A DNA stretch of 54,735 bases from assembly GCA_024225195.1 (NCBI GenBank), contig JAAEMV010000138.1, forward strand, positions 1-54,735. The letters run 5' to 3'. Origin of the DNA: Planctomycetaceae bacterium. GTDB taxonomy: Bacteria; Planctomycetota; Planctomycetia; Pirellulales; Pirellulaceae. The notes under the pieces were generated by a model that was not told the origin of the DNA, ran no database searches, and was given only the letters and a program-made list of their open reading frames with translations. Positions 1 through 54,735 of the stretch are shown here, one piece after another. How positions within the stretch are numbered: position 1 is the stretch's first letter; every line of letters starts with the position of its first letter. Both the position numbers and the translations under genes were made by a program.

Positions 1-45
1 AACGTCAAAACTACCTTTGACCTTCCGGCACCACCGACAAACTAG
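1..45 (+). CDS. 3' end of a gene cut by the window edge
   Basis: Frame 1 is open from the first base and ends at a TAG at 43-45, giving the C-terminus NVKTTFDLPAPPTN. A rho-independent terminator begins 36 bases later, which supports a real plus-strand gene ending here. Fourteen residues are too few to name a family. Confidence 0.4.
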   Translation, partial: NVKTTFDLPAPPTN

Positions 46-81
46 GGCGACTCCAATCGCGCAAGACCTGATTCAAAAAAT

Positions 82-120
82 AAAGTGCAGCGAGTCCATT
101 TGCGAAACGCTGCACTTTTT
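82..120. terminator. Bidirectional rho-independent terminator
   Basis: An 11 bp perfect stem, AAAGTGCAGCG (82-92) with CGCTGCACTTT (108-118), is flanked by an A-run on the left and a T-run on the right. It can end both the plus-strand gene at 1-45 and the minus-strand gene ending at 184. Confidence 0.85.
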
Positions 121-183
121 TCATTAACACTTCGGCATCAGGCTAAACTGAAAACCCTTAACCCAATCAACCGCTAGACGAAC

Positions 184-927
184 TCATGGCGCACCAAGCT
201 CAAAGTCAACAATAAGCGGACGATGGTCAGAGGCCTGCCCCGCGACTTTGGACTTTGAGGCAAACGCATGTTTGACAGTTAAGTCCCCCCGATAAAACAA
301 ATTATCGAGTGCTCGGGCGGGAAAGGCAGCTGGGAATGTTCGAATTGATTTAGCAGCAATCGAAAAACCTGCCGGCGTCATTAGTTGCTTGCCGAGATTT
401 TCCCAGACATCATTTAAATCCCCACCAATGACCATGGGAGTTTCTTGATGGACGCGATGAACAGTCGGATGCTCCAATAGTTTTCGCAACTGCATCTTCC
501 GTTCAAATCCTGCCAATCCCAAGTGAACATTTACCAGCAACATTGTTCTTTGATGACCGTCGTGTTTTATCCGACAGTGGGCAAGTAAACCTTGCCTGCG
601 TTTCTTTAAGGGAATCGTAAGATCGACATCCTCGACATCCAGCAATGGAAAACGACTCAGAATTGCATTCCCATAATGGCCCTGTTTTAAATGAACATTC
701 CGCTGGTAAGCAGAGTGCTTCATTTCCAGCGCCTCTGAAAAAAGTTCGACTTGAACATCCATTCGAGAACGGGGGACTTGATCGTCAACTTCCTGAAGAA
801 AAACAATATCGGCAGAATACTGTTTGAGAGTTTCAATTATTCGTTCTGGACGATAACGACGATCCACCCCTCCAATCCCTTTGTGGATGTTGTAACTGAT
901 AAGTCGAAATGTTGCTGGATTTGACAC
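184..927 (-). CDS. Endonuclease/exonuclease/phosphatase (EEP) family protein
   Basis: This 247-residue protein has the complete motif set of the Mg-dependent EEP fold (DNase I, ExoIII, sphingomyelinase-type). The motifs are SYNIHKG (N13), FLQEVD (E46), VNVHLG (H135), GGDLND (D170, N172) and the terminal SDHRP (D234, H235). It has no signal peptide, so a cytoplasmic phosphodiesterase or phosphatase is likely. The substrate (DNA, phospholipid or inositol phosphate) cannot be told from the motifs. The start is a GTG at 927 with no clear SD; the conserved fold begins about seven residues in, so little could be missing. The gene appears monocistronic, with the terminator at 82-120 just downstream. 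Confidence 0.85.
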   Translation of the reverse strand: MSNPATFRLISYNIHKGIGGVDRRYRPERIIETLKQYSADIVFLQEVDDQVPRSRMDVQVELFSEALEMKHSAYQRNVHLKQGHYGNAILSRFPLLDVEDVDLTIPLKKRRQGLLAHCRIKHDGHQRTMLLVNVHLGLAGFERKMQLRKLLEHPTVHRVHQETPMVIGGDLNDVWENLGKQLMTPAGFSIAAKSIRTFPAAFPARALDNLFYRGDLTVKHAFASKSKVAGQASDHRPLIVDFELGAP

Positions 928-1157
928 GTGTGCTCTACGACTGGACGTTGCTGGAAGTTCAAGTAATTCATGCTCTATTCAATTTGATCTTACCCCTTTC
1001 CCGCCTCTGTCGCATCAGCACCGCCTCGTTTGAAGCCACACATCGATTTCCATACTCGTTAGTGAGTTTCGAAAACTTCTAAGTTCCTGCCTTTACCTGC
1101 CCCCAATCTCAGGGAATAATTTGAAGGAAGAATAAACAGTCCTCAAAGGTAGAACAA

Positions 1158-2102
1158 ATGCGTTTTTACAAGTTATTAATTGGTTTAGTCCTGACATTCG
1201 CCTACACGGCTTCAAGCTTTGGATTCACCGAACTTCGCGAATGGACCGACGCAAATGGCCATTACACCTTCAAAGCTGATTTGATCGCCTACGACAGCGA
1301 ACACGTCGTCCTCCAAAAAGAAAATAAAGACCTTGTCTCTGTTGCCATTAAAGATCTATCGGACGCCGACCGCGCCTTTTTGAAATCGAGCGAGGCAGAG
1401 GAACAAAAGGGGGGGGAGCCTGATCAACTTAACACTTGGAAACTGGAAAGTGGCCTTAAGATCAATGGTAAAGTTGTCGAGTACGGTGAACGCGACTTAA
1501 AGGTAAAACGATACTTGCGTGGCGAGACCTACGTAAACGACCGGGACATCGAAAACCTACCTCCGGTCTACCAAGAAATCATTCCTAAAATTGTGGCTCA
1601 CTTTGCCAATCAAAAATTTGAAAACGTCGATGAGATGAATCAATGGCTTGAGAAACAACCCAACCGCGAGGTTGAACATAAGTGTGAAGGGGTGATGTTG
1701 GAACTTGAAAACGGCGATCGCTATGGCCTCCCCTTCTTTCTTTTTTCCACAGCGGATCGCACGACTCTGGAACGCGGTTGGCAACGCTTCAAGTCGGCTA
1801 AAGAAAATGAAAAGCAACAAGAGAAAGAATCCTTTTACTTACGAGCTCAAGCACAGGCGAACGCCCAAAACCTACAGTCAATCAGAGAAATTTCTGAAAT
1901 GAATCTGCAATTGCAGGGATACAACGCAGGTCTTTATGACCTGTGGGAAGTCACGCTGATACCCGCTCGTGGAAACTACGGTCGCCCAATGAAAGTTGTC
2001 GTACCGGGAACGAACAGCCGACAGGCAACGCAAAACGCGCTCCAACGCTATCCCGGAGCTAGAATAGGTCCAATTGCGAAAGTTCGTGATCGCCGCCGCT
2101 AA
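1158..2102 (+). CDS. Secreted SHD1-domain protein
   Basis: A 314-residue protein with a signal peptide (residues 1-22, ending SSFG). An SHD1 (SLA1 homology domain 1)-like segment follows at about residues 25-77, from REWTDANGHY through LSDADRAFL. A second, weaker copy lies at about 93-140 (TWKLESGLKINGKVV to DRDIENLP). SHD1 segments are very common in planctomycete secreted proteins, where their role is unknown. The central part (about 150-260) is charged and helical; the C-terminus is basic (VRDRRR). The ATG has AAAGG about eight bases upstream. No enzymatic motif is visible. A 16 bp tandem repeat starts 18 bases after the stop. Confidence 0.75.
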   Translation: MRFYKLLIGLVLTFAYTASSFGFTELREWTDANGHYTFKADLIAYDSEHVVLQKENKDLVSVAIKDLSDADRAFLKSSEAEEQKGGEPDQLNTWKLESGLKINGKVVEYGERDLKVKRYLRGETYVNDRDIENLPPVYQEIIPKIVAHFANQKFENVDEMNQWLEKQPNREVEHKCEGVMLELENGDRYGLPFFLFSTADRTTLERGWQRFKSAKENEKQQEKESFYLRAQAQANAQNLQSIREISEMNLQLQGYNAGLYDLWEVTLIPARGNYGRPMKVVVPGTNSRQATQNALQRYPGARIGPIAKVRDRRR

Positions 2103-2500
2103 TTTGCTAATTGGAACTTCTTGGGCAGAAAACTGCTCGGGGCTGAGACTGCTTGGAGCCAAAACTGTTTGGAGCTAAAACTGCTTGGACAAGCGAATGC
2201 GGGTAACAATTAAGCCTCGGGAAATGCACCCCCAGGCCAAATTGGGGAAAACTCAGAACCTGATTACTTAATTGTCCAATCAATGGAATAGAATTCTTCC
2301 CAGATTTACAACGGTTTTCGCTGTCTCATCTGGGTTTTACTTGATTCGCCCGAGTTTTACCTAGCCTGCCATTTACCGCCATGGGGAATTAGCTAGACTG
2401 GAGAGTAGTTCTTGATTAGTCAAACTTCTCCGAAATCGTTGGCTGCGAGAACTTCAACACGAATCTTAGTAAATGACCCAACATTCGCAGGTAGAATCAG
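2103..2500. other. Gene-free spacer between secreted-protein genes
   Basis: The spacer holds the 16 bp tandem repeat at 2121-2200. The rest contains no coding frame with a plausible start, no terminator-like hairpin with a T-run and no promoter I can name. Confidence 0.6.
2121..2200 (+). repeat. Five-unit degenerate 16 bp tandem repeat
   Basis: Five consecutive 16-mers fill this stretch: TTGGGCAGAAAACTGC, TCGGGGCTGAGACTGC, TTGGAGCCAAAACTGT, TTGGAGCTAAAACTGC and TTGGACAAGCGAATGC. Units 3 and 4 differ at two positions. The period is not a multiple of three and the array starts 18 bases after the SHD1 gene's stop, so it is non-coding. A similar TTGG-phased 16 bp array lies 3' of another gene at 4670-4733. 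Confidence 0.85.
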
Positions 2501-3022
2501 ATGAAAACCACTGCTTCTTTGATCGCCCTTTTGGCGTTTTCATTCAGCACAATCACACTCTTGGCTTCGAACAAAGACTCCGATGACGGGTTAATTTCTG
2601 TTCTGAAGACTCCACTTACTCAAAGTAAAATTGTCAAACAGGATGCTGCGATTCCGCCAGCTCCTCAGGACCCGGGCGTTCCAATTCCAGCCGATGCAGT
2701 TGAGAGCCCGTCCGTCATTCTCGAGAACGCTGTTGCTGTCCCAGTGCCAATGGCAGCAACCGACGCCTGCTGCCAACCTCGCTGCCGGAAGCGTTGCTGC
2801 AAGCCCAAACCAGTTCCTACGTTGTTCTACCTACAAGACCCCTGCGGTTGCGAGTACGAAGCTTGCGTTAAGGTGCCTGTTTGCTGCGTCGGAGAAGCAC
2901 CGATCATCACCTGGAAATCAGGCGTTCTGGATCGCCAAGTTGCCAACCTTTGCTGGCCATCTTGCGGATTCGAAGCCAAGGTTATTGTCACCGGTCGTGG
3001 TAAAGTCCGTGTTCGTGATTAA
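2501..3022 (+). CDS. Cys-rich secreted protein of unknown function
   Basis: A 173-residue protein with a signal peptide (about 1-22, ending LLAS). A Pro/Ala/Val-rich linker (about 45-85) follows, then a cysteine-dense, partly basic domain (about 88-173) with CCQPRCRKRCCKPKP, CGCEYEAC and VPVCC. The close of the domain, GFEAKVIVTGRGKVRVRD, looks like beta structure. I recognise no family. Export suggests the cysteines form disulfides or bind metal. It shares the CC...CCKP style with the repeat protein at 36013-36588 without being its homologue overall. A strong terminator lies 40 bases downstream. Confidence 0.7.
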   Translation: MKTTASLIALLAFSFSTITLLASNKDSDDGLISVLKTPLTQSKIVKQDAAIPPAPQDPGVPIPADAVESPSVILENAVAVPVPMAATDACCQPRCRKRCCKPKPVPTLFYLQDPCGCEYEACVKVPVCCVGEAPIITWKSGVLDRQVANLCWPSCGFEAKVIVTGRGKVRVRD

Positions 3023-3054
3023 TCTGTAGAGATCGACTACTTACTGATAAAAAT

Positions 3055-3088
3055 AAAAAAGGCTGCCTTTCAACAGGCAGCCTTTTTT
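3055..3088. terminator. Bidirectional rho-independent terminator between convergent genes
   Basis: Stem GGCTGCCT (3061-3068) with AGGCAGCC (3075-3082), preceded by six A and followed by six T. It can serve both the plus-strand gene ending at 3022 and the minus-strand gene ending at 3135. Confidence 0.9.
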
Positions 3089-3134
3089 CGTTTGTATTCC
3101 ATCCGCAACAGCGAACCCATTGCGGTTGAATTGC

Positions 3135-3521
3135 CTAATTAGGATACCAATAAACTGGTTCAATCACTGCTGGATAAACCAAAGCAGCACGTCGCCGAAC
3201 GCGACGAACAGGAACGACCGGTGCGGCATAAACTCCCATGACTGGCACGGTCGGAACGTAATAAGCTGACATCGTAGGAACGACACCGCCAACCATTGGT
3301 CCTATTGGGACTTGAGGCGCGAAGTACGCCGGAAAGCTACCCGCGATCGGAGCATATCGCCCGTGGTCACAGCCTCTACAGCCCGCAGTTGCGTAGCCCC
3401 ACACTGCTGGCGAAGTTCGATAAACCTGAGCCGGAGACTGGGCGGAGCTTTCACTGCAATTCAAACAAGTGAAAGTAAACAGAAACACACTGAGCAAAAA
3501 TAAAACTTTACCGGATCGCAT
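3135..3521 (-). CDS. Small secreted protein, Tyr/Pro/Val-rich
   Basis: A 128-residue protein with a signal peptide (about 1-28, cleavage near SSAQS). The mature part is low in complexity: Pro, Val, Tyr and Ala with a basic patch (VRRVRRR) and a C-terminal VIEPVYWYPN. Two cysteines sit close together (CRGC). Such short Tyr/Pro-rich exported proteins are frequent in planctomycetes and have no assigned function. The gene is monocistronic and convergent with its left neighbour across the terminator at 3055-3088. Confidence 0.6.
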   Translation of the reverse strand: MRSGKVLFLLSVFLFTFTCLNCSESSAQSPAQVYRTSPAVWGYATAGCRGCDHGRYAPIAGSFPAYFAPQVPIGPMVGGVVPTMSAYYVPTVPVMGVYAAPVVPVRRVRRRAALVYPAVIEPVYWYPN

Positions 3522-3635
3522 AGAACGAGCACCCTACCGAGGAAACAAGAAATTGTACTAGGAACAAAAGCAATGTATCGTCGGTCAAGTATAGTTCGAA
3601 TTCCCCCCTACTGAGACGAGATTTCCCCAAATAAT

Positions 3636-3673
3636 GCGAAACGAAAGGTTGCGAAACGAAAGGTTGCGAAACG
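3636..3673. repeat. 2.5 perfect copies of a 15 bp repeat
   Basis: GCGAAACGAAAGGTT occurs perfectly twice (3636-3650, 3651-3665), then GCGAAACG (3666-3673). It lies 21 bases 3' of the stop of the minus-strand PP2C gene and upstream of the gene starting at 3521. Perfect copies suggest recent duplication. Confidence 0.9.
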
Positions 3674-3694
3674 CCCAATTAGCCAAGCCGCGAT

Positions 3695-4585
3695 TTACTC
3701 TGCCGTTATTTCACACAATACCACGGTAATATTGTCCCGGCCACCATTCTCCAAAGCCGCCTCCACAAGCGCATCACAACACTCCTTTAAACCATCTGAT
3801 TTTAGAATGTTACAAATTTGTTCCTCGGGAACCATATCGCTGAGCCCATCCGAACACAGCAATAAACGATCCCGTGCTTCTATCTCAAGATGGACGACAT
3901 CAGCTTCGATGTGGTCACGAACGGCATCAATACTGTTGACCAGCACATTCCCGAATGCTTTTGCATCCTGCGGTGCGGTCCCACGATCAACCAGCGACTG
4001 TGCCAATGTGTGATCGCGTGTGACTTGCTTCAATTTGCCATGACGTTGAATATAGGCTCGGGAGTCGCCTATATGAGAAATAATTGCATGAGGCGGAAGC
4101 AAATAAGCACCGGTCAGCGTTGTGCCCATTTGACTTTTATTCGGGTCGATCTTTGCGTGCCGGTGAAACTCATCCTGAATTCTCGTTACGTACGCATCAA
4201 CTCGTTGCCGCATTTCCTGAGCATCAAAATCTTTAATTTTCATCACCCAACTCGATGCTTGGTCCGCCGCGTGCAGCGTTGATTCCAAAACGAGATGTGA
4301 TGCAAAATCTCCGTGCCTAGCTCCTCCAACACCGTCAGCCACCATCAAACCATACGCATGTCCGTCCACTAGGTTAACAGCCTCCTCCTGCAGATTTGAT
4401 AACAACAGCTCGCATCGGCGCGTTCTGCGAATCACAGCAAAGTGGTCCTCGTTCCGCTGACGCACTTTGCCAACATGTGTCGCTGCGACAATTTCTACGT
4501 TAAATCCTGACTCATCTTTGGCGAAGAAATTATCTGCAAAACTAGCGCCTCGCTGTTCCTTTGTTTCATCGTCCACGTCCGTCAT
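3695..4585 (-). CDS. PP2C-family protein phosphatase
   Basis: Metal-dependent Ser/Thr phosphatase (PPM/PP2C, Stp/PrpC type), 296 residues from the chosen ATG. Metal-binding motifs are in order: GKVRQRNEDHF (E46, D47), MVADGVGG (D84), GTTLTGAYL, HIGDSRAYI, LLLCSDGLSD and GGRDNITVVL near the C-terminus. It would dephosphorylate Ser/Thr kinase substrates in the cytoplasm; no kinase gene is in this window. The ATG at 4585 has GGAG eight bases upstream. The frame continues to a TTG at 4717, but that extension translates a 16 bp tandem repeat and is unlikely to be coding. The gene follows the lipoprotein gene (stop at 4740) on the same strand. Confidence 0.9.
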   Translation of the reverse strand: MTDVDDETKEQRGASFADNFFAKDESGFNVEIVAATHVGKVRQRNEDHFAVIRRTRRCELLLSNLQEEAVNLVDGHAYGLMVADGVGGARHGDFASHLVLESTLHAADQASSWVMKIKDFDAQEMRQRVDAYVTRIQDEFHRHAKIDPNKSQMGTTLTGAYLLPPHAIISHIGDSRAYIQRHGKLKQVTRDHTLAQSLVDRGTAPQDAKAFGNVLVNSIDAVRDHIEADVVHLEIEARDRLLLCSDGLSDMVPEEQICNILKSDGLKECCDALVEAALENGGRDNITVVLCEITAE

Positions 4586-4669
4586 CTTTCTCACTCCGTT
4601 ACCTACAGACCACAAAATATAAAAATGAACGCTCCCAAAACACAAAACGCACCAAGGCAACCAGACAGC

Positions 4670-4733
4670 TTTACTCTTCAGCCAATTGAAACTCTTGCCT
4701 AGTTTACTGTTGCCCAAGGTAAACTCTTGCCAA
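4670..4733 (-). repeat. Four-unit degenerate 16 bp tandem repeat
   Basis: Read on the minus strand, four 16-mers follow the lipase stop: TTGGCAAGAGTTTACC, TTGGGCAACAGTAAAC, TAGGCAAGAGTTTCAA and TTGGCTGAAGAGTAAA. The array starts six bases after the stop codon and ends about 85 bases before the PP2C start. Period and TTGG phasing match the array at 2121-2200. Confidence 0.8.
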
Positions 4734-4739
4734 GATGGT

Positions 4740-6482
4740 CTATTCTTGCAACCCGTCTACCGAAAAGCTAGTTCCGGACAGGCACGGATCAACAAGATGG
4801 GTCTCGAGAATCCGGAACAGTTCTTCTAATACCATTTCATTTGAATTAATTTTCGTATGCTTGGAAATAATTAAACGTTCAGATTCCACTCCCGGAATTC
4901 GTGCACTTTGAACTGGCACGACCTTGTCGGAATCACCAACCCCCAAAAGGTAGTAACCACACCCGATGATTGAGTTAAGCCTTACCGATTCACTAAAGTT
5001 CAGACAATTCATTTTCCTAAGTAATGGACTCTCTGGTCGCAACAAATCAATGCTGGTCGGAATTCGCCTAGTGAACTCCTCTGTAAAGGCCTCAGGATTA
5101 TCTCGCAACAACTGCTCGCGAATCTCATTCATCGAACTTGGTTCATCCACCAACTTTGTTCCTAAGCGGCCAATCGGACGATTGGCCTTGGGAGATCCCC
5201 AATGTGGAGTGCCAAGGAAAACAACTCTGGAGACGGTGGGAACCGGTTGAAAATAGAACGCGTCACGAAGCGCCATTCGCGTTTCCTCTGTCGTCACCAA
5301 GCAATCCAATGGGACTTTTGAAATAGAATTCCATAACTGATCTCCACTGTAAGTAACCTGCAACTTGGCAACCAATCCGCCCATGCTGTGGCCGATTAAG
5401 ATGATCTGAGAAAGTGCAGGATCTTCTCCATTGGGATCCAACTTTTTTGTGATGGCATTCAAATGGCCTCGCAAAACCGCCGCGCTCTTTAAAAACGGTT
5501 CTCCGGTTGGATACTGAAATCCCCATAGCTGGAATCGCGAAATCAATTCAGGTCGCGCACGTAATTCATTGGCAGCGTTTGACCAAGTAAATGGATCCGA
5601 TAATAGACCATGCACAAAAACGACCGGAATCTTACCGGGTTGGTAAGGCTCCACTGTATACAACCCTGGCCCCTCGTCAGTCGTTCCGGGTTGTAGAAAC
5701 CCTTCAAGATAGTTCTTATCACGCTTGGAAATGCGATACGCAATCGGTGCTGACAGGTCTCGCGCAACGGCAACCTCGAAACCGTCTACGTTCACCGAAC
5801 GAGCACGAAGCGGATCGACAAACTCAAAAACAAAGCCGCTTGGTGATTCTTCATCGGAACGAGCACACCGTAAAACCAATGTTGCGGCAAATGCCTGCTG
5901 ATCCCTGAGGAAACGCTCACCTTCCAAGCGTTTATTAATTACGACAACCGGAACCCCAATTCCGCTGCAGCGGTAATCATGATTAAGCTTTTTGCTAACC
6001 TCAGTAGTCGCGGGAATTACCAAATCAAAATCCTGCGGGTCCCACGTAAACCCACGGTACAAAATAGGAATCCAATCACTGCTCGACGGACTCACCAACA
6101 ACTGACCAGACTGCGGTTTAAACAGCTCATACTTCTGACCGCTATCGATAATTCTTCGAAGACATTGATTGTAAATCTTTGCCGACGCGCCATCTCCCCC
6201 ATCGCTCGCGACAGCCTCTGCTGCCACCATTGGCCAGATCGTTTGGGCAGCACATACATACTGTGCTATGCACCCCGCATCCTTATCCCGATCCAGCCTA
6301 CAACCATCGCGGTAAAGTGTTCTGGCGATCTCTACTTGCGATGCATCCGGCACACCTGAAGCGTTTTGTGAGTCAAAAACGGGAACCGCGCGAACACAAT
6401 CCAGACCGCCGAAACGGCATCCCGCCAAGCCACCAATCACGCAGATTAGAATGCAAATTCCGAATTGTGCGATTTTTTGCAT
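4740..6482 (-). CDS. Lipoprotein with an alpha/beta-hydrolase (lipase-like) domain
   Basis: A 580-residue protein with a lipoprotein signal peptide: hydrophobic residues 7-19, then lipobox LAGC with the acylated cysteine at residue 22. The N-terminal half (about 40-280) is unassigned. The C-terminal half is an alpha/beta hydrolase of the lipase/palmitoyl-thioesterase type, with the oxyanion strand VVFVHGLLSD (about 287-296), nucleophile elbow LIGHSMGGL (Ser366) and FLGTPHWGSP. The acid and histidine are not certain; a late SKHTKIN is a candidate for the His. It probably sits on a membrane face and hydrolyses a lipid or ester. The PP2C gene downstream may be cotranscribed. Confidence 0.8.
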   Translation of the reverse strand: MQKIAQFGICILICVIGGLAGCRFGGLDCVRAVPVFDSQNASGVPDASQVEIARTLYRDGCRLDRDKDAGCIAQYVCAAQTIWPMVAAEAVASDGGDGASAKIYNQCLRRIIDSGQKYELFKPQSGQLLVSPSSSDWIPILYRGFTWDPQDFDLVIPATTEVSKKLNHDYRCSGIGVPVVVINKRLEGERFLRDQQAFAATLVLRCARSDEESPSGFVFEFVDPLRARSVNVDGFEVAVARDLSAPIAYRISKRDKNYLEGFLQPGTTDEGPGLYTVEPYQPGKIPVVFVHGLLSDPFTWSNAANELRARPELISRFQLWGFQYPTGEPFLKSAAVLRGHLNAITKKLDPNGEDPALSQIILIGHSMGGLVAKLQVTYSGDQLWNSISKVPLDCLVTTEETRMALRDAFYFQPVPTVSRVVFLGTPHWGSPKANRPIGRLGTKLVDEPSSMNEIREQLLRDNPEAFTEEFTRRIPTSIDLLRPESPLLRKMNCLNFSESVRLNSIIGCGYYLLGVGDSDKVVPVQSARIPGVESERLIISKHTKINSNEMVLEELFRILETHLVDPCLSGTSFSVDGLQE

Positions 6483-6654
6483 GTCGAGTATTCCGAAACT
6501 TTCGAACGATAGAAACCTATCGCTTCCTCTCGTTTATCGGATTCAGCTACCCATGACTTCATTACGACGCCAACCTTCGTCAATTCCGCTGCCGACGTTG
6601 CAGGCACACGGCAGATCATAATATTTGCAGTCTTTCTCAAAGATTTGAGTTGAC

Positions 6655-6686
6655 AAAAAAAGGGAGCCGGACAACCGACCCCCTTT
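6655..6686 (-). terminator. Rho-independent terminator of the Gly-rich protein gene
   Basis: On the minus strand a 12 bp stem (two G-T pairs), AAAGGGGGTCGG with CCGGCTCCCTTT around a TTGT loop, is followed by a run of T. It lies about 65 bases after the stop of the gene that ends at 6750. Confidence 0.85.
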
Positions 6687-6749
6687 GATTTTCAAAATCA
6701 CCGCCGAAACCAATTCCGTTCAGATAAACTGGATTTGCGCCGATCAAAA

Positions 6750-8570
6750 TTATTTTTCATCTTCACCATCTTGGAGGCGTACCAAACCACGCTCTTCTTG
6801 ACGGTTATCACCGCGATGCACCATCACGGTCAATACATCTTCTGTCAAATTATAGAGGCCGGCTTCAATCAAGATGTCACCTTTGCCAACGAGTTTGAAT
6901 GCGACGCGTTGTGTCTCCTTATCAACGCTACCTTTGACCTGAATAACTTCATCAGTCAAACCAACCGATAGGTTTCCGCGAATCATTCCATCTTTGTTAA
7001 GGGCTAGTTGCAACGTCAAATCAGATTTCGTTTGCCCAGGAGTAACTACCGCAAAGACGCCTAAAGGCATCCAATCGTCAGCGTCCTCGGTATTGTCTAT
7101 TTCTGAATAGTCGTCTGCAATCTTCACAGCTTGATTGTAATACTCTTCTTCTGTCGCGATCGGATCTTCACCAATGTAGACATTCCCATTTTCGACATAG
7201 ATCCCATCATTACCATATTGATAAGACACCGGTGCTTCATTGCATCCACAATACCCTGAGGCATACCCATAAGACGGTGTTAACCACCAAGCTGCGGTTG
7301 CGATCCCCGCCGCATACCACGCGCCTGGATAACGAGCGTACCAGCGGGGATTGTAGTAGGAGTGATATCCTCCGAAACTTGTTCGAACTGCAACCGCCTG
7401 ACCATAGCTTCTTACGATTCCGTTATACCCAGAAGCGTAAGCACCCGTGGCGTAAACATTTCCACCGGGGCCGGCCACATACCGAGCAGCTCCTGCCCGT
7501 CCGTAAGTGTTGTACCCATCAGTGGCTCGCGTGCCACCAACTCTAACGCCACGCGCATTTCCATTGGCATCCCGAACACCGGCTGAACCGCCGCGTTGGA
7601 CGATCGTATTTGTTCCATCGGTCGCCATTCTTCCACCGCGAGCAGCATACCCCCCTGAGCCATCCACATTGGATTGCCCGCGAACCGAGCCTGCCCCGGC
7701 AACTGTCGAATTACCATCAGTCCCGATGTAGCCGCCAGCAGCTCCACCACGAACATTCCCTTGAGCGTCTCGAGCTCCGCCTACAACGGTTCTTGAACCG
7801 GCAATCGATTCGCCATCGGTAGCGACCCGCGAACCGCCTCGAACGCCAGCCGCGGAGCCATCCGTATTCTTTCCACCCGCGTAACCTCCACGTCCAGCAA
7901 CCGCGTTGGTACCGTCTGAAGCTGCCCCTGCAGATCCACCGACAACGCGCTTATTACCCTGAGCATCGGTAACCACAATCCCTCCGGCAGCGCCGCCATA
8001 ATTGACGCCGCCACTGGTAGTCCCGCTTCCGCTTCCTCTATACGAATCGACCGTGTAGTTCTCACCCTGGTAAGTTTTTCCGTTGTAGTCATTGGGAGCC
8101 GTATTGCCGCCACTGCGCTGACGATCTCCGGATTTCTTGGGCATATTTAAAAAGTCATCTAACTGATTCTGCGAGGGTCTATCGAATTGTTTGTTTGCTC
8201 GACTAGCTCCGCCATTATTAAAATTCCCGTTAGGCCGCGTCTGATTGAGAGAACGCGGTTCACTTCGCCGATTGCCCGTATTAATACCGCTGGAGGAAAA
8301 ACTATTCGGCATCGAAAAGGAACGCGTATTACTACTTGGCTGACGATTATTCGAATTGCCCAACGAAGACCCGCCAAAAGACTGGTTGCCCCCCCGATTG
8401 AAGTCTGAACTTCGTGACGATCGATTCATGCCGCCACCAGACGGAGTACGCGAACCGCCGGACGAGAAGCTTCGACCTCCACCGCCACCACCACGCCGTT
8501 GAGCGTGAGCGTCGGCAGCAAATGCGACCGTTGTCAGCAACACCACAACTGCCAAACTTAAAAACTTCAT
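6750..8570 (-). CDS. Large Gly-rich secreted repeat protein (protocadherin-like)
   Basis: A 606-residue protein from the ATG at 8570 (GGA nine bases upstream); the longer frame to 8618 lacks a signal at its start. A signal peptide (1-24, ending AHA) is followed by a Gly/Ser/Asn/Arg-rich stretch to about 180. Next is a repeat region to about 385 in which ATDG-x-N, RDAxGNxRG and RGG-x-AGG motifs recur every 20-35 residues. A Tyr/Trp-rich segment (YHSYYNPRWYARYPG), an acidic segment and a folded C-terminal domain (about 510-600, WMPLGVFAVVTPGQ onward) complete it. Proteins of this layout are often labelled mu-protocadherin-like in planctomycetes; function is unknown and a cell-surface role is inferred. 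Confidence 0.75.
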   Translation of the reverse strand: MKFLSLAVVVLLTTVAFAADAHAQRRGGGGGGRSFSSGGSRTPSGGGMNRSSRSSDFNRGGNQSFGGSSLGNSNNRQPSSNTRSFSMPNSFSSSGINTGNRRSEPRSLNQTRPNGNFNNGGASRANKQFDRPSQNQLDDFLNMPKKSGDRQRSGGNTAPNDYNGKTYQGENYTVDSYRGSGSGTTSGGVNYGGAAGGIVVTDAQGNKRVVGGSAGAASDGTNAVAGRGGYAGGKNTDGSAAGVRGGSRVATDGESIAGSRTVVGGARDAQGNVRGGAAGGYIGTDGNSTVAGAGSVRGQSNVDGSGGYAARGGRMATDGTNTIVQRGGSAGVRDANGNARGVRVGGTRATDGYNTYGRAGAARYVAGPGGNVYATGAYASGYNGIVRSYGQAVAVRTSFGGYHSYYNPRWYARYPGAWYAAGIATAAWWLTPSYGYASGYCGCNEAPVSYQYGNDGIYVENGNVYIGEDPIATEEEYYNQAVKIADDYSEIDNTEDADDWMPLGVFAVVTPGQTKSDLTLQLALNKDGMIRGNLSVGLTDEVIQVKGSVDKETQRVAFKLVGKGDILIEAGLYNLTEDVLTVMVHRGDNRQEERGLVRLQDGEDEK

Positions 8571-8630
8571 TTTTCTAGATCCAAAAAAGATTTCTAACAT
8601 AGCTTCATTCATCCCCAACTAAGTTGGGCT

Positions 8631-9593
8631 TTACTTTCTTTTTACGATTACCGGCTGAGTATCAGGTAATGTGACGCCGTTAAGCCTGCGACCAGTGGAA
8701 GAAAACTCCAATCTGGAGTCATCAATGATTTTGTAAATATTTCGAGCGGTAGCAATGCCCCCGTCGGCCATTTGCAATTCCATTTCGACCGCCCATTTAT
8801 TTTCTTCAACCTGTTTCCAAACGCCAGTCCCAAAACCACCCTTGGAATCAAAAACCCAAGACCGAATACTCCCCAGCTTTGCGTCCCACAAGATCACCTG
8901 GGTTGCTTGCTCTCGAAGACCCTGCTCATCAAACATTTGGAAAGAACGGCGAATGGAATGATCCCCCATCGTCCAGCTCGCATTTGTCTCTACGCTAATC
9001 CCACCAGAAACCTCGTCTCGCCAATCACCAATCAACCAGCTCAAAGATTCCAATCGGGAGACCTTTTCAGGAGCTACCGGTACTCGTGTCGCACGGACAG
9101 AATCAATTTTCCAACCTTCGTCCATTTTCACATGCACTACCGAATAAGGTGTCTGCCGCTCGCTCTCTGGAGATTTGATAACGGCCACGCCCTCTTCCAC
9201 CGCAACATTTGGAGTGACTAACCGAATCGAAACTTCATTTAACGCGACGGTTGTCCCCGGGGGTTCCTCAGCAAACGACTGTTTTATCGCGGCAGCAATA
9301 TTCTCACGACCGCTAACTCGCTCGCCGTTCTTTTGGGTCCATTGCCCCCGGCGGCTCCAATAACTTGCAGCACGCTCCGCGTCACGCTGATTCATCGCAT
9401 CTAAATAACCAGCGATGGCGTCCTCAATTGCAAGGTATTCAAAACGAGGACGCTCGGAAACCGGCAAAACTCTTTTCACAGATGACTTTTCGCGGGCCTG
9501 ATCTTGACGCGAAGAACCAGCCTCCTGACCAATCCCAATCGAAACATGAGAGGAAATCAGGACGAAAGCAATCAAACAGCGGAAGCGAATCAT
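8631..9593 (-). CDS. Secreted two-domain protein: NTF2-like (DUF4440/SgcJ type) plus beta domain
   Basis: 320 residues from the ATG at 9593, chosen because a signal peptide (1-23, ending GIGQ) starts there. Residues about 53-170 form an NTF2/SnoaL-like fold (IEDAIAGYLDAMNQRDAE, then YWSRRGQWTQKNGERVSGRE, the usual DUF4440 pattern). Residues about 180-318 form a second domain starting LSWLIGDWRDEV and holding RSWVFDSKGGFGTGVW, a lipocalin-like pattern. Its architecture is shared by the plus-strand gene at 15164-16072, so the two are paralogues. No catalytic residues can be assigned. It lies 37 bases upstream of the ORF extension of the Gly-rich gene, on the same strand. Confidence 0.75.
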   Translation of the reverse strand: MIRFRCLIAFVLISSHVSIGIGQEAGSSRQDQAREKSSVKRVLPVSERPRFEYLAIEDAIAGYLDAMNQRDAERAASYWSRRGQWTQKNGERVSGRENIAAAIKQSFAEEPPGTTVALNEVSIRLVTPNVAVEEGVAVIKSPESERQTPYSVVHVKMDEGWKIDSVRATRVPVAPEKVSRLESLSWLIGDWRDEVSGGISVETNASWTMGDHSIRRSFQMFDEQGLREQATQVILWDAKLGSIRSWVFDSKGGFGTGVWKQVEENKWAVEMELQMADGGIATARNIYKIIDDSRLEFSSTGRRLNGVTLPDTQPVIVKRK

Positions 9594-10021
9594 TAATATA
9601 AATCCAAATCTGAGAAATCGATTGAGCCTTTGACTCACTGAGCCTCTACTCAGGTCTTGTCGTGCCCAGCTTGTCAAACAATTTGAGGCATTGCCAACGT
9701 CTGGAGGAGCCGACTATGGATTATAAGACAGCAGAATTCGAAGTCGATCACTAATTCTTTCGGAGTTAGAGATTTACTTCGACCCGTCAGAATTTAATGA
9801 CTTTTCCGATCGTCCGGATTGAGGTTTGACCCTAGACAAACACGTCAGTTGGCCCGCTATTGCAAAACCGTTTTAGTAATTGAACAGCGAGTCTCAATCA
9901 TTCTTCGCACGCAATTTTTGATCCACGAATTTCCTGTCAAGCTTTTCTCGCTCAATCGCTCCTGCTAAATTAATAATACGCCGTAGCCCTCAATTAGTGA
10001 CCAGCATCTCCGACTGCTCCC
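9594..10021. other. Divergent promoter region, no gene
   Basis: This spacer separates the minus-strand NTF2-like gene from the plus-strand response regulator, so it should hold two promoters. I see no convincing -35/-10 pair. A sigma-54-like string near 9850-9863 has the wrong spacing. There is no repeat or hairpin of note. Confidence 0.5.
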
Positions 10022-11422
10022 ATGACTGACGACACCGACAATTTCCCGCCCCGCATTCTGATTGTCGATGATCAGCAGTCAATGTGCGAAATGTTGGTTG
10101 ACACACTTACCCCCAATGGTTTCGACGTTGAATGGAAAACGAAAGCCACCGAGGCGATCGAGCTTTTAAAAGATCAAGTGTTTGATGTCGTCTTAACCGA
10201 TTTAAAAATGCCCGACATGAACGGGATCGAATTTTGCCAAGAGATTAATCGCAACCACCCCGAAGTTCCTGTAGTCGTAATGACCGCCTTCGGCAGCTTC
10301 GAGGCGGCTGTGTCTGCCATCCGAGCGGGCGCCTTCGACTTTGTAACCAAACCATTGGAAATGGATCTTCTAGACATCGCGCTTGCGCGGGCGGTCAAGC
10401 AGTCTCGCTTACAGCAACAGGTTCGCCGATTAAAAACCTCTCTCGACATTGGAGTCTCGTTTGGGGAATTAATCGGCAAGAGTCCCGCGATGCGGAACCT
10501 TTACAAACAACTGTCTCAAGTCGCTGCAGTCGACACTACTGTGCTAATCACCGGCGAAAGTGGTTCCGGCAAAGAACTCGCAGCCCACTCGGTGCACCAA
10601 CATAGCAAACGCAGAGACAAACCCTTTGTTGCAATCAACTGTGCTGCACTCCCAGAATCGCTGATGGAAAGCGAGCTGTTTGGCCATGTCGCAGGAGCCT
10701 TTACCGGAGCCGATCAAGATCATGATGGATTATTAGTACGGGCAAACGGTGGAACTTTATTTCTCGACGAAATAGGTGAAATGTCGCCTTCGATGCAACC
10801 CAAACTGCTGCGAGCGCTCGAGGCGAATTGCGTCCGTCCCGTTGGAGGAATAGATGAAATCCCCTTCGACGCCCGACTCGTTGCAGCCACCAATCGTGAC
10901 CTTGAAACTGCCGTCGAAGCTGGTACTTTTCGTGAAGACTTATTTTATCGAATTAATGTTGTCCCGATCCACCTGCCTCCACTTCGGCAGAGAAGTAGCG
11001 ACATCCTGATTCTTGCTCAATTCTTTGTAAAACTATTCAGTGAAAAATCCGAAGTTGAAATCAAGGAAATCACTGAGACTGTGGCCCAGCGACTCCTCGA
11101 TTACCAATGGCCGGGAAATGTCCGTGAACTTAGAAATGCCATGGAAAGAGCGGTCACGCTTTCCGATGGGAAAAAATTGCGGATCGAAGATCTGCCAGAA
11201 TCAATTCGCAACTACCAATCCAGAACGATGGTCATTGCCAGCGATAAACCGGAAGAACTTCGGTCGCTCGAGGAAGTTGAGAAACGATACATTTTACACG
11301 TTCTTGACACGGTGGACGGCAATCGAACTCTCGCCTCAAAAATCCTTGGACTTGACCGAAAGACGCTGTATCGCAAACTGATTCGCTACGAACAAACAGG
11401 TTCCGAACAGCCCACCGAATAG
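10022..11422 (+). CDS. NtrC-type sigma-54-dependent response regulator
   Basis: A 466-residue enhancer-binding protein with all three expected domains. The receiver domain (about 10-125) has acidic pocket D16/D17, phosphoacceptor D60 in LTDLKMPDM, and K110. The AAA+ domain (about 148-385) has Walker A GESGSGKE (178-185), the sigma-54 contact loop GAFTGA (225-230) and Walker B GGTLFLDEIGEM. The Fis-type helix-turn-helix (about 420-456) contains NRTLASKILGLDRKTLYRKL. When phosphorylated it should bind an upstream activating sequence and open sigma-54 promoters. The likely kinase is the convergent gene whose stop lies 4 bp away. A likely target is the sigma-54 promoter upstream of htrA at 13117. 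No SD is evident. Confidence 0.95.
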   Translation: MTDDTDNFPPRILIVDDQQSMCEMLVDTLTPNGFDVEWKTKATEAIELLKDQVFDVVLTDLKMPDMNGIEFCQEINRNHPEVPVVVMTAFGSFEAAVSAIRAGAFDFVTKPLEMDLLDIALARAVKQSRLQQQVRRLKTSLDIGVSFGELIGKSPAMRNLYKQLSQVAAVDTTVLITGESGSGKELAAHSVHQHSKRRDKPFVAINCAALPESLMESELFGHVAGAFTGADQDHDGLLVRANGGTLFLDEIGEMSPSMQPKLLRALEANCVRPVGGIDEIPFDARLVAATNRDLETAVEAGTFREDLFYRINVVPIHLPPLRQRSSDILILAQFFVKLFSEKSEVEIKEITETVAQRLLDYQWPGNVRELRNAMERAVTLSDGKKLRIEDLPESIRNYQSRTMVIASDKPEELRSLEEVEKRYILHVLDTVDGNRTLASKILGLDRKTLYRKLIRYEQTGSEQPTE

Positions 11423-11426
11423 CCCC

Positions 11427-12884
11427 TCAAGCTTGACGAGTTAAACCGGGAAGTAAAATCCGAAACTCGGAACCTTTCCCGTGCTCACTGCTGACTTCAA
11501 TTCGACCTTGTTGCTCCTGAACCATATTATAAGCCAGCGACAAACCAAGCCCGGTACCATCACCGACATCCTTCGTTGTAAAAAATGGTTCAAAAATAGC
11601 CTCTAGATTCTCTTCAGGAATCCCCGCCCCTTCATCTCTCACTGCTATTTCCCATTCAAACAACGAGCAATCATTCTCTATGGCCTTCTCTGGTTGAAAT
11701 CGACTCAGCGACACAAACAGCGTCCCTCCCGGTTCCATCGCTTGAATTCCATTGACCATTACATTGGTCAAGACTTGACGGATTTGCCCACCGTCCAAAT
11801 GAGCAAGTGCTCGTGTATCTGCCAAAGCAGATTCGATCGAAACCCCATTTCTTTCGGCAACGGTCGTCAACAACTTTGTCACCTGGATCAAAATCTCATT
11901 TAGATCGATCTCAGTCTTTTCAACAGGCAATTGTCTCGAAAAATCCAAGACTTGCCGAATCATTTCTGTGATCCGGTCGGTTTCCGACTGGATTGTTTCT
12001 GCATTTTGCCTAACTTTTTCAGGTGATAAATTTCCTTTCGCAATAAGTGCAGCTCGCCCGGACACAACGCTGAGAGGCGTACCGATTTCGTGGGCGATAC
12101 TGGCGGCCATACGCCCTACAGTTTTCAGTCGATCTGCATGGCGTAATTGTTGCGTAACCAGCAGCTTATCACGGGTCTCCTTCTCAATTGCAGATTTTTG
12201 AGTCTCCAAATGCGAAGACATCTCGTTGATCGATTCCGCGAGCTGCGAAAACTCATCTTTACCGCTTAACTTAACCCGACAACGGTAGTCTCCCTCGCCA
12301 ATACGCTTTGTCGCGGCAGTCAATTTTTCCAAAGGATTGGCCACCAACCTCACTCCGGCAAACCAAACCACAAGAATCGAAACGATGGCCAGTAGCCCGA
12401 CAACCAACAAAAATTCAATCAGTTTGCTCATCGTTTCTCGATCATAGTCAGCCAGCGACCTCGTGAATTCAAGGCCTCCGACCCGCGGAATTCCAAGATC
12501 AACCGGATAGTAGGTATGCAATAGATGTCCACCGTCGCCAGCGGTCGAAACAAAAGAGGTAATCTCTTTACGCGTGACTACTGTGGAAAAATCCGCTGTT
12601 GCAGACGGACGTGTCGTCGATGTGACTGACTCCTCAAACCAAACCCACCTCGCAATTGGCGAAGCTCCTTCGGAAGTCAAGGTTGCCCGCATCGCCTCCA
12701 CCCCTCCCAATCGCCACGCATCTAAAATTGAGCGTTCCATTTGAGACGCCATTTTTGAGGCGTAGGCTTCGTGATCCCGCTTGATTTTAGAAATCGCAAT
12801 CTGTGCAGCAAAATAATTGGATGCGGCAAGAACAGCGATCACGGCAATCACTGAAACAAGCGAGAGTTTTGCAGCCAGTTTCAT
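11427..12884 (-). CDS. Membrane sensor histidine kinase (HAMP, HisKA, HATPase)
   Basis: 485 residues. The first transmembrane helix (about 7-25) and the second (about 155-178) enclose a periplasmic sensor domain of about 130 residues without a recognised family. HAMP (about 178-230) and a coiled connector follow. The HisKA box is [11 protein letters not shown] with phosphoacceptor H265. The ATPase domain has the N box ([10 protein letters not shown]), [15 protein letters not shown] and [11 protein letters not shown]. It should phosphorylate the NtrC-type regulator at 10022-11422; the two genes converge with only four bases between stops. It is divergent from htrA, so the 451 bp spacer on its right holds its promoter too. 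Confidence 0.93.
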
Positions 12885-12975
12885 TTCAGAGATCTCGCGT
12901 TGGAAGCAACTACCGAATTAACGTTCACCCCTTCAGTATAAACCAAAACAATGATTTGTTGATGAGGTGAACCAT

Positions 12976-13008
12976 GGGGCATGCTTGGACACCGCGGCAT
13001 TTTGCCCC
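12976..13008. promoter_or_regulatory. Inverted repeat, candidate activator site
   Basis: GGGGCA (12976-12981) and TGCCCC (13003-13008) form 6 bp arms around a 21 bp centre. The distance to the -24 element is about 125 bases, within the range usual for NtrC-type upstream activating sequences. Assignment to the neighbouring regulator is inference. Confidence 0.3.
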
Positions 13009-13116
13009 GTCCCAAATACGACGATTTACGCATTCAGGCAATTTAAGTTTCGATAATCGCCGGTAATTTTAAGGAAGATCACCAGGTTTTCAAAAGTCTA
13101 TCTCACGAACCTAGTT

Positions 13117-13134
13117 TTGGCACGAAGTGTGCTT
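13117..13134 (+). promoter_or_regulatory. Sigma-54 (-24/-12) promoter upstream of htrA
   Basis: The string TTGGCACGAAGTGTGCTT matches the consensus TTGGCACG-N4-TTGCW. The -24 box TTGGCACG is perfect, the invariant GG (13119-13120) and GC (13131-13132) are separated by exactly 10 bases, and only one -12 position differs. The predicted start is near 13144. It points at htrA and lies beside a GAFTGA-containing activator gene. Confidence 0.75.
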
Positions 13135-13335
13135 ATCTGATCTTGTCGCCAATGAATTTCCATAAGGATCAGTGCCCATGCTTGATACAGATCAGCGCGG
13201 ACCTGACCCTGACGCAATTCGCTGAGGAGAGATTCAAATTTCTTCCAACAGCAGTTGCCATTGATCTTCAAAATAAAAAACGGCATGCAGGTTTGCAATT
13301 CGGCAAATCTGCGAAATCTATTTAGGGAGAAAAAC

Positions 13336-14820
13336 ATGAGAATAGCCAGAAGCACACGAATGGGTTGCATTGCATGCATGGTAACCGCATTCTTGCTTAG
13401 CACGGTAGCGATTGGGCATGCATCGACAGTTCCGGAAGTTGGAACTACAAAAAACACGCTGACTCCATCGGTCACATTCACTGCGCCACCGCTCAAAAAT
13501 CTTACTGATAGCGAAGTAAAAAATGCAATTCAGTCGGCGAAAAATCTGTCTCAAGCATTCCGGCATATTTCAAATCAACTTCTTCCCTCTGTCGTAGCAA
13601 TCGAGAACAGGACAGAAAATCCGCGGACCACAGGGCAAACACCTAATGGGATGCCCTCCAGAGGAGGTGTTGGCTCCGGTGTAATCATCGATCCAAGTGG
13701 CTGGATTATGACAAATAACCACGTAGTCGCCGGCGCAGGCTCGATTGTCGTTCGGTTGCATGACGGGCGCGAATTCATGGCCGAGCAGGTTATGACCGAC
13801 CCCAAAACCGATATCGCCATTGTTCGAATTCCAAACGCGAAAAATCTAACTGCTGCCAAAATAGGAAATAGCAACGGTTCGTATGTCGGGGATTGGGTTT
13901 TAGCTTTGGGACAACCCTTCGGACTCGAGAGCACCGTTACAGCTGGGATTATCAGCGCGAAAGGACGCGGGATCGGATTATCAGACAGTGAAAATCACAT
14001 CCAAACTGATGCGGCGATCAACCCCGGCAATAGCGGTGGACCCATGGTCAACCTCGATGGCGAAGTAATCGGCATCAACACCGCAATCTCCTCCAGCAGC
14101 GGCGGAAGTGACGGCGTCGGGTTTGCGGTTCCCATCAACTTAGCAAACTGGGTTGCCAACCAGTTAATTGATCACGGAAGTGTTCAACGAGCTTTTCTTG
14201 GAGTCGGAATTCAACCAATCACTCAGAAATTGGCTGACCATTTCAATGTACCGCCCAAGCAAGGTCTATTAATAACCCATGTCCTTCCAGAGTCTCCGGC
14301 AGCCAACGCTGGTGTTCGCACCGGCGACATTCTTTTGAAATTTGCAGAGGCTCGCGTCTCCGCGCCCAATGAATTTCAAACATTTGTCGAAAGAGCAAAA
14401 ATTGGACAAACCTATCAACTGACCATCAATCGAAATGGAACGCTTCAAAACCTTAACTGCGTGCCTCAATCGCAACCCAACCGCCCTGACGAAAGCGGTG
14501 GAAAGCAAATCAATACGAGTCACTCAAATCGAACTTCCTCAGGAAGATTGGGAATTCGAGTTGGAGATTTCGATTCAACTGTCGCAAGAAAGATGGGAAT
14601 TGACGCCTCAGAAGGTGTCTTGATCTTAGCCATTCAACCGGGGGGCCAAGCACACCGTGCAGGCCTGGTACCCGGCATGATCTTGACTGAGGTCAATCAC
14701 AACAAAATCGAATCGCTGAGTCAATTCAACCAATTAATGTCCGAGCTAAATTTAGACGAAAGCTTGCTTTTCTTGACCAAGAGTCAAAACGGATCACAAT
14801 TCGTCGTAATTGACAGCTAG
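13336..14820 (+). CDS. HtrA/DegP-family serine protease with two PDZ domains
   Basis: A 494-residue exported protease-chaperone. The ATG at 13336 is preceded by GGGAGA at good spacing and starts a signal peptide (about 1-29, ending GHAS); the longer frame from 13255 has neither. The trypsin-like domain (about 80-285) has catalytic H129 (TNNHVVAG), D159 (KTDIAIV) and S233 (NPGNSGGP). PDZ1 lies at about 286-370 and PDZ2 at about 402-485, joined by a Ser/Asn-rich linker. It should degrade or refold misfolded envelope proteins. A sigma-54 promoter lies about 200 bases upstream and the two-component genes sit to its left, suggesting envelope-stress control. A terminator follows at 14841. The DegP/DegQ/DegS subtype is not assignable. 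Confidence 0.95.
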   Translation: MRIARSTRMGCIACMVTAFLLSTVAIGHASTVPEVGTTKNTLTPSVTFTAPPLKNLTDSEVKNAIQSAKNLSQAFRHISNQLLPSVVAIENRTENPRTTGQTPNGMPSRGGVGSGVIIDPSGWIMTNNHVVAGAGSIVVRLHDGREFMAEQVMTDPKTDIAIVRIPNAKNLTAAKIGNSNGSYVGDWVLALGQPFGLESTVTAGIISAKGRGIGLSDSENHIQTDAAINPGNSGGPMVNLDGEVIGINTAISSSSGGSDGVGFAVPINLANWVANQLIDHGSVQRAFLGVGIQPITQKLADHFNVPPKQGLLITHVLPESPAANAGVRTGDILLKFAEARVSAPNEFQTFVERAKIGQTYQLTINRNGTLQNLNCVPQSQPNRPDESGGKQINTSHSNRTSSGRLGIRVGDFDSTVARKMGIDASEGVLILAIQPGGQAHRAGLVPGMILTEVNHNKIESLSQFNQLMSELNLDESLLFLTKSQNGSQFVVIDS

Positions 14821-15163
14821 ACGCTTGGATTTTCTCAGTCGGCTCCCATCTTTGGGAGCCATTTTTTTTGCGCTAAATACAATTATGAAAGGATCTTCTC
14901 AAAGAATTCCCTCCCAAACGTTTTCTGTGAATTATCCAATTAAAGCCTCCTATCGTTGGAAGCGACAAAATTTTTCCGAGCAAACCCAAGCCAGTAAACC
15001 CGTAATGCAATTGCTGACTTTAAACCGTCCGCTGATTCAGATAAAATCATAAGTGCCGTGGCATTTACTTTTTGAAAACAATTTTCTCAATTCGTTTTTG
15101 CCATAACTCGATGAATCACCAACAACTCAGATTAATCTGACACAACCTACTGAAAGCCCTCCC
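14821..15163. other. Spacer after htrA
   Basis: After the terminator at 14841-14869 the remaining 290 bases show no gene. An open frame crossing the terminator (14810-15052) has no homologous look and no SD. The promoter of the next gene must lie here but is not recognisable. Confidence 0.5.
14841..14869 (+). terminator. Rho-independent terminator of htrA
   Basis: Perfect 8 bp stem GGCTCCCA (14841-14848) with TGGGAGCC (14853-14860), TCTT loop, followed by A and eight T. It lies 20 bases after the htrA stop. Confidence 0.93.
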
Positions 15164-16072
15164 ATGAAATTAACTCAGTTTATCACCGGCCTCCTTTTGA
15201 TCGGATCGATCTCGGGGACGATGCTTACTCCTCAATCGCTGAATGCCGAAGAAACTCGCGCTCCGATAACAGTCAACGAATCTGAGATTCGGGAATGCGC
15301 AAAAACTTTTGCCAACGCATTCAACTCGGGTGATGCCAAAGCAATCGCTGCCCAATGGACCATGGATGGCGACTACACCAACGAGGCAGGAATTGAATTC
15401 AATGGGCGGGAAGCGATCGAGAAAGAATACACCAACTTTTTCAAGCAATACCCCGGGGTCAAAATCAAGATTGACATCGAGGAAATTAAAATGCTTTCGG
15501 AAACCAGCGCTATCGAAGAAGGCACTGCAACGCTTGGAGAATTTGCTCCTGTTGAGTGCCACTACGTTTTGATCCATGTCAAGAAAAACGGCAAGTGGCT
15601 GATCGCCTCCGCACGTGACATGAGGATCGAGGCAAAATCAAATTTCGAACGCTTTAGTGAGCTTGAGAAGTTGATTGGCACGTGGAGCCACGAAACCAGT
15701 GCAGGAAAAATTGAAACAACCTACCGCTGGATTGCCAACAAAAAGTTTATCGAAAGAGACTTTTCAGTTTCAATTGATGGGAAAACAACATTGTCGGGTA
15801 CTCAAATCATCGGTTGGGAACCGTCCAGCCAACAAATCACATCTTGGTTATTTGATTCCACTGGCGGCAACGGAGTCGCTACCTGGACTCCCACTGAAAA
15901 GGGATGGATGATTCAATCCAGTGGCGTCACGAGTGACGGTACCGCGACGGCTGCGACCAATTATTGGAATTTTTCAAATGACGATACGATCACATGGAAT
16001 TCAACGAATCGAATCATGGGAAATGAACCGCTCGCAGAAGCCGCTGAACTAACTCTCAAGCGAAATAAGTAA
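15164..16072 (+). CDS. Secreted two-domain NTF2-like protein, paralogue of the 8631-9593 gene
   Basis: 302 residues with a signal peptide (1-28, cleavage near LNAEE). An NTF2/SnoaL-like domain at about 40-152 (CAKTFANAFNSGDAKAIA, WTMDGDYTNEAGIEFNGRE) is followed by a second beta-rich domain at about 165-300 (LEKLIGTWSHETSAG, SWLFDSTGGNGVATW). Both domains align by eye with the protein at 8631-9593, including the LIG-W and W-FDS-GG-G motifs. The family is usually labelled SgcJ/EcaC or DUF4440. Those labels say nothing firm about activity, and export argues for a binding or envelope role. It lies just after htrA but behind its terminator, so it probably has its own promoter. Confidence 0.75.
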   Translation: MKLTQFITGLLLIGSISGTMLTPQSLNAEETRAPITVNESEIRECAKTFANAFNSGDAKAIAAQWTMDGDYTNEAGIEFNGREAIEKEYTNFFKQYPGVKIKIDIEEIKMLSETSAIEEGTATLGEFAPVECHYVLIHVKKNGKWLIASARDMRIEAKSNFERFSELEKLIGTWSHETSAGKIETTYRWIANKKFIERDFSVSIDGKTTLSGTQIIGWEPSSQQITSWLFDSTGGNGVATWTPTEKGWMIQSSGVTSDGTATAATNYWNFSNDDTITWNSTNRIMGNEPLAEAAELTLKRNK

Positions 16073-16125
16073 CCCCTCGTCACCCCACAACAATAACTAC
16101 ACACCGTCCACTGACTGGAATTAAC

Positions 16126-16548
16126 ATGATCAAACGTACCTTAACCCTGACTGCCATACTTATCGCCTTTGCCTTGCTTCAGCACAACGAATGCGCTGCA
16201 CACGGATTTGGCGGATACCACAATGCAGCTATCCGAGCCGCTGCCGTTAACCGAGCTGCGACACTCAATCGCGGCATCAACATCGGCGTCAATGCGGCTC
16301 CGTACCGCCGCTACGCTTACCCTCGCTACCCAGCTCCACTTCCAATTGCGCCTTACTACCCGGCCTATAACCCAAGCGTTCCGTTCCCCGACATGCCGGG
16401 ACCGGGGCCAGCTAATTTGGATAAGCTTGTCGGTAAACCTGCAGCTCCCAAAGACTCGAGAGCCAGTTCACTTGATTCGCTAGATGCTGCACTAAAGCAA
16501 ATGAGCTTGCCTTCAGACGCCGGCCTGCCTGCCGCTCCAGCTAAGTAA
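16126..16548 (+). CDS. Small secreted Ala/Pro-rich protein
   Basis: 140 residues: signal peptide (1-25, ending CAAH), an Ala/Arg/Asn-rich stretch with IRAAAVNRAATLNRG, a Tyr/Pro-rich segment (PYRRYAYPRYPAPLP), and a short amphipathic C-terminus (LDSLDAALKQMSLP). No family is recognised. It starts 53 bases after the NTF2-like gene with no terminator between, so the two are probably cotranscribed. A clear terminator ends the unit at 16577. Confidence 0.6.
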   Translation: MIKRTLTLTAILIAFALLQHNECAAHGFGGYHNAAIRAAAVNRAATLNRGINIGVNAAPYRRYAYPRYPAPLPIAPYYPAYNPSVPFPDMPGPGPANLDKLVGKPAAPKDSRASSLDSLDAALKQMSLPSDAGLPAAPAK

Positions 16549-16576
16549 GCTCGGTAATCTTTAAAACGACTTAACT

Positions 16577-16605
16577 CGAGGCCTCAAAATGAGGTCTCGT
16601 TTTTT
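16577..16605 (+). terminator. Rho-independent terminator
   Basis: Ten-bp stem CGAGGCCTCA (16577-16586) with TGAGGTCTCG (16590-16599), AAA loop, one G-T pair, then six T. It ends the plus-strand unit 15164-16548. Confidence 0.88.
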
Positions 16606-16655
16606 ATGCGCAACGCCTTAATTAACGCAACTCAAAACGCGACGATCAAAATTAG

Positions 16656-17969
16656 TTATTGATCTTTTTGAAGAACTTCCAACCCCTCCGAGAGAGCCTC
16701 CACCATCGAATCAATTTCTGATTCACTCAACACAGTTGAAAGCGCTGCCGAGCAGGTGTTGATCATCATGAAGCCACGTTCATAGAGAAAATTAACAAGA
16801 AATTCAATTTGCTTATTTTCCGAGGCATCCGAATACGTCTCTCTGTACCCTGTTGGAGCTTCCGATTTTAAGTGAACACGGAACATCGAACCGGCGCCTG
16901 TTACGCAGGCATTGGCTCCAACGGCTTCGATTGCCTCAGCGATTTTCAGACGCGAATAATCACCAAGCTGGTTGAGCCGATCTACCGCCTCGCGATCAAA
17001 CAACTCCATTGCCACCCGCCCTGCCGTCATCGTCACAGGATTCGCAGAGAACGTTCCAGAAAATGGAAATGGTAGTCGATCCCGCGTTGGATCAAGAACA
17101 GACATGAACTCATCTTTACCAGCCAACCCACCTACCGGAAAACCACCGCCAATTATTTTACCCAACGCAGTTAAATCCGGTTCAACGTCATACCAGTCCT
17201 GAGCGCCTCCCCACCCCATCCGAAAAGTAATCACTTCATCGAGTAAAAAGATACAATCGTGATCGAGTGTCCATTGTCGAATCGCTTGCATATACTCCTG
17301 GCTCGCCGGAATTAAACCAACGCGGTGGGGCAAAGGATCAATCAATACGCAAGCCAATTCATTTGCATGCTGATCTAATAATTCGAGTGTTTGGCTAATA
17401 TTATTAAACGGAAATACAATAACGTCATCGAGTGCAGCTTGAGGAGTCCCCTCGACAACCGGAACACTTTGGGGAGATGCGACACTGCCCCAATTCTTTG
17501 GATTAGATTTCTGACTGACCTCTGCATAGTCATAAGTTCCATGATAGGCACCCTCCGATTTGGCAATTTTAGGCCGTCCTGTAATTGCTCTGGCAGCCTT
17601 AATCCCCGCCATCACCGCCTCGGTTCCCGAATTCATAAATCGGATTTTTTCAAAGCCCTGATTGCGATCACAGATGTGCTGCGCGAATCGAAGCTCAGCC
17701 TCGGTAGCCATCGTAAACGCGGTACCTTGCTGAAGTTGACGAGTGACCGCCTCGACGACGACTGGATGGGCATGACCGTGAATTAAAGACGCCATGTTGT
17801 TCGCAAAATCAACACGAGTTACACCATCGAGATCTGTAACCCTGCACCCCTTTCCAAAATCAACATAATCAGGATTAGGCCTGCGGAAAATTGTATTTCG
17901 ACTAATCCCGCCGGGGAGTACCTGAAGAGCTTCTTTGTACAAGGCCTGGCTTTTTGTCTGCGGTTTCAT
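16656..17969 (-). CDS. Class III aminotransferase, glutamate-1-semialdehyde aminomutase-like
   Basis: A 437-residue PLP enzyme of the GSA-aminomutase branch. Visible marks are the N-terminal PGG segment, the phosphate-binding MNSGTEAVMAG (about 112-122), LLDEVITFRMG with the PLP-contacting Asp (about 244), and Schiff-base lysine K271 in LGKIIGGGFPVGG. The lysine motif matches HemL, but the neighbour is a radical SAM aminomutase-like gene rather than tetrapyrrole genes. A transaminase or aminomutase acting on a beta- or gamma-amino acid is therefore as likely as haem synthesis. The ATG at 17969 is preferred to a TTG four codons upstream. It lies 51 bases after its neighbour's stop, on the same strand. 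Confidence 0.85.
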   Translation of the reverse strand: MKPQTKSQALYKEALQVLPGGISRNTIFRRPNPDYVDFGKGCRVTDLDGVTRVDFANNMASLIHGHAHPVVVEAVTRQLQQGTAFTMATEAELRFAQHICDRNQGFEKIRFMNSGTEAVMAGIKAARAITGRPKIAKSEGAYHGTYDYAEVSQKSNPKNWGSVASPQSVPVVEGTPQAALDDVIVFPFNNISQTLELLDQHANELACVLIDPLPHRVGLIPASQEYMQAIRQWTLDHDCIFLLDEVITFRMGWGGAQDWYDVEPDLTALGKIIGGGFPVGGLAGKDEFMSVLDPTRDRLPFPFSGTFSANPVTMTAGRVAMELFDREAVDRLNQLGDYSRLKIAEAIEAVGANACVTGAGSMFRVHLKSEAPTGYRETYSDASENKQIEFLVNFLYERGFMMINTCSAALSTVLSESEIDSMVEALSEGLEVLQKDQ

Positions 17970-18020
17970 TCTTCTTATCAATCGAAAAACAACTCAAATT
18001 TAAAGTTACTCAACTCGCCA

Positions 18021-19433
18021 CTAGTAAACCGGTTTCCCCGTTGTGCTTGCAAACAAACCGGCCTCATCGAAGATAATGCGATCCTCGTAATCATTGAACC
18101 AAATCGCTTCCGGATTCCGCCCAACAATTGCAATTTTCCCGCGATACTTTGCGTCGGCGGCTCCCCGGTACAGCTTAAAAATCAAGACACCATTTTCACC
18201 ATGAGGAACGTCCATCGGTTCGTCGGTCACCGCACAGACTTCAGTCTTACCTTTGTAATGAGTGATCGATAGTTTGGCATGCGCTTCGATCCCCGAAAGC
18301 CCCTTTTGAGATTCATTGAGAATTCTCCAAGCCTCCTCAATCGTTAGATTAAAAGCCCGATGGCCGACGATGTCGCGTCCGCAATAAAACCTTGAATTCT
18401 CAATCCCATTACGCTTTAACTCACGCTGTAAAATTCGCAGGGCATCAGGATTATCATTAATTCCTTTAATGATCGGCGACTGATTATCAATGTTCACCCA
18501 GTTGCGACTTTTAAGTCGTTTAACTGAACGGCGTGTGTTGTCCAACCAGACCAACCCGCCACTTTGATCAGTAACATACTCACCCTCGGAGTTTTTCTTA
18601 AGAAACTCATCGGGATGATTAAAATGAACGACAAATCGCAGATTGACGCCGGGATAGGCCTCGTGAAATCCGTCTAACATTTTGAAAAACGAATCATCGA
18701 ATCGGTCGGGAAAAAAGGCTAGTTCCTTAGTTCCAATGCGGATATTCTCGACCCCGGCATCGGCCAAAGATGCCCACCAATTGCCAATAATTTTGTTACT
18801 AAGCACCATTGGATCGCCACCGGACATCAAAATCTCTCTCAGCTTCTCACGACCAGTCTCCGGATGCTTACCACCGTTAGCCTCCACTGCTTGATTGTGA
18901 GCAATGATGTAGCTACAGATTTCATCAACTTTCGCGAGTCCCTTGGGAGCCATAGCACCATCGGGTCGAGACACCTCTTTCTTCGCAATGAGCTCCTCGC
19001 GGTAACAAAATCTACAATGTGCGGAACACGTTGACGCAACATAAATCAGCCCAATTTCATACTTGTGTAACAAGCCTTCCACTGGACTGTAATCCATTTG
19101 CTTGCCCGGATCTTGTGAACCCGCAAGATCAAAGGTCTCGGCAGGACTCGCTTTGATTAACTGCTGAATCGCAGCACTGTTCCTAGCCTGTTCAAAATAA
19201 TGCCGGGTAATCTTAACGGGCATGCGGGATTCAATATCTCTCTCTGTTCCTTTGATTTCCACCAGCGCTGCTAACTCATCTTCGCTATAAAAACCCTGCA
19301 TCTCCGGGGCAACAGATTTGTCAATGAATTTTTTTAAACCCGATGTGATCTGGCGATCGTACTTCGCTTTTTCGATAGAGCTAACAAAAGACTGAGCTTT
19401 TTCTGAAGCGGTAAAATTAGAAATCGTTGACAT
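18021..19433 (-). CDS. KamA-family radical SAM protein (lysine 2,3-aminomutase-like)
   Basis: 470 residues. The radical SAM cluster motif is CSAHCRFC (C136, C140, C143), followed by the SAM-contacting GGDP (SGGDP, 204-208). The overall plan (helical N-terminus, TIM barrel, C-terminal extension) is that of lysine 2,3-aminomutase and relatives, which move an amino group from the alpha to the beta carbon using PLP and SAM. Departures are visible. The residues after the cluster are YREE instead of the usual TRR. The PLP-lysine motif PGGGGK is absent; HYKGKTEV (K394/K396) sits in the equivalent place. Substrate is therefore open. It pairs with the aminotransferase gene downstream. Confidence 0.8.
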   Translation of the reverse strand: MSTISNFTASEKAQSFVSSIEKAKYDRQITSGLKKFIDKSVAPEMQGFYSEDELAALVEIKGTERDIESRMPVKITRHYFEQARNSAAIQQLIKASPAETFDLAGSQDPGKQMDYSPVEGLLHKYEIGLIYVASTCSAHCRFCYREELIAKKEVSRPDGAMAPKGLAKVDEICSYIIAHNQAVEANGGKHPETGREKLREILMSGGDPMVLSNKIIGNWWASLADAGVENIRIGTKELAFFPDRFDDSFFKMLDGFHEAYPGVNLRFVVHFNHPDEFLKKNSEGEYVTDQSGGLVWLDNTRRSVKRLKSRNWVNIDNQSPIIKGINDNPDALRILQRELKRNGIENSRFYCGRDIVGHRAFNLTIEEAWRILNESQKGLSGIEAHAKLSITHYKGKTEVCAVTDEPMDVPHGENGVLIFKLYRGAADAKYRGKIAIVGRNPEAIWFNDYEDRIIFDEAGLFASTTGKPVY

Positions 19434-19817
19434 GGGAGGATTCCATCGAAATAAGAATTCAAACCTGAGATTATAAAAAGGAGCGGTCGCAGACCGGTTC
19501 CCTGTTCCGTCATGTTAGCCTTCGGCTCGCGACAATCAACCCGAACCTCTCGATCCGTCAGTTCAAAAAAAAACTCGGAATGGCTAATCTCAAAGTCGTT
19601 CACAAAATCGCTTAAAAGATGGGGGTTTTGATACTTTTTCAAAAAAAGAATCATTCACCAATCGCTATCATTCGAGTGAACAATCCAGATAGTAGACGTT
19701 GCGTTCCAGCGAACCAATTTTCAAACAGTTTTTGAAATCTAATTCAGCTGATTCGCGAACGAAAAAGGCTTCGCGGACCAAAAATTTCGCCATCAAAAGA
19801 AGACAACCGACACTCAA
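19434..19817. other. Spacer without recognisable gene
   Basis: 384 bases between the radical SAM gene and the next minus-strand gene. Short open frames here lack SD sequences and any family resemblance. I see no terminator hairpin. The promoter of the radical SAM/aminotransferase pair should lie at its left end. Confidence 0.5.
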
Positions 19818-20993
19818 TTATTTTGCCATGTTGAAAATAACGAAAGCGGCGATGATGGCGAGAGCTCCAGCTAGGATCGCCATTAAGATTTTCACCCAAC
19901 TGTAGGGACGTTGCCCCTGAATCTCACCAGTCACCGCATTAACAAAAATCCGATACGGTTTATTTTTAAACCGATAAGTCATGAGATAAACTGGCAGCAA
20001 TAGGTGTTTGTAGGTAACCGCGTCGTACCGCGATTTGACCGAATGAACACGTTGCTTATCTCCACCAATGCGTCCTCGAACGTCGGAAAGAATTGCGTTA
20101 TCAATTCGCTTCTTCCCCTGTTCGAATCCACGATCTAATTCAATATCGTAAGTCCGCGCTAAATATCCAGCGAGATATTGCTGGGTGAAGGGCACACATT
20201 CGGTCAGCGGCCAGGGTTCCAGAGCAATGATGTAGCTTTCAGGAAAACCTTGACTGGCAACCACCAATACATCATCAAAAAAACGTTGAAATCTTCCCGA
20301 CGCAGGATACCAGCGGGTGCGAGTCTCGGTTCGCTTGTTCTTACCCGTCCCTACACGGACCGTATAGTTTTCCCCACGCTCCCCCGAGTAAGAATTAAAC
20401 GTGAGGGAGTCGAAAGTCCAATAAGGAAGGTAAACCCCGTTAAATTTTCCCTGGGCACCTCGCTTTTTAAAATCTCCCGGTGCAAACCACCTCGACTTCA
20501 CCCAATCTTTCAGCTTCCCCTGCACGGTAGTGCGTTCGACCAGGAACGGCAAAACACCGTCGACGGGAACACGTTTAGTCGCGGTATGTACGTTTTCGCG
20601 TTGAATTGGCGAACCGCAATAAGGACATTCAGTACTGGTCAACGTCCCCGTGAAAACAACGACACCGCTGCAAGAATCGCAGCGAACTTCACTACAACCG
20701 CTCGCCCCTTCAGTCTCACTTGCCTTTGCCTGCTCATCTAATTCGCGAAACTCAACAATGCGTTCAAGCATGGCGTGAAAATCTTGCTCCACCACCTCGC
20801 TGTCTTCCGCAAGTTCAACGTCCTTCTCAAATCCGCAGAACGGGCACTTCAGTTTTTGCTCACCGATATGGAACTCAAAATCCGCTCCACAGCTATCGCA
20901 TGGGAAAATTCGGGCCTTCCCCTCATCCGTCGTCGCGCCGACAATGTCGCTGCGTCCAAGGAGTTCCTCGACTTCAGATTCCGGAGATTCCAT
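19818..20993 (-). CDS. Zinc-ribbon protein with C-terminal membrane anchor (YdjG-like)
   Basis: 391 residues from the ATG at 20993. Two zinc ribbons are visible: CDSC...CPFC (C32, C35, C50, C53) and CDSC...CPYC (C105, C108, C123, C126). A Trp/Tyr-rich domain (about 150-355, GVYLPYWTFDSLTFNSYSG, YKHLLLPVYLMTYRFK) and one transmembrane helix (about 367-387) follow, so most of the protein faces the cytoplasm. This layout resembles Bacillus subtilis YdjG, reported to act with YdjH and the SPFH protein YdjI in recruiting PspA to the membrane. The next gene upstream encodes an SPFH protein, which supports that reading. Automatic labels such as 'primosomal protein N-prime' rest only on the zinc ribbon. 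Confidence 0.75.
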   Translation of the reverse strand: MESPESEVEELLGRSDIVGATTDEGKARIFPCDSCGADFEFHIGEQKLKCPFCGFEKDVELAEDSEVVEQDFHAMLERIVEFRELDEQAKASETEGASGCSEVRCDSCSGVVVFTGTLTSTECPYCGSPIQRENVHTATKRVPVDGVLPFLVERTTVQGKLKDWVKSRWFAPGDFKKRGAQGKFNGVYLPYWTFDSLTFNSYSGERGENYTVRVGTGKNKRTETRTRWYPASGRFQRFFDDVLVVASQGFPESYIIALEPWPLTECVPFTQQYLAGYLARTYDIELDRGFEQGKKRIDNAILSDVRGRIGGDKQRVHSVKSRYDAVTYKHLLLPVYLMTYRFKNKPYRIFVNAVTGEIQGQRPYSWVKILMAILAGALAIIAAFVIFNMAK

Positions 20994-21123
20994 ATCGCTT
21001 TCGCTCGACTTAACTAGACCCAAAACGAGGTTCTAAGAATTCAATCGTGACCCACTAAAAATCGTCTTCGCCGCAGCAGATTTGTGGTTGCAAATCAGCT
21101 GCCGGCGACGATTATGATTTTAA

Positions 21124-22209
21124 TTAACTAGGCGGTGGGGGAGGGGGGACGGCACCAAAGTGACCTGACAATTGGGGGACTTGCCCCGCAGTCATCCACT
21201 GCCCTAGGGACGGTGACCAAACATTGGTTGACGCAAGAACACCTCCACTTTGGATCATTTGAACCAACTGGGCGTCATTATAAGGCCCTTGCGACTGACC
21301 ATTAACTGAGATGTGCCACGTCGCCTGCGGCGGCGCGGGAGGCGCAGACAAGCCAGGTGACTGGACCATTTGGTTAGCCATCGCGAAACCCATTCCAAGC
21401 CCCATCCCATCGGCAGCACCACCGCCTGCAGGATTATCAGCAGCGGCCATCATTGCATTGCCCATCTGGAACTGCTGGAACCGGTTCATATCACCAATCA
21501 CGCCCATACTACTGCGTGTATCAATTGCTTTTTCAACTTCCTCAGGCAAGGAAATATTGACGATGTTCAACTGCGGGATATCGAGTCCATACTCATCGTC
21601 GACTCGCTCAACAACCGCTTTGCGAAGTTGCTCGGAGAAATCACCGTAATGACTTGCCAAATCGAGAGCGGCCACTTTTGATTCACCTAATAAATCTGCC
21701 AAGGCAGTAATCAAAATCGACCGCATCAGTTCACTGATCTCATCAGCTTCAAATGACGAATCTGTTCCAATCAATTCCCTCAACAACGCCTTGGGATCCT
21801 CTGCTCGCAGAGAATAAGTTCCAAACGCACGTAATCGAATCGGACCGAAATCCGGATCGCGGAACATAATTGGATTGGGGGTTCCCCACTTCAAATCAGT
21901 AATCTGACGGGTACTGACGAAGTAAACCTCTGAACGGAACGGGCTATTAAAACCGTGCTTCCAGCCCATGATCGTACTGAGAATTGGAATGTTGTCAGTG
22001 GTTAATTTGTAGTTTCCGGGTTCGAATACGTCAGCAATTTCACCTCGGTGGACAAGAATTGCCATCTGACCGGGACGAACGATAAGCTCGGCACCATTCT
22101 TAATTTCATTCTGGTACCGCGGAAAACGCCACGCAATTGTGTGCCGCGAATCGTCAATCCATTCAATAATGTCGACGAGTTCATTTCGCAGCTTGTCAAA
22201 CAAGCCCAT
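21124..22209 (-). CDS. SPFH/band-7 protein with C-terminal GYF_2 domain (YdjI-like)
   Basis: 361 residues. Residues about 20-215 form the SPFH domain of the YdjI/virion-core type (PRYQNEIKNGAELIVRPGQMAILVHRGEIADVF is its typical opening). A Gly/Ala/Met-rich linker (about 235-290) follows, then a GYF_2-like domain (about 297-350, WHISVNGQSQGPYNDAQL to WMTAGQVPQL) and a Pro tail. Related proteins often end in a zinc ribbon; here a GYF_2 module takes that place. The start is firm, with AGGAG seven bases upstream of the ATG. The zinc-ribbon membrane protein is the next gene, about 130 bases on, suggesting one membrane-associated complex. Confidence 0.85.
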   Translation of the reverse strand: MGLFDKLRNELVDIIEWIDDSRHTIAWRFPRYQNEIKNGAELIVRPGQMAILVHRGEIADVFEPGNYKLTTDNIPILSTIMGWKHGFNSPFRSEVYFVSTRQITDLKWGTPNPIMFRDPDFGPIRLRAFGTYSLRAEDPKALLRELIGTDSSFEADEISELMRSILITALADLLGESKVAALDLASHYGDFSEQLRKAVVERVDDEYGLDIPQLNIVNISLPEEVEKAIDTRSSMGVIGDMNRFQQFQMGNAMMAAADNPAGGGAADGMGLGMGFAMANQMVQSPGLSAPPAPPQATWHISVNGQSQGPYNDAQLVQMIQSGGVLASTNVWSPSLGQWMTAGQVPQLSGHFGAVPPPPPPS

Positions 22210-22468
22210 TTACTGACTCCTGGAAGAAGAGATTCAAAAGCAAGTCGCAGGTAGATTACTGCGATCGTCCAAGTATACCACTGCGGTTAAACCCGTCAAA
22301 TACGGGACGTCTGCACTCGGCCCCGCCACACGCAGCTTTACCATCCAGAAACACTGGATTTAATTAACCCAGCGTCGTCCTTGTGGTTAATTACGAGCCC
22401 AAGTGCTGCTCGACACCAATACTTGCCGCCCATTACCGCCTAGACACATTGAGAAATTAGGAAGGTTA

Positions 22469-23602
22469 CTAAATCTGAACCCACCGAAATAAAACCGACA
22501 TTCCCTGACCACCACCGACACACAACGTCGCAATGCCCAATGCTCCCACCTGACCTTGCTGTTTCAACCGATCATGAAGTGTCATCACCAGCCTTAATCC
22601 ACTCGCACCCAAAGGGTGCCCTAACGCCAATGCACCACCCCATGTATTGACCCGCTCCATTGGAATCTCGAGATCCGCCATGGAAGCTAAGACCTGTATC
22701 GCGAAAGCCTCATTGATTTCAAACGCCGAAACTTCTTTCGCGGTAATACAATTCCGCTCGAATATTTTTCGGGTCGCCGGCACCGGCCCAAGCCCCATTA
22801 ACTCGGGTGACACATGCCCGTATTGGACATCGACAATCTCTAGCCCAGCCGAAATCCCAAGCGACCTCGCACACGCTTCTTCTACCACCCACCCACTGGT
22901 CGCTCCATCAGTCAGCGGCGAGGACGTCGCAGCTGTTACAGTGCCCCCGTCATTAAACGCGGGCGGTAAACTCGCGATTTTCTCCCGATTCACAGGGTAT
23001 CTAACAAATTCATCGCCACTAATTAAAAAAGGATGCAATTGTTCCACATAAGCCCCACTCTGATGCGCCTCATGAGCAAGCGTGTGACTTCGTTCTGCAA
23101 AATCTTCTTGTGATACGCGGTCGAACTGAGGATATTTCGCAGCCACCTGCTCAGCGGTTTGACCGTTCGGGATATAGGCGTGCTCATTAACAGCCTTAAT
23201 GCTTTCGGACTCCGAAAAATTTGCTCCGCGGCGTGGAATCCGGCTCATCGACTCAATACCCGCTGTCAAAAACTTTGTGCCCCACGAAGCTTTCACACGC
23301 GCTGCTGCCACTGCAACCGCCTCCAGACTACTCGCACAAAGTCGATTCACCACCATTCCCGGCACTTCCAACCCGGCCCCTAACGCCGCCAAGCGACCGA
23401 CATTGTAACCCTGCTCATGCTCGGGATAAGCACAACCAACAATCAAATCCTCTGCCCCTGAATTCCACAATTCGGGAGAGCGACTCGCCTGAGCATTCAA
23501 CATCTCAACCAACAAATCATCCGCTCGGACATCCCGGTAAGCACCTTTAAAAGAGCGTCCGAAGGGAGTTCTAAGTCCCGAAGTAAAAATCGCCTTGGGC
23601 AT
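22469..23602 (-). CDS. Thiolase (acetyl-CoA acyltransferase family)
   Basis: 377 residues from the ATG at 23602; the longer frame to 23704 adds residues absent from the family. The catalytic set is complete: nucleophile C89 in NRLCASS, NEAFA, H329 in GHPLGASG and C361 in CVGGGQG. It would cleave a 3-oxoacyl-CoA with CoA, or condense two acyl-CoAs. The CoA-transferase subunits just upstream fit either ketone-body or acetoacetate use, or the last steps of the 3-oxoadipate pathway (a PcaF-like role); sequence alone does not decide. It is the last gene of a probable six-gene minus-strand operon. Confidence 0.88.
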   Translation of the reverse strand: MPKAIFTSGLRTPFGRSFKGAYRDVRADDLLVEMLNAQASRSPELWNSGAEDLIVGCAYPEHEQGYNVGRLAALGAGLEVPGMVVNRLCASSLEAVAVAAARVKASWGTKFLTAGIESMSRIPRRGANFSESESIKAVNEHAYIPNGQTAEQVAAKYPQFDRVSQEDFAERSHTLAHEAHQSGAYVEQLHPFLISGDEFVRYPVNREKIASLPPAFNDGGTVTAATSSPLTDGATSGWVVEEACARSLGISAGLEIVDVQYGHVSPELMGLGPVPATRKIFERNCITAKEVSAFEINEAFAIQVLASMADLEIPMERVNTWGGALALGHPLGASGLRLVMTLHDRLKQQGQVGALGIATLCVGGGQGMSVLFRWVQI

Positions 23603-23709
23603 TTCATTATCACAAAGTAAAACAAATTGAATCTGTAAAAATTGACGACCGCTCTTCAGCAACCAACCGTTTCCGAAATAGCAAAAGACAGGAACCGAAA
23701 ACACTCACG

Positions 23710-24372
23710 TCACTTTGCCGATAAAAGCAAACCGTCGGGCATTCCAAGTTGCTCTTCTGTCACACCAGGAGCAAGTTTTTCGACCTGAAATGATTCGCCC
23801 GTTGGCGTAAAGACGCCTAAGTCGGTGACAATCTTGTGAACCACTCCCTTGCCGGTGAGAGGAAGAGTACACCGATGCAGCAACTTCAATTCCCCTCGTT
23901 TTGAAAAATGGGTCAACATTACAATGACTAATTTGGCACCATGAACAAGGTCCATCGCGCCTCCCATTCCCGTCACCTTTTTCCCCGGAATCATCCAGTT
24001 TGCAAGACTTCCTTCTGCATCGACTTGCATTCCGCCAAGTACACAAACATCTATGTGCCCTCCACGAATCATTCCAAAACTCATCGAACTGTCAAAATAA
24101 CTGGCTCCTTTTTTAACCGAAATCGTTTCTTTACCAGCATTGATCAATGTGGCTGAAACCGTTTGAGGAGTGGGGCGGCCAGCGACACCCAACACCCCGT
24201 TCTCTGAGTGAATCCAAATTCCCTTTTCCGGTGGAATCCGTTGAGCGACAAGCGTTGGGATTCCAATTCCAAGATTCAAACTCGAACCGTCGCTTAACAT
24301 CTCGATCACTTGATCGACCATTTCATTCTTAGACCAATGATTTTTCGAAACAGACACGCCTGACTCCCCCAT
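23710..24372 (-). CDS. 3-oxoacid CoA-transferase subunit B
   Basis: 220 residues, the normal length for the beta subunit of succinyl-CoA:3-oxoacid (or 3-oxoadipate) CoA-transferase. The catalytic glutamate lies in HSENGVLG (E57). LNLGIGIPT near the start and GGAMDLVHGAK in the middle are family marks. A strong SD (GGAGG, seven bases) precedes the ATG. It pairs with subunit A, which lies directly upstream (38 bases). The transferred substrate may be acetoacetate or 3-oxoadipate. Confidence 0.92.
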   Translation of the reverse strand: MGESGVSVSKNHWSKNEMVDQVIEMLSDGSSLNLGIGIPTLVAQRIPPEKGIWIHSENGVLGVAGRPTPQTVSATLINAGKETISVKKGASYFDSSMSFGMIRGGHIDVCVLGGMQVDAEGSLANWMIPGKKVTGMGGAMDLVHGAKLVIVMLTHFSKRGELKLLHRCTLPLTGKGVVHKIVTDLGVFTPTGESFQVEKLAPGVTEEQLGMPDGLLLSAK

Positions 24373-24410
24373 TAAAAATCCTCCACAGATCCACTTTGCG
24401 AAAACCCGTG

Positions 24411-25109
24411 TTAGTTCTGATCCTCAAAAATTGGAATTTCGATTGTATTCTCGTAATCAGCACCCTGGTAAATCCGTTGCACGAACACTCCCGGGAGGTG
24501 AACATTTTCCGGTAAAATCTCACCCAACTCGACCAACTCCTCAACCTCGACGATGGTCACTTTCGCGGCCATCGCCATCAAGGGAGAAAAGTTCCTCGCC
24601 GTTTCTTGAAACCACAAGTTGCCATAGGCATCACCTTTTTGAGCTTTGATAATTGCAAAATCGGCGGTCAACGGAAGCTCTAGCAAACATGGCATATCAA
24701 ACGTCCGCGATTCTTTTCCTTCAGCAATCTCAGTCCCGGATCCAGCAGGGGTATAAAAACCGCGAATGCCCATTCCGGCAGCCCGAATTCGCTCACTGAA
24801 CGTTCCCTGCGGAACCAAAGTAACCTCAACTTCATTAGCCAGCATCTGCTCTTCCAGATCAGGGTTACCGCCCACGTAACTGCAAGTCGCTTGACTGATC
24901 TGTTTCCCTTTTAACAACCACGCCAATCCACGCCCCGAATTTCCAATATTGTTGGAAATTGCATGTAGATTCTTAAGCCCCAAACGACGTATTTCTAAAA
25001 TGCTGTTTTCAGGAATTCCACACAGTCCGAATCCTCCGCTCATAACCGAGGCTCCATCTTTCATGTCGAACAATGCTGCCTTCGCGTCCTTAAATACCTT
25101 GGATGTCAC
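24411..25109 (-). CDS. 3-oxoacid CoA-transferase subunit A
   Basis: 232 residues from a GTG start at 25109, chosen because AAGGAG lies five bases upstream and the product then begins VTSKVFKDAKAAL, like the family. The frame extends to 25172 without an SD. The CoA-binding glycine-rich segment GGFGLCGIPE (about 25-34) and GAGMGIRGFYTPAG-like region (AAGMGIRGFYTPAGSG) are present. Together with subunit B it forms the heteromeric CoA-transferase. The gene starts 59 bases after the DUF1501 gene's stop, in the same direction. Confidence 0.92.
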   Translation of the reverse strand: MTSKVFKDAKAALFDMKDGASVMSGGFGLCGIPENSILEIRRLGLKNLHAISNNIGNSGRGLAWLLKGKQISQATCSYVGGNPDLEEQMLANEVEVTLVPQGTFSERIRAAGMGIRGFYTPAGSGTEIAEGKESRTFDMPCLLELPLTADFAIIKAQKGDAYGNLWFQETARNFSPLMAMAAKVTIVEVEELVELGEILPENVHLPGVFVQRIYQGADYENTIEIPIFEDQN

Positions 25110-25168
25110 CGAGGCTCCTTTATAGATTACACTGCGTCGGAAATAATCGAGAGATATTAAAATCAAGG

Positions 25169-26680
25169 TCAAGCGATGAGATCATGGATTACATGTCCAT
25201 GGACATCGGTCAGCCGGAAATCACGGCCCTGATATCGGTAAGTCAATTTGGTGTGGTCAATTCCTAACAAGTGCAGGATTGTCGCATTTAGGTCGTGGAT
25301 GTGCATAGTCCCCGGGGTCCACGCTTCTTTGGTTGGCTGGGGATTCAGAGCGACTCCATCGGCATCCGCAATATTGTAACCGTACTCATCCGTTTGGCCG
25401 TAGGTAATTCCCGACTTAACACCTCCACCGGCCATCCAGACTGTAAAACATCTTGGATGATGATCACGTCCATAATTCGCGTCCGTCATATTCCCTTGAC
25501 AATAAACCGTTCTGCCAAACTCTCCTCCCCACACGACCAGCGTGTCCTCCAGCATCCCTCGCTGTTTTAGGTCTTTAATCAACGCGGCACAGCCTTGATC
25601 AATGTCTTTACATTGAGACTCGTGCTCTCTGGGAAGGTTGCCGTGTGCATCCCAACCGCGGTGGAAAATTTGAATGTTCCGCACACCTCGTTCAGCCAAC
25701 CTTCTGGCATTCAAGCAGCAGGCCGCAAAACTGCCGGGTTGCTTTGCATTCTCGCCATACAGTTCAAACGTTTTCTCGTCTTCTGAAGAGAGGTCCATTA
25801 ATTCAGGTACCGAAGCTTGCATTCGGAAAGCCATCTCATGCTGTTTGATTCGAGCTAACACTTCTGGGTCAGCAAATTTCCGGTGCACCTCTTGATTCAA
25901 AGCCGTCAACGTATCGAGCTGGGCTCGACGGTCTTTCCGACTGACACCGCGGGGATTACTCAAATACAGGACAGGATCTCCCTGACTCTGCATCAACATC
26001 CCCTGATGCTGGGACGGCATAAACCCCGTCCCCCACAAGCGATTAAACAAACTTTGTTCCGGGAATCGAGTTTTCGCGTGCATCACGATGTAACTGGGAA
26101 GGTTCTCATTCATACTCCCCAAACCGTAGCTCAACCACGCACCGAGACTTGGTCGCCCTGGAATTTGGCTCCCGGTCTGAATGTAAGTAATCGCTGGATC
26201 ATGATTAATTGCTTCGGTAAACGTACTCTTAATGACGCACAAATCTTTCACAACCGTCGAGGTGTGCGGCAGCAACTCACTTACGTACACACCCTTGTCA
26301 TGATTGTCGTATTTTTTGAATTTATATTTACTCGGACACACGGGCAATCCACTCTTTTGATTGGACGTCATTCCCGTTATCCGCTGCCCATCACGCACAT
26401 GGTCTGGCAATTGCTTACCGGCCATTTCTTTTAGCTTGGGTTTATAGTCCCAAAGATCATGATGACTCGGGCCGCCACTCATGAACAAATAGATCACGCG
26501 TTTCGCTTTGGCGGGATGGTGCATTCCAATCCCCGGCTCACGCTCATTCAATCCGGCGGCGACTTGCTGTGGCTGCCACAAACTGGCCATCGCCGCAGTT
26601 CCCAAACCCAACGCCGCCTTCCCAAATAATTGGCGACGTGTTGTCAATAACTCAAATTCTCGAATTGGATTTTCACTCAT
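25169..26680 (-). CDS. DUF1501 protein with Tat signal
   Basis: 503 residues from the ATG at 26680. The leader has the twin-arginine pattern TTRRQLFGKAALGLG, so folded export is likely. The body has the usual DUF1501 landmarks: VIYLFMSGGPSHHDLWDYKP, GRPSLGAWLSYGLGS, WGGEFGRT, GRDHHPRCFTVWMAGGG and, at the end, LGIDHTKLTYRYQGRDFRLTDVHG. The fold belongs to the alkaline phosphatase/sulfatase superfamily. DUF1501 genes typically stand next to PSCyt1/DUF1549/DUF1553 genes, as here, and their activity is not established. It follows the 810-residue PSCyt1 protein almost without a gap. Confidence 0.93.
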   Translation of the reverse strand: MSENPIREFELLTTRRQLFGKAALGLGTAAMASLWQPQQVAAGLNEREPGIGMHHPAKAKRVIYLFMSGGPSHHDLWDYKPKLKEMAGKQLPDHVRDGQRITGMTSNQKSGLPVCPSKYKFKKYDNHDKGVYVSELLPHTSTVVKDLCVIKSTFTEAINHDPAITYIQTGSQIPGRPSLGAWLSYGLGSMNENLPSYIVMHAKTRFPEQSLFNRLWGTGFMPSQHQGMLMQSQGDPVLYLSNPRGVSRKDRRAQLDTLTALNQEVHRKFADPEVLARIKQHEMAFRMQASVPELMDLSSEDEKTFELYGENAKQPGSFAACCLNARRLAERGVRNIQIFHRGWDAHGNLPREHESQCKDIDQGCAALIKDLKQRGMLEDTLVVWGGEFGRTVYCQGNMTDANYGRDHHPRCFTVWMAGGGVKSGITYGQTDEYGYNIADADGVALNPQPTKEAWTPGTMHIHDLNATILHLLGIDHTKLTYRYQGRDFRLTDVHGHVIHDLIA

Positions 26681-26697
26681 GGTCGCATTTCGTTTCG

Positions 26698-29130
26698 TCA
26701 ATAAAGTAAAATAGCCACATCGCTCGCCAAGACCGTCGCTGCAACCTGAGTCCAGGCAGCCTGTTGCACAACATCAAGCTTTTTATTTCCGGGAGCCTCT
26801 CCATAACTCACCAGCTCACTTGCCGCTTTTTTATCATTTCCAAATCGAGCTAACATCGAGACTAACAATTGATCGCAGGCATTTCTTTCCGCCTCTGTAG
26901 GCAATCGGCAAGCAAGAATTTGAAACAATCGATCTAAACGCTTAGCGTCTTGGTCAGACTCCGTCATCAATCGTGCCGCCAAGGTCCTTGCCATTTCGAT
27001 TCGCTGCGTCTCATTTAACAAAGCCAACGCCTGTAAAGATGTGTTGGTTGTCGAACGGCGAACGCAACTCGCTTCGCGACTGGGGGCGTCAAACAGAGTC
27101 ATCATCGGATGCGGACTCGTCCGCTTCCAGTAAACATAAAGACTCCGTCGATAAAGCCGTGGCCCTTTGTCAGCAACATAATTTTTAGTGTTACTCCCCG
27201 GGTGAGCCATGGCAAGCCACATCCCCGGTGGTTGATACGGCTTTACCCCTTCTCCACCCATTGTTGAGTCCAGCAACCCACTGGCCCACAAACCGACATC
27301 CCGAAGGACCTCGGCATCAAGCCGGAAACTTGGCCCGCGGGCAAACAACAAGTTCTCAGAATCGGCAACGTCCTCGCGTCTCGCAGAACTCTGACAAAAC
27401 GTTTGACTCGTTACCATCGTCCGCAGAAGTTGTTTGTGATCCCACCCCTGTTCCTGAAACTCTACGGCAAGCCAATCGAGTAATTCCGGGTGGGTTGACT
27501 GCCGCCCCTGAACGCCAAAATCTTCAGGAGTTCGAACCAACCCCATACCAAAAATTCTCTGCCAACTTTGGTTTACCATCACTCTTGCGGTTAGCGGATG
27601 CGATCGCGAGGTTAACCATTGCGCCAGCCCCAAACGATTACTCGGAGCTGCCTCAGGCAAGTCACCCATGACCTCGATGACCCCGGGAGTCACCGCCTCT
27701 CCCATTGGCAAGTCGTATTCGCCTCGCCTTAAAACGTGTGTTTTCCGGGGCTCTTTCAGGTCTTTTGCTACTAATGTTGTAGTGAATTTCTTTACAGCCT
27801 CTGACTTACGAGACTGGATCAACTTCGCATTTGCGTTACCGTCCATCTGCAGCCAGGGGGCACTTGCCCCCGCTAATAGCCCTAGCTTTTCATCGTCTGA
27901 ACTTTTCTTCCAGTTTGCAATCATTGCCGAATCTATATCTCCGGCCTTCAACTGTTTGTCCGCGTCAGCCAACAAGGTTTCCTGAGCGTACTCCAACAAC
28001 TGCCAATTCGCCCAAGCGTCCTGATCCTCGGGAGCCCGCTCGACTGTGCCGTATTCGTAAGCGTTACGATCCATCGAGGGTTCTGCAGTACTATTAAAAA
28101 ACGCAAGCAGCTGATAATACTCGCGCTGCTTGATAGGATCATATTTGTGCGTGTGACAGCGAGCACAATTTAACGACATCCCCAAAAAGACCGTTCCGAA
28201 GGTCTCAACACGATCGAAGTTATTCTTTGCTTGAAATTCAAGTGGAATCGCTCCGCCTTCCCCGGTCGTCGGGTTCATTCGCACAAACCCCGTTGCAACC
28301 CGCTGGGCTAACGTTGATTCCGGCAGCAAGTCACCCGCCAATTGCCAGGTAATGAAATCATCGTAGGGAAGGTTGTCATTGAAAGCTTTGACAACCCAGT
28401 CTCGGTAGGGATAAATTCCTCTTCGGTTGTCCAAGTGCAAACCATGGGTATCCCCATAACGAACGGCATCGAGCCAGTAACGTGCCTGATGCTCACCAAA
28501 TCGAGGGTCAGCAAGTAACTCATCGATAAACCTCGAGTATGCCTGCTCACTTTTATCAGCGAGAAACGCATCCAACAATTTTTGTTCCGGAGGCAACCCC
28601 GTCAGTACCAACGCTGCACGACGGGCAAGAATTGGCCTACTCGCGGCCGGCGCGAAATCAATCCCCTTTGCCTTTAATTGCGAACCAACCCAGTAATCAA
28701 TGGGGTTGCCATTCGTTTCAAGCTTGACGCCCTTAGCCTTGACCGGCGCCACGAACGCCCAGTGCTTACTGTACTGACCACCAGAATTAACCCAGCGCCT
28801 CAACAACGCTCGCTCCTGCTCTGTCAATTGCTTGTCGAAATCGACCGGTGGCATTGGGTCATCCACCGAATCAATGCGAGCAACCAGCTCACTTTTTTCA
28901 GGATGGAGATGATCGATTGCCTGATAGTCACCAAGATCTGCCGTCGCACCTGCAAACGAATCAAGCCTGACAAGATCCTCGTCCTTAGCATCCGGCCCAT
29001 GACAGACAAAACACTTGTCAGAAAGAATCGGAAGAATTTGACGGGCGAAGTCAACCGGCGCCCCTTCCTGAGCAAAACCTGCTGCCACAATCCATAAAAA
29101 GAACGCGACGATTTGGAACAACGTTTTCAT
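26698..29130 (-). CDS. PSCyt1-DUF1549-DUF1553 exported protein
   Basis: 810 residues with a signal peptide (1-20, ending GFAQ). Domains in order: planctomycete cytochrome C (PSCyt1, about 27-125) with haem motif CFVCH (C40, C43, H44) and likely Met ligand in DPMPP; DUF1549 (about 145-345) with a second CARCH (C322, C325, H326); and DUF1553 (about 510-775) with NRLGLAQWLTSRSHPLTARV. The family is nearly confined to planctomycetes and some verrucomicrobia and is thought to be redox-active in the cell envelope. It lies between the oxidoreductase and the DUF1501 gene on the same strand. Confidence 0.93.
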   Translation of the reverse strand: MKTLFQIVAFFLWIVAAGFAQEGAPVDFARQILPILSDKCFVCHGPDAKDEDLVRLDSFAGATADLGDYQAIDHLHPEKSELVARIDSVDDPMPPVDFDKQLTEQERALLRRWVNSGGQYSKHWAFVAPVKAKGVKLETNGNPIDYWVGSQLKAKGIDFAPAASRPILARRAALVLTGLPPEQKLLDAFLADKSEQAYSRFIDELLADPRFGEHQARYWLDAVRYGDTHGLHLDNRRGIYPYRDWVVKAFNDNLPYDDFITWQLAGDLLPESTLAQRVATGFVRMNPTTGEGGAIPLEFQAKNNFDRVETFGTVFLGMSLNCARCHTHKYDPIKQREYYQLLAFFNSTAEPSMDRNAYEYGTVERAPEDQDAWANWQLLEYAQETLLADADKQLKAGDIDSAMIANWKKSSDDEKLGLLAGASAPWLQMDGNANAKLIQSRKSEAVKKFTTTLVAKDLKEPRKTHVLRRGEYDLPMGEAVTPGVIEVMGDLPEAAPSNRLGLAQWLTSRSHPLTARVMVNQSWQRIFGMGLVRTPEDFGVQGRQSTHPELLDWLAVEFQEQGWDHKQLLRTMVTSQTFCQSSARREDVADSENLLFARGPSFRLDAEVLRDVGLWASGLLDSTMGGEGVKPYQPPGMWLAMAHPGSNTKNYVADKGPRLYRRSLYVYWKRTSPHPMMTLFDAPSREASCVRRSTTNTSLQALALLNETQRIEMARTLAARLMTESDQDAKRLDRLFQILACRLPTEAERNACDQLLVSMLARFGNDKKAASELVSYGEAPGNKKLDVVQQAAWTQVAATVLASDVAILLY

Positions 29131-29163
29131 GTTTAATCAACTAAAAAATTTCAAAATGACTGG

Positions 29164-30447
29164 TTAGACCTTAGGCAATTGCCAGGGGTCTCGACGCTCT
29201 CGGTCAAGCAAAGGACGATCGACCGGATCATTAAACTGCCACGCCTCTGGATCCCATTTAAGGGTTTTCTGGTTTTGGTAAGCAAGGTTCCCCAAGTGAA
29301 TAATCGCTGCGGTCCTTGCTCCTTTTTCTACCTCGGCAATCGGCATCTCTCGTGATTTAATGCAATCGAGCCAATTCCTGTGATGCCCGGGGGATTTTGG
29401 CAAATGCACCTCATCTTCGCCCAGTGGCGTTTTAACAATTTCTTCGGGATCGCTTGTCAACCGACCGCGATCGATATGGAGCGTCCCATTCTCACCGTGA
29501 AAGACACAACCACTTGGCCCACCGTGGACCATTTCGATTCCACTCTTAAACAAAAACCGAACGCCACGTTTGGCCTTTGGATCTTCCGGAGGAATGATTT
29601 CAATTGGGCCACTCTGATCCATTTTTAATGCCCATTGAGCAATGTCATAATGGTGGGCTCCCATGTCAGTGTGACCACCACCTGAATACTCCCGATAATT
29701 TCGCCACGCTGGAAAGTGCTTGTGCACACCCCGAGGACTTAGAATTGAGTTATAGACACGCTCTGGAGCGCACCCAAGCCACATATCCCAATCAAGCCCA
29801 GGCTCCATCGGCTCTTCCGGCAAATCACAATCGATACTCGGATCTCCAACACCGACGGTTACCCGGTGGATCTTTCCGAGCCTTCCACTATGAATCAGCT
29901 CGATAGCTCGCCGGAATGGCCCGAACACTCCTGATCGCTGCTGGCTTCCAGTCTGAACAATACGCTTATACTTTCGCGCGGCATCAATACATGCTTTTGA
30001 TTCCGCGATCGTGAGAGTCAAAGGCTTTTCGCAATAGACATCTTTTCCCGCTTTGCAGGCCTCCATTAGCGGAATGGCATGCCAATGATCCGGAGTCGCA
30101 ATGCACACCGCGTCAATATCTTCCCTCGCAATCACATCACGGAAATCTACATAGGTGGAACAGCCCTTAAAATCTTGCTTGGTATCTGAATACTTTTGAT
30201 TGACTCTCTCTGCCGCCCACTCGCGGCGAGTCGTATCTACTTCACAAACCGCAACTAACTGAACATCCGGCTGCTGCAGCAACTGTGGAATGTGATAGCT
30301 ATTCGCCATCTTCCCACAACCAATCATTGCGACGTTAACACGATCACTGGGGGCAACCCGTCCCACGGAGGCAAATGAATTTGCCCCCATTACTGCCGGC
30401 ACTGCCGCCGCCGTCGATTGCAAAAACGTTCTTCGAGTTAACGCCAT
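29164..30447 (-). CDS. Tat-exported Gfo/Idh/MocA-family oxidoreductase
   Basis: 427 residues. A twin-arginine leader (MALTRRTFLQSTAAA) precedes a Rossmann domain with VAMIGCGKMAN (about 38-48), the VCIATPDHWHA segment and CEKPLTL, the family's cofactor and substrate lysine motif. The C-terminal alpha/beta domain contains GGGHTDMGAHHYDIAQWAL. It probably oxidises or reduces a sugar or sugar-like ring with a tightly bound NAD(P). The ATG has GGAGG four bases upstream and is the first gene of the run continuing to 22469. Exported members like this are common in planctomycetes beside DUF1501/PSCyt1 genes. Confidence 0.93.
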   Translation of the reverse strand: MALTRRTFLQSTAAAVPAVMGANSFASVGRVAPSDRVNVAMIGCGKMANSYHIPQLLQQPDVQLVAVCEVDTTRREWAAERVNQKYSDTKQDFKGCSTYVDFRDVIAREDIDAVCIATPDHWHAIPLMEACKAGKDVYCEKPLTLTIAESKACIDAARKYKRIVQTGSQQRSGVFGPFRRAIELIHSGRLGKIHRVTVGVGDPSIDCDLPEEPMEPGLDWDMWLGCAPERVYNSILSPRGVHKHFPAWRNYREYSGGGHTDMGAHHYDIAQWALKMDQSGPIEIIPPEDPKAKRGVRFLFKSGIEMVHGGPSGCVFHGENGTLHIDRGRLTSDPEEIVKTPLGEDEVHLPKSPGHHRNWLDCIKSREMPIAEVEKGARTAAIIHLGNLAYQNQKTLKWDPEAWQFNDPVDRPLLDRERRDPWQLPKV

Positions 30448-30674
30448 AAATCCTCCATTGTCCTATCCATTTCTCGCCGCCCGCATTAGAGTTTAAACGA
30501 TGAGGCAATTAAAAACAAAGTTGTTTCACCACTCAGAGAACTCTCCCGCACCTCCGCAGAGTGCGTGAAATAAATATCAAACCCCGCCCCTCTACTTCCA
30601 AAATCACGATCTCACGGTATAAAACCGATGGTTTCTGTTTCATTTGCGTTCTTACAAATTAACACGGTGATAAA

Positions 30675-31178
30675 ATGGCAACGCCTCTAATCGATGGCTT
30701 CTTATTCGCTTGGAAAAAAAATCAGGACTACGCACCTAGTTTGGTTGCCGACCTCACTGAGGAACAAATGATTTTGCAACCGGCAGTCGATCCAACCGCA
30801 CCAGCGAACCATCCTGCTTGGGTTCTTAGCCATCTGAATGTTTACATCCCAATAATTGGCTCAATCATCAAAGGGGAGGCGTTTGACGATCCCAAACCCC
30901 ATCGCTTTGGAATGCTTTCCCAACCAACGTCCGATCCTTCGACTTATCAATCCAAAGAAGAATTAATTGCAGAATTCACAAATGGCCATCTCGCGATCGC
31001 CGAATTACTCGGCAATGAAGATGACCGCGTATTTGAAAAAACAGTAGCACTGCCACGCTGGCAGGAAGTGATGCCCACTGCCGCAATCGCACTTCCTTAT
31101 CTAATGTTTAATCACGAAAACGGACACCTTGGCCAAGTCAGCGCATGGCGACGAATCCAAGGGCTTCCCAGCGTTTAA
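30675..31178 (+). CDS. DinB-superfamily protein
   Basis: 167 residues, the normal length for a four-helix DinB/DUF664-type metalloprotein. The candidate metal triad is H53 (LSHLNVY) with H147 and H151 (NHENGHLGQ). Characterised relatives include bacillithiol or mycothiol S-transferases and maleylpyruvate isomerase; most are of unknown function. There is no signal peptide. GGTGAT precedes the ATG. The next gene starts 36 bases later on the same strand and is probably cotranscribed. Confidence 0.8.
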   Translation: MATPLIDGFLFAWKKNQDYAPSLVADLTEEQMILQPAVDPTAPANHPAWVLSHLNVYIPIIGSIIKGEAFDDPKPHRFGMLSQPTSDPSTYQSKEELIAEFTNGHLAIAELLGNEDDRVFEKTVALPRWQEVMPTAAIALPYLMFNHENGHLGQVSAWRRIQGLPSV

Positions 31179-31214
31179 AGCAAACCAATTCACCAAAAAA
31201 TTAACAGGCTTCCC

Positions 31215-31913
31215 ATGTCGAATTCCGACTCCGAAAACGTCGATGCTTTGCGACTAGTTGACCAATCGGTGGAACCGATCAAACAAGTCACTGGATTTGC
31301 AAAGCACCACCGCATCCCAACAACACACAATGCTGGTGATCAAAGATTTGTCGTCGATTTGACGTTCGATGAAATCGACAACGATTTACAGGCAACATTT
31401 CGCGCACTTCGCCAAGCCTATGGGCTGAAACGAAAAGAAATTCAGGTTCATGGCCCAGACGACGGTATGGGAGTCATCACGACTCCGTTTTTCAATTACG
31501 AGTACCACGCAAGTCAAGCAGAAGACGACCCCGGGACGGTGGTTTGGAAACGGCTAATCACATCCATCATTGAACCGGCACGTATTTTTGCTGGTCCTTT
31601 CGAAGAAGTCTTCGGACAACGATTCAACGAGATGGAAATCGCCATCAAAGACACGCTCGACCTCGAATCAATTGTCGACCATATCGAAGACTGCGAACCC
31701 GCAAACCTTAGCATCGACTACGACAAAGATTTGACATGGTGTCAAGTTCAGACCGCTGAAAGCGGGATGACAATTGTCATTAAATCCGACTCATTGCAAA
31801 TCGTCAGCAGAAAAGAAATTTCCCCAAAAAACCTGCTCAATGCGTTCTTAAAAGTACAACAAGATTTCATCGCTACGATGAACCTTACTGGCATTCCCTT
31901 TTTAGCCCAGTAG
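31215..31913 (+). CDS. Cytoplasmic protein of unknown function
   Basis: 232 residues, no signal peptide, membrane helix or cysteine cluster. The N-terminal half includes FVVDLTFDEIDNDLQATFRAL, an alpha/beta pattern; the middle has TSIIEPARIFAGPFEEVFG; the C-terminus is helical (LLNAFLKVQQDFIATMNL). The composition is acidic. I recognise no family. Its placement 36 bases after the DinB-like gene suggests a shared transcript. Confidence 0.7.
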   Translation: MSNSDSENVDALRLVDQSVEPIKQVTGFAKHHRIPTTHNAGDQRFVVDLTFDEIDNDLQATFRALRQAYGLKRKEIQVHGPDDGMGVITTPFFNYEYHASQAEDDPGTVVWKRLITSIIEPARIFAGPFEEVFGQRFNEMEIAIKDTLDLESIVDHIEDCEPANLSIDYDKDLTWCQVQTAESGMTIVIKSDSLQIVSRKEISPKNLLNAFLKVQQDFIATMNLTGIPFLAQ

Positions 31914-31968
31914 GTTGCGTCAACCAAACGTCCTTGGGTTCACCTGAAAAGCCACGCCACCAGTTTTG

Positions 31969-32565
31969 CTATCTCTCAAGTACGTTTGGTGAATCACTTC
32001 GTTTTGAAACATCGACAGGATTCACCGCTTGCCCCAAACGACTAATCACCACCTTCGCAGACTTGCCGTATTTGAAGTCGACGTGATTTAATTGATCTTC
32101 ATTGAGTTCGAAAAAAACTCGATTCTCAACTTTCCACTTGCGGACCGTTTTATCACCGGAAATCTCAAAATAGAGCCACGCCTTTTTTAAATCCCGCTCA
32201 TGACCGACCCAGCGAATCGATGTGGCGGGGGCCTTTTCGGAATTGGAATCTGCCTGTCCATCGGCGCTGGTAATGCGAAACTTTTTTCCAATGTAGGCTT
32301 CCAGTAACTGATCGAGGTTCTCGACCTCATCTAAGTCCACGCTCTTTCCAGTATCACCTTTGAGGGCTTTCTCTAAATCAGCAGGCCAAACGCACAGTGC
32401 AACTTCAAAGTTACCGGACGTCTCATTCCAATTAACTTCCGCATGACTTACATGATAAGGATGAGACGCTTGACAATCAGCAGGCGACGAAACGACCGCT
32501 GCAACAAGAGCCACTCCTAGAAAAAGGCTACGTCGATTAAATCGCTGGCGGTTCATTTCACTCAT
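31969..32565 (-). CDS. DUF6702-like exported protein
   Basis: 198 residues with a signal peptide (to about residue 33, ending CQA). The opening of the mature part, SHPYHVSHAEVNWN, and the interior WVGHERDLKKAWLYFEI match DUF6702 proteins as I know them, whose function is unknown. The gene overlaps the upstream M1 peptidase gene by 8 bp in the form ATGAGTGA, and its SD (AAGGA, seven bases) lies inside that gene's 3' end, so translational coupling is likely. Confidence 0.75.
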   Translation of the reverse strand: MSEMNRQRFNRRSLFLGVALVAAVVSSPADCQASHPYHVSHAEVNWNETSGNFEVALCVWPADLEKALKGDTGKSVDLDEVENLDQLLEAYIGKKFRITSADGQADSNSEKAPATSIRWVGHERDLKKAWLYFEISGDKTVRKWKVENRVFFELNEDQLNHVDFKYGKSAKVVISRLGQAVNPVDVSKRSDSPNVLER

Positions 32566-35107
32566 TGCTTTTTCCTTTCTTCGCTACTGGCTTCTTGGCC
32601 GCAGGCTTTTTCGCTGCTGGCTTCTTGGCCGCAGGTTTTTTCGCCGCTGGCTTCTTGGCTACTGGCTTCTTTTCATCTGATTTTTTACCACCACCCTTTC
32701 CAGCTGCTGACTTCTTAGTTTCCTCAGAAACTTGACCAACCTTGGCAGGTTTTTTACCGGATTTCTTCCGATTCAAATCAGTTTTCATCGGATTCCCACC
32801 GCTGCCCCAACGTGAACTCTTGTAGACATCGAACCGCGACTTCATGATTCGACGAGGAAAATAATTATTCTCCAACTCCACGTCGGCAGTCTCCAGTCGC
32901 GGGTCAAGAACGAGTGACTTAATTGGCTTTTTCGTCATCAACAATTTGGTAACCTTTAAATTGTCTTTTCTCCAAATCTCAGCCGGAATTCGCACGTGCT
33001 GCTTGGTTCCATCCTCGAATTCAGCATCAATAATTACAGGCATTACTAAACCGCCGACATTTTCGATCGTGATGAGATAAAAATTCCTCTTCATCCCAAT
33101 CAGTTTCCTCTCTTCGTCGGTGAGGGATTTCATAAAACTGTCATAACTCCGTCGCTCTTCCGGCGTGACATCAAGAGAGTCGTAACTGTTATAAAAATCT
33201 TTCAGTTCAGGGTACCGATCAGCTCGTTTCACCAAGTCTTTATTAAGTGCCTCTGAATTCGATTCTGGTATTCCATCCCGTTTTGCTCGCCGGATTTTCT
33301 TTTCCAACACGGGATTCTTAGTATTGATATTTAATTGCCGCACTTCAGTGATGGCGAGGTCTACATGGTCATTTGAATAGAACCAACCTCTCCAAAACCA
33401 ATCCAAATCGATTCCGGATGCATCTTCCATCGTACGAAAGAAGTCAGCCGGCATCGGTCGTTTAAACTTCCAACGCTTTGCATATTCTTTAAATGCATAG
33501 TCAAACAGTTCCCGTCCCAAAACCGTCTCTCGCAAAACGTTGAGAGCGGTCGCCGGTTTTGAATAACCGTTAGGACCAAACTGAAGAATCGACTCTGAGT
33601 TAGTCATGATCGGAACTTGATTCGGACTTCGCATATACCCCACAATGTCGCGAGGCTCTCCGCGTCGTGACGGATACCCTTCTTCCCACTCCTGCTCCGA
33701 CAGATATTGAAGAAACGTGTTGAGACCTTCATCCATCCAGGTCCATTGCCGTTCGTCTGTGTTCACGATCATCGGGAAGTAATTATGGCCGACTTCGTGA
33801 ATAATCACTGAAATCAACCCGTACTTGGTGCTCGCCGAGTAGGTTCCGTCTTTCTCCGGTCTCGGTCCGTTAAAGCAGATCATCGGATACTCCATCCCAC
33901 CGACCGGCCCATTAACCGAAATCGCAACAGGGTAGGGGTAGTCGAACGTGTACCGCGAATAAACTTCCAACGTATGAATGATCGCGTGGGTCGAGTACTT
34001 ACTCCACAGCGGCTCGCCTTCATTCGGATAAAAAGACATGGCCATCACGGGGTAGTCGCCAACATTATGTTGCATCGCATCCCAAATGAATTTTCGGGAA
34101 GAGGCGAATGCAAAATCACGAACTTGATCTGCTTTAAAAATCCAGGTCTTCGTGCCGTCTGGCTTGCTCGACTCGTTCTTCTTTGCCTCTTCAGGAGTGA
34201 TAATGAAAAGCGGTTGCTTGGTCGACTTCGCCTGCTCCAGCCGTTCCATTTGCAATTCTGTAAGAACCTGCTCAGGGTTTAAAAGTATCCCCGTCGAAGC
34301 GACAACATGATCGTTGGGGGCAGTAATACGGACGACGTAGTCACCCATCTCAAGTGTAAATTCTCCACGTCCAAGAAATTGCTTGTGCTGCCAACCAGTC
34401 GCATCGGTGTACGCACACAACCGAGGAAACCATTGAGCTACCTCGTAAATGTAATTTCCGTCTTCTTCAAAAAACTCGCAACCACTTCGCCCTCGAAGGA
34501 TGCGGGAGTTATTGATTTCATAATTCCAATCAACCTGGAACTGAAACGTCTGCCCAGGTTCCAATAACTGTGGAAGGTCAACACGCATCATCGTTTTAAC
34601 GATAGTGTGCTTAAGCTTTTTCTTGGTGCTCGCGTCTTCACACCGTGTAATGTGAAATCCTCCGTCAAACACCTCCTTCGCTAACATCGTTTTTAAACTG
34701 CCAAACCCCAATCCCGCGATGTTATCAGTCGTCGTCGTCAAATTGGCATCTGAGTTTGAGCGGTGGATATTCGCATCAAGTTGTAGCCAAAGATAAGAAA
34801 GACGGTCCTTGCTATTGTTTGTGTAAGTAATGACTTCCTTGCCAAACAACTCTTGCGTCTCATCATTTAGGCGGATGTCGATTTCGTAATCAACCTTCTG
34901 CTGCCAATAATCACTACCTGGCGCTCCCGAAGCCGCACGTTCCCGGTTGGGAGTTGGAAGAATCTCCTCCAACTGGCGAAACTTATCCTCTTGGCTGAAC
35001 TTCTGATTTTTTGATTCCTGGCCATACAAACTTGGCGCGGAGACGAGTCCGATGCAAAACGCCATTAAAAAAGTGAACCCGAAAACCTGAACCGATTGAT
35101 ATCTCAT
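32558..35107 (-). CDS. Exported M1-family metallopeptidase with Lys/Ala/Pro-rich C-terminal tail
   Basis: 849 residues from the ATG at 35107 (AAGG eight bases upstream). A signal peptide (about 1-30, ending LYGQ) precedes an M1 aminopeptidase region: substrate-binding GPVGGMEYP (about 400-408, in place of GAMEN), zinc motif HEVGH (437-441) and third ligand E460 in WMDEGLNTF. The last 70 residues are not peptidase: they are highly basic and hold six KKP[AV]A pentapeptides (813-842), like the tail of histone H1 or bacterial HU-like proteins. An exported peptidase with such a polycation tail could bind anionic polymers or DNA outside the cytoplasm. The tail is in frame with no sign of sequence error. 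It is coupled to the DUF6702 gene. Confidence 0.9.
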   Translation of the reverse strand: MRYQSVQVFGFTFLMAFCIGLVSAPSLYGQESKNQKFSQEDKFRQLEEILPTPNRERAASGAPGSDYWQQKVDYEIDIRLNDETQELFGKEVITYTNNSKDRLSYLWLQLDANIHRSNSDANLTTTTDNIAGLGFGSLKTMLAKEVFDGGFHITRCEDASTKKKLKHTIVKTMMRVDLPQLLEPGQTFQFQVDWNYEINNSRILRGRSGCEFFEEDGNYIYEVAQWFPRLCAYTDATGWQHKQFLGRGEFTLEMGDYVVRITAPNDHVVASTGILLNPEQVLTELQMERLEQAKSTKQPLFIITPEEAKKNESSKPDGTKTWIFKADQVRDFAFASSRKFIWDAMQHNVGDYPVMAMSFYPNEGEPLWSKYSTHAIIHTLEVYSRYTFDYPYPVAISVNGPVGGMEYPMICFNGPRPEKDGTYSASTKYGLISVIIHEVGHNYFPMIVNTDERQWTWMDEGLNTFLQYLSEQEWEEGYPSRRGEPRDIVGYMRSPNQVPIMTNSESILQFGPNGYSKPATALNVLRETVLGRELFDYAFKEYAKRWKFKRPMPADFFRTMEDASGIDLDWFWRGWFYSNDHVDLAITEVRQLNINTKNPVLEKKIRRAKRDGIPESNSEALNKDLVKRADRYPELKDFYNSYDSLDVTPEERRSYDSFMKSLTDEERKLIGMKRNFYLITIENVGGLVMPVIIDAEFEDGTKQHVRIPAEIWRKDNLKVTKLLMTKKPIKSLVLDPRLETADVELENNYFPRRIMKSRFDVYKSSRWGSGGNPMKTDLNRKKSGKKPAKVGQVSEETKKSAAGKGGGKKSDEKKPVAKKPAAKKPAAKKPAAKKPAAKKPVAKKGKSNE
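32582..32671 (-). repeat. Six 15 bp repeats encoding KKP[AV]A
   Basis: Six in-frame 15 bp units near the 3' end of the M1 peptidase gene encode KKPVA, KKPAA four times, and KKPVA. They differ mostly at third codon positions. Confidence 0.85.
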
Positions 35108-36012
35108 TTGAAAACCTTGGCAAATCACAGCAGTAAACTCATAGAACGTAATTCTTATAAAAGAACGTTACTATATTACGCTGGACAAACCGCGAAGGGT
35201 GCCCCTTATTGCAATTCATCGCTGGATTAATCGATTACCGAACGATTTTGAGGCCTAGACCTTGGTAATAAAAACCAGAACAGTGAAAGCGATTACAGAT
35301 CTGGCCAAGACTAACTGCAAATTGAACGTCCAGTCAAAGGCCGACTTCTTCCGGTAAGCGTGCCTCTCCGCCAATTCCGCCTTTGGAATCAAGGCTCAAC
35401 CAACCGAGAGGGCTCCGGAAATCAATCTGAGCGTAATTGGCCTCAACTACCAATAATCCAACCAACGACGGGCCGCGCATAACAGCCGTTCCAAGTATCG
35501 GGACAACTTCCCAAATGAACCTTCCCAAATCAACAAAGGCTTTAGAGAACGACCTCAAATAGGCTACGAACCCCGTCACGCTAGATTATCAGGCGATAAC
35601 GTTGTGAAAACACAACCGGGCAGCGGCCGTTATTGGCCGTCGATCTTCTCTACCCCTAACAATCTGATCCACCTAATCCCCCTAATGTGCGATACATGAC
35701 GCACGAACGAGGGTAGTTGGCATTTAACAGCGAGGAATTTTAAAAAAAACTCGAATTCCTTTTGAACTCATACATGCGGCAGAAACCCCACAAAAAGAAT
35801 AAAAACACCGCCAACAGGCCACCTAAGGCACTTTTTTTCCCACTAAACTGGTATTGCATTCAATCCGAATCGCTTACCTCTTTTTTTTCATTTGTTTAGC
35901 CGGCAAAAACACCCCATCTTGTTGACAGACCCCAAATTTCAACATAACTTTTCATCTGTTAAATCAACCCTTTCACATCGTTTTCGATTCTAAGAGATAG
36001 GAGACCCATTTC
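35108..36012. other. Long spacer before the Cys-repeat gene
   Basis: 905 bases. The right end holds the promoter at 35922-35950 and poly-T tracts. An 81-codon minus-strand frame (35334-35579) has no SD and no family resemblance; it could be a decayed gene but I do not call it. GTGCG/CGCAC arms at about 35686-35703 form a small palindrome of unknown meaning. Nothing else is apparent. Confidence 0.5.
35922..35950 (+). promoter_or_regulatory. Sigma-70-type promoter of the Cys-repeat gene
   Basis: TTGACA (35922-35927) and TAACTT (35945-35950) are 17 bases apart. The predicted start near 35957 leaves a leader of about 55 bases to the ATG at 36013. Confidence 0.5.
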
Positions 36013-36588
36013 ATGAATCGCGTTATTTGTTCGCTGATCGTATTCAGCCTGTTCTTGGTGGCCAATTCAGCCGACGCTGCTGGCCCACTTTTTAAGAAGC
36101 GCTGTTGCGCTCCTGCACCTTCATGCTGCACTCCAGCTCCAGCAACTTGCTGTGACGCTGATCCTTGCTGCAAAACTCGCGTTGGCCTTATGGCTCGCTT
36201 GAAAGCACGCAAATGTTGCGAGCCTGCACCAGCTCCTTGCTGTGCTGAAGTTGCTGATCCTTGCTGCAAAACTCGCGTAGGTCTTTTGGCTCGCTTGAAA
36301 GCACGCAAATGCTGCAAGCCGGATCCTTGCTGTGCTCCAGTAGAAGCTGCTGAGCCAGTTCCAGCTGAGCCAGTTGCTGAAGTTGCAACTGCATGCTGCG
36401 AAGCTGATCCTTGCTGCAAGAAGCGCGTTGGACTCATGCAACGACTTCGCTCACGTAAGTGCTGCAAGCCGGATCCATGCTGCGAAGCTGCTCCTGTTGA
36501 GCCAGTTGCAACTGCATGCTGCAAGAAGCGCGTTGGCGTTGTTGCTAAGCTTAAAGCACGCAAGTGCTGCAAGCCTAACCCTTGCTAA
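36013..36588 (+). CDS. Secreted protein of tandem Cys-Cys, Arg/Lys-rich repeats
   Basis: 191 residues with a signal peptide (1-23, ending DAAG). The mature part holds 31 cysteines, 30 of them as 15 CC pairs. Four repeats follow the scheme CC-K-[TK]-RVG-x2-[AQ]-[RK]-L-[KR]-[AS]-RKCC, each followed by a Pro-rich linker such as KPDPCC or EPAPAPCC, with Ala/Glu/Pro/Val spacers between repeats. It has a perfect -35 promoter, GGAG before the ATG, and a strong terminator, so it looks well expressed. I know no named family. Export suggests a disulfide cross-linked wall or matrix protein, or a metal-binding protein; both are inference. Confidence 0.85.
   Translation: MNRVICSLIVFSLFLVANSADAAGPLFKKRCCAPAPSCCTPAPATCCDADPCCKTRVGLMARLKARKCCEPAPAPCCAEVADPCCKTRVGLLARLKARKCCKPDPCCAPVEAAEPVPAEPVAEVATACCEADPCCKKRVGLMQRLRSRKCCKPDPCCEAAPVEPVATACCKKRVGVVAKLKARKCCKPNPC
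36157..36570 (+). repeat. Four in-gene repeats of about 60 bp
   Basis: Units at 36157-36219, 36253-36315, 36403-36465 and 36511-36570. The first two are nearly identical and 96 bases apart (both start GCTGATCCTTGCTGCAAAAC); the others are diverged. They encode the CCK-x-RVG...RKCC repeats. Confidence 0.85.
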
Positions 36589-36615
36589 TACGCAACTTTA
36601 AAATTGCAAAAAAAT

Positions 36616-36648
36616 AAGCCGGGCCTGATTTCAGGCTCGGCTTTTTTT
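36616..36648 (+). terminator. Rho-independent terminator of the Cys-repeat gene
   Basis: Thirteen-bp stem AAGCCGGGCCTGA (36616-36628) with TCAGGCTCGGCTT (36631-36643), one G-T pair, two-base centre, followed by further T. An A-run precedes it. Confidence 0.9.
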
Positions 36649-36660
36649 GTAGAATCTCAT

Positions 36661-36692
36661 CTTCAGTTAACTCTATCTTTAGTTAACTCTGA
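36661..36692. repeat. Two copies of a 16 bp repeat
   Basis: CTTCAGTTAACTCTAT (36661-36676) and CTTTAGTTAACTCTGA (36677-36692) are adjacent and match at 13 of 16 positions. They lie just after the terminator of the Cys-repeat gene. Confidence 0.7.
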
Positions 36693-36744
36693 CTGTTTTT
36701 GTTCCTGATCAATCGCAATCCGACTTCAACCAGAAAACCATCTA

Positions 36745-37713
36745 ATGGCGCAGCTTGGGCTTGGCATGGCTTCTCTCGGCCGACCAGGATACATCAATCT
36801 TGGGCATGGCGAAGATTTGAATCACGACTACTCCATTGAGTCTGTTCGAAGCAATGCATTTGAAGTACTCAATCAAGCTTGGAATTCTGGCATTCGCCAC
36901 TTTGACGTCGCTCGATCTTACGGCCGCGCAGAGGAGTTCGTCTCCCAGTGGGTCAGAGAAATGTCGATACCCTCGCAGGAAATAACCATCAGTTCTAAGT
37001 GGGGATACACCTACACCGCAGCATGGAAAGTTCGAACCCCAAACGGCGTAGCCCATGAAGTTAAGCGGCACGAACTCCCAGTCCTCCAACGACAATACGC
37101 AACTTCCCGTAATCAACTTGGTGAGCATTTAAAGATTTACCAAATCCACTCTGCCACCAAGGAAAGCGGTGTCTTAAACAACCAACCCGTCCTTGAATTC
37201 CTCGACCGAATTCGTCAGACCGGAACCTCCGTTGGGCTATCAGTCTCGGGCCCCGAGCAGGCAGAAACCATTGAAAAAGCACTCACTGTGGAAGTAAATG
37301 GTGAGCGATTGTTTCAATCAGTTCAGGCAACTTGGAACCTTCTCGAGCAATCCGCCGAAACCGCTTTAAAAAAAGCCCACGACCTTGGACTAAAAGTGAT
37401 CATCAAAGAATCCGTAGCCAACGGCAGGCTCACCTCTCGAAACCAATGTCCCAATTTTCGTTCGCAAAAAGACCAGCTCAACCAACTTGCTCGCAGACAT
37501 CAAACCACTATTGACGCAATTAGCATCGCCGCTGCACTAAATCGACCATGGGTTGGAATCGTTCTAAGCGGTGCGACAACTACTGAACAAGTTACTTCCA
37601 ATGTCAAAGCCACGACACTCCACTGGAACGACGAGCTCGAATGCCAGACTTCCAAATTTGCGGAAACACCAATGGATTACTGGAACTTCCGCTCTCAACT
37701 CGCTTGGAATTAA
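36745..37713 (+). CDS. Aldo/keto reductase
   Basis: 322 residues, TIM-barrel AKR. The catalytic tetrad is visible: D54 and Y59 in FDVARSYG, K85 in SSKWGY, H135 in IYQIHSA. The opening LGLGMASLGRPGYINLGHG is the usual first strand and loop. It reduces an aldehyde or ketone with NADPH; the substrate is unknown. No SD precedes the ATG. It ends exactly where the convergent ABC gene ends: the two stop codons (37711-37713 and 37714-37716) abut. Confidence 0.9.
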   Translation: MAQLGLGMASLGRPGYINLGHGEDLNHDYSIESVRSNAFEVLNQAWNSGIRHFDVARSYGRAEEFVSQWVREMSIPSQEITISSKWGYTYTAAWKVRTPNGVAHEVKRHELPVLQRQYATSRNQLGEHLKIYQIHSATKESGVLNNQPVLEFLDRIRQTGTSVGLSVSGPEQAETIEKALTVEVNGERLFQSVQATWNLLEQSAETALKKAHDLGLKVIIKESVANGRLTSRNQCPNFRSQKDQLNQLARRHQTTIDAISIAAALNRPWVGIVLSGATTTEQVTSNVKATTLHWNDELECQTSKFAETPMDYWNFRSQLAWN

Positions 37714-38652
37714 TTACGCCCCGTCAGTGTGCGGCTTGGCAATTTTCACAAAAATGTCATGCAACGAGGGCTTCACTACCTCAAAGTGCTTGATTGAACG
37801 CATGCCCGAAAGTCGACTCAACACCTCCTGCACGCAGTCTGGATGATCGAGACGAAATCGATGAAAACGCCCATCGAAATGGACTTCAGAGATCCCATCC
37901 ATCGCCGGCACGGGAGTTTCTCCTCGTTCGTTAACTCCTCCGTCCTGCGGGAACTTATCGACCTGCACACGCACTTCGTCCGCTGGGTAATCAGCCTGAA
38001 TAGAACTAAGCGTTCCATCGAGCACCTTCTTGCCTCGGAAAATCATAAAAATGGTATCGCACATTTTTTCAGCCATTTCCATATCATGCGTCGAAAACAC
38101 AATTGTCGTTCCGTTCTCGCGCAAGCTCAACACTGCCGCTCTCAACGAATCCAGATTGACAGGATCAAGTCCGCTGAAAGGCTCATCGAGAATGACCAAT
38201 TTGGGCTTAGCAACGACCGCTGAAATAAACTGAATCTTCTGAGCCATTCCCTTGGACAGCGCATCCACTCGTTTATTCGCCCACTCAGAAGCACCTAGTC
38301 GCTCGAGCCAAAAATCTATTTCCGACTGGCAATCGTAAAAACCTTTGAGCCTCGCATAGTACTTCAAAACATTCCGAACCTTCATTCGCTTATAGAGACC
38401 ACGCTCTTCCGGAAGATAACCGAGCCGGTTGTCCGCCGTCCGTCCGTGCGCGCCTCCAAGAACGGTCACGACTCCCTCGTCCGGCTGAAAAATCCTCAAG
38501 ATCATCCGCAAGGTCGTTGTCTTGCCGGAGCCATTTGGGCCAATAAACCCGTAAATGGCTCCCTCAGGAACTGCCAAATCAATTTGATCCACCGCCGTCT
38601 GTTTCCCAAACCGCTTGGTTACTTGATTCAGTTCAATTGCATAGTTCGTCAT
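37714..38652 (-). CDS. ABC transporter ATP-binding protein (ABC-2 type), no adjacent permease
   Basis: 312 residues. Walker A GPNGSGKTT (38-46), signature LSKGM (132-136, in place of LSGGQ), Walker B LVILDEP (152-158), switch H189 in STHD. The C-terminal about 90 residues, ending HDIFVKIA, follow the pattern of NatA/ABC-2 exporters. A permease normally follows in an operon, but downstream is the convergent AKR gene and upstream an ion channel, so its membrane partner must be encoded elsewhere. Confidence 0.9.
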   Translation of the reverse strand: MTNYAIELNQVTKRFGKQTAVDQIDLAVPEGAIYGFIGPNGSGKTTTLRMILRIFQPDEGVVTVLGGAHGRTADNRLGYLPEERGLYKRMKVRNVLKYYARLKGFYDCQSEIDFWLERLGASEWANKRVDALSKGMAQKIQFISAVVAKPKLVILDEPFSGLDPVNLDSLRAAVLSLRENGTTIVFSTHDMEMAEKMCDTIFMIFRGKKVLDGTLSSIQADYPADEVRVQVDKFPQDGGVNERGETPVPAMDGISEVHFDGRFHRFRLDHPDCVQEVLSRLSGMRSIKHFEVVKPSLHDIFVKIAKPHTDGA

Positions 38653-38797
38653 AAATTTTGAATCGCCATTTTAACGGGATGACCGAACCTCAGTTTAACG
38701 ACATTTCTCCAACGTCCAAATGGTAACGTCCTCGCCCTCAACCAACCTCCAACAATCCGACGCTCAATCCCCAGGGCTCCCCCTCGACGATACACTG

Positions 38798-39643
38798 CTA
38801 CATTTCCCCGCCGCAATACTTGCAGAAAAGAGCGTCGTCATCATGATCCTCAGTCAGACAGGAAGGACATGCAACGGTCGATATCACGCGTCGCCGTTTT
38901 CTATCTAGCACCTCGGCTGAAACGAATCCGGTAGGAACGATGATCAAACTATAACCGACCAAAATAAGAATCGCCGAGATGAATTGCCCGCCCGTTGTCT
39001 TGGGAACAATGTCACCAAATCCAACGGTAGTCATCGTAACAATTGCCCAGTAGATCCCCATTGGAATCGACGTAAATTTTGAGTCTGGATCAAATGTACT
39101 TTCAACGTCATACATGATCGTGCCAGCAATGGTAACGATGATTAACACGACCATGATAAAAACTACAATTTTCCCGCGGGCTCGCCAAATGGCATTCCCC
39201 AAATCCTCGCCCTCTCGCTGAAACCATGACAAATTGAGAATTCGAAAGACTCTCAACAACCGTAGCGAACGGATAGCCGAAAATGCACTCGAATGCCCGC
39301 CTGCTGAGAAAAATAGAAACAGGAGGTATTCAGGAAGAATTGCCAGGAGATCGACGATTCCCCAAAAACTAAAAATGAACCGCCAAGGTTTTTTCACACA
39401 GTAAATTCGCAAAGCGTATTCAACAGTAAACAGCCCGGTGAAAACCCAACTCGCCCAGAACAAAGCACCCTTCCAGCGGTCCTCAAACCCTGCCACTGTT
39501 TCCAGACTGTTCGAGATGACGCTTAAGACAATCACGACCAGCAATGCCATATCAAACAACCACCCTTGAGTGGTGTGGGCGCCGAAAATGATCTCGTGCA
39601 TTTTTTCTTGCACGGTCTGTTCTTCTCGATTTTTATGAGACAT
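38798..39643 (-). CDS. Voltage-gated-type potassium channel with C-terminal zinc ribbon
   Basis: 281 residues, six transmembrane helices. S4 has arginines every third residue (R125, R128, R131, R134 in RSLRLLRVFRI), marking a voltage sensor. The pore loop carries the K+ filter TTVGFGD (205-211). After S6 a short basic segment (DRKRRR) leads to a cytoplasmic zinc ribbon CPSC-x11-CKYCGG (C259, C262, C274, C277). The channel would set membrane potential or K+ flux; the zinc ribbon may aid tetramer assembly or sense metal or redox state, which is inference. It is monocistronic. Confidence 0.92.
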   Translation of the reverse strand: MSHKNREEQTVQEKMHEIIFGAHTTQGWLFDMALLVVIVLSVISNSLETVAGFEDRWKGALFWASWVFTGLFTVEYALRIYCVKKPWRFIFSFWGIVDLLAILPEYLLFLFFSAGGHSSAFSAIRSLRLLRVFRILNLSWFQREGEDLGNAIWRARGKIVVFIMVVLIIVTIAGTIMYDVESTFDPDSKFTSIPMGIYWAIVTMTTVGFGDIVPKTTGGQFISAILILVGYSLIIVPTGFVSAEVLDRKRRRVISTVACPSCLTEDHDDDALFCKYCGGEM

Positions 39644-39948
39644 AGATTGTAAACCAGCTGTGAGTTTTCAAATAAGAACACAATTCTTTACCAACCAGCA
39701 ACCGACCGCAATCGCTCGACCTAATTCTCGGATAGATGCTAAACGGTGTTTCGTTGACTTCTCTGCAATCTTAGTTTTCTAAACAAATATTCCTTGCCAA
39801 TTATCTCTCATCAATAATCGCAAAACGCGTCCATCCGCCTTGCGAGTCTACATTTCGATGAAAATGGACAATAAAAAAACCTGCCGCAAGATTGCGGCAG
39901 GCCCTATTTTTTCAATGGGAATAATTAACCCCCATCTCCCCCCAAGCA
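39644..39948. other. Spacer with terminator
   Basis: Holds the minus-strand terminator at 39873-39901 for the M28 peptidase gene and, at its left end, the unrecognised promoter of the channel gene. No other feature seen. Confidence 0.5.
39873..39901 (-). terminator. Rho-independent terminator of the M28 peptidase gene
   Basis: Perfect stem CCTGCCGCAA (39880-39889) with TTGCGGCAGG (39892-39901). On the minus strand it is followed by seven T. It is 48 bases after the peptidase stop. Confidence 0.9.
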
Positions 39949-41802
39949 CTAGTCGTTCTTGAGCTTGATATTCAAGTTAACTTCGGTTTCGCCCCGCTTC
40001 AATTTAAATTTCGCGGTCTTCCCAGCATCGCGTCGAATCAAGCGAGAAATATCTCGCCGTTTCGTCATTGCCTCACCATTCATTTCAACAATGACATCGC
40101 CTTTTTGTAACCCTGCTTTTTCAGCAGCAGAATTCGGTGTCACGCTTTCAACAGTAACAACGCCGTTGTCATCATCAAGCATGACTCCCAACCGAAACGG
40201 CTTAGGGGCACCAAAGACTGGCTTCTTATCCATCGAAGCAAGTCCGTCGACAACTTTCTCCGAGTAGTCAATCACCTTCAAAGCGCCTTCACAGTCAAGC
40301 GTTTCAAAGTCGTCTTCAGGAGTGTGGTAAACCGCAGTCTGGCCAGTGTGAATAAATACGTTTGGAACATCCCGCTGATTAAACGGCAGGTGATCACTCC
40401 CCGCAAACGCACGTGGCGGTTTGTTGAGATCAAATCCAAAGTCTGCATTTGCAGAATCAAACACAGGATCCAATTGAGCTGACGAATTCCAGTTGTACAA
40501 AGTGAGTTTGTTATCACGCAGCCAGCCGATCATATCAAAGTTGATCATTGCAGCGGTAGTCTCCAGAGGGAAAAGTGGATTTTCACAGTAGTGAATCGCA
40601 CCCAGTAGTCCCATTTCTTCCGCTGTAAAACAAACAAACACAAGTCGGCGACCGGGCTTCTTGTCACGCTTATTGAACCGGCGAGCTAATTCAATCACCG
40701 CTGCTGTCCCAGTAGCATTATCATCAGCACCGTTATGAATCTCTTTTCGTCCCGGCGCACGAGAACCGTACTCACCCATTCCGAGGTGATCGTAATGTGC
40801 TCCAATCACAATCGTTTCATCTGCGTTGGGGCCTTCACCTTCAATGATCCCGATGATGTTGCTTGTCTTGGTCTTCTTAATTTTAAAGGCTGATTTAAAG
40901 TTGGCAGACCAACCATCCATCACCTGGGAAATCGGCTCCAGATTGCTGTCAATCTGTGCTTCGATTGCTTTCACGCTTGAAAGCTTTTTACCAGTTGGAG
41001 TGTTCAAAGGAGAATTCTTTAAAAGATCATCCAAAACCGATCGTTTGACTTGAGCAAACGGCAAACCATTGGTTCTAAACCGATCAGCCTGAATTAGCTC
41101 GTCAGCCGAAGCAGCATTGACTGAATCGTTTACCATAATGATTCCAGCCGCTTTCGCGCGCCGAGCTGCCGTAACCTTTTGGCTTCCAGATGAGTGGCGG
41201 GATGTATCAGCTCCGTCGAAAACGCTGCTCTCGTCCTCAGATTGCGGTTCGTAACGAATCATCACCACAATTTTCCCCTCAACATCAACACCTTTGTAGT
41301 CATCGTAATTATGTTCGGGTGCAGAAATTCCATAGCCAACAAAAACAAGATCACTACTTAGATCAAAATCTCGCCTTCCTAGGAGCTGTTGAAAATCTTT
41401 TCCTAACTTCAAATCTACCTTAGCGTCGTTTGGTCCGTTTAGTGCCAACCCTGTTGCTGCCTTATCAACAACCCGTGTGTTTCCGACTTCCATCTCCTGA
41501 AAGTATGTTCCGTCCGCCAGAGGCTTTAAGCCAGCTTTTTTATATTCAGCAACAATGTAGTCTTCGCAAAGCTTGATTCCCGGAGTCCCCGGTTGCCGAC
41601 CTCCCATCTCATCAGACGACATATACTTAATGTCATAAGTCACCTGCTTCAACGCATCCTGATCAATCGAAACTTCTTTTTTCTCAGCCGCCTTCTCAGA
41701 CGCTTCTTGACCAATAACGTTATCGGAAGTCACCAACATCGTTGAGGCGAAACCCAAGATGCAAGCGGTAAAAGTCATTTTGAATAAGTGTTTGTGCCTC
41801 AC
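39949..41802 (-). CDS. Exported M28-family metallopeptidase with PA and PDZ domains
   Basis: 617 residues from a GTG at 41802 with AGGAG seven bases upstream. A signal peptide (about 1-31, ending VIGQ) is followed by a PA-like insert (about 145-260) and the M28 zinc peptidase domain (about 310-520). Zinc-site residues are H336 in GAHYDHLG, D360 in GADDNATG, E395/E396 in FTAEEMG, D423 in NFDMIGW and H493 in VYHTPEDD. A PDZ domain (about 535-615, ending NLNIKLKND) closes it. It probably acts as an aminopeptidase in the cell envelope. Upstream is a 750 bp gene-free spacer. Confidence 0.93.
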   Translation of the reverse strand: MRHKHLFKMTFTACILGFASTMLVTSDNVIGQEASEKAAEKKEVSIDQDALKQVTYDIKYMSSDEMGGRQPGTPGIKLCEDYIVAEYKKAGLKPLADGTYFQEMEVGNTRVVDKAATGLALNGPNDAKVDLKLGKDFQQLLGRRDFDLSSDLVFVGYGISAPEHNYDDYKGVDVEGKIVVMIRYEPQSEDESSVFDGADTSRHSSGSQKVTAARRAKAAGIIMVNDSVNAASADELIQADRFRTNGLPFAQVKRSVLDDLLKNSPLNTPTGKKLSSVKAIEAQIDSNLEPISQVMDGWSANFKSAFKIKKTKTSNIIGIIEGEGPNADETIVIGAHYDHLGMGEYGSRAPGRKEIHNGADDNATGTAAVIELARRFNKRDKKPGRRLVFVCFTAEEMGLLGAIHYCENPLFPLETTAAMINFDMIGWLRDNKLTLYNWNSSAQLDPVFDSANADFGFDLNKPPRAFAGSDHLPFNQRDVPNVFIHTGQTAVYHTPEDDFETLDCEGALKVIDYSEKVVDGLASMDKKPVFGAPKPFRLGVMLDDDNGVVTVESVTPNSAAEKAGLQKGDVIVEMNGEAMTKRRDISRLIRRDAGKTAKFKLKRGETEVNLNIKLKND

Positions 41803-42555
41803 TCAGTATCTCCTGCTTTGAGAGTTTGAAAATTTTCGCCGAGCGGGGGTAGTCAATTCATTCAAGATTAGAGACGCGACGTGCCCCGTCGTTTTAAAGC
41901 ACGTCCCAACTCCGCGGGCAACCGACAATCTACCATCTGACGACAACATCGTCAGCAATTGGCAAGCATGCTGAAGCACGATTCCTACAAAAATAATAAT
42001 GCGCACTTGTCAGCCACTATCTTAAAAATGATGAAAGCCCTCGCTCTGCTGACACCCTCATTTAAAACCACAAACGAGAGGTGTCGGCAAATCTCGTCGG
42101 TAACCTCGGTTCAGACCGAACGGCAACCCGCCCACAAAAACAAACAACTCCAAGGTTGAGCAACCGACTGGACCGAGACCAGAGCTTTAGTAGGCAAAAC
42201 TGGGAGGCAAAACTCGCAGCCTGGAAACAGCACCTTGCCAGCACCCAAAACGACCACGAAACTCCACAATCTGGACAGCACCTCTTAAAATGTGGAAATT
42301 CGATCACCAAAACCGTTTGAAATCATGAATATACCGCCAAAACACCCAAGGGCTGATAATACGCTCTTGCAGGCTGTTTTCAGGAAGATAAAATCCCGTC
42401 TGAACGTCTCGGGCTGAGACACGGGTCGATGATTCAGGGCAAAATCCACGGATTTTTGCGTTGATCCGCCCCGCTGTACTCCTCTTCAACCTCCCGGCAG
42501 GCGTCTTAAATTTTGCGTCAACGACCCTAGAATACGTGTGGAGCAGGTCAACTTT
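41803..42555. other. Long divergent spacer, no gene called
   Basis: 753 bases between the minus-strand M28 gene and the plus-strand E1 gene. Several short frames exist, none with an SD or recognisable product. A weak GTCTC/GAGAC hairpin occurs near 42404-42418. Promoters for both neighbours must lie here but I cannot assign them. Confidence 0.5.
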
Positions 42556-44529
42556 ATGAATCCTCATACACAAACCATGACATACAACCGACTCGAACTT
42601 TTAAAATTGATGTATCTAAGTCGCGAGGGAGATCGTCGCGAAGGCGTTCTTCACCGGCAAAGCAAAGGCTGGTTCCAAGTAGCTGGAATGGGACACGAAC
42701 CGCTCGCGGTATTTTCATTTTTAATGGAAGACGGAGATTATCTATTTCCCTACTACCGTGATCGAGCCATGGTTCTCGCCAAAGGCGTGTCCAACGCCGA
42801 GCTGGCGAGTGCGTATTTTGCAAAACTCGGTTCCTCCAGTGGCGGTCGCCAAATGCCGGGGCACTATAGTGACCGTCAGCGGAACATCTGGAGCGTCCCG
42901 ACTCCAACTGGAGCCAATGCACTTCCGGGTTGCGGCGTGGCTTGGGCCATGCAACTTGACGAGCATCCCAACGTGGTAGTGGCTACTGTTGGTGATGCTG
43001 CCTCGCGCCAGGGTGAATTTTACGAAGCCATTGCGTTTGCCATCGAGCGACAACTTCCGATCGTTTTCATTGTTGAAGACAACAACTACGGAATCAGCAC
43101 AAACACCGAAAAATTCAATCCGTTTAAGCTAGAAGTATTTAACGAAAGTCATTTGGTTCACGTCGACGCCCGCCACCCGGATCGGGTATTCGATGTCGCA
43201 GCACCGGCCCTCGAGAAGGCTCGCTCTGGTGGCGGTCCCACTGTCATTATTGCCGAACTGGACCGCCTTTGCTCGCACACTAGTTCCGATGACCATCGAG
43301 TTTATCGTCCGCTTGATGAAATCGAAGCGATGGCAGATCGTGATCCGATCGTTGTGCTGTCCAACGAATTAATCGAATCGGGTGAATTGTCGAGCGACGA
43401 ATGGGAAGACATCAAGGCTGAGATCAACACACGGGTTGACCAAGAGTATATCGCGGCTGAATCCGAGCAGGATCCAACTCCCGATGACTTGATGAAGCAG
43501 CTATTCGCACCTTTGTCGACACCTGAGCCTCCCCCCATCGAAGGCGGGCGAAAGTGGCGAATGGTTGATGCAATCAACCAGGTTTTCAAGCATGGACTCG
43601 ATAACGACGATTCCTATATGTTCTTTGGAGAAGACATTGAGGCGCCCAAAGGTGGCGTTTTTGGACTCACAGCAGATCTCTCCCATGAACATCCCGACCG
43701 AGTCTTCAACTCTCCGCTCGCCGAGGCGACCATCGCTGGCGTCGGAATAGGCATGGCGTGCTACGGAAAGAGACCCGTCTTTGAAATTCAGTTCATTGAC
43801 TTCGTCGGCCCCGCGATGAATCAAATTACACAGAACTTGGCCACCCTTCGCTGGCGAACCAACGGCGACTGGAATTGCCCGGTAGTCATGTACGCTCCCT
43901 ACGGTGCCTATCTGCCAGGTGGTTCGCTATGGCATTCGCAGGCAAACGAATCGATCTTCGCCCATTGCCCCGGATTACGGGTTGTCGTGCCGAGCACTCC
44001 CGAAGACGCAACCGCTCTCATGTGGACGTCCATGCACACCGATGACCCGACGCTTTTCCTTATCCCAAAACATCTTTTCCGGCAACAAATGACTGTGCCT
44101 AACGACATTCCGGCTGTTGGATTCGGAGAGGCAAGGGTGCGACGCGAAGGAGATGACGTCACCATTGTTTCTTGGGGTAATTGCATGGAGCAGGCTTTTG
44201 CTGCCGCCGATGCCCTCGCCGACGAAGTTTCAGCTGAGATCATCGACCTAAGGTCGATACAACCGTGGGATAAAGAGACGATCCTCAGATCGCTTGAAAA
44301 AACAGGACGCCTTGTCGTCGTTCAAGAAGACGGCCGTTCGTGTAGTGTCGGACAGATGATTATCAGTGAAATCATGGGCGACTCCGAAAGTTTTTGCTAT
44401 TTTGTAAGTGCTCCTCAGTTGGTTGCCAAACCCGATGTCCATATTGGGTACAACCCGGTTTACGAGTACGCTGCACTCCCAGATACCAACCAAGTCATTG
44501 ACGCAATCCGAATTACAATGGAGGACTGA
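42556..44529 (+). CDS. 2-oxoacid dehydrogenase E1, fused alpha and beta subunits
   Basis: 657 residues from the ATG at 42556 (AGG eight bases upstream; a GTG at 42538 is the alternative). The N-terminal half (about 1-310) is E1-alpha with the thiamine diphosphate motif GD (146-147) ... EDNNYGIST (174-182). The C-terminal half (about 330-657) is E1-beta, with FGEDIEAPKGGVFG and EIQFIDFVGPAMNQI. The sequence fits the branched-chain/acetoin/pyruvate E1 group; the exact oxoacid is open. The E2 gene starts six bases after the stop. No E3 gene is in the window, so a shared lipoamide dehydrogenase is likely. Confidence 0.93.
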   Translation: MNPHTQTMTYNRLELLKLMYLSREGDRREGVLHRQSKGWFQVAGMGHEPLAVFSFLMEDGDYLFPYYRDRAMVLAKGVSNAELASAYFAKLGSSSGGRQMPGHYSDRQRNIWSVPTPTGANALPGCGVAWAMQLDEHPNVVVATVGDAASRQGEFYEAIAFAIERQLPIVFIVEDNNYGISTNTEKFNPFKLEVFNESHLVHVDARHPDRVFDVAAPALEKARSGGGPTVIIAELDRLCSHTSSDDHRVYRPLDEIEAMADRDPIVVLSNELIESGELSSDEWEDIKAEINTRVDQEYIAAESEQDPTPDDLMKQLFAPLSTPEPPPIEGGRKWRMVDAINQVFKHGLDNDDSYMFFGEDIEAPKGGVFGLTADLSHEHPDRVFNSPLAEATIAGVGIGMACYGKRPVFEIQFIDFVGPAMNQITQNLATLRWRTNGDWNCPVVMYAPYGAYLPGGSLWHSQANESIFAHCPGLRVVVPSTPEDATALMWTSMHTDDPTLFLIPKHLFRQQMTVPNDIPAVGFGEARVRREGDDVTIVSWGNCMEQAFAAADALADEVSAEIIDLRSIQPWDKETILRSLEKTGRLVVVQEDGRSCSVGQMIISEIMGDSESFCYFVSAPQLVAKPDVHIGYNPVYEYAALPDTNQVIDAIRITMED

Positions 44530-44535
44530 CCGGCC

Positions 44536-45708
44536 ATGCCCGTCATTTCAGTACGAATCCCGCAATTGGGCGAAGGCCTACAAGAAGCGTTACTAGTTGA
44601 ATTCCTTAAAAATCCAGGCGACACCATCGGTCGAGACGATCCGATCTACGTCATGGAGACGGACAAAGCAACCACGGACGTTGAATCTCCTTATGACGGA
44701 ACCCTCGTTGAGTGGACGGTCGAACCAGGAACAGTTCTGGAGATTGGCGCCGAAATCGGCAAAATGGAAGTAGCAGAAGGTGTCAAAGAAATGCCAGTCG
44801 GGCATGGCCCCGCCGATGCCGAGACTTCCGAACCCGCATCGCCTGCTGCCGCAACCGCCCCCACCTCGGAACCGGTGCGTTCAACCCGGGTAATGATTCC
44901 CCCCAAGACTCGGAAGTACTTAAAGGAACTTAACCTCCTTGATGCCGTCGATCAAATCCCTTGCAGCGGCAAGAAAATGATGCCCGAAGATGTCGATGCG
45001 TTTATCGCCGCTGGCGGAGCTAACGCGGAAATCTCTTCAGACCAATACACAGTCGAACCGTTACCAAAATCTCAAATTGTCTTGAATTACCGACTTGGTC
45101 GAGGCGCGAAAGCGTGCATCCCAGTGACCGTCATGACTGACGTCAACTGGACTCAGGTTGCTGCCGCCCGCACAGTCGCCCGTGAATCGGGTGGCCCGAC
45201 CGGTTTTGCCATGGCTTGCTGGGCAGTAGTTCAAGCCCTGAAAAACCACCCGAAGTTTCGCAGCGTGATGAACGCCGATGGTAACTCGCTTAAAGTTTTC
45301 CATCACGTGAATCTTGGCGTCGCCGTTGCTCTTCCGGGGGATGAGATGGTAACCGCCGTCATTCGCGACTCTGATAAAATGAGTGAGGCTGAGTTCTACC
45401 AAGCCTTCGCCAACCAAGTATCGGCCGCCAAAGAAACCGGAGATCAAGCTGACGAATCAACGACGGTAACAGTCTCTAATATTGGCAAAGCGGGCATGAA
45501 GATTGGCATCCCAGCGATCGTCGCCCCCGCTGTCGCGACACTCGCAATTGGCGAGTCATTCGCTCACCCCGTTCCCGATGGTGATTCGTTCCGATTCCAA
45601 ACCATGGTTACGGCAACCCTCAGCTTCGATCACAGAATTGCCAATGGCGTTGGTGCCGCGAATTTCATGAGCGAAGTCAAATCTCTCATCGAGGCGTTTG
45701 AAGCTTAA
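44536..45708 (+). CDS. 2-oxoacid dehydrogenase E2 (dihydrolipoamide acyltransferase)
   Basis: 390 residues. One lipoyl domain (1-80) with lipoylation lysine K44 in ETDKAT; a Pro/Ala-rich linker; a peripheral-subunit-binding domain (about 115-155, MIPPKTRKYLKELNL to MPEDVDAFI); a catalytic domain (about 170-390). The catalytic motif is FDHRIANG (H366, N370), where most E2 enzymes have HxxxDG, so the usual Asp is Asn here. It transfers the acyl group made by the adjacent E1 to CoA. An SD-like GGAGG lies at the 3' end of the E1 gene. Confidence 0.92.
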   Translation: MPVISVRIPQLGEGLQEALLVEFLKNPGDTIGRDDPIYVMETDKATTDVESPYDGTLVEWTVEPGTVLEIGAEIGKMEVAEGVKEMPVGHGPADAETSEPASPAAATAPTSEPVRSTRVMIPPKTRKYLKELNLLDAVDQIPCSGKKMMPEDVDAFIAAGGANAEISSDQYTVEPLPKSQIVLNYRLGRGAKACIPVTVMTDVNWTQVAAARTVARESGGPTGFAMACWAVVQALKNHPKFRSVMNADGNSLKVFHHVNLGVAVALPGDEMVTAVIRDSDKMSEAEFYQAFANQVSAAKETGDQADESTTVTVSNIGKAGMKIGIPAIVAPAVATLAIGESFAHPVPDGDSFRFQTMVTATLSFDHRIANGVGAANFMSEVKSLIEAFEA

Positions 45709-45765
45709 GCTACCCAAACGAAATCTCTCTGTGGGCAAGAACCCACCTACCAATTTGAAACTGAT

Positions 45766-46752
45766 TTATTCCGAGGCGTACGCTTGGTGCGCCCGGTCTA
45801 ATTCAGCCTTCGTCAATTCTTTACTATGCACGATCAGGCGGTAACGCAAACTCGTAAAACTCTTCGTTGACAACGCAACCGGGTCCCGACCTGGATAGAC
45901 AGGGTTTTGCATACTCTTCACTTTGTCACGCAAAATCCATTTTTGCGGATAACCAACCGTTTCAGGATGAACCAATATCGCAATTCCACCCGTCGTCTTG
46001 GAAGCCCCGAATTGACCTACCAAATCTACCCAATCGCCACAGGCCATTGGAAGTTTTGTCGCTTTGATAAATCCGCGGGAAGTCAGAAATCTGAGATCAG
46101 GCGGTTGCTTAACGCGAACCGAAAATCCACCATATCCTTTCGGATCATTTGAACCACCGATCGATAAATTAGGCCGAAGCGCGAGCAGCTTAATTTCGAA
46201 ATCGATATTTCGCATCTCCCCCGCGGCACGATGAACTTCAATGACATTCAATTCCTTAACCAGTGGAATTGGCTGGGCATCTGCATCAAGCAGTTTTTCA
46301 GATCGCCAAATGACCTCATTCTTGATTTGAATCGATTCAGTCTTCGAAACCATTTCAGTCGAGCGGACGTCCCAGTCGAACGAATCAGCCATCCACCCAT
46401 CTCCAACAGCAACCTCACCAACATACAGTTGATGCCAAGCCCAAAATACGCCCCGATGATGTAGATGATCGGAAGGAAAATCCTGGGTCAGTACTCGTCC
46501 ACCCATTCCGTACAAAGGATGAATATAATTTGCGCGGCGATGAGATCCATTTCGCGATTTTGGATTCGCTTGATACTGAAGAACTGGAGATTCTTTTTCA
46601 GTAATTAAAACTCCCTCGGCGTTTGCGAGCCAACTGAGCGAAAGATCAAGAGATTGACCCTGCTGTTGTGCCGATCCAGTTCTGGTGACTAAACCAATGA
46701 TCGCGATGAGCAAACAGGCTATCACAATGATTCGGCTCATCTTTACGCCCAT
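45766..46752 (-). CDS. DUF6807 (PmoA-like) exported protein
   Basis: About 328 residues with a signal peptide or anchor (IIVIACLLIAIIGLV) ending near GSAQ. The body has the DUF6807 landmarks NYIHPLYGMGG, DFPSDHLHHRGVFWAWHQ and, near the end, YRLIVHSKELTKAEL. Databases often call this family 'methane oxygenase PmoA', which has no mechanistic basis here; the HH motif may be a metal or catalytic site. The ATG at 46752 lies four bases after the DUF1501 stop; an overlapping TTG (46764) is possible. It is third in a minus-strand operon with PSCyt1 and DUF1501 genes. Confidence 0.82.
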   Translation of the reverse strand: MGVKMSRIIVIACLLIAIIGLVTRTGSAQQQGQSLDLSLSWLANAEGVLITEKESPVLQYQANPKSRNGSHRRANYIHPLYGMGGRVLTQDFPSDHLHHRGVFWAWHQLYVGEVAVGDGWMADSFDWDVRSTEMVSKTESIQIKNEVIWRSEKLLDADAQPIPLVKELNVIEVHRAAGEMRNIDFEIKLLALRPNLSIGGSNDPKGYGGFSVRVKQPPDLRFLTSRGFIKATKLPMACGDWVDLVGQFGASKTTGGIAILVHPETVGYPQKWILRDKVKSMQNPVYPGRDPVALSTKSFTSLRYRLIVHSKELTKAELDRAHQAYASE

Positions 46753-46756
46753 CTTT

Positions 46757-48193
46757 TTAAGCAATTATTTCTTTAACCACATTTCCTGCGATGTCAGTCA
46801 AACGAAAGTTCCTACCCGCATACTGATAGGTTAATTTTTCGTGATCTAGGCCCATGAGGTGCAATATCGTTGCATGTAAATCATGCATATGCACCTTGTT
46901 TTCAACCGCGTGGTGGCCGATTTCATCCGTCTTACCATGCACGTACCCTGCCTTCGTGCCACCACCGGCAAGCCAAACCGTAAACCCTCGTGGGTTATGA
47001 TCACGCCCATCTTTCCCTTGAGCAAATGGAGTTCGACCGAATTCACCCCCCCACCACACCAAGGTATCTTCAAGCAATCCACGCTGCTCTAAATCAGCCA
47101 GAAGACCCGCCACCGGTTTATCAACGGCTTTCGCATGATCTGCATGCTTAGGCATGTTGGAATGCTGATCCCACCGAGGGTTCGGAGATTCATCCGAATA
47201 GTTGACCTGTATGTATCGCACATCTGCCTCGGCCATACGCCTTGCTAAAAGGCACTGCCTACCAAAATCCTCGGTCTCTTTTTGATTAATTCCGTAACTA
47301 TCGAGCGTTTCACGGGTCTCACCGGACAAATCCATAATTCCCGGCGCATTCAACTGCATCCGGTAGGCCAACTCATACGACTCAATTGTCGCTTCCAGTC
47401 GTTCGTCTTCTGAATGCCGTTGTAATTGCGAACGATTCATTTGCTGAAGGAATTCAAATTGCTTTTTTTGAACATCCGGCGGCAAATCTAAATTCGAAAT
47501 GTTTCTAATTTTTGCATCAGCAACTGCCTGTCCAGCACGCCCTACGGCCGTACCTTGAAACATCGTTGGCAAAAACGCATTCGAATAATTTCGCGGACCA
47601 CCTTTACTCGCCGATGGATTAATTGTCACAAACCCCGGAACGTTCTGATTTTCTGTTCCCAGACCATACGTAATCCAGCTTCCAATCGAAGGGCGAACGA
47701 GATTAGTAGCCCCCGTATGCATAAAAAGGGTACTCGGACCGTGCGCGACTCCCTCGGTATGCATCGAATGAATCATGCACATTTTATCTACATGATTTGC
47801 CATTTCAGGAAACAACTCAGAGACGTGCTGACCACTTTCGCCGTACTGTTTAAACGACCAGAGTGGCTTTAAAAGATTACGAGTGCTTTTACTGCCAAAC
47901 GTACCAAACCGGACTCCAGTAAAATCTATCCCTTGACCATCTCGTTTAATCAGTTCCGGTTTGTAATCAAAACTGTCGACCTGACTTGGCCCGCCCTGCA
48001 TAAAGATAAAAATCACCCGCTTGGCCCGCGCCGGGAACATCGGCGGACGTGGCAACAGTGTATTACGCTTATCTTCTCCACGCGTTTGCTCCGCGCAGAT
48101 ACCTGAGAGCGCTAACGCTCCAAATCCACAGGCACTACGACGAATCATCTCGCGCCGAGAAACCGTTCGATAAAATTCACAAGGTTCTGTCAT
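46757..48193 (-). CDS. DUF1501 protein with Tat-like leader
   Basis: 478 residues. The leader SRREMIRRSACGFGALALSG is twin-arginine-like. Landmarks are VIFIFMQGGPSQVDSFDYKP, RPSIGSWITYGLGTENQN, WWGGEFGRTPFAQGKDGRDH and the terminal LGLDHEKLTYQYAGRNFRLTDIAG. It is a paralogue of the protein at 25169-26680. It lies 37 bases after the large PSCyt1 protein gene and runs into the DUF6807 gene, so one transcript is likely. Confidence 0.93.
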   Translation of the reverse strand: MTEPCEFYRTVSRREMIRRSACGFGALALSGICAEQTRGEDKRNTLLPRPPMFPARAKRVIFIFMQGGPSQVDSFDYKPELIKRDGQGIDFTGVRFGTFGSKSTRNLLKPLWSFKQYGESGQHVSELFPEMANHVDKMCMIHSMHTEGVAHGPSTLFMHTGATNLVRPSIGSWITYGLGTENQNVPGFVTINPSASKGGPRNYSNAFLPTMFQGTAVGRAGQAVADAKIRNISNLDLPPDVQKKQFEFLQQMNRSQLQRHSEDERLEATIESYELAYRMQLNAPGIMDLSGETRETLDSYGINQKETEDFGRQCLLARRMAEADVRYIQVNYSDESPNPRWDQHSNMPKHADHAKAVDKPVAGLLADLEQRGLLEDTLVWWGGEFGRTPFAQGKDGRDHNPRGFTVWLAGGGTKAGYVHGKTDEIGHHAVENKVHMHDLHATILHLMGLDHEKLTYQYAGRNFRLTDIAGNVVKEIIA

Positions 48194-48230
48194 GTTCTTA
48201 GACCAACATCCCCAATTAAGAAATTAAATT

Positions 48231-51200
48231 TCAATCCACGTACCGAAAATCTAAACTCGCAAACAAGGCATGGCAAAATCTAGCCCACGCTCCTTGCCGG
48301 ATTTCGTCGCCGGCATTGGCAACTCCGCCGCTTCCCCCCGCTATTTCTTGCCGAAGGTACTCCTCAACCGCCTTGATTTCTACCGGCGTTGGCTTGCGAC
48401 CAATTGTACTCAAATACGCAATTTTTACCCGCTCGACGTCATCAATTTCCGACATCGCAAGAAGCCTATCAGCCATTTTTGTAGATGCCCGAATTATTTC
48501 CGGATCGTTCATTAAAAATAATGCTTGAGTTGGCAGGGTACTCGTATTCCGATCTCCCGTAACCAAATTGGGATTTGCAAAATCGAAAACCTCAAAAAGC
48601 GGCAGCATCGAATTCCGAAACGCCGGGACATAAACACTTCTTCTGACCGTATCAAATTTATAGCCGAGATCATACTGAGTGATCTTACGAATGGTTCTTC
48701 CGCCAGGCGTAAGGTCAAGCTCACCGGATGCAAACAGAATTGAATCCCGAAGCACCTCGGCATCGACCCGGCGGCGATTCGCACGCCATAGCAGACGGTT
48801 TTCCGTATCCTTCGACTTTGCTACGGGATCCACAGCAACGCTAAGTTGGAAAGCGTGAGATAAGACTATTTTTTTGATTAGTTTTTTGGTCGACCAATTT
48901 GAGTCAATAAAATCTAACGCCAGAAAATCCAACAATTCTGGATGCGAAGGTTTTTCACCCACAAAACCAAAATTATCGATTGTGGAGACCAGCCCCCTCC
49001 CAAACAGGTGCCTCCAAACACGATTAACATAAACCCGTGCCGTCAAAGGATGCTCAGGATTCGCGATCCATTCCGCCAGTTGCAATCTCCCACTTTCATC
49101 ACGGCCAAACTCAGGCCGAGGTTGATCACTGCAAACAGATAAAAAACCGCGAGGAACAACCGGCCCCAAGTTGCGGACTGACCCGCGAATATGAAGATGA
49201 CCATCCTTTGGCTTTGCACTGTCTTTCACTGACATTGCGACGGCGACTGGACGTACTGGATTCTTTTTGATTTCCTTCAGCAAGCGATCCAATTTATTAA
49301 TTTGTTTTTCAAGGGCTACTACTTCAGCCGGCTTTGTGACGTCACCAGTCGAATCACCAGCCACCGGCTCGCGGCTGCTGGGAACTTTATCAGGTGGCTT
49401 CACCGAGTCTTTGCCTTTAGCAATAGAATCCCCTACCTGCTTGAGAAACTGGACTGCATCGACAATCACATGCCCATCTGTCCCCTCATTTGAAATTGTC
49501 ACGGAGGCGGCGTTGTCAGCTTCAAACCGGAAAGTCCCAAGTGAATAAAACAAACCATTTATGGGAGGGTGTTTAGATTGATTGACGAAGAATTTAGCTT
49601 TCCCGTCTTGATGATCCACTGTAACAACGGTGTTGGAAGCACGATTTCCACCAGCACTGTAAGAGATTCGGACCTCATAATTCCCACCTGCTTCAAATTT
49701 TGGCGAGAACACCGCCCTCTTCTCACCCTTCCCTGAGTTTTCATCGTGTAAGTAATTCTGATTTACGAATCGCGAGGTAAAAGTTGACTCAATCCAACTG
49801 CCAGTCAGTTGAGCCATCGTTTCGTCCAAAACTATGCCTTGCAGTGCGTCAGCTGATACCGCTTTTTTATTCGCCTCATTTTGGACCGATTTAGTTTTTG
49901 ACAACTTCGCCAACTTGGCTTTCGCTTTAGTCAACCGCTTCCCTAACTCTTTGACTTGCCTCAAATATTCATCCGCTGCCTTGACCTCTTCCGCCGAGGC
50001 GAGGGGGCGGGTGACATAGCCAGAAACATTTCCATCGACTAGCGAAACTGTACTTCCAAATATCCCCGCAATGGCATAGTAATCCGACATTGGAATCGGA
50101 TCGAACTTATGATCGTGGCAACGAGCACATCCTAAAGTCATTCCTAAAAAAGCCCGACCAACAGTATCGATCTGCTCATCGATTACTTCCATCCGCAACA
50201 GCTCTTTGTCTTGCTGTTCATAATTGGTCGGCCCGAGTGCCAGTAAACCGGTAGCTACCAAATGCTCTGTTTTTTGCTGGTGCGAATCGTGCGTAAGTAA
50301 ATCACCGGCGAGCTGCTCAACAATAAACTGATCGAAGGGCTTGTCTTGGTTGTAGGCATCAACAACGTAGTCGCGAAAACGCCAGGCCTCTGGAAACATC
50401 AAACTGCGACCGCCGCCACTCGATTCTGCGAACCTCGCAACGTCCAACCAATGTCGCCCCCAGCGTTCTCCGAAATGGGTTGAGGCCAACAACTCGTCAA
50501 CAACTTCCGGTAAGATCTCTACTGTTGAACGGCCGTCGTTAACAAAACTGCTGATTTGACCAACCGTCGGCGGCAATCCAATGACCGCAAGATAAATACG
50601 GCGTAATAGAGATTCACGCCCAGCATCTTCTACAGGAGTAATCCCGGCAGACTCCATCCTCGCAAGCAGGTAACGGTCGATATCGCTGCGGGGCCAGTTG
50701 CGATCAACGGTGGCCGGTGGCTGTGAATCCTTGAGAGGTGTAAATGCCCAAAAGTTCCGACCTGCCTCCAAGCTTACAGCTTCAGATTCTTTTCCTGGCT
50801 GAGCCTTTCGAGGATCAGGTGCGCCCATCTTGACCCACTGAACCAAAATGTCGATCTCTGACTTTTTCAACTTACCCTTCGGCGGCATCTCATAATCTTC
50901 GTAACGCACGGAAGAAATCAGCAAACTTTCCTCCGGATGTCCAGGAACAATCGCCGGCCCCGAATCTCCGCCACTTAGCATTTCCTCCAGTGAGGTTAAT
51001 CGCAAACCACCACGGATCTTTTTTTCATTTTCACCGTGACACTGAAGACAATGTTGAGACAAGAGCGGACGAACCTTATTTTCGAAGAACTCAATCTCGC
51101 GAGCCGTAAAAGATTTCTGATCAGAATCCCCACCTTCCTGCGCTAGGACATTCGCGTTTAAAAGGCTCCAGGCAAATGCAATCTGTAATAGCGCCAGCGC

Positions 51201-51251
51201 TGTCCTCCAGAAGCAGTTTAAAAAATCATTAGCTTCGTGCTTACGAACCAT
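48231..51251 (-). CDS. PSCyt1-DUF1549-golvesin-like-DUF1553 exported protein
   Basis: 1006 residues from the ATG at 51251; the frame extends to a TTG at 51296. Signal peptide (to about 37, NVLAQ); PSCyt1 domain with haem motif CLQCH (C68, C71, H72) and EMPPKGKL; DUF1549 (about 188-400) with CARCH (C376, C379); a Lys-rich coiled segment (about 420-465). A beta-sandwich of the golvesin C-terminal type follows (about 475-605, GSWIESTFTSRFVNQNYLHD to GHVIVDAVQFLK), which may bind carbohydrate. Another coiled segment and DUF1553 (about 715-975) close it. It is the first gene of a minus-strand operon and is divergent from the sulfatase gene. Confidence 0.93.
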   Translation of the reverse strand: MVRKHEANDFLNCFWRTALALLQIAFAWSLLNANVLAQEGGDSDQKSFTAREIEFFENKVRPLLSQHCLQCHGENEKKIRGGLRLTSLEEMLSGGDSGPAIVPGHPEESLLISSVRYEDYEMPPKGKLKKSEIDILVQWVKMGAPDPRKAQPGKESEAVSLEAGRNFWAFTPLKDSQPPATVDRNWPRSDIDRYLLARMESAGITPVEDAGRESLLRRIYLAVIGLPPTVGQISSFVNDGRSTVEILPEVVDELLASTHFGERWGRHWLDVARFAESSGGGRSLMFPEAWRFRDYVVDAYNQDKPFDQFIVEQLAGDLLTHDSHQQKTEHLVATGLLALGPTNYEQQDKELLRMEVIDEQIDTVGRAFLGMTLGCARCHDHKFDPIPMSDYYAIAGIFGSTVSLVDGNVSGYVTRPLASAEEVKAADEYLRQVKELGKRLTKAKAKLAKLSKTKSVQNEANKKAVSADALQGIVLDETMAQLTGSWIESTFTSRFVNQNYLHDENSGKGEKRAVFSPKFEAGGNYEVRISYSAGGNRASNTVVTVDHQDGKAKFFVNQSKHPPINGLFYSLGTFRFEADNAASVTISNEGTDGHVIVDAVQFLKQVGDSIAKGKDSVKPPDKVPSSREPVAGDSTGDVTKPAEVVALEKQINKLDRLLKEIKKNPVRPVAVAMSVKDSAKPKDGHLHIRGSVRNLGPVVPRGFLSVCSDQPRPEFGRDESGRLQLAEWIANPEHPLTARVYVNRVWRHLFGRGLVSTIDNFGFVGEKPSHPELLDFLALDFIDSNWSTKKLIKKIVLSHAFQLSVAVDPVAKSKDTENRLLWRANRRRVDAEVLRDSILFASGELDLTPGGRTIRKITQYDLGYKFDTVRRSVYVPAFRNSMLPLFEVFDFANPNLVTGDRNTSTLPTQALFLMNDPEIIRASTKMADRLLAMSEIDDVERVKIAYLSTIGRKPTPVEIKAVEEYLRQEIAGGSGGVANAGDEIRQGAWARFCHALFASLDFRYVD

Positions 51252-51487
51252 CAATTTACCAGCACTCTTAAGGAATATCGCGGTGAAGTCAGACAACTAA
51301 TCGTACAACGATCGTCTCGAAATTATAACGCCGAATCAATACGATTTCGAACTCTCACCCCACTCTGAGAGCCATTTCCTGACACTTCGGTATCAAAATA
51401 GAAAAAAAACGATTGATTGCATTCGCTTCTGTGAAATCAAACGTAAAATAGTGAACCCTCCAAAACTAAATTCGACATGGAACCCCG

Positions 51488-53089
51488 ATGACATTTACCC
51501 AAAGAAACATTCGTCCCATGTGCAACGAGCAAGTTTCGTTAACGTTGATGCTCCTCATTTCATTCTCGTTCTTCAGTTCGCTTTCGAACGCACAAATAAG
51601 CGAACAGGACTCGGCGTCCCAGCGACCGAATGTCCTAATTATCTATGCTGACGACCTCGGTTACGGTGACGTTCATTGCTACAACCAAGAATCCAAAATC
51701 CTGACACCGAACATTGACAGACTGGCCAATGAAGGAATGCGATTTACCGACGCTCACAGTGCAGCAACGGTCTGTACTCCCAGTCGTTACAGCCTGCTTA
51801 CTGGGCGATATGCATTTCGTTTACCGAATCACGGAAGAGTCTTTGATGGCATTGGCGGCCCAAATTTGATTACGGAAGACCGGCTTTCGATGGGGCAGAT
51901 GTTTTCCGACCTTGGTTACGAAACTGGGTGTGTTGGAAAGTGGCATATCGGCATGACATTTTTTGACAAACAGGGAAACCCGATTAACAAGGGTGGGCCG
52001 GAACCTGTTACACGAATTGACTACGAAAGACCAATCGCAGGCTCACCAATTGATCGTGGATTCGATTATTTTTTTGGCACCGCGGCATGCCCTACAACCG
52101 ATTGGCTTTATGCATTTGTCGAAGGTGATCGAGTCCCCACGCCGCCAACGCAATTACTAGATAAAACAAAACTTCCAAAACACCCTTACTCCGTCGACAA
52201 CAGACGGGGGTGGAAGGCGGATGACTTTGATCTCGAAGCAGTTGATCTTATTTTTCTGGATAAAAGCAAGGCCTTCCTTGATAAACATTACCAATCGTCA
52301 CCTGAAAAACCATTCTTCCTCTATCACGCCATGCAGGCAGTACACCTCCCCTCGTTCCCGGCAGATGAGTTTAAAGGTAGCAGTGACTCTGGTCCCCATG
52401 GCGACTTTATCGTCGAACTCGACTTCATCGTCGGCAGCCTTATGGAAACATTAAAGCAGCATGACGCCGAAAAAAATACAATTGTAATTTTCACCAGTGA
52501 CAACGGTCCGGAAGTATTAACGACCGTCAGGATGCGACAAGATCACCAGCACGACGGCGCCGCCCCTTGGCGAGGAATGAAACGCGACCTTTGGGAAGGG
52601 GGACACCGAGTCCCGATGATTGTCAAATGGCCCGGAAAGGTTCCAGCAAATTCAACTACGGATGCCTTGGTTTGCCAAACCGACCTCATGGCGACGCTGG
52701 CAAAAATCACGAACGCTCAACTTCCAAAGAATTGCGCTGAAGACAGTATCGATTTTTCGAAACTGCTCTTGGGAGAAACTCGATTTGGCAATCGCGAATT
52801 CATCGTTCACCAAGGTTTTGCGGGAGACAGAAAACTCGCAATTCGATCTAAGAAATGGAAATATTTGAATTGCGGAGATTCTGGAGGGAATAACTATCAA
52901 AAGCAACCATTGCTTCGCTCCTACCATGACGATTCCCAACCCACTGCAGACGCTCAGCTATACAACCTCGAAGTCGACCCCGCAGAAACAAACAACCTTT
53001 ATTTACAAGAGCCCAACGTGGCAAATCGCATGCGTGCTAAACTGGAAGAAATTAAATCGCTGACGGTTAAACCGCTTCCTCAAAAATAG
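51488..53089 (+). CDS. Exported S1-family sulfatase
   Basis: 533 residues with a hydrophobic leader (about 17-35, ending SNAQ). Landmarks are NVLIIYADDLGYGD (metal D55, D56), the formylglycine signature CTPSR (C96, R100), GKWHIG and FTSDNGPE. The Cys-type signature means an aerobic FGE or an anSME enzyme must mature it; neither is in the window. It removes sulfate from a sugar ester or similar, outside the cytoplasm. The divergent promoter region (51252-51487) is shared with the PSCyt1/DUF1501/DUF6807 operon, suggesting joint control. Confidence 0.93.
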   Translation: MTFTQRNIRPMCNEQVSLTLMLLISFSFFSSLSNAQISEQDSASQRPNVLIIYADDLGYGDVHCYNQESKILTPNIDRLANEGMRFTDAHSAATVCTPSRYSLLTGRYAFRLPNHGRVFDGIGGPNLITEDRLSMGQMFSDLGYETGCVGKWHIGMTFFDKQGNPINKGGPEPVTRIDYERPIAGSPIDRGFDYFFGTAACPTTDWLYAFVEGDRVPTPPTQLLDKTKLPKHPYSVDNRRGWKADDFDLEAVDLIFLDKSKAFLDKHYQSSPEKPFFLYHAMQAVHLPSFPADEFKGSSDSGPHGDFIVELDFIVGSLMETLKQHDAEKNTIVIFTSDNGPEVLTTVRMRQDHQHDGAAPWRGMKRDLWEGGHRVPMIVKWPGKVPANSTTDALVCQTDLMATLAKITNAQLPKNCAEDSIDFSKLLLGETRFGNREFIVHQGFAGDRKLAIRSKKWKYLNCGDSGGNNYQKQPLLRSYHDDSQPTADAQLYNLEVDPAETNNLYLQEPNVANRMRAKLEEIKSLTVKPLPQK

Positions 53090-53492
53090 CAAACCCTCGC
53101 ATTGGTCATCCGAAGCAGCAAAAGTCCGAGCGAAAGGCGATAGTCGTCTCACACTCGTATGTTTCTTTGATGGAAAGATTAGACGCAGACTTACAATCGG
53201 GAAAAAAGTCGTTCGCCTTATCCCTCCTCCGCAGCAAAGCGCGGACCAATTTTGGCCTTCAGAAAATCCTGAAACTTCGGCCTGTTTCGAGCCGGCATCT
53301 AATGGCTCGATCTCAGTGACATTCAAACGACGAACAGGTTGCTGAAGTGCAACCGAACTCATCTCAGCAAAATTTTATATGTCGCTCTTGATGCGAGCAC
53401 TAACATGCTGACAACCTCTCCCATCTCGGGTAGAAAAAAACTTGATAGTGTTATCTTAAGATTTCTTTCCCCGCCCTCTGCAAGCCTCCAAT

Positions 53493-53539
53493 TGGGGATC
53501 GAAAACCTGTCAATCAGCTTATATCTGGGGATCGAAAAC
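53493..53539 (+). promoter_or_regulatory. Pair of 14 bp direct repeats
   Basis: TGGGGATCGAAAAC occurs exactly at 53493-53506 and 53526-53539. The copies are 33 bases apart, about three helical turns, so a protein dimer could bind both on one face. They lie 160-205 bases upstream of the PEP-CTERM start. Confidence 0.45.
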
Positions 53540-53542
53540 ACT

Positions 53543-53562
53543 ATTTCCCTAGGTAGGGAAAT
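53543..53562. promoter_or_regulatory. Inverted repeat, operator-like
   Basis: ATTTCCCTA (53543-53551) and TAGGGAAAT (53554-53562) are perfect 9 bp arms around GG, three bases after the second direct repeat. An operator or a cruciform is possible. Confidence 0.4.
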
Positions 53563-53594
53563 CAAAGATTCTCAAAATATAGATTTTGGGCTCT

Positions 53595-53615
53595 GGCCTT
53601 ATTGAAAGGCCTTTT
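53595..53615 (+). terminator. Weak terminator or attenuator-like hairpin
   Basis: GGCCTT (53595-53600) pairs with AAGGCC (53606-53611) and is followed by four T. No gene ends just upstream, so it may lie in the leader of the PEP-CTERM transcript. The stem is short. Confidence 0.3.
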
Positions 53616-53698
53616 CCCCTGCCCTATCTTGACGCTCGGCCAAGCTTGCCCAAACTGCACAACTATTTCGATACAAACATATGCTAATAGGTAAATAT

Positions 53699-54412
53699 AT
53701 GAATATTTCCTCAAAAACAATTGCAGCCGCACTTTTAATAGTTTCATTCGCTGGGTTCGCCTCGCCCGTAAAGAGTGAAATCATCGTGATTGACAATTTC
53801 AGCGTCAACACACAAGGTGCAATGATCGTTGATTCCTTCAACACTTTTGATAGCCAAAGCTCTCAAACCAGTGGATTTATGAAGGGGAATGCCGTTAGCC
53901 GAGACATGACTCTAACGACTATTATCAACACGGACCCAGATGGTATTGATCGGTCAATCGCGAGGGTTGCGCAGAACCTTTTCAAGCTGAGTAATGACAC
54001 AGGAGTTTCTTCAACTGCGACCATCAATCATCAATTCGCGCCGATAGACGTTGTCAGCCCAATTTACGGAACGTCCGTGGGATCAGTCCAAATGGAGGTA
54101 ACTAACGTTGATCTAGACGCCGTCGCGACGATTACCCTAGTCGATGCAAATGACGAATCAGCAGCTTTTTCCTTCACAACAATTGCCGCTGGCCCTCAGT
54201 TGATCGAGTTCAGTTATGACGATTTCCTTGCCGTTAACTCAAGCTTAGATTTGACAAAGGTGAAAAGTGTTTCAACAACTTTAAGTGGGCCAATTGACCT
54301 AGACTTTCAAATGCGAACTTTAGCTTTCAACACTCCTGAACCATCAAGTGTCATGCTATTTTCATTGGCAGGAATTGGGCTCGCATCGAGAAGGCGACGA
54401 AAACAGCGCTAA
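53699..54412 (+). CDS. PEP-CTERM sorting-domain protein
   Basis: 237 residues from the ATG at 53699 (AGG seven bases upstream; an ATG at 53681 is in frame). A signal peptide (1-26, ending VKSE) precedes a beta-rich body without recognised domain. The C-terminus is a textbook PEP-CTERM tail: PEPSS (about 212-216), a hydrophobic helix and a basic end RRRRK. Exosortase should cleave at PEP and release the protein into or through the outer layers, usually with exopolysaccharide. No exosortase gene is visible in the window. Confidence 0.88.
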   Translation: MNISSKTIAAALLIVSFAGFASPVKSEIIVIDNFSVNTQGAMIVDSFNTFDSQSSQTSGFMKGNAVSRDMTLTTIINTDPDGIDRSIARVAQNLFKLSNDTGVSSTATINHQFAPIDVVSPIYGTSVGSVQMEVTNVDLDAVATITLVDANDESAAFSFTTIAAGPQLIEFSYDDFLAVNSSLDLTKVKSVSTTLSGPIDLDFQMRTLAFNTPEPSSVMLFSLAGIGLASRRRRKQR

Positions 54413-54689
54413 GACGGACACTCCAAGCATTTTTTGTTTAGATTCCTTCTAAATGTTTGAACTGATTTCGATCTCGTTCCATTTAGGATGCAATGGCTGG
54501 AAGCAGCGGCATCCTTACTTTTCATAGAACATTTTTAGTTCCCCTCTTTTTTAACGCTAACTCCACTCTGGGAATCTCGGTCGCATTCGAGAACCTCTGC
54601 GTTAACCGTGCTTGCCGACCTTATTGGAATCATGTTCTAATTGTTGTGATTTCGGGTATTTTGGTCGACAAACAGAACAATAGATTCTC
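54413..54689. other. Spacer without recognisable feature
   Basis: A 66-codon frame (54493-54693) has no SD and no family likeness. No hairpin terminator follows the PEP-CTERM gene within the window. Confidence 0.4.
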
Positions 54690-54735
54690 ATGAATTTCCT
54701 TTTCCCTCTCACTGTGGGATTGTCAGTCATTCTGA
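54690..54735 (+). CDS. Possible start of a gene cut by the window edge
   Basis: An ATG at 54690 opens a frame reading MNFLFPLTVGLSVIL to the last base. The hydrophobic start would suit a membrane or secreted protein. Fifteen residues and no clear SD leave this weak. Confidence 0.25.
   Translation, partial: MNFLFPLTVGLSVIL

Follow-up and report, generated by a model that had tools for sequence, protein, structure and literature searches.

The gene at positions 36013–36588 of the window (the whole 54,735-nucleotide stretch of DNA that was analysed, from a Planctomycetaceae bacterium) raises the question of what a planctomycete would do with a secreted protein built from paired cysteines and basic repeats. 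A sequence-only reading had called the product an abundant exported protein of a type that could not be placed, and had suggested a disulfide-cross-linked layer, metal binding or the precursor of an antimicrobial-like peptide.

The source of the disulfide-dependent protein layer of planctomycetes has been debated since the 1980s. According to passages of PMC8567305, protein was suggested to be the main component of planctomycete walls (Konig 1984 and Liesack 1986 are cited for this), and YTV-domain proteins rich in cysteine have been found in cell-wall preparations of planctomycetes. A protein sacculus with disulfide bonds is mentioned in a passage of PMC2754498, and a passage of PMC10632474 places a YTV protein within a planctomycete-restricted essential group and mentions a suggestion that it affects wall rigidity via its cysteine. 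In the passages of PMC8567305 and PMC10632474, YTV-domain proteins are the sole Cys-rich wall proteins named.

Results

The encoded protein

The open reading frame (36013–36588, + strand, ATG start, TAA stop) encodes 191 amino acids. By inspection it begins with a Sec-type signal peptide (MNRVICSLIVFSLFLVANSADA, 36013–36078, + strand) that has an AxA site and no lipobox. The protein contains 32 cysteines, 31 of them past the predicted AxA cleavage site; the mature part, of about 168–169 residues, is 18.3% Cys, with abundant Ala, Pro, Lys and Arg and a pI of about 8.9. The translation bore out exactly the earlier count of 15 CC pairs in about 168 mature residues. When the whole protein was shuffled 2000 times, the mean was 4.4 pairs and no shuffle exceeded 9; for the mature part the mean was 4.7 and the highest count 10.

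The four RVG...RKCC repeats reported from the sequence are likewise present, with RVG at residues 56, 88, 138 and 173 and the consensus RVGxxx[R/K]L[KR]xRKCC common to all four. Repeat analysis and unit profiles placed repeat unit 1 (CCDADPCCKTRVGLMARLKARKCCEP) at 36148–36225, and the unit profiles placed unit 2 (..EVADPCCKTRVGLLARLKARKCCKP) at 36238–36321, unit 3 (CCEADPCCKKRVGLMQRLRSRKCCKP) at 36394–36471 and a shortened unit 4 (ATACCKKRVGVVAKLKARKCCKP) at 36508–36576, all on the + strand. In each repeat a basic segment lies between CC flanks, and the spacing CC-x4-CC is short. An AlphaFold model of the protein, made from a shallow alignment of 11 rows, had a pLDDT of 38.5, a pTM of 0.14 and no fold, which is consistent with disorder and also with the shallow alignment; its quality was too low for a fold search. 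A minus-strand open reading frame overlying the repeats (35973–36572, 199 aa) was taken as a mechanical mirror ORF.

Conservation of the locus in the genus

An aldo-keto reductase (AKR) gene lies downstream, and it was found in 16/28 genus genomes (E ≤ 1e-30). A CC-rich secreted gene adjoins it in 11 of these 16, namely the seven genomes with close orthologues (the own genome plus six others of the genus) together with G024 (L014/L037), G021 (L010/L041), G004 (L039) and G009 (L044). No CC-rich gene occurred within 1.5 kb upstream of the AKR gene in G011, G012, G013 or G015, and in the sixteenth AKR genome, G008, the contig ends beside that gene. The locus is syntenic in congeners; a plasmid origin was rejected on this ground and because there was no match in 72,556 plasmid records (low-complexity filter on).

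Across the seven close orthologues, 32/32 Cys and 14/14 Arg are invariant, as are 22/23 Pro, and the eight pairs computed gave dN/dS values of 0.02–0.18. The promoter-and-leader DNA of the window matched 10/28 genus genomes (E ≤ 0.01), G009 not being among them. Three of the distant loci, L010, L014 and L039, have near-same signal peptides followed by a mature part made of other CC, Pro and basic blocks, for instance tandem CCAPAPAP. Since the leaders are alike and the mature blocks differ in these three, the alignments indicate that the expression signals, the composition and, for the most part, the leader of the locus are retained, and that its repeats are rebuilt.

Promoter, leader and terminator

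Upstream sequences were aligned for nine loci, six close and three distant (L010, L014, L039). The perfect −35 box TTGACA (35922–35927, + strand) was unchanged in 9/9 of them, despite the diverged flanks of the three distant loci. Two loci outside the alignment, L006 (close) and L044 (distant, with another signal peptide), both have TTGACA and AGGAG upstream, and TTGACA stands before 11/11 of the CC genes found adjoining an AKR gene; the −35 box of the sequence-only reading is thus real and conserved. The putative −10 box TAACTT (35945–35950, + strand), 17 nt from the −35 box, is a weak match that keeps TA....T. At this same 17-nt spacing L010, L014 and L039 have TA[AC]C[GT]T, and a one-base deletion in L008 places its −10 box at 16 nt. 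A generic sigma-70 consensus scan listed no + strand promoter there.

A ribosome-binding site, AGGAG (35999–36003, + strand), lies 9 nt 5′ of the ATG, and AGGAGACCC ahead of the ATG is invariant in 9/9 aligned loci. The predicted intrinsic terminator (36616–36643, + strand) also proved real, with a 12-bp stem followed by a T run, and is retained in 6/6 close loci aligned.

Among signal-peptide codons that specify the same residue (the start ATG counted), 15/18 are identical in L010, 15/17 in L014 and 13/20 in L039. The corresponding figures for the AKR gene, with Met and Trp left out, were 52/164 in L010 and 61/183 in L014. In G009 (L044) the signal peptide differs and 1/4 same-residue codons are identical. 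Conservation of the leader codons far above the protein level points to a possible constraint on the RNA or on translation start. The hairpin GCTGA-TCGTAT-TCAGC lies at 36033–36048 within the signal-peptide codons, and its stem GCTGA...TCAGC is invariant across the nine aligned loci. An Rfam scan at the locus found no family near its gathering score.

Expression level

Measured against ten ribosomal-protein genes of the same genome, whose own values run from 0.76 to 0.87, the codon adaptation of the gene was 0.839, the top value of 36 hand-picked window ORFs (median 0.70), and it was 0.828 without the Cys codons. Arginine is an exception, being encoded by CGC in 12/14 cases, and the ribosomal genes favour CGA and CGT more. 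Relative to genome G017 the dS of the gene was 0.26, that of four neighbours 0.86, 1.11, 1.12 and 1.35, that of ten ribosomal-protein genes 0.12–0.75, and that of secY 0.80. Taken together, the codon adaptation and the low dS point to high expression; gene conversion among the repeats could be an alternative cause of the low dS. The description "abundant exported" thus gained indirect backing for its first word, through codon adaptation and dS, and export is predicted from the signal peptide. The planctomycete probably makes the CC protein in quantity.

Relatives of the CC unit

The window protein had zero Pfam and zero NCBIfam matches (E ≤ 1) and no PDB match, so that no characterised family close to it was found in the three databases, in keeping with its description as a type that could not be placed. 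Weak Pfam and NCBIfam scores of relatives against Agouti, Rod_cone_degen and ribosomal L34 were below curated cut-offs, look like composition matches and were set aside. The titles and abstract openings searched gave no account of such a CC-repeat family.

With the window protein as sole query, 14/60 genomes matched (E ≤ 0.01; own genome included), and this first search already recovered L009, L012, L013 and L020. A scan of genome contigs gave nine loci: six close ones (Mariniblastus, Pirellulaceae or Planctomycetota), one each in SZUA-33 and Dive96, and one in a Fuerstiella. The pattern CCxxDPCC occurred in 12/292 genomes across the phylum; it was replaced by a profile because the inspected places outside the own genome were mostly unrelated or out-of-frame.

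Profile A1, built from the repeat unit with 15 rows, matched 29/297 genomes of the order. Profile A2, with 28 rows taken partly from A1 matches, matched 91/396 genomes of the order in 30/147 genera (E ≤ 1e-3), and 13/22 genomes of that sample within the own genus. In a phylum sample A2 matched 5/292 genomes, all Pirellulales; these five fall among 11 Pirellulales genomes there (a count from a same-size draw), and none of the 281 genomes outside the order matched. Since the Fuerstiella locus (L029) belongs to Planctomycetales, the family also has a member outside Pirellulales. The four matches of A2 within the window protein (best E 8.7e-11) arise by construction, as the profile was built with two of the protein's own units. 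The profile search with the repeat thus revealed what is, by its sequence features, an uncatalogued family centred on Pirellulales.

We read proteins from the best-scoring loci only (52 from 48 genomes), so that among the 91 genomes the reading covered the higher-scoring half. In 51 of these loci an ORF was matched by a locally built profile, five of the ORFs being duplicates and several near-identical. Of these profile-matched proteins a signal-like N-terminus was present in 50/51 by a simple pattern (not SignalP), and at least 20 Cys in 49/51. In a collection of 55 Cys-rich secreted proteins, of which four are YTV proteins, the Cys count is odd in 37 of the 51 CC-type proteins, near-identical relatives included. 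The usual layout is a signal peptide, often ending A[ED]AGLF, then CC[EAP]PAPxCC blocks and one to four units, each unit running DPCC-basic helix-CC; many relatives have a single unit with CCEPAP blocks. The window protein contains the unit as defined (CC..DPCC-K/P-x-R-x-G[LF]xARLKxR..CC), as well as the signal peptide and the at least 20 Cys that characterise the family. Some profile matches have few CC pairs (one in L107, none in L108, three in L109 and in L140). The mature pI spans 4.3–9.5 across the family, with several acidic members, so that overall charge is not conserved.

One acidic relative (L015 1477–2412, in G018) has CC-flanked repeats, CCGINLDLRGRLSGLVSRLGSIGN, replacing the basic helix. 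We also observed A[GQ][LIM]F in the first 50 residues of 29/55 collected proteins, the YTV protein L075 among them; this motif may serve sorting or processing in all of them.

The CC unit at the end of a second family

A second secreted Cys-rich family (MFKF...VTDECGC...) has one CC unit as its C-terminal end. Two of its members, L168 (G025) and L169 (G024), were hit when the unit profile was run on a small database (E 2.8e-6 and E 5.4e-6). The copy in the own genome (G000:C713, L002 1492–1884, − strand) matched the whole window protein at E 0.037 only and did not match the unit profile alone; it was counted among the carriers because it is kin to L168 and L169 and its tail aligns with theirs, and the three-row profile matched A2 with a probability of 96.4%. 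This family had no Pfam match (E ≤ 1), and L002 and L169 had no NCBIfam match (E ≤ 0.1). Because the same unit terminates another secreted Cys-rich family, the CC unit is, judged by these alignments, a module with a use beyond tandem repeats.

Comparison with YTV proteins

The genome also encodes a YTV protein (G000:C188, PF07639, E 5.5e-21), and a YTV query matched 60/60 genomes (E ≤ 1e-5; the Pfam check covered just three of the proteins hit or used as query). Membership of the window protein in PF07639 was rejected, as it had no Pfam match (E ≤ 1) and no convincing pairwise or profile match; in a single BLAST comparison with one YTV protein, residues 1–103 aligned at 25% identity with a weak E of 0.009. 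A YTV domain was likewise missing from nine relatives (E ≤ 0.1) and from another five Cys-rich proteins (E ≤ 1), and the positive controls L075, L167 and L117 did match Pfam YTV.

Three YTV-type proteins of the genus end in a basic segment and then a Cys-rich tail, such as GLFAGCGCRSN.CC (L167 1704–1844, L117 2908–3069 and L114 1237–1395 on the − strand). These tails resemble the CC unit in style, but a profile comparison gave no alignment (probability 6% over 3 columns) and homology was not detectable. Both kinds of protein are secreted, Cys-rich and repetitive, occur in the same genomes and likely have similar chemistry, whereas the window protein is smaller, built of CC pairs and patchy within its order.

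Gene neighbourhood

The neighbours scanned include an M1 peptidase, DUF6702, the aldo-keto reductase, an ABC ATPase, an ion channel and an M28 peptidase; at 15–18 kb from the CC gene there are also a PEP-CTERM protein and a sulfatase. For the ABC ATPase, none of the 25 NCBIfam models listed, one for lantibiotic protection included, reached its cut-off. The M1-family peptidase (32558–35128, − strand) carries C-terminal KKPAAKKPAAKK repeats that resemble histone H1-like tails.

Discussion

Our preferred reading, which we hold with little more than even confidence, is that the gene encodes an abundant, Sec-exported, largely unfolded matrix protein of the envelope that cross-links through disulfides. 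A disulfide-cross-linked layer appears, on sequence grounds, the best of the three functions proposed for it. The conserved promoter would drive strong expression, as sequence and codon evidence suggest, and the product is predicted to be exported and then to lose its signal peptide. The chain would leave the cell unfolded and be oxidized outside the inner membrane. VKOR was rejected as the oxidation route when it was not found in the own genome; the family (PF07884) occurs in 12/28 genus genomes and in 0/7 carriers of the close orthologues.

Since vicinal cysteines seldom bond to each other, each CC node should bond other segments or chains, and the 31 mature cysteines, being odd in number, cannot all pair inside one chain. 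Bonds would then form among chains of the protein itself, and probably with other Cys-rich exported proteins such as YTV, giving a covalently linked layer of the envelope in which the short basic helices that separate the CC nodes would bind acidic cell-surface polymers. In a disulfide-cured matrix, composition and cysteine spacing would outweigh exact sequence. A leader that is kept while CC-Pro-basic blocks are swapped is as one would expect of a matrix polymer, not of an enzyme. The invariant cysteines, the signs of high expression, the secreted Cys-rich relatives and the coexisting YTV protein also argue for this reading.

Several observations weigh against it. The CC family is patchy in the order (91/396 genomes) and is thus no wall component common to all its members. 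Of the 16 AKR genomes, four are without an adjoining CC-rich gene, no VKOR was found in the own genome, the charge of the family is not conserved, some profile matches have few or no CC pairs, and the YTV tails show no homology that the profiles could detect.

The very high Cys content, the short CC-x4-CC spacing and the invariance of 32/32 Cys in the seven orthologues would also suit an exported metal-binding or thiol-buffer protein whose CC nodes bind Cu, Zn or Cd or scavenge oxidants, in the manner of an extracellular metallothionein. We consider this unlikely, as there was no metallothionein or other Pfam or NCBIfam match (E ≤ 1) and no metal-resistance family among the neighbours scanned, the window protein was checked for CxC motifs and has none, and the mature part has been rebuilt from one congener to another. 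That the protein is instead a precursor of cationic antimicrobial or signalling peptides, cleaved at its repeats, could be read from the CC-flanked basic segments in every repeat and from the M1 peptidase and ABC-transporter ATPase nearby on the opposite strand. However, no antimicrobial-peptide or immunity family was present among the neighbours scanned, many relatives combine a single unit with CCEPAP blocks and several members are acidic overall; we judge this suggestion of the sequence-only reading to be highly improbable.

A matrix cured by disulfides might also lie outside the cell, as an adhesive or holdfast that aids attachment and is not part of the wall. Its sequence features would be equally those of an envelope matrix, and the patchy distribution and repeat rebuilding suit surface-exposed material; a passage of PMC2754498 describes sessile R. 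baltica cells that make a holdfast substance. Among the neighbours scanned, however, none was assigned to a holdfast family, and we think an extracellular role of this kind quite improbable.

The preferred reading, an envelope matrix protein, has likenesses in other systems. Keratin-associated proteins of hair have CC-Pro repeats of a similar style and cross-link a structural layer through disulfides; these are eukaryotic and intracellular, whereas the window protein is bacterial, predicted to be exported and interrupted by basic helical inserts, and the likeness is one of style, with no homology claimed. Within the same superphylum, chlamydial OmcA and OmcB form a disulfide-linked Cys-rich envelope layer with a different architecture; the window protein matches no Pfam family (E ≤ 1). 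Minicollagens have a collagen core and folded Cys domains and are unrelated to it in sequence. In nematocysts, according to a passage of PMC4863159, the short Cys-rich domains of these proteins form polymers through disulfide reshuffling, which gives a tough wall.

A wider and rather doubtful proposal is that, in many Pirellulales, part of the envelope is made of CC-node matrix proteins with quickly rebuilt repeats, a counterpart of the keratin-associated proteins. The CC-basic helix-CC unit would then be a portable cross-linker, placed also on other secreted Cys-rich proteins, and would supply part of the cystine of the "protein sacculus" described in the 1980s. The locus offers a case in which expression signals and leader appear conserved while repeat blocks rebuild the mature protein. 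For the wall puzzle, a further Cys-rich family that no model covers, present in many Pirellulales genomes and showing signs of high expression in this genus, would supply concrete candidate genes and proteins.
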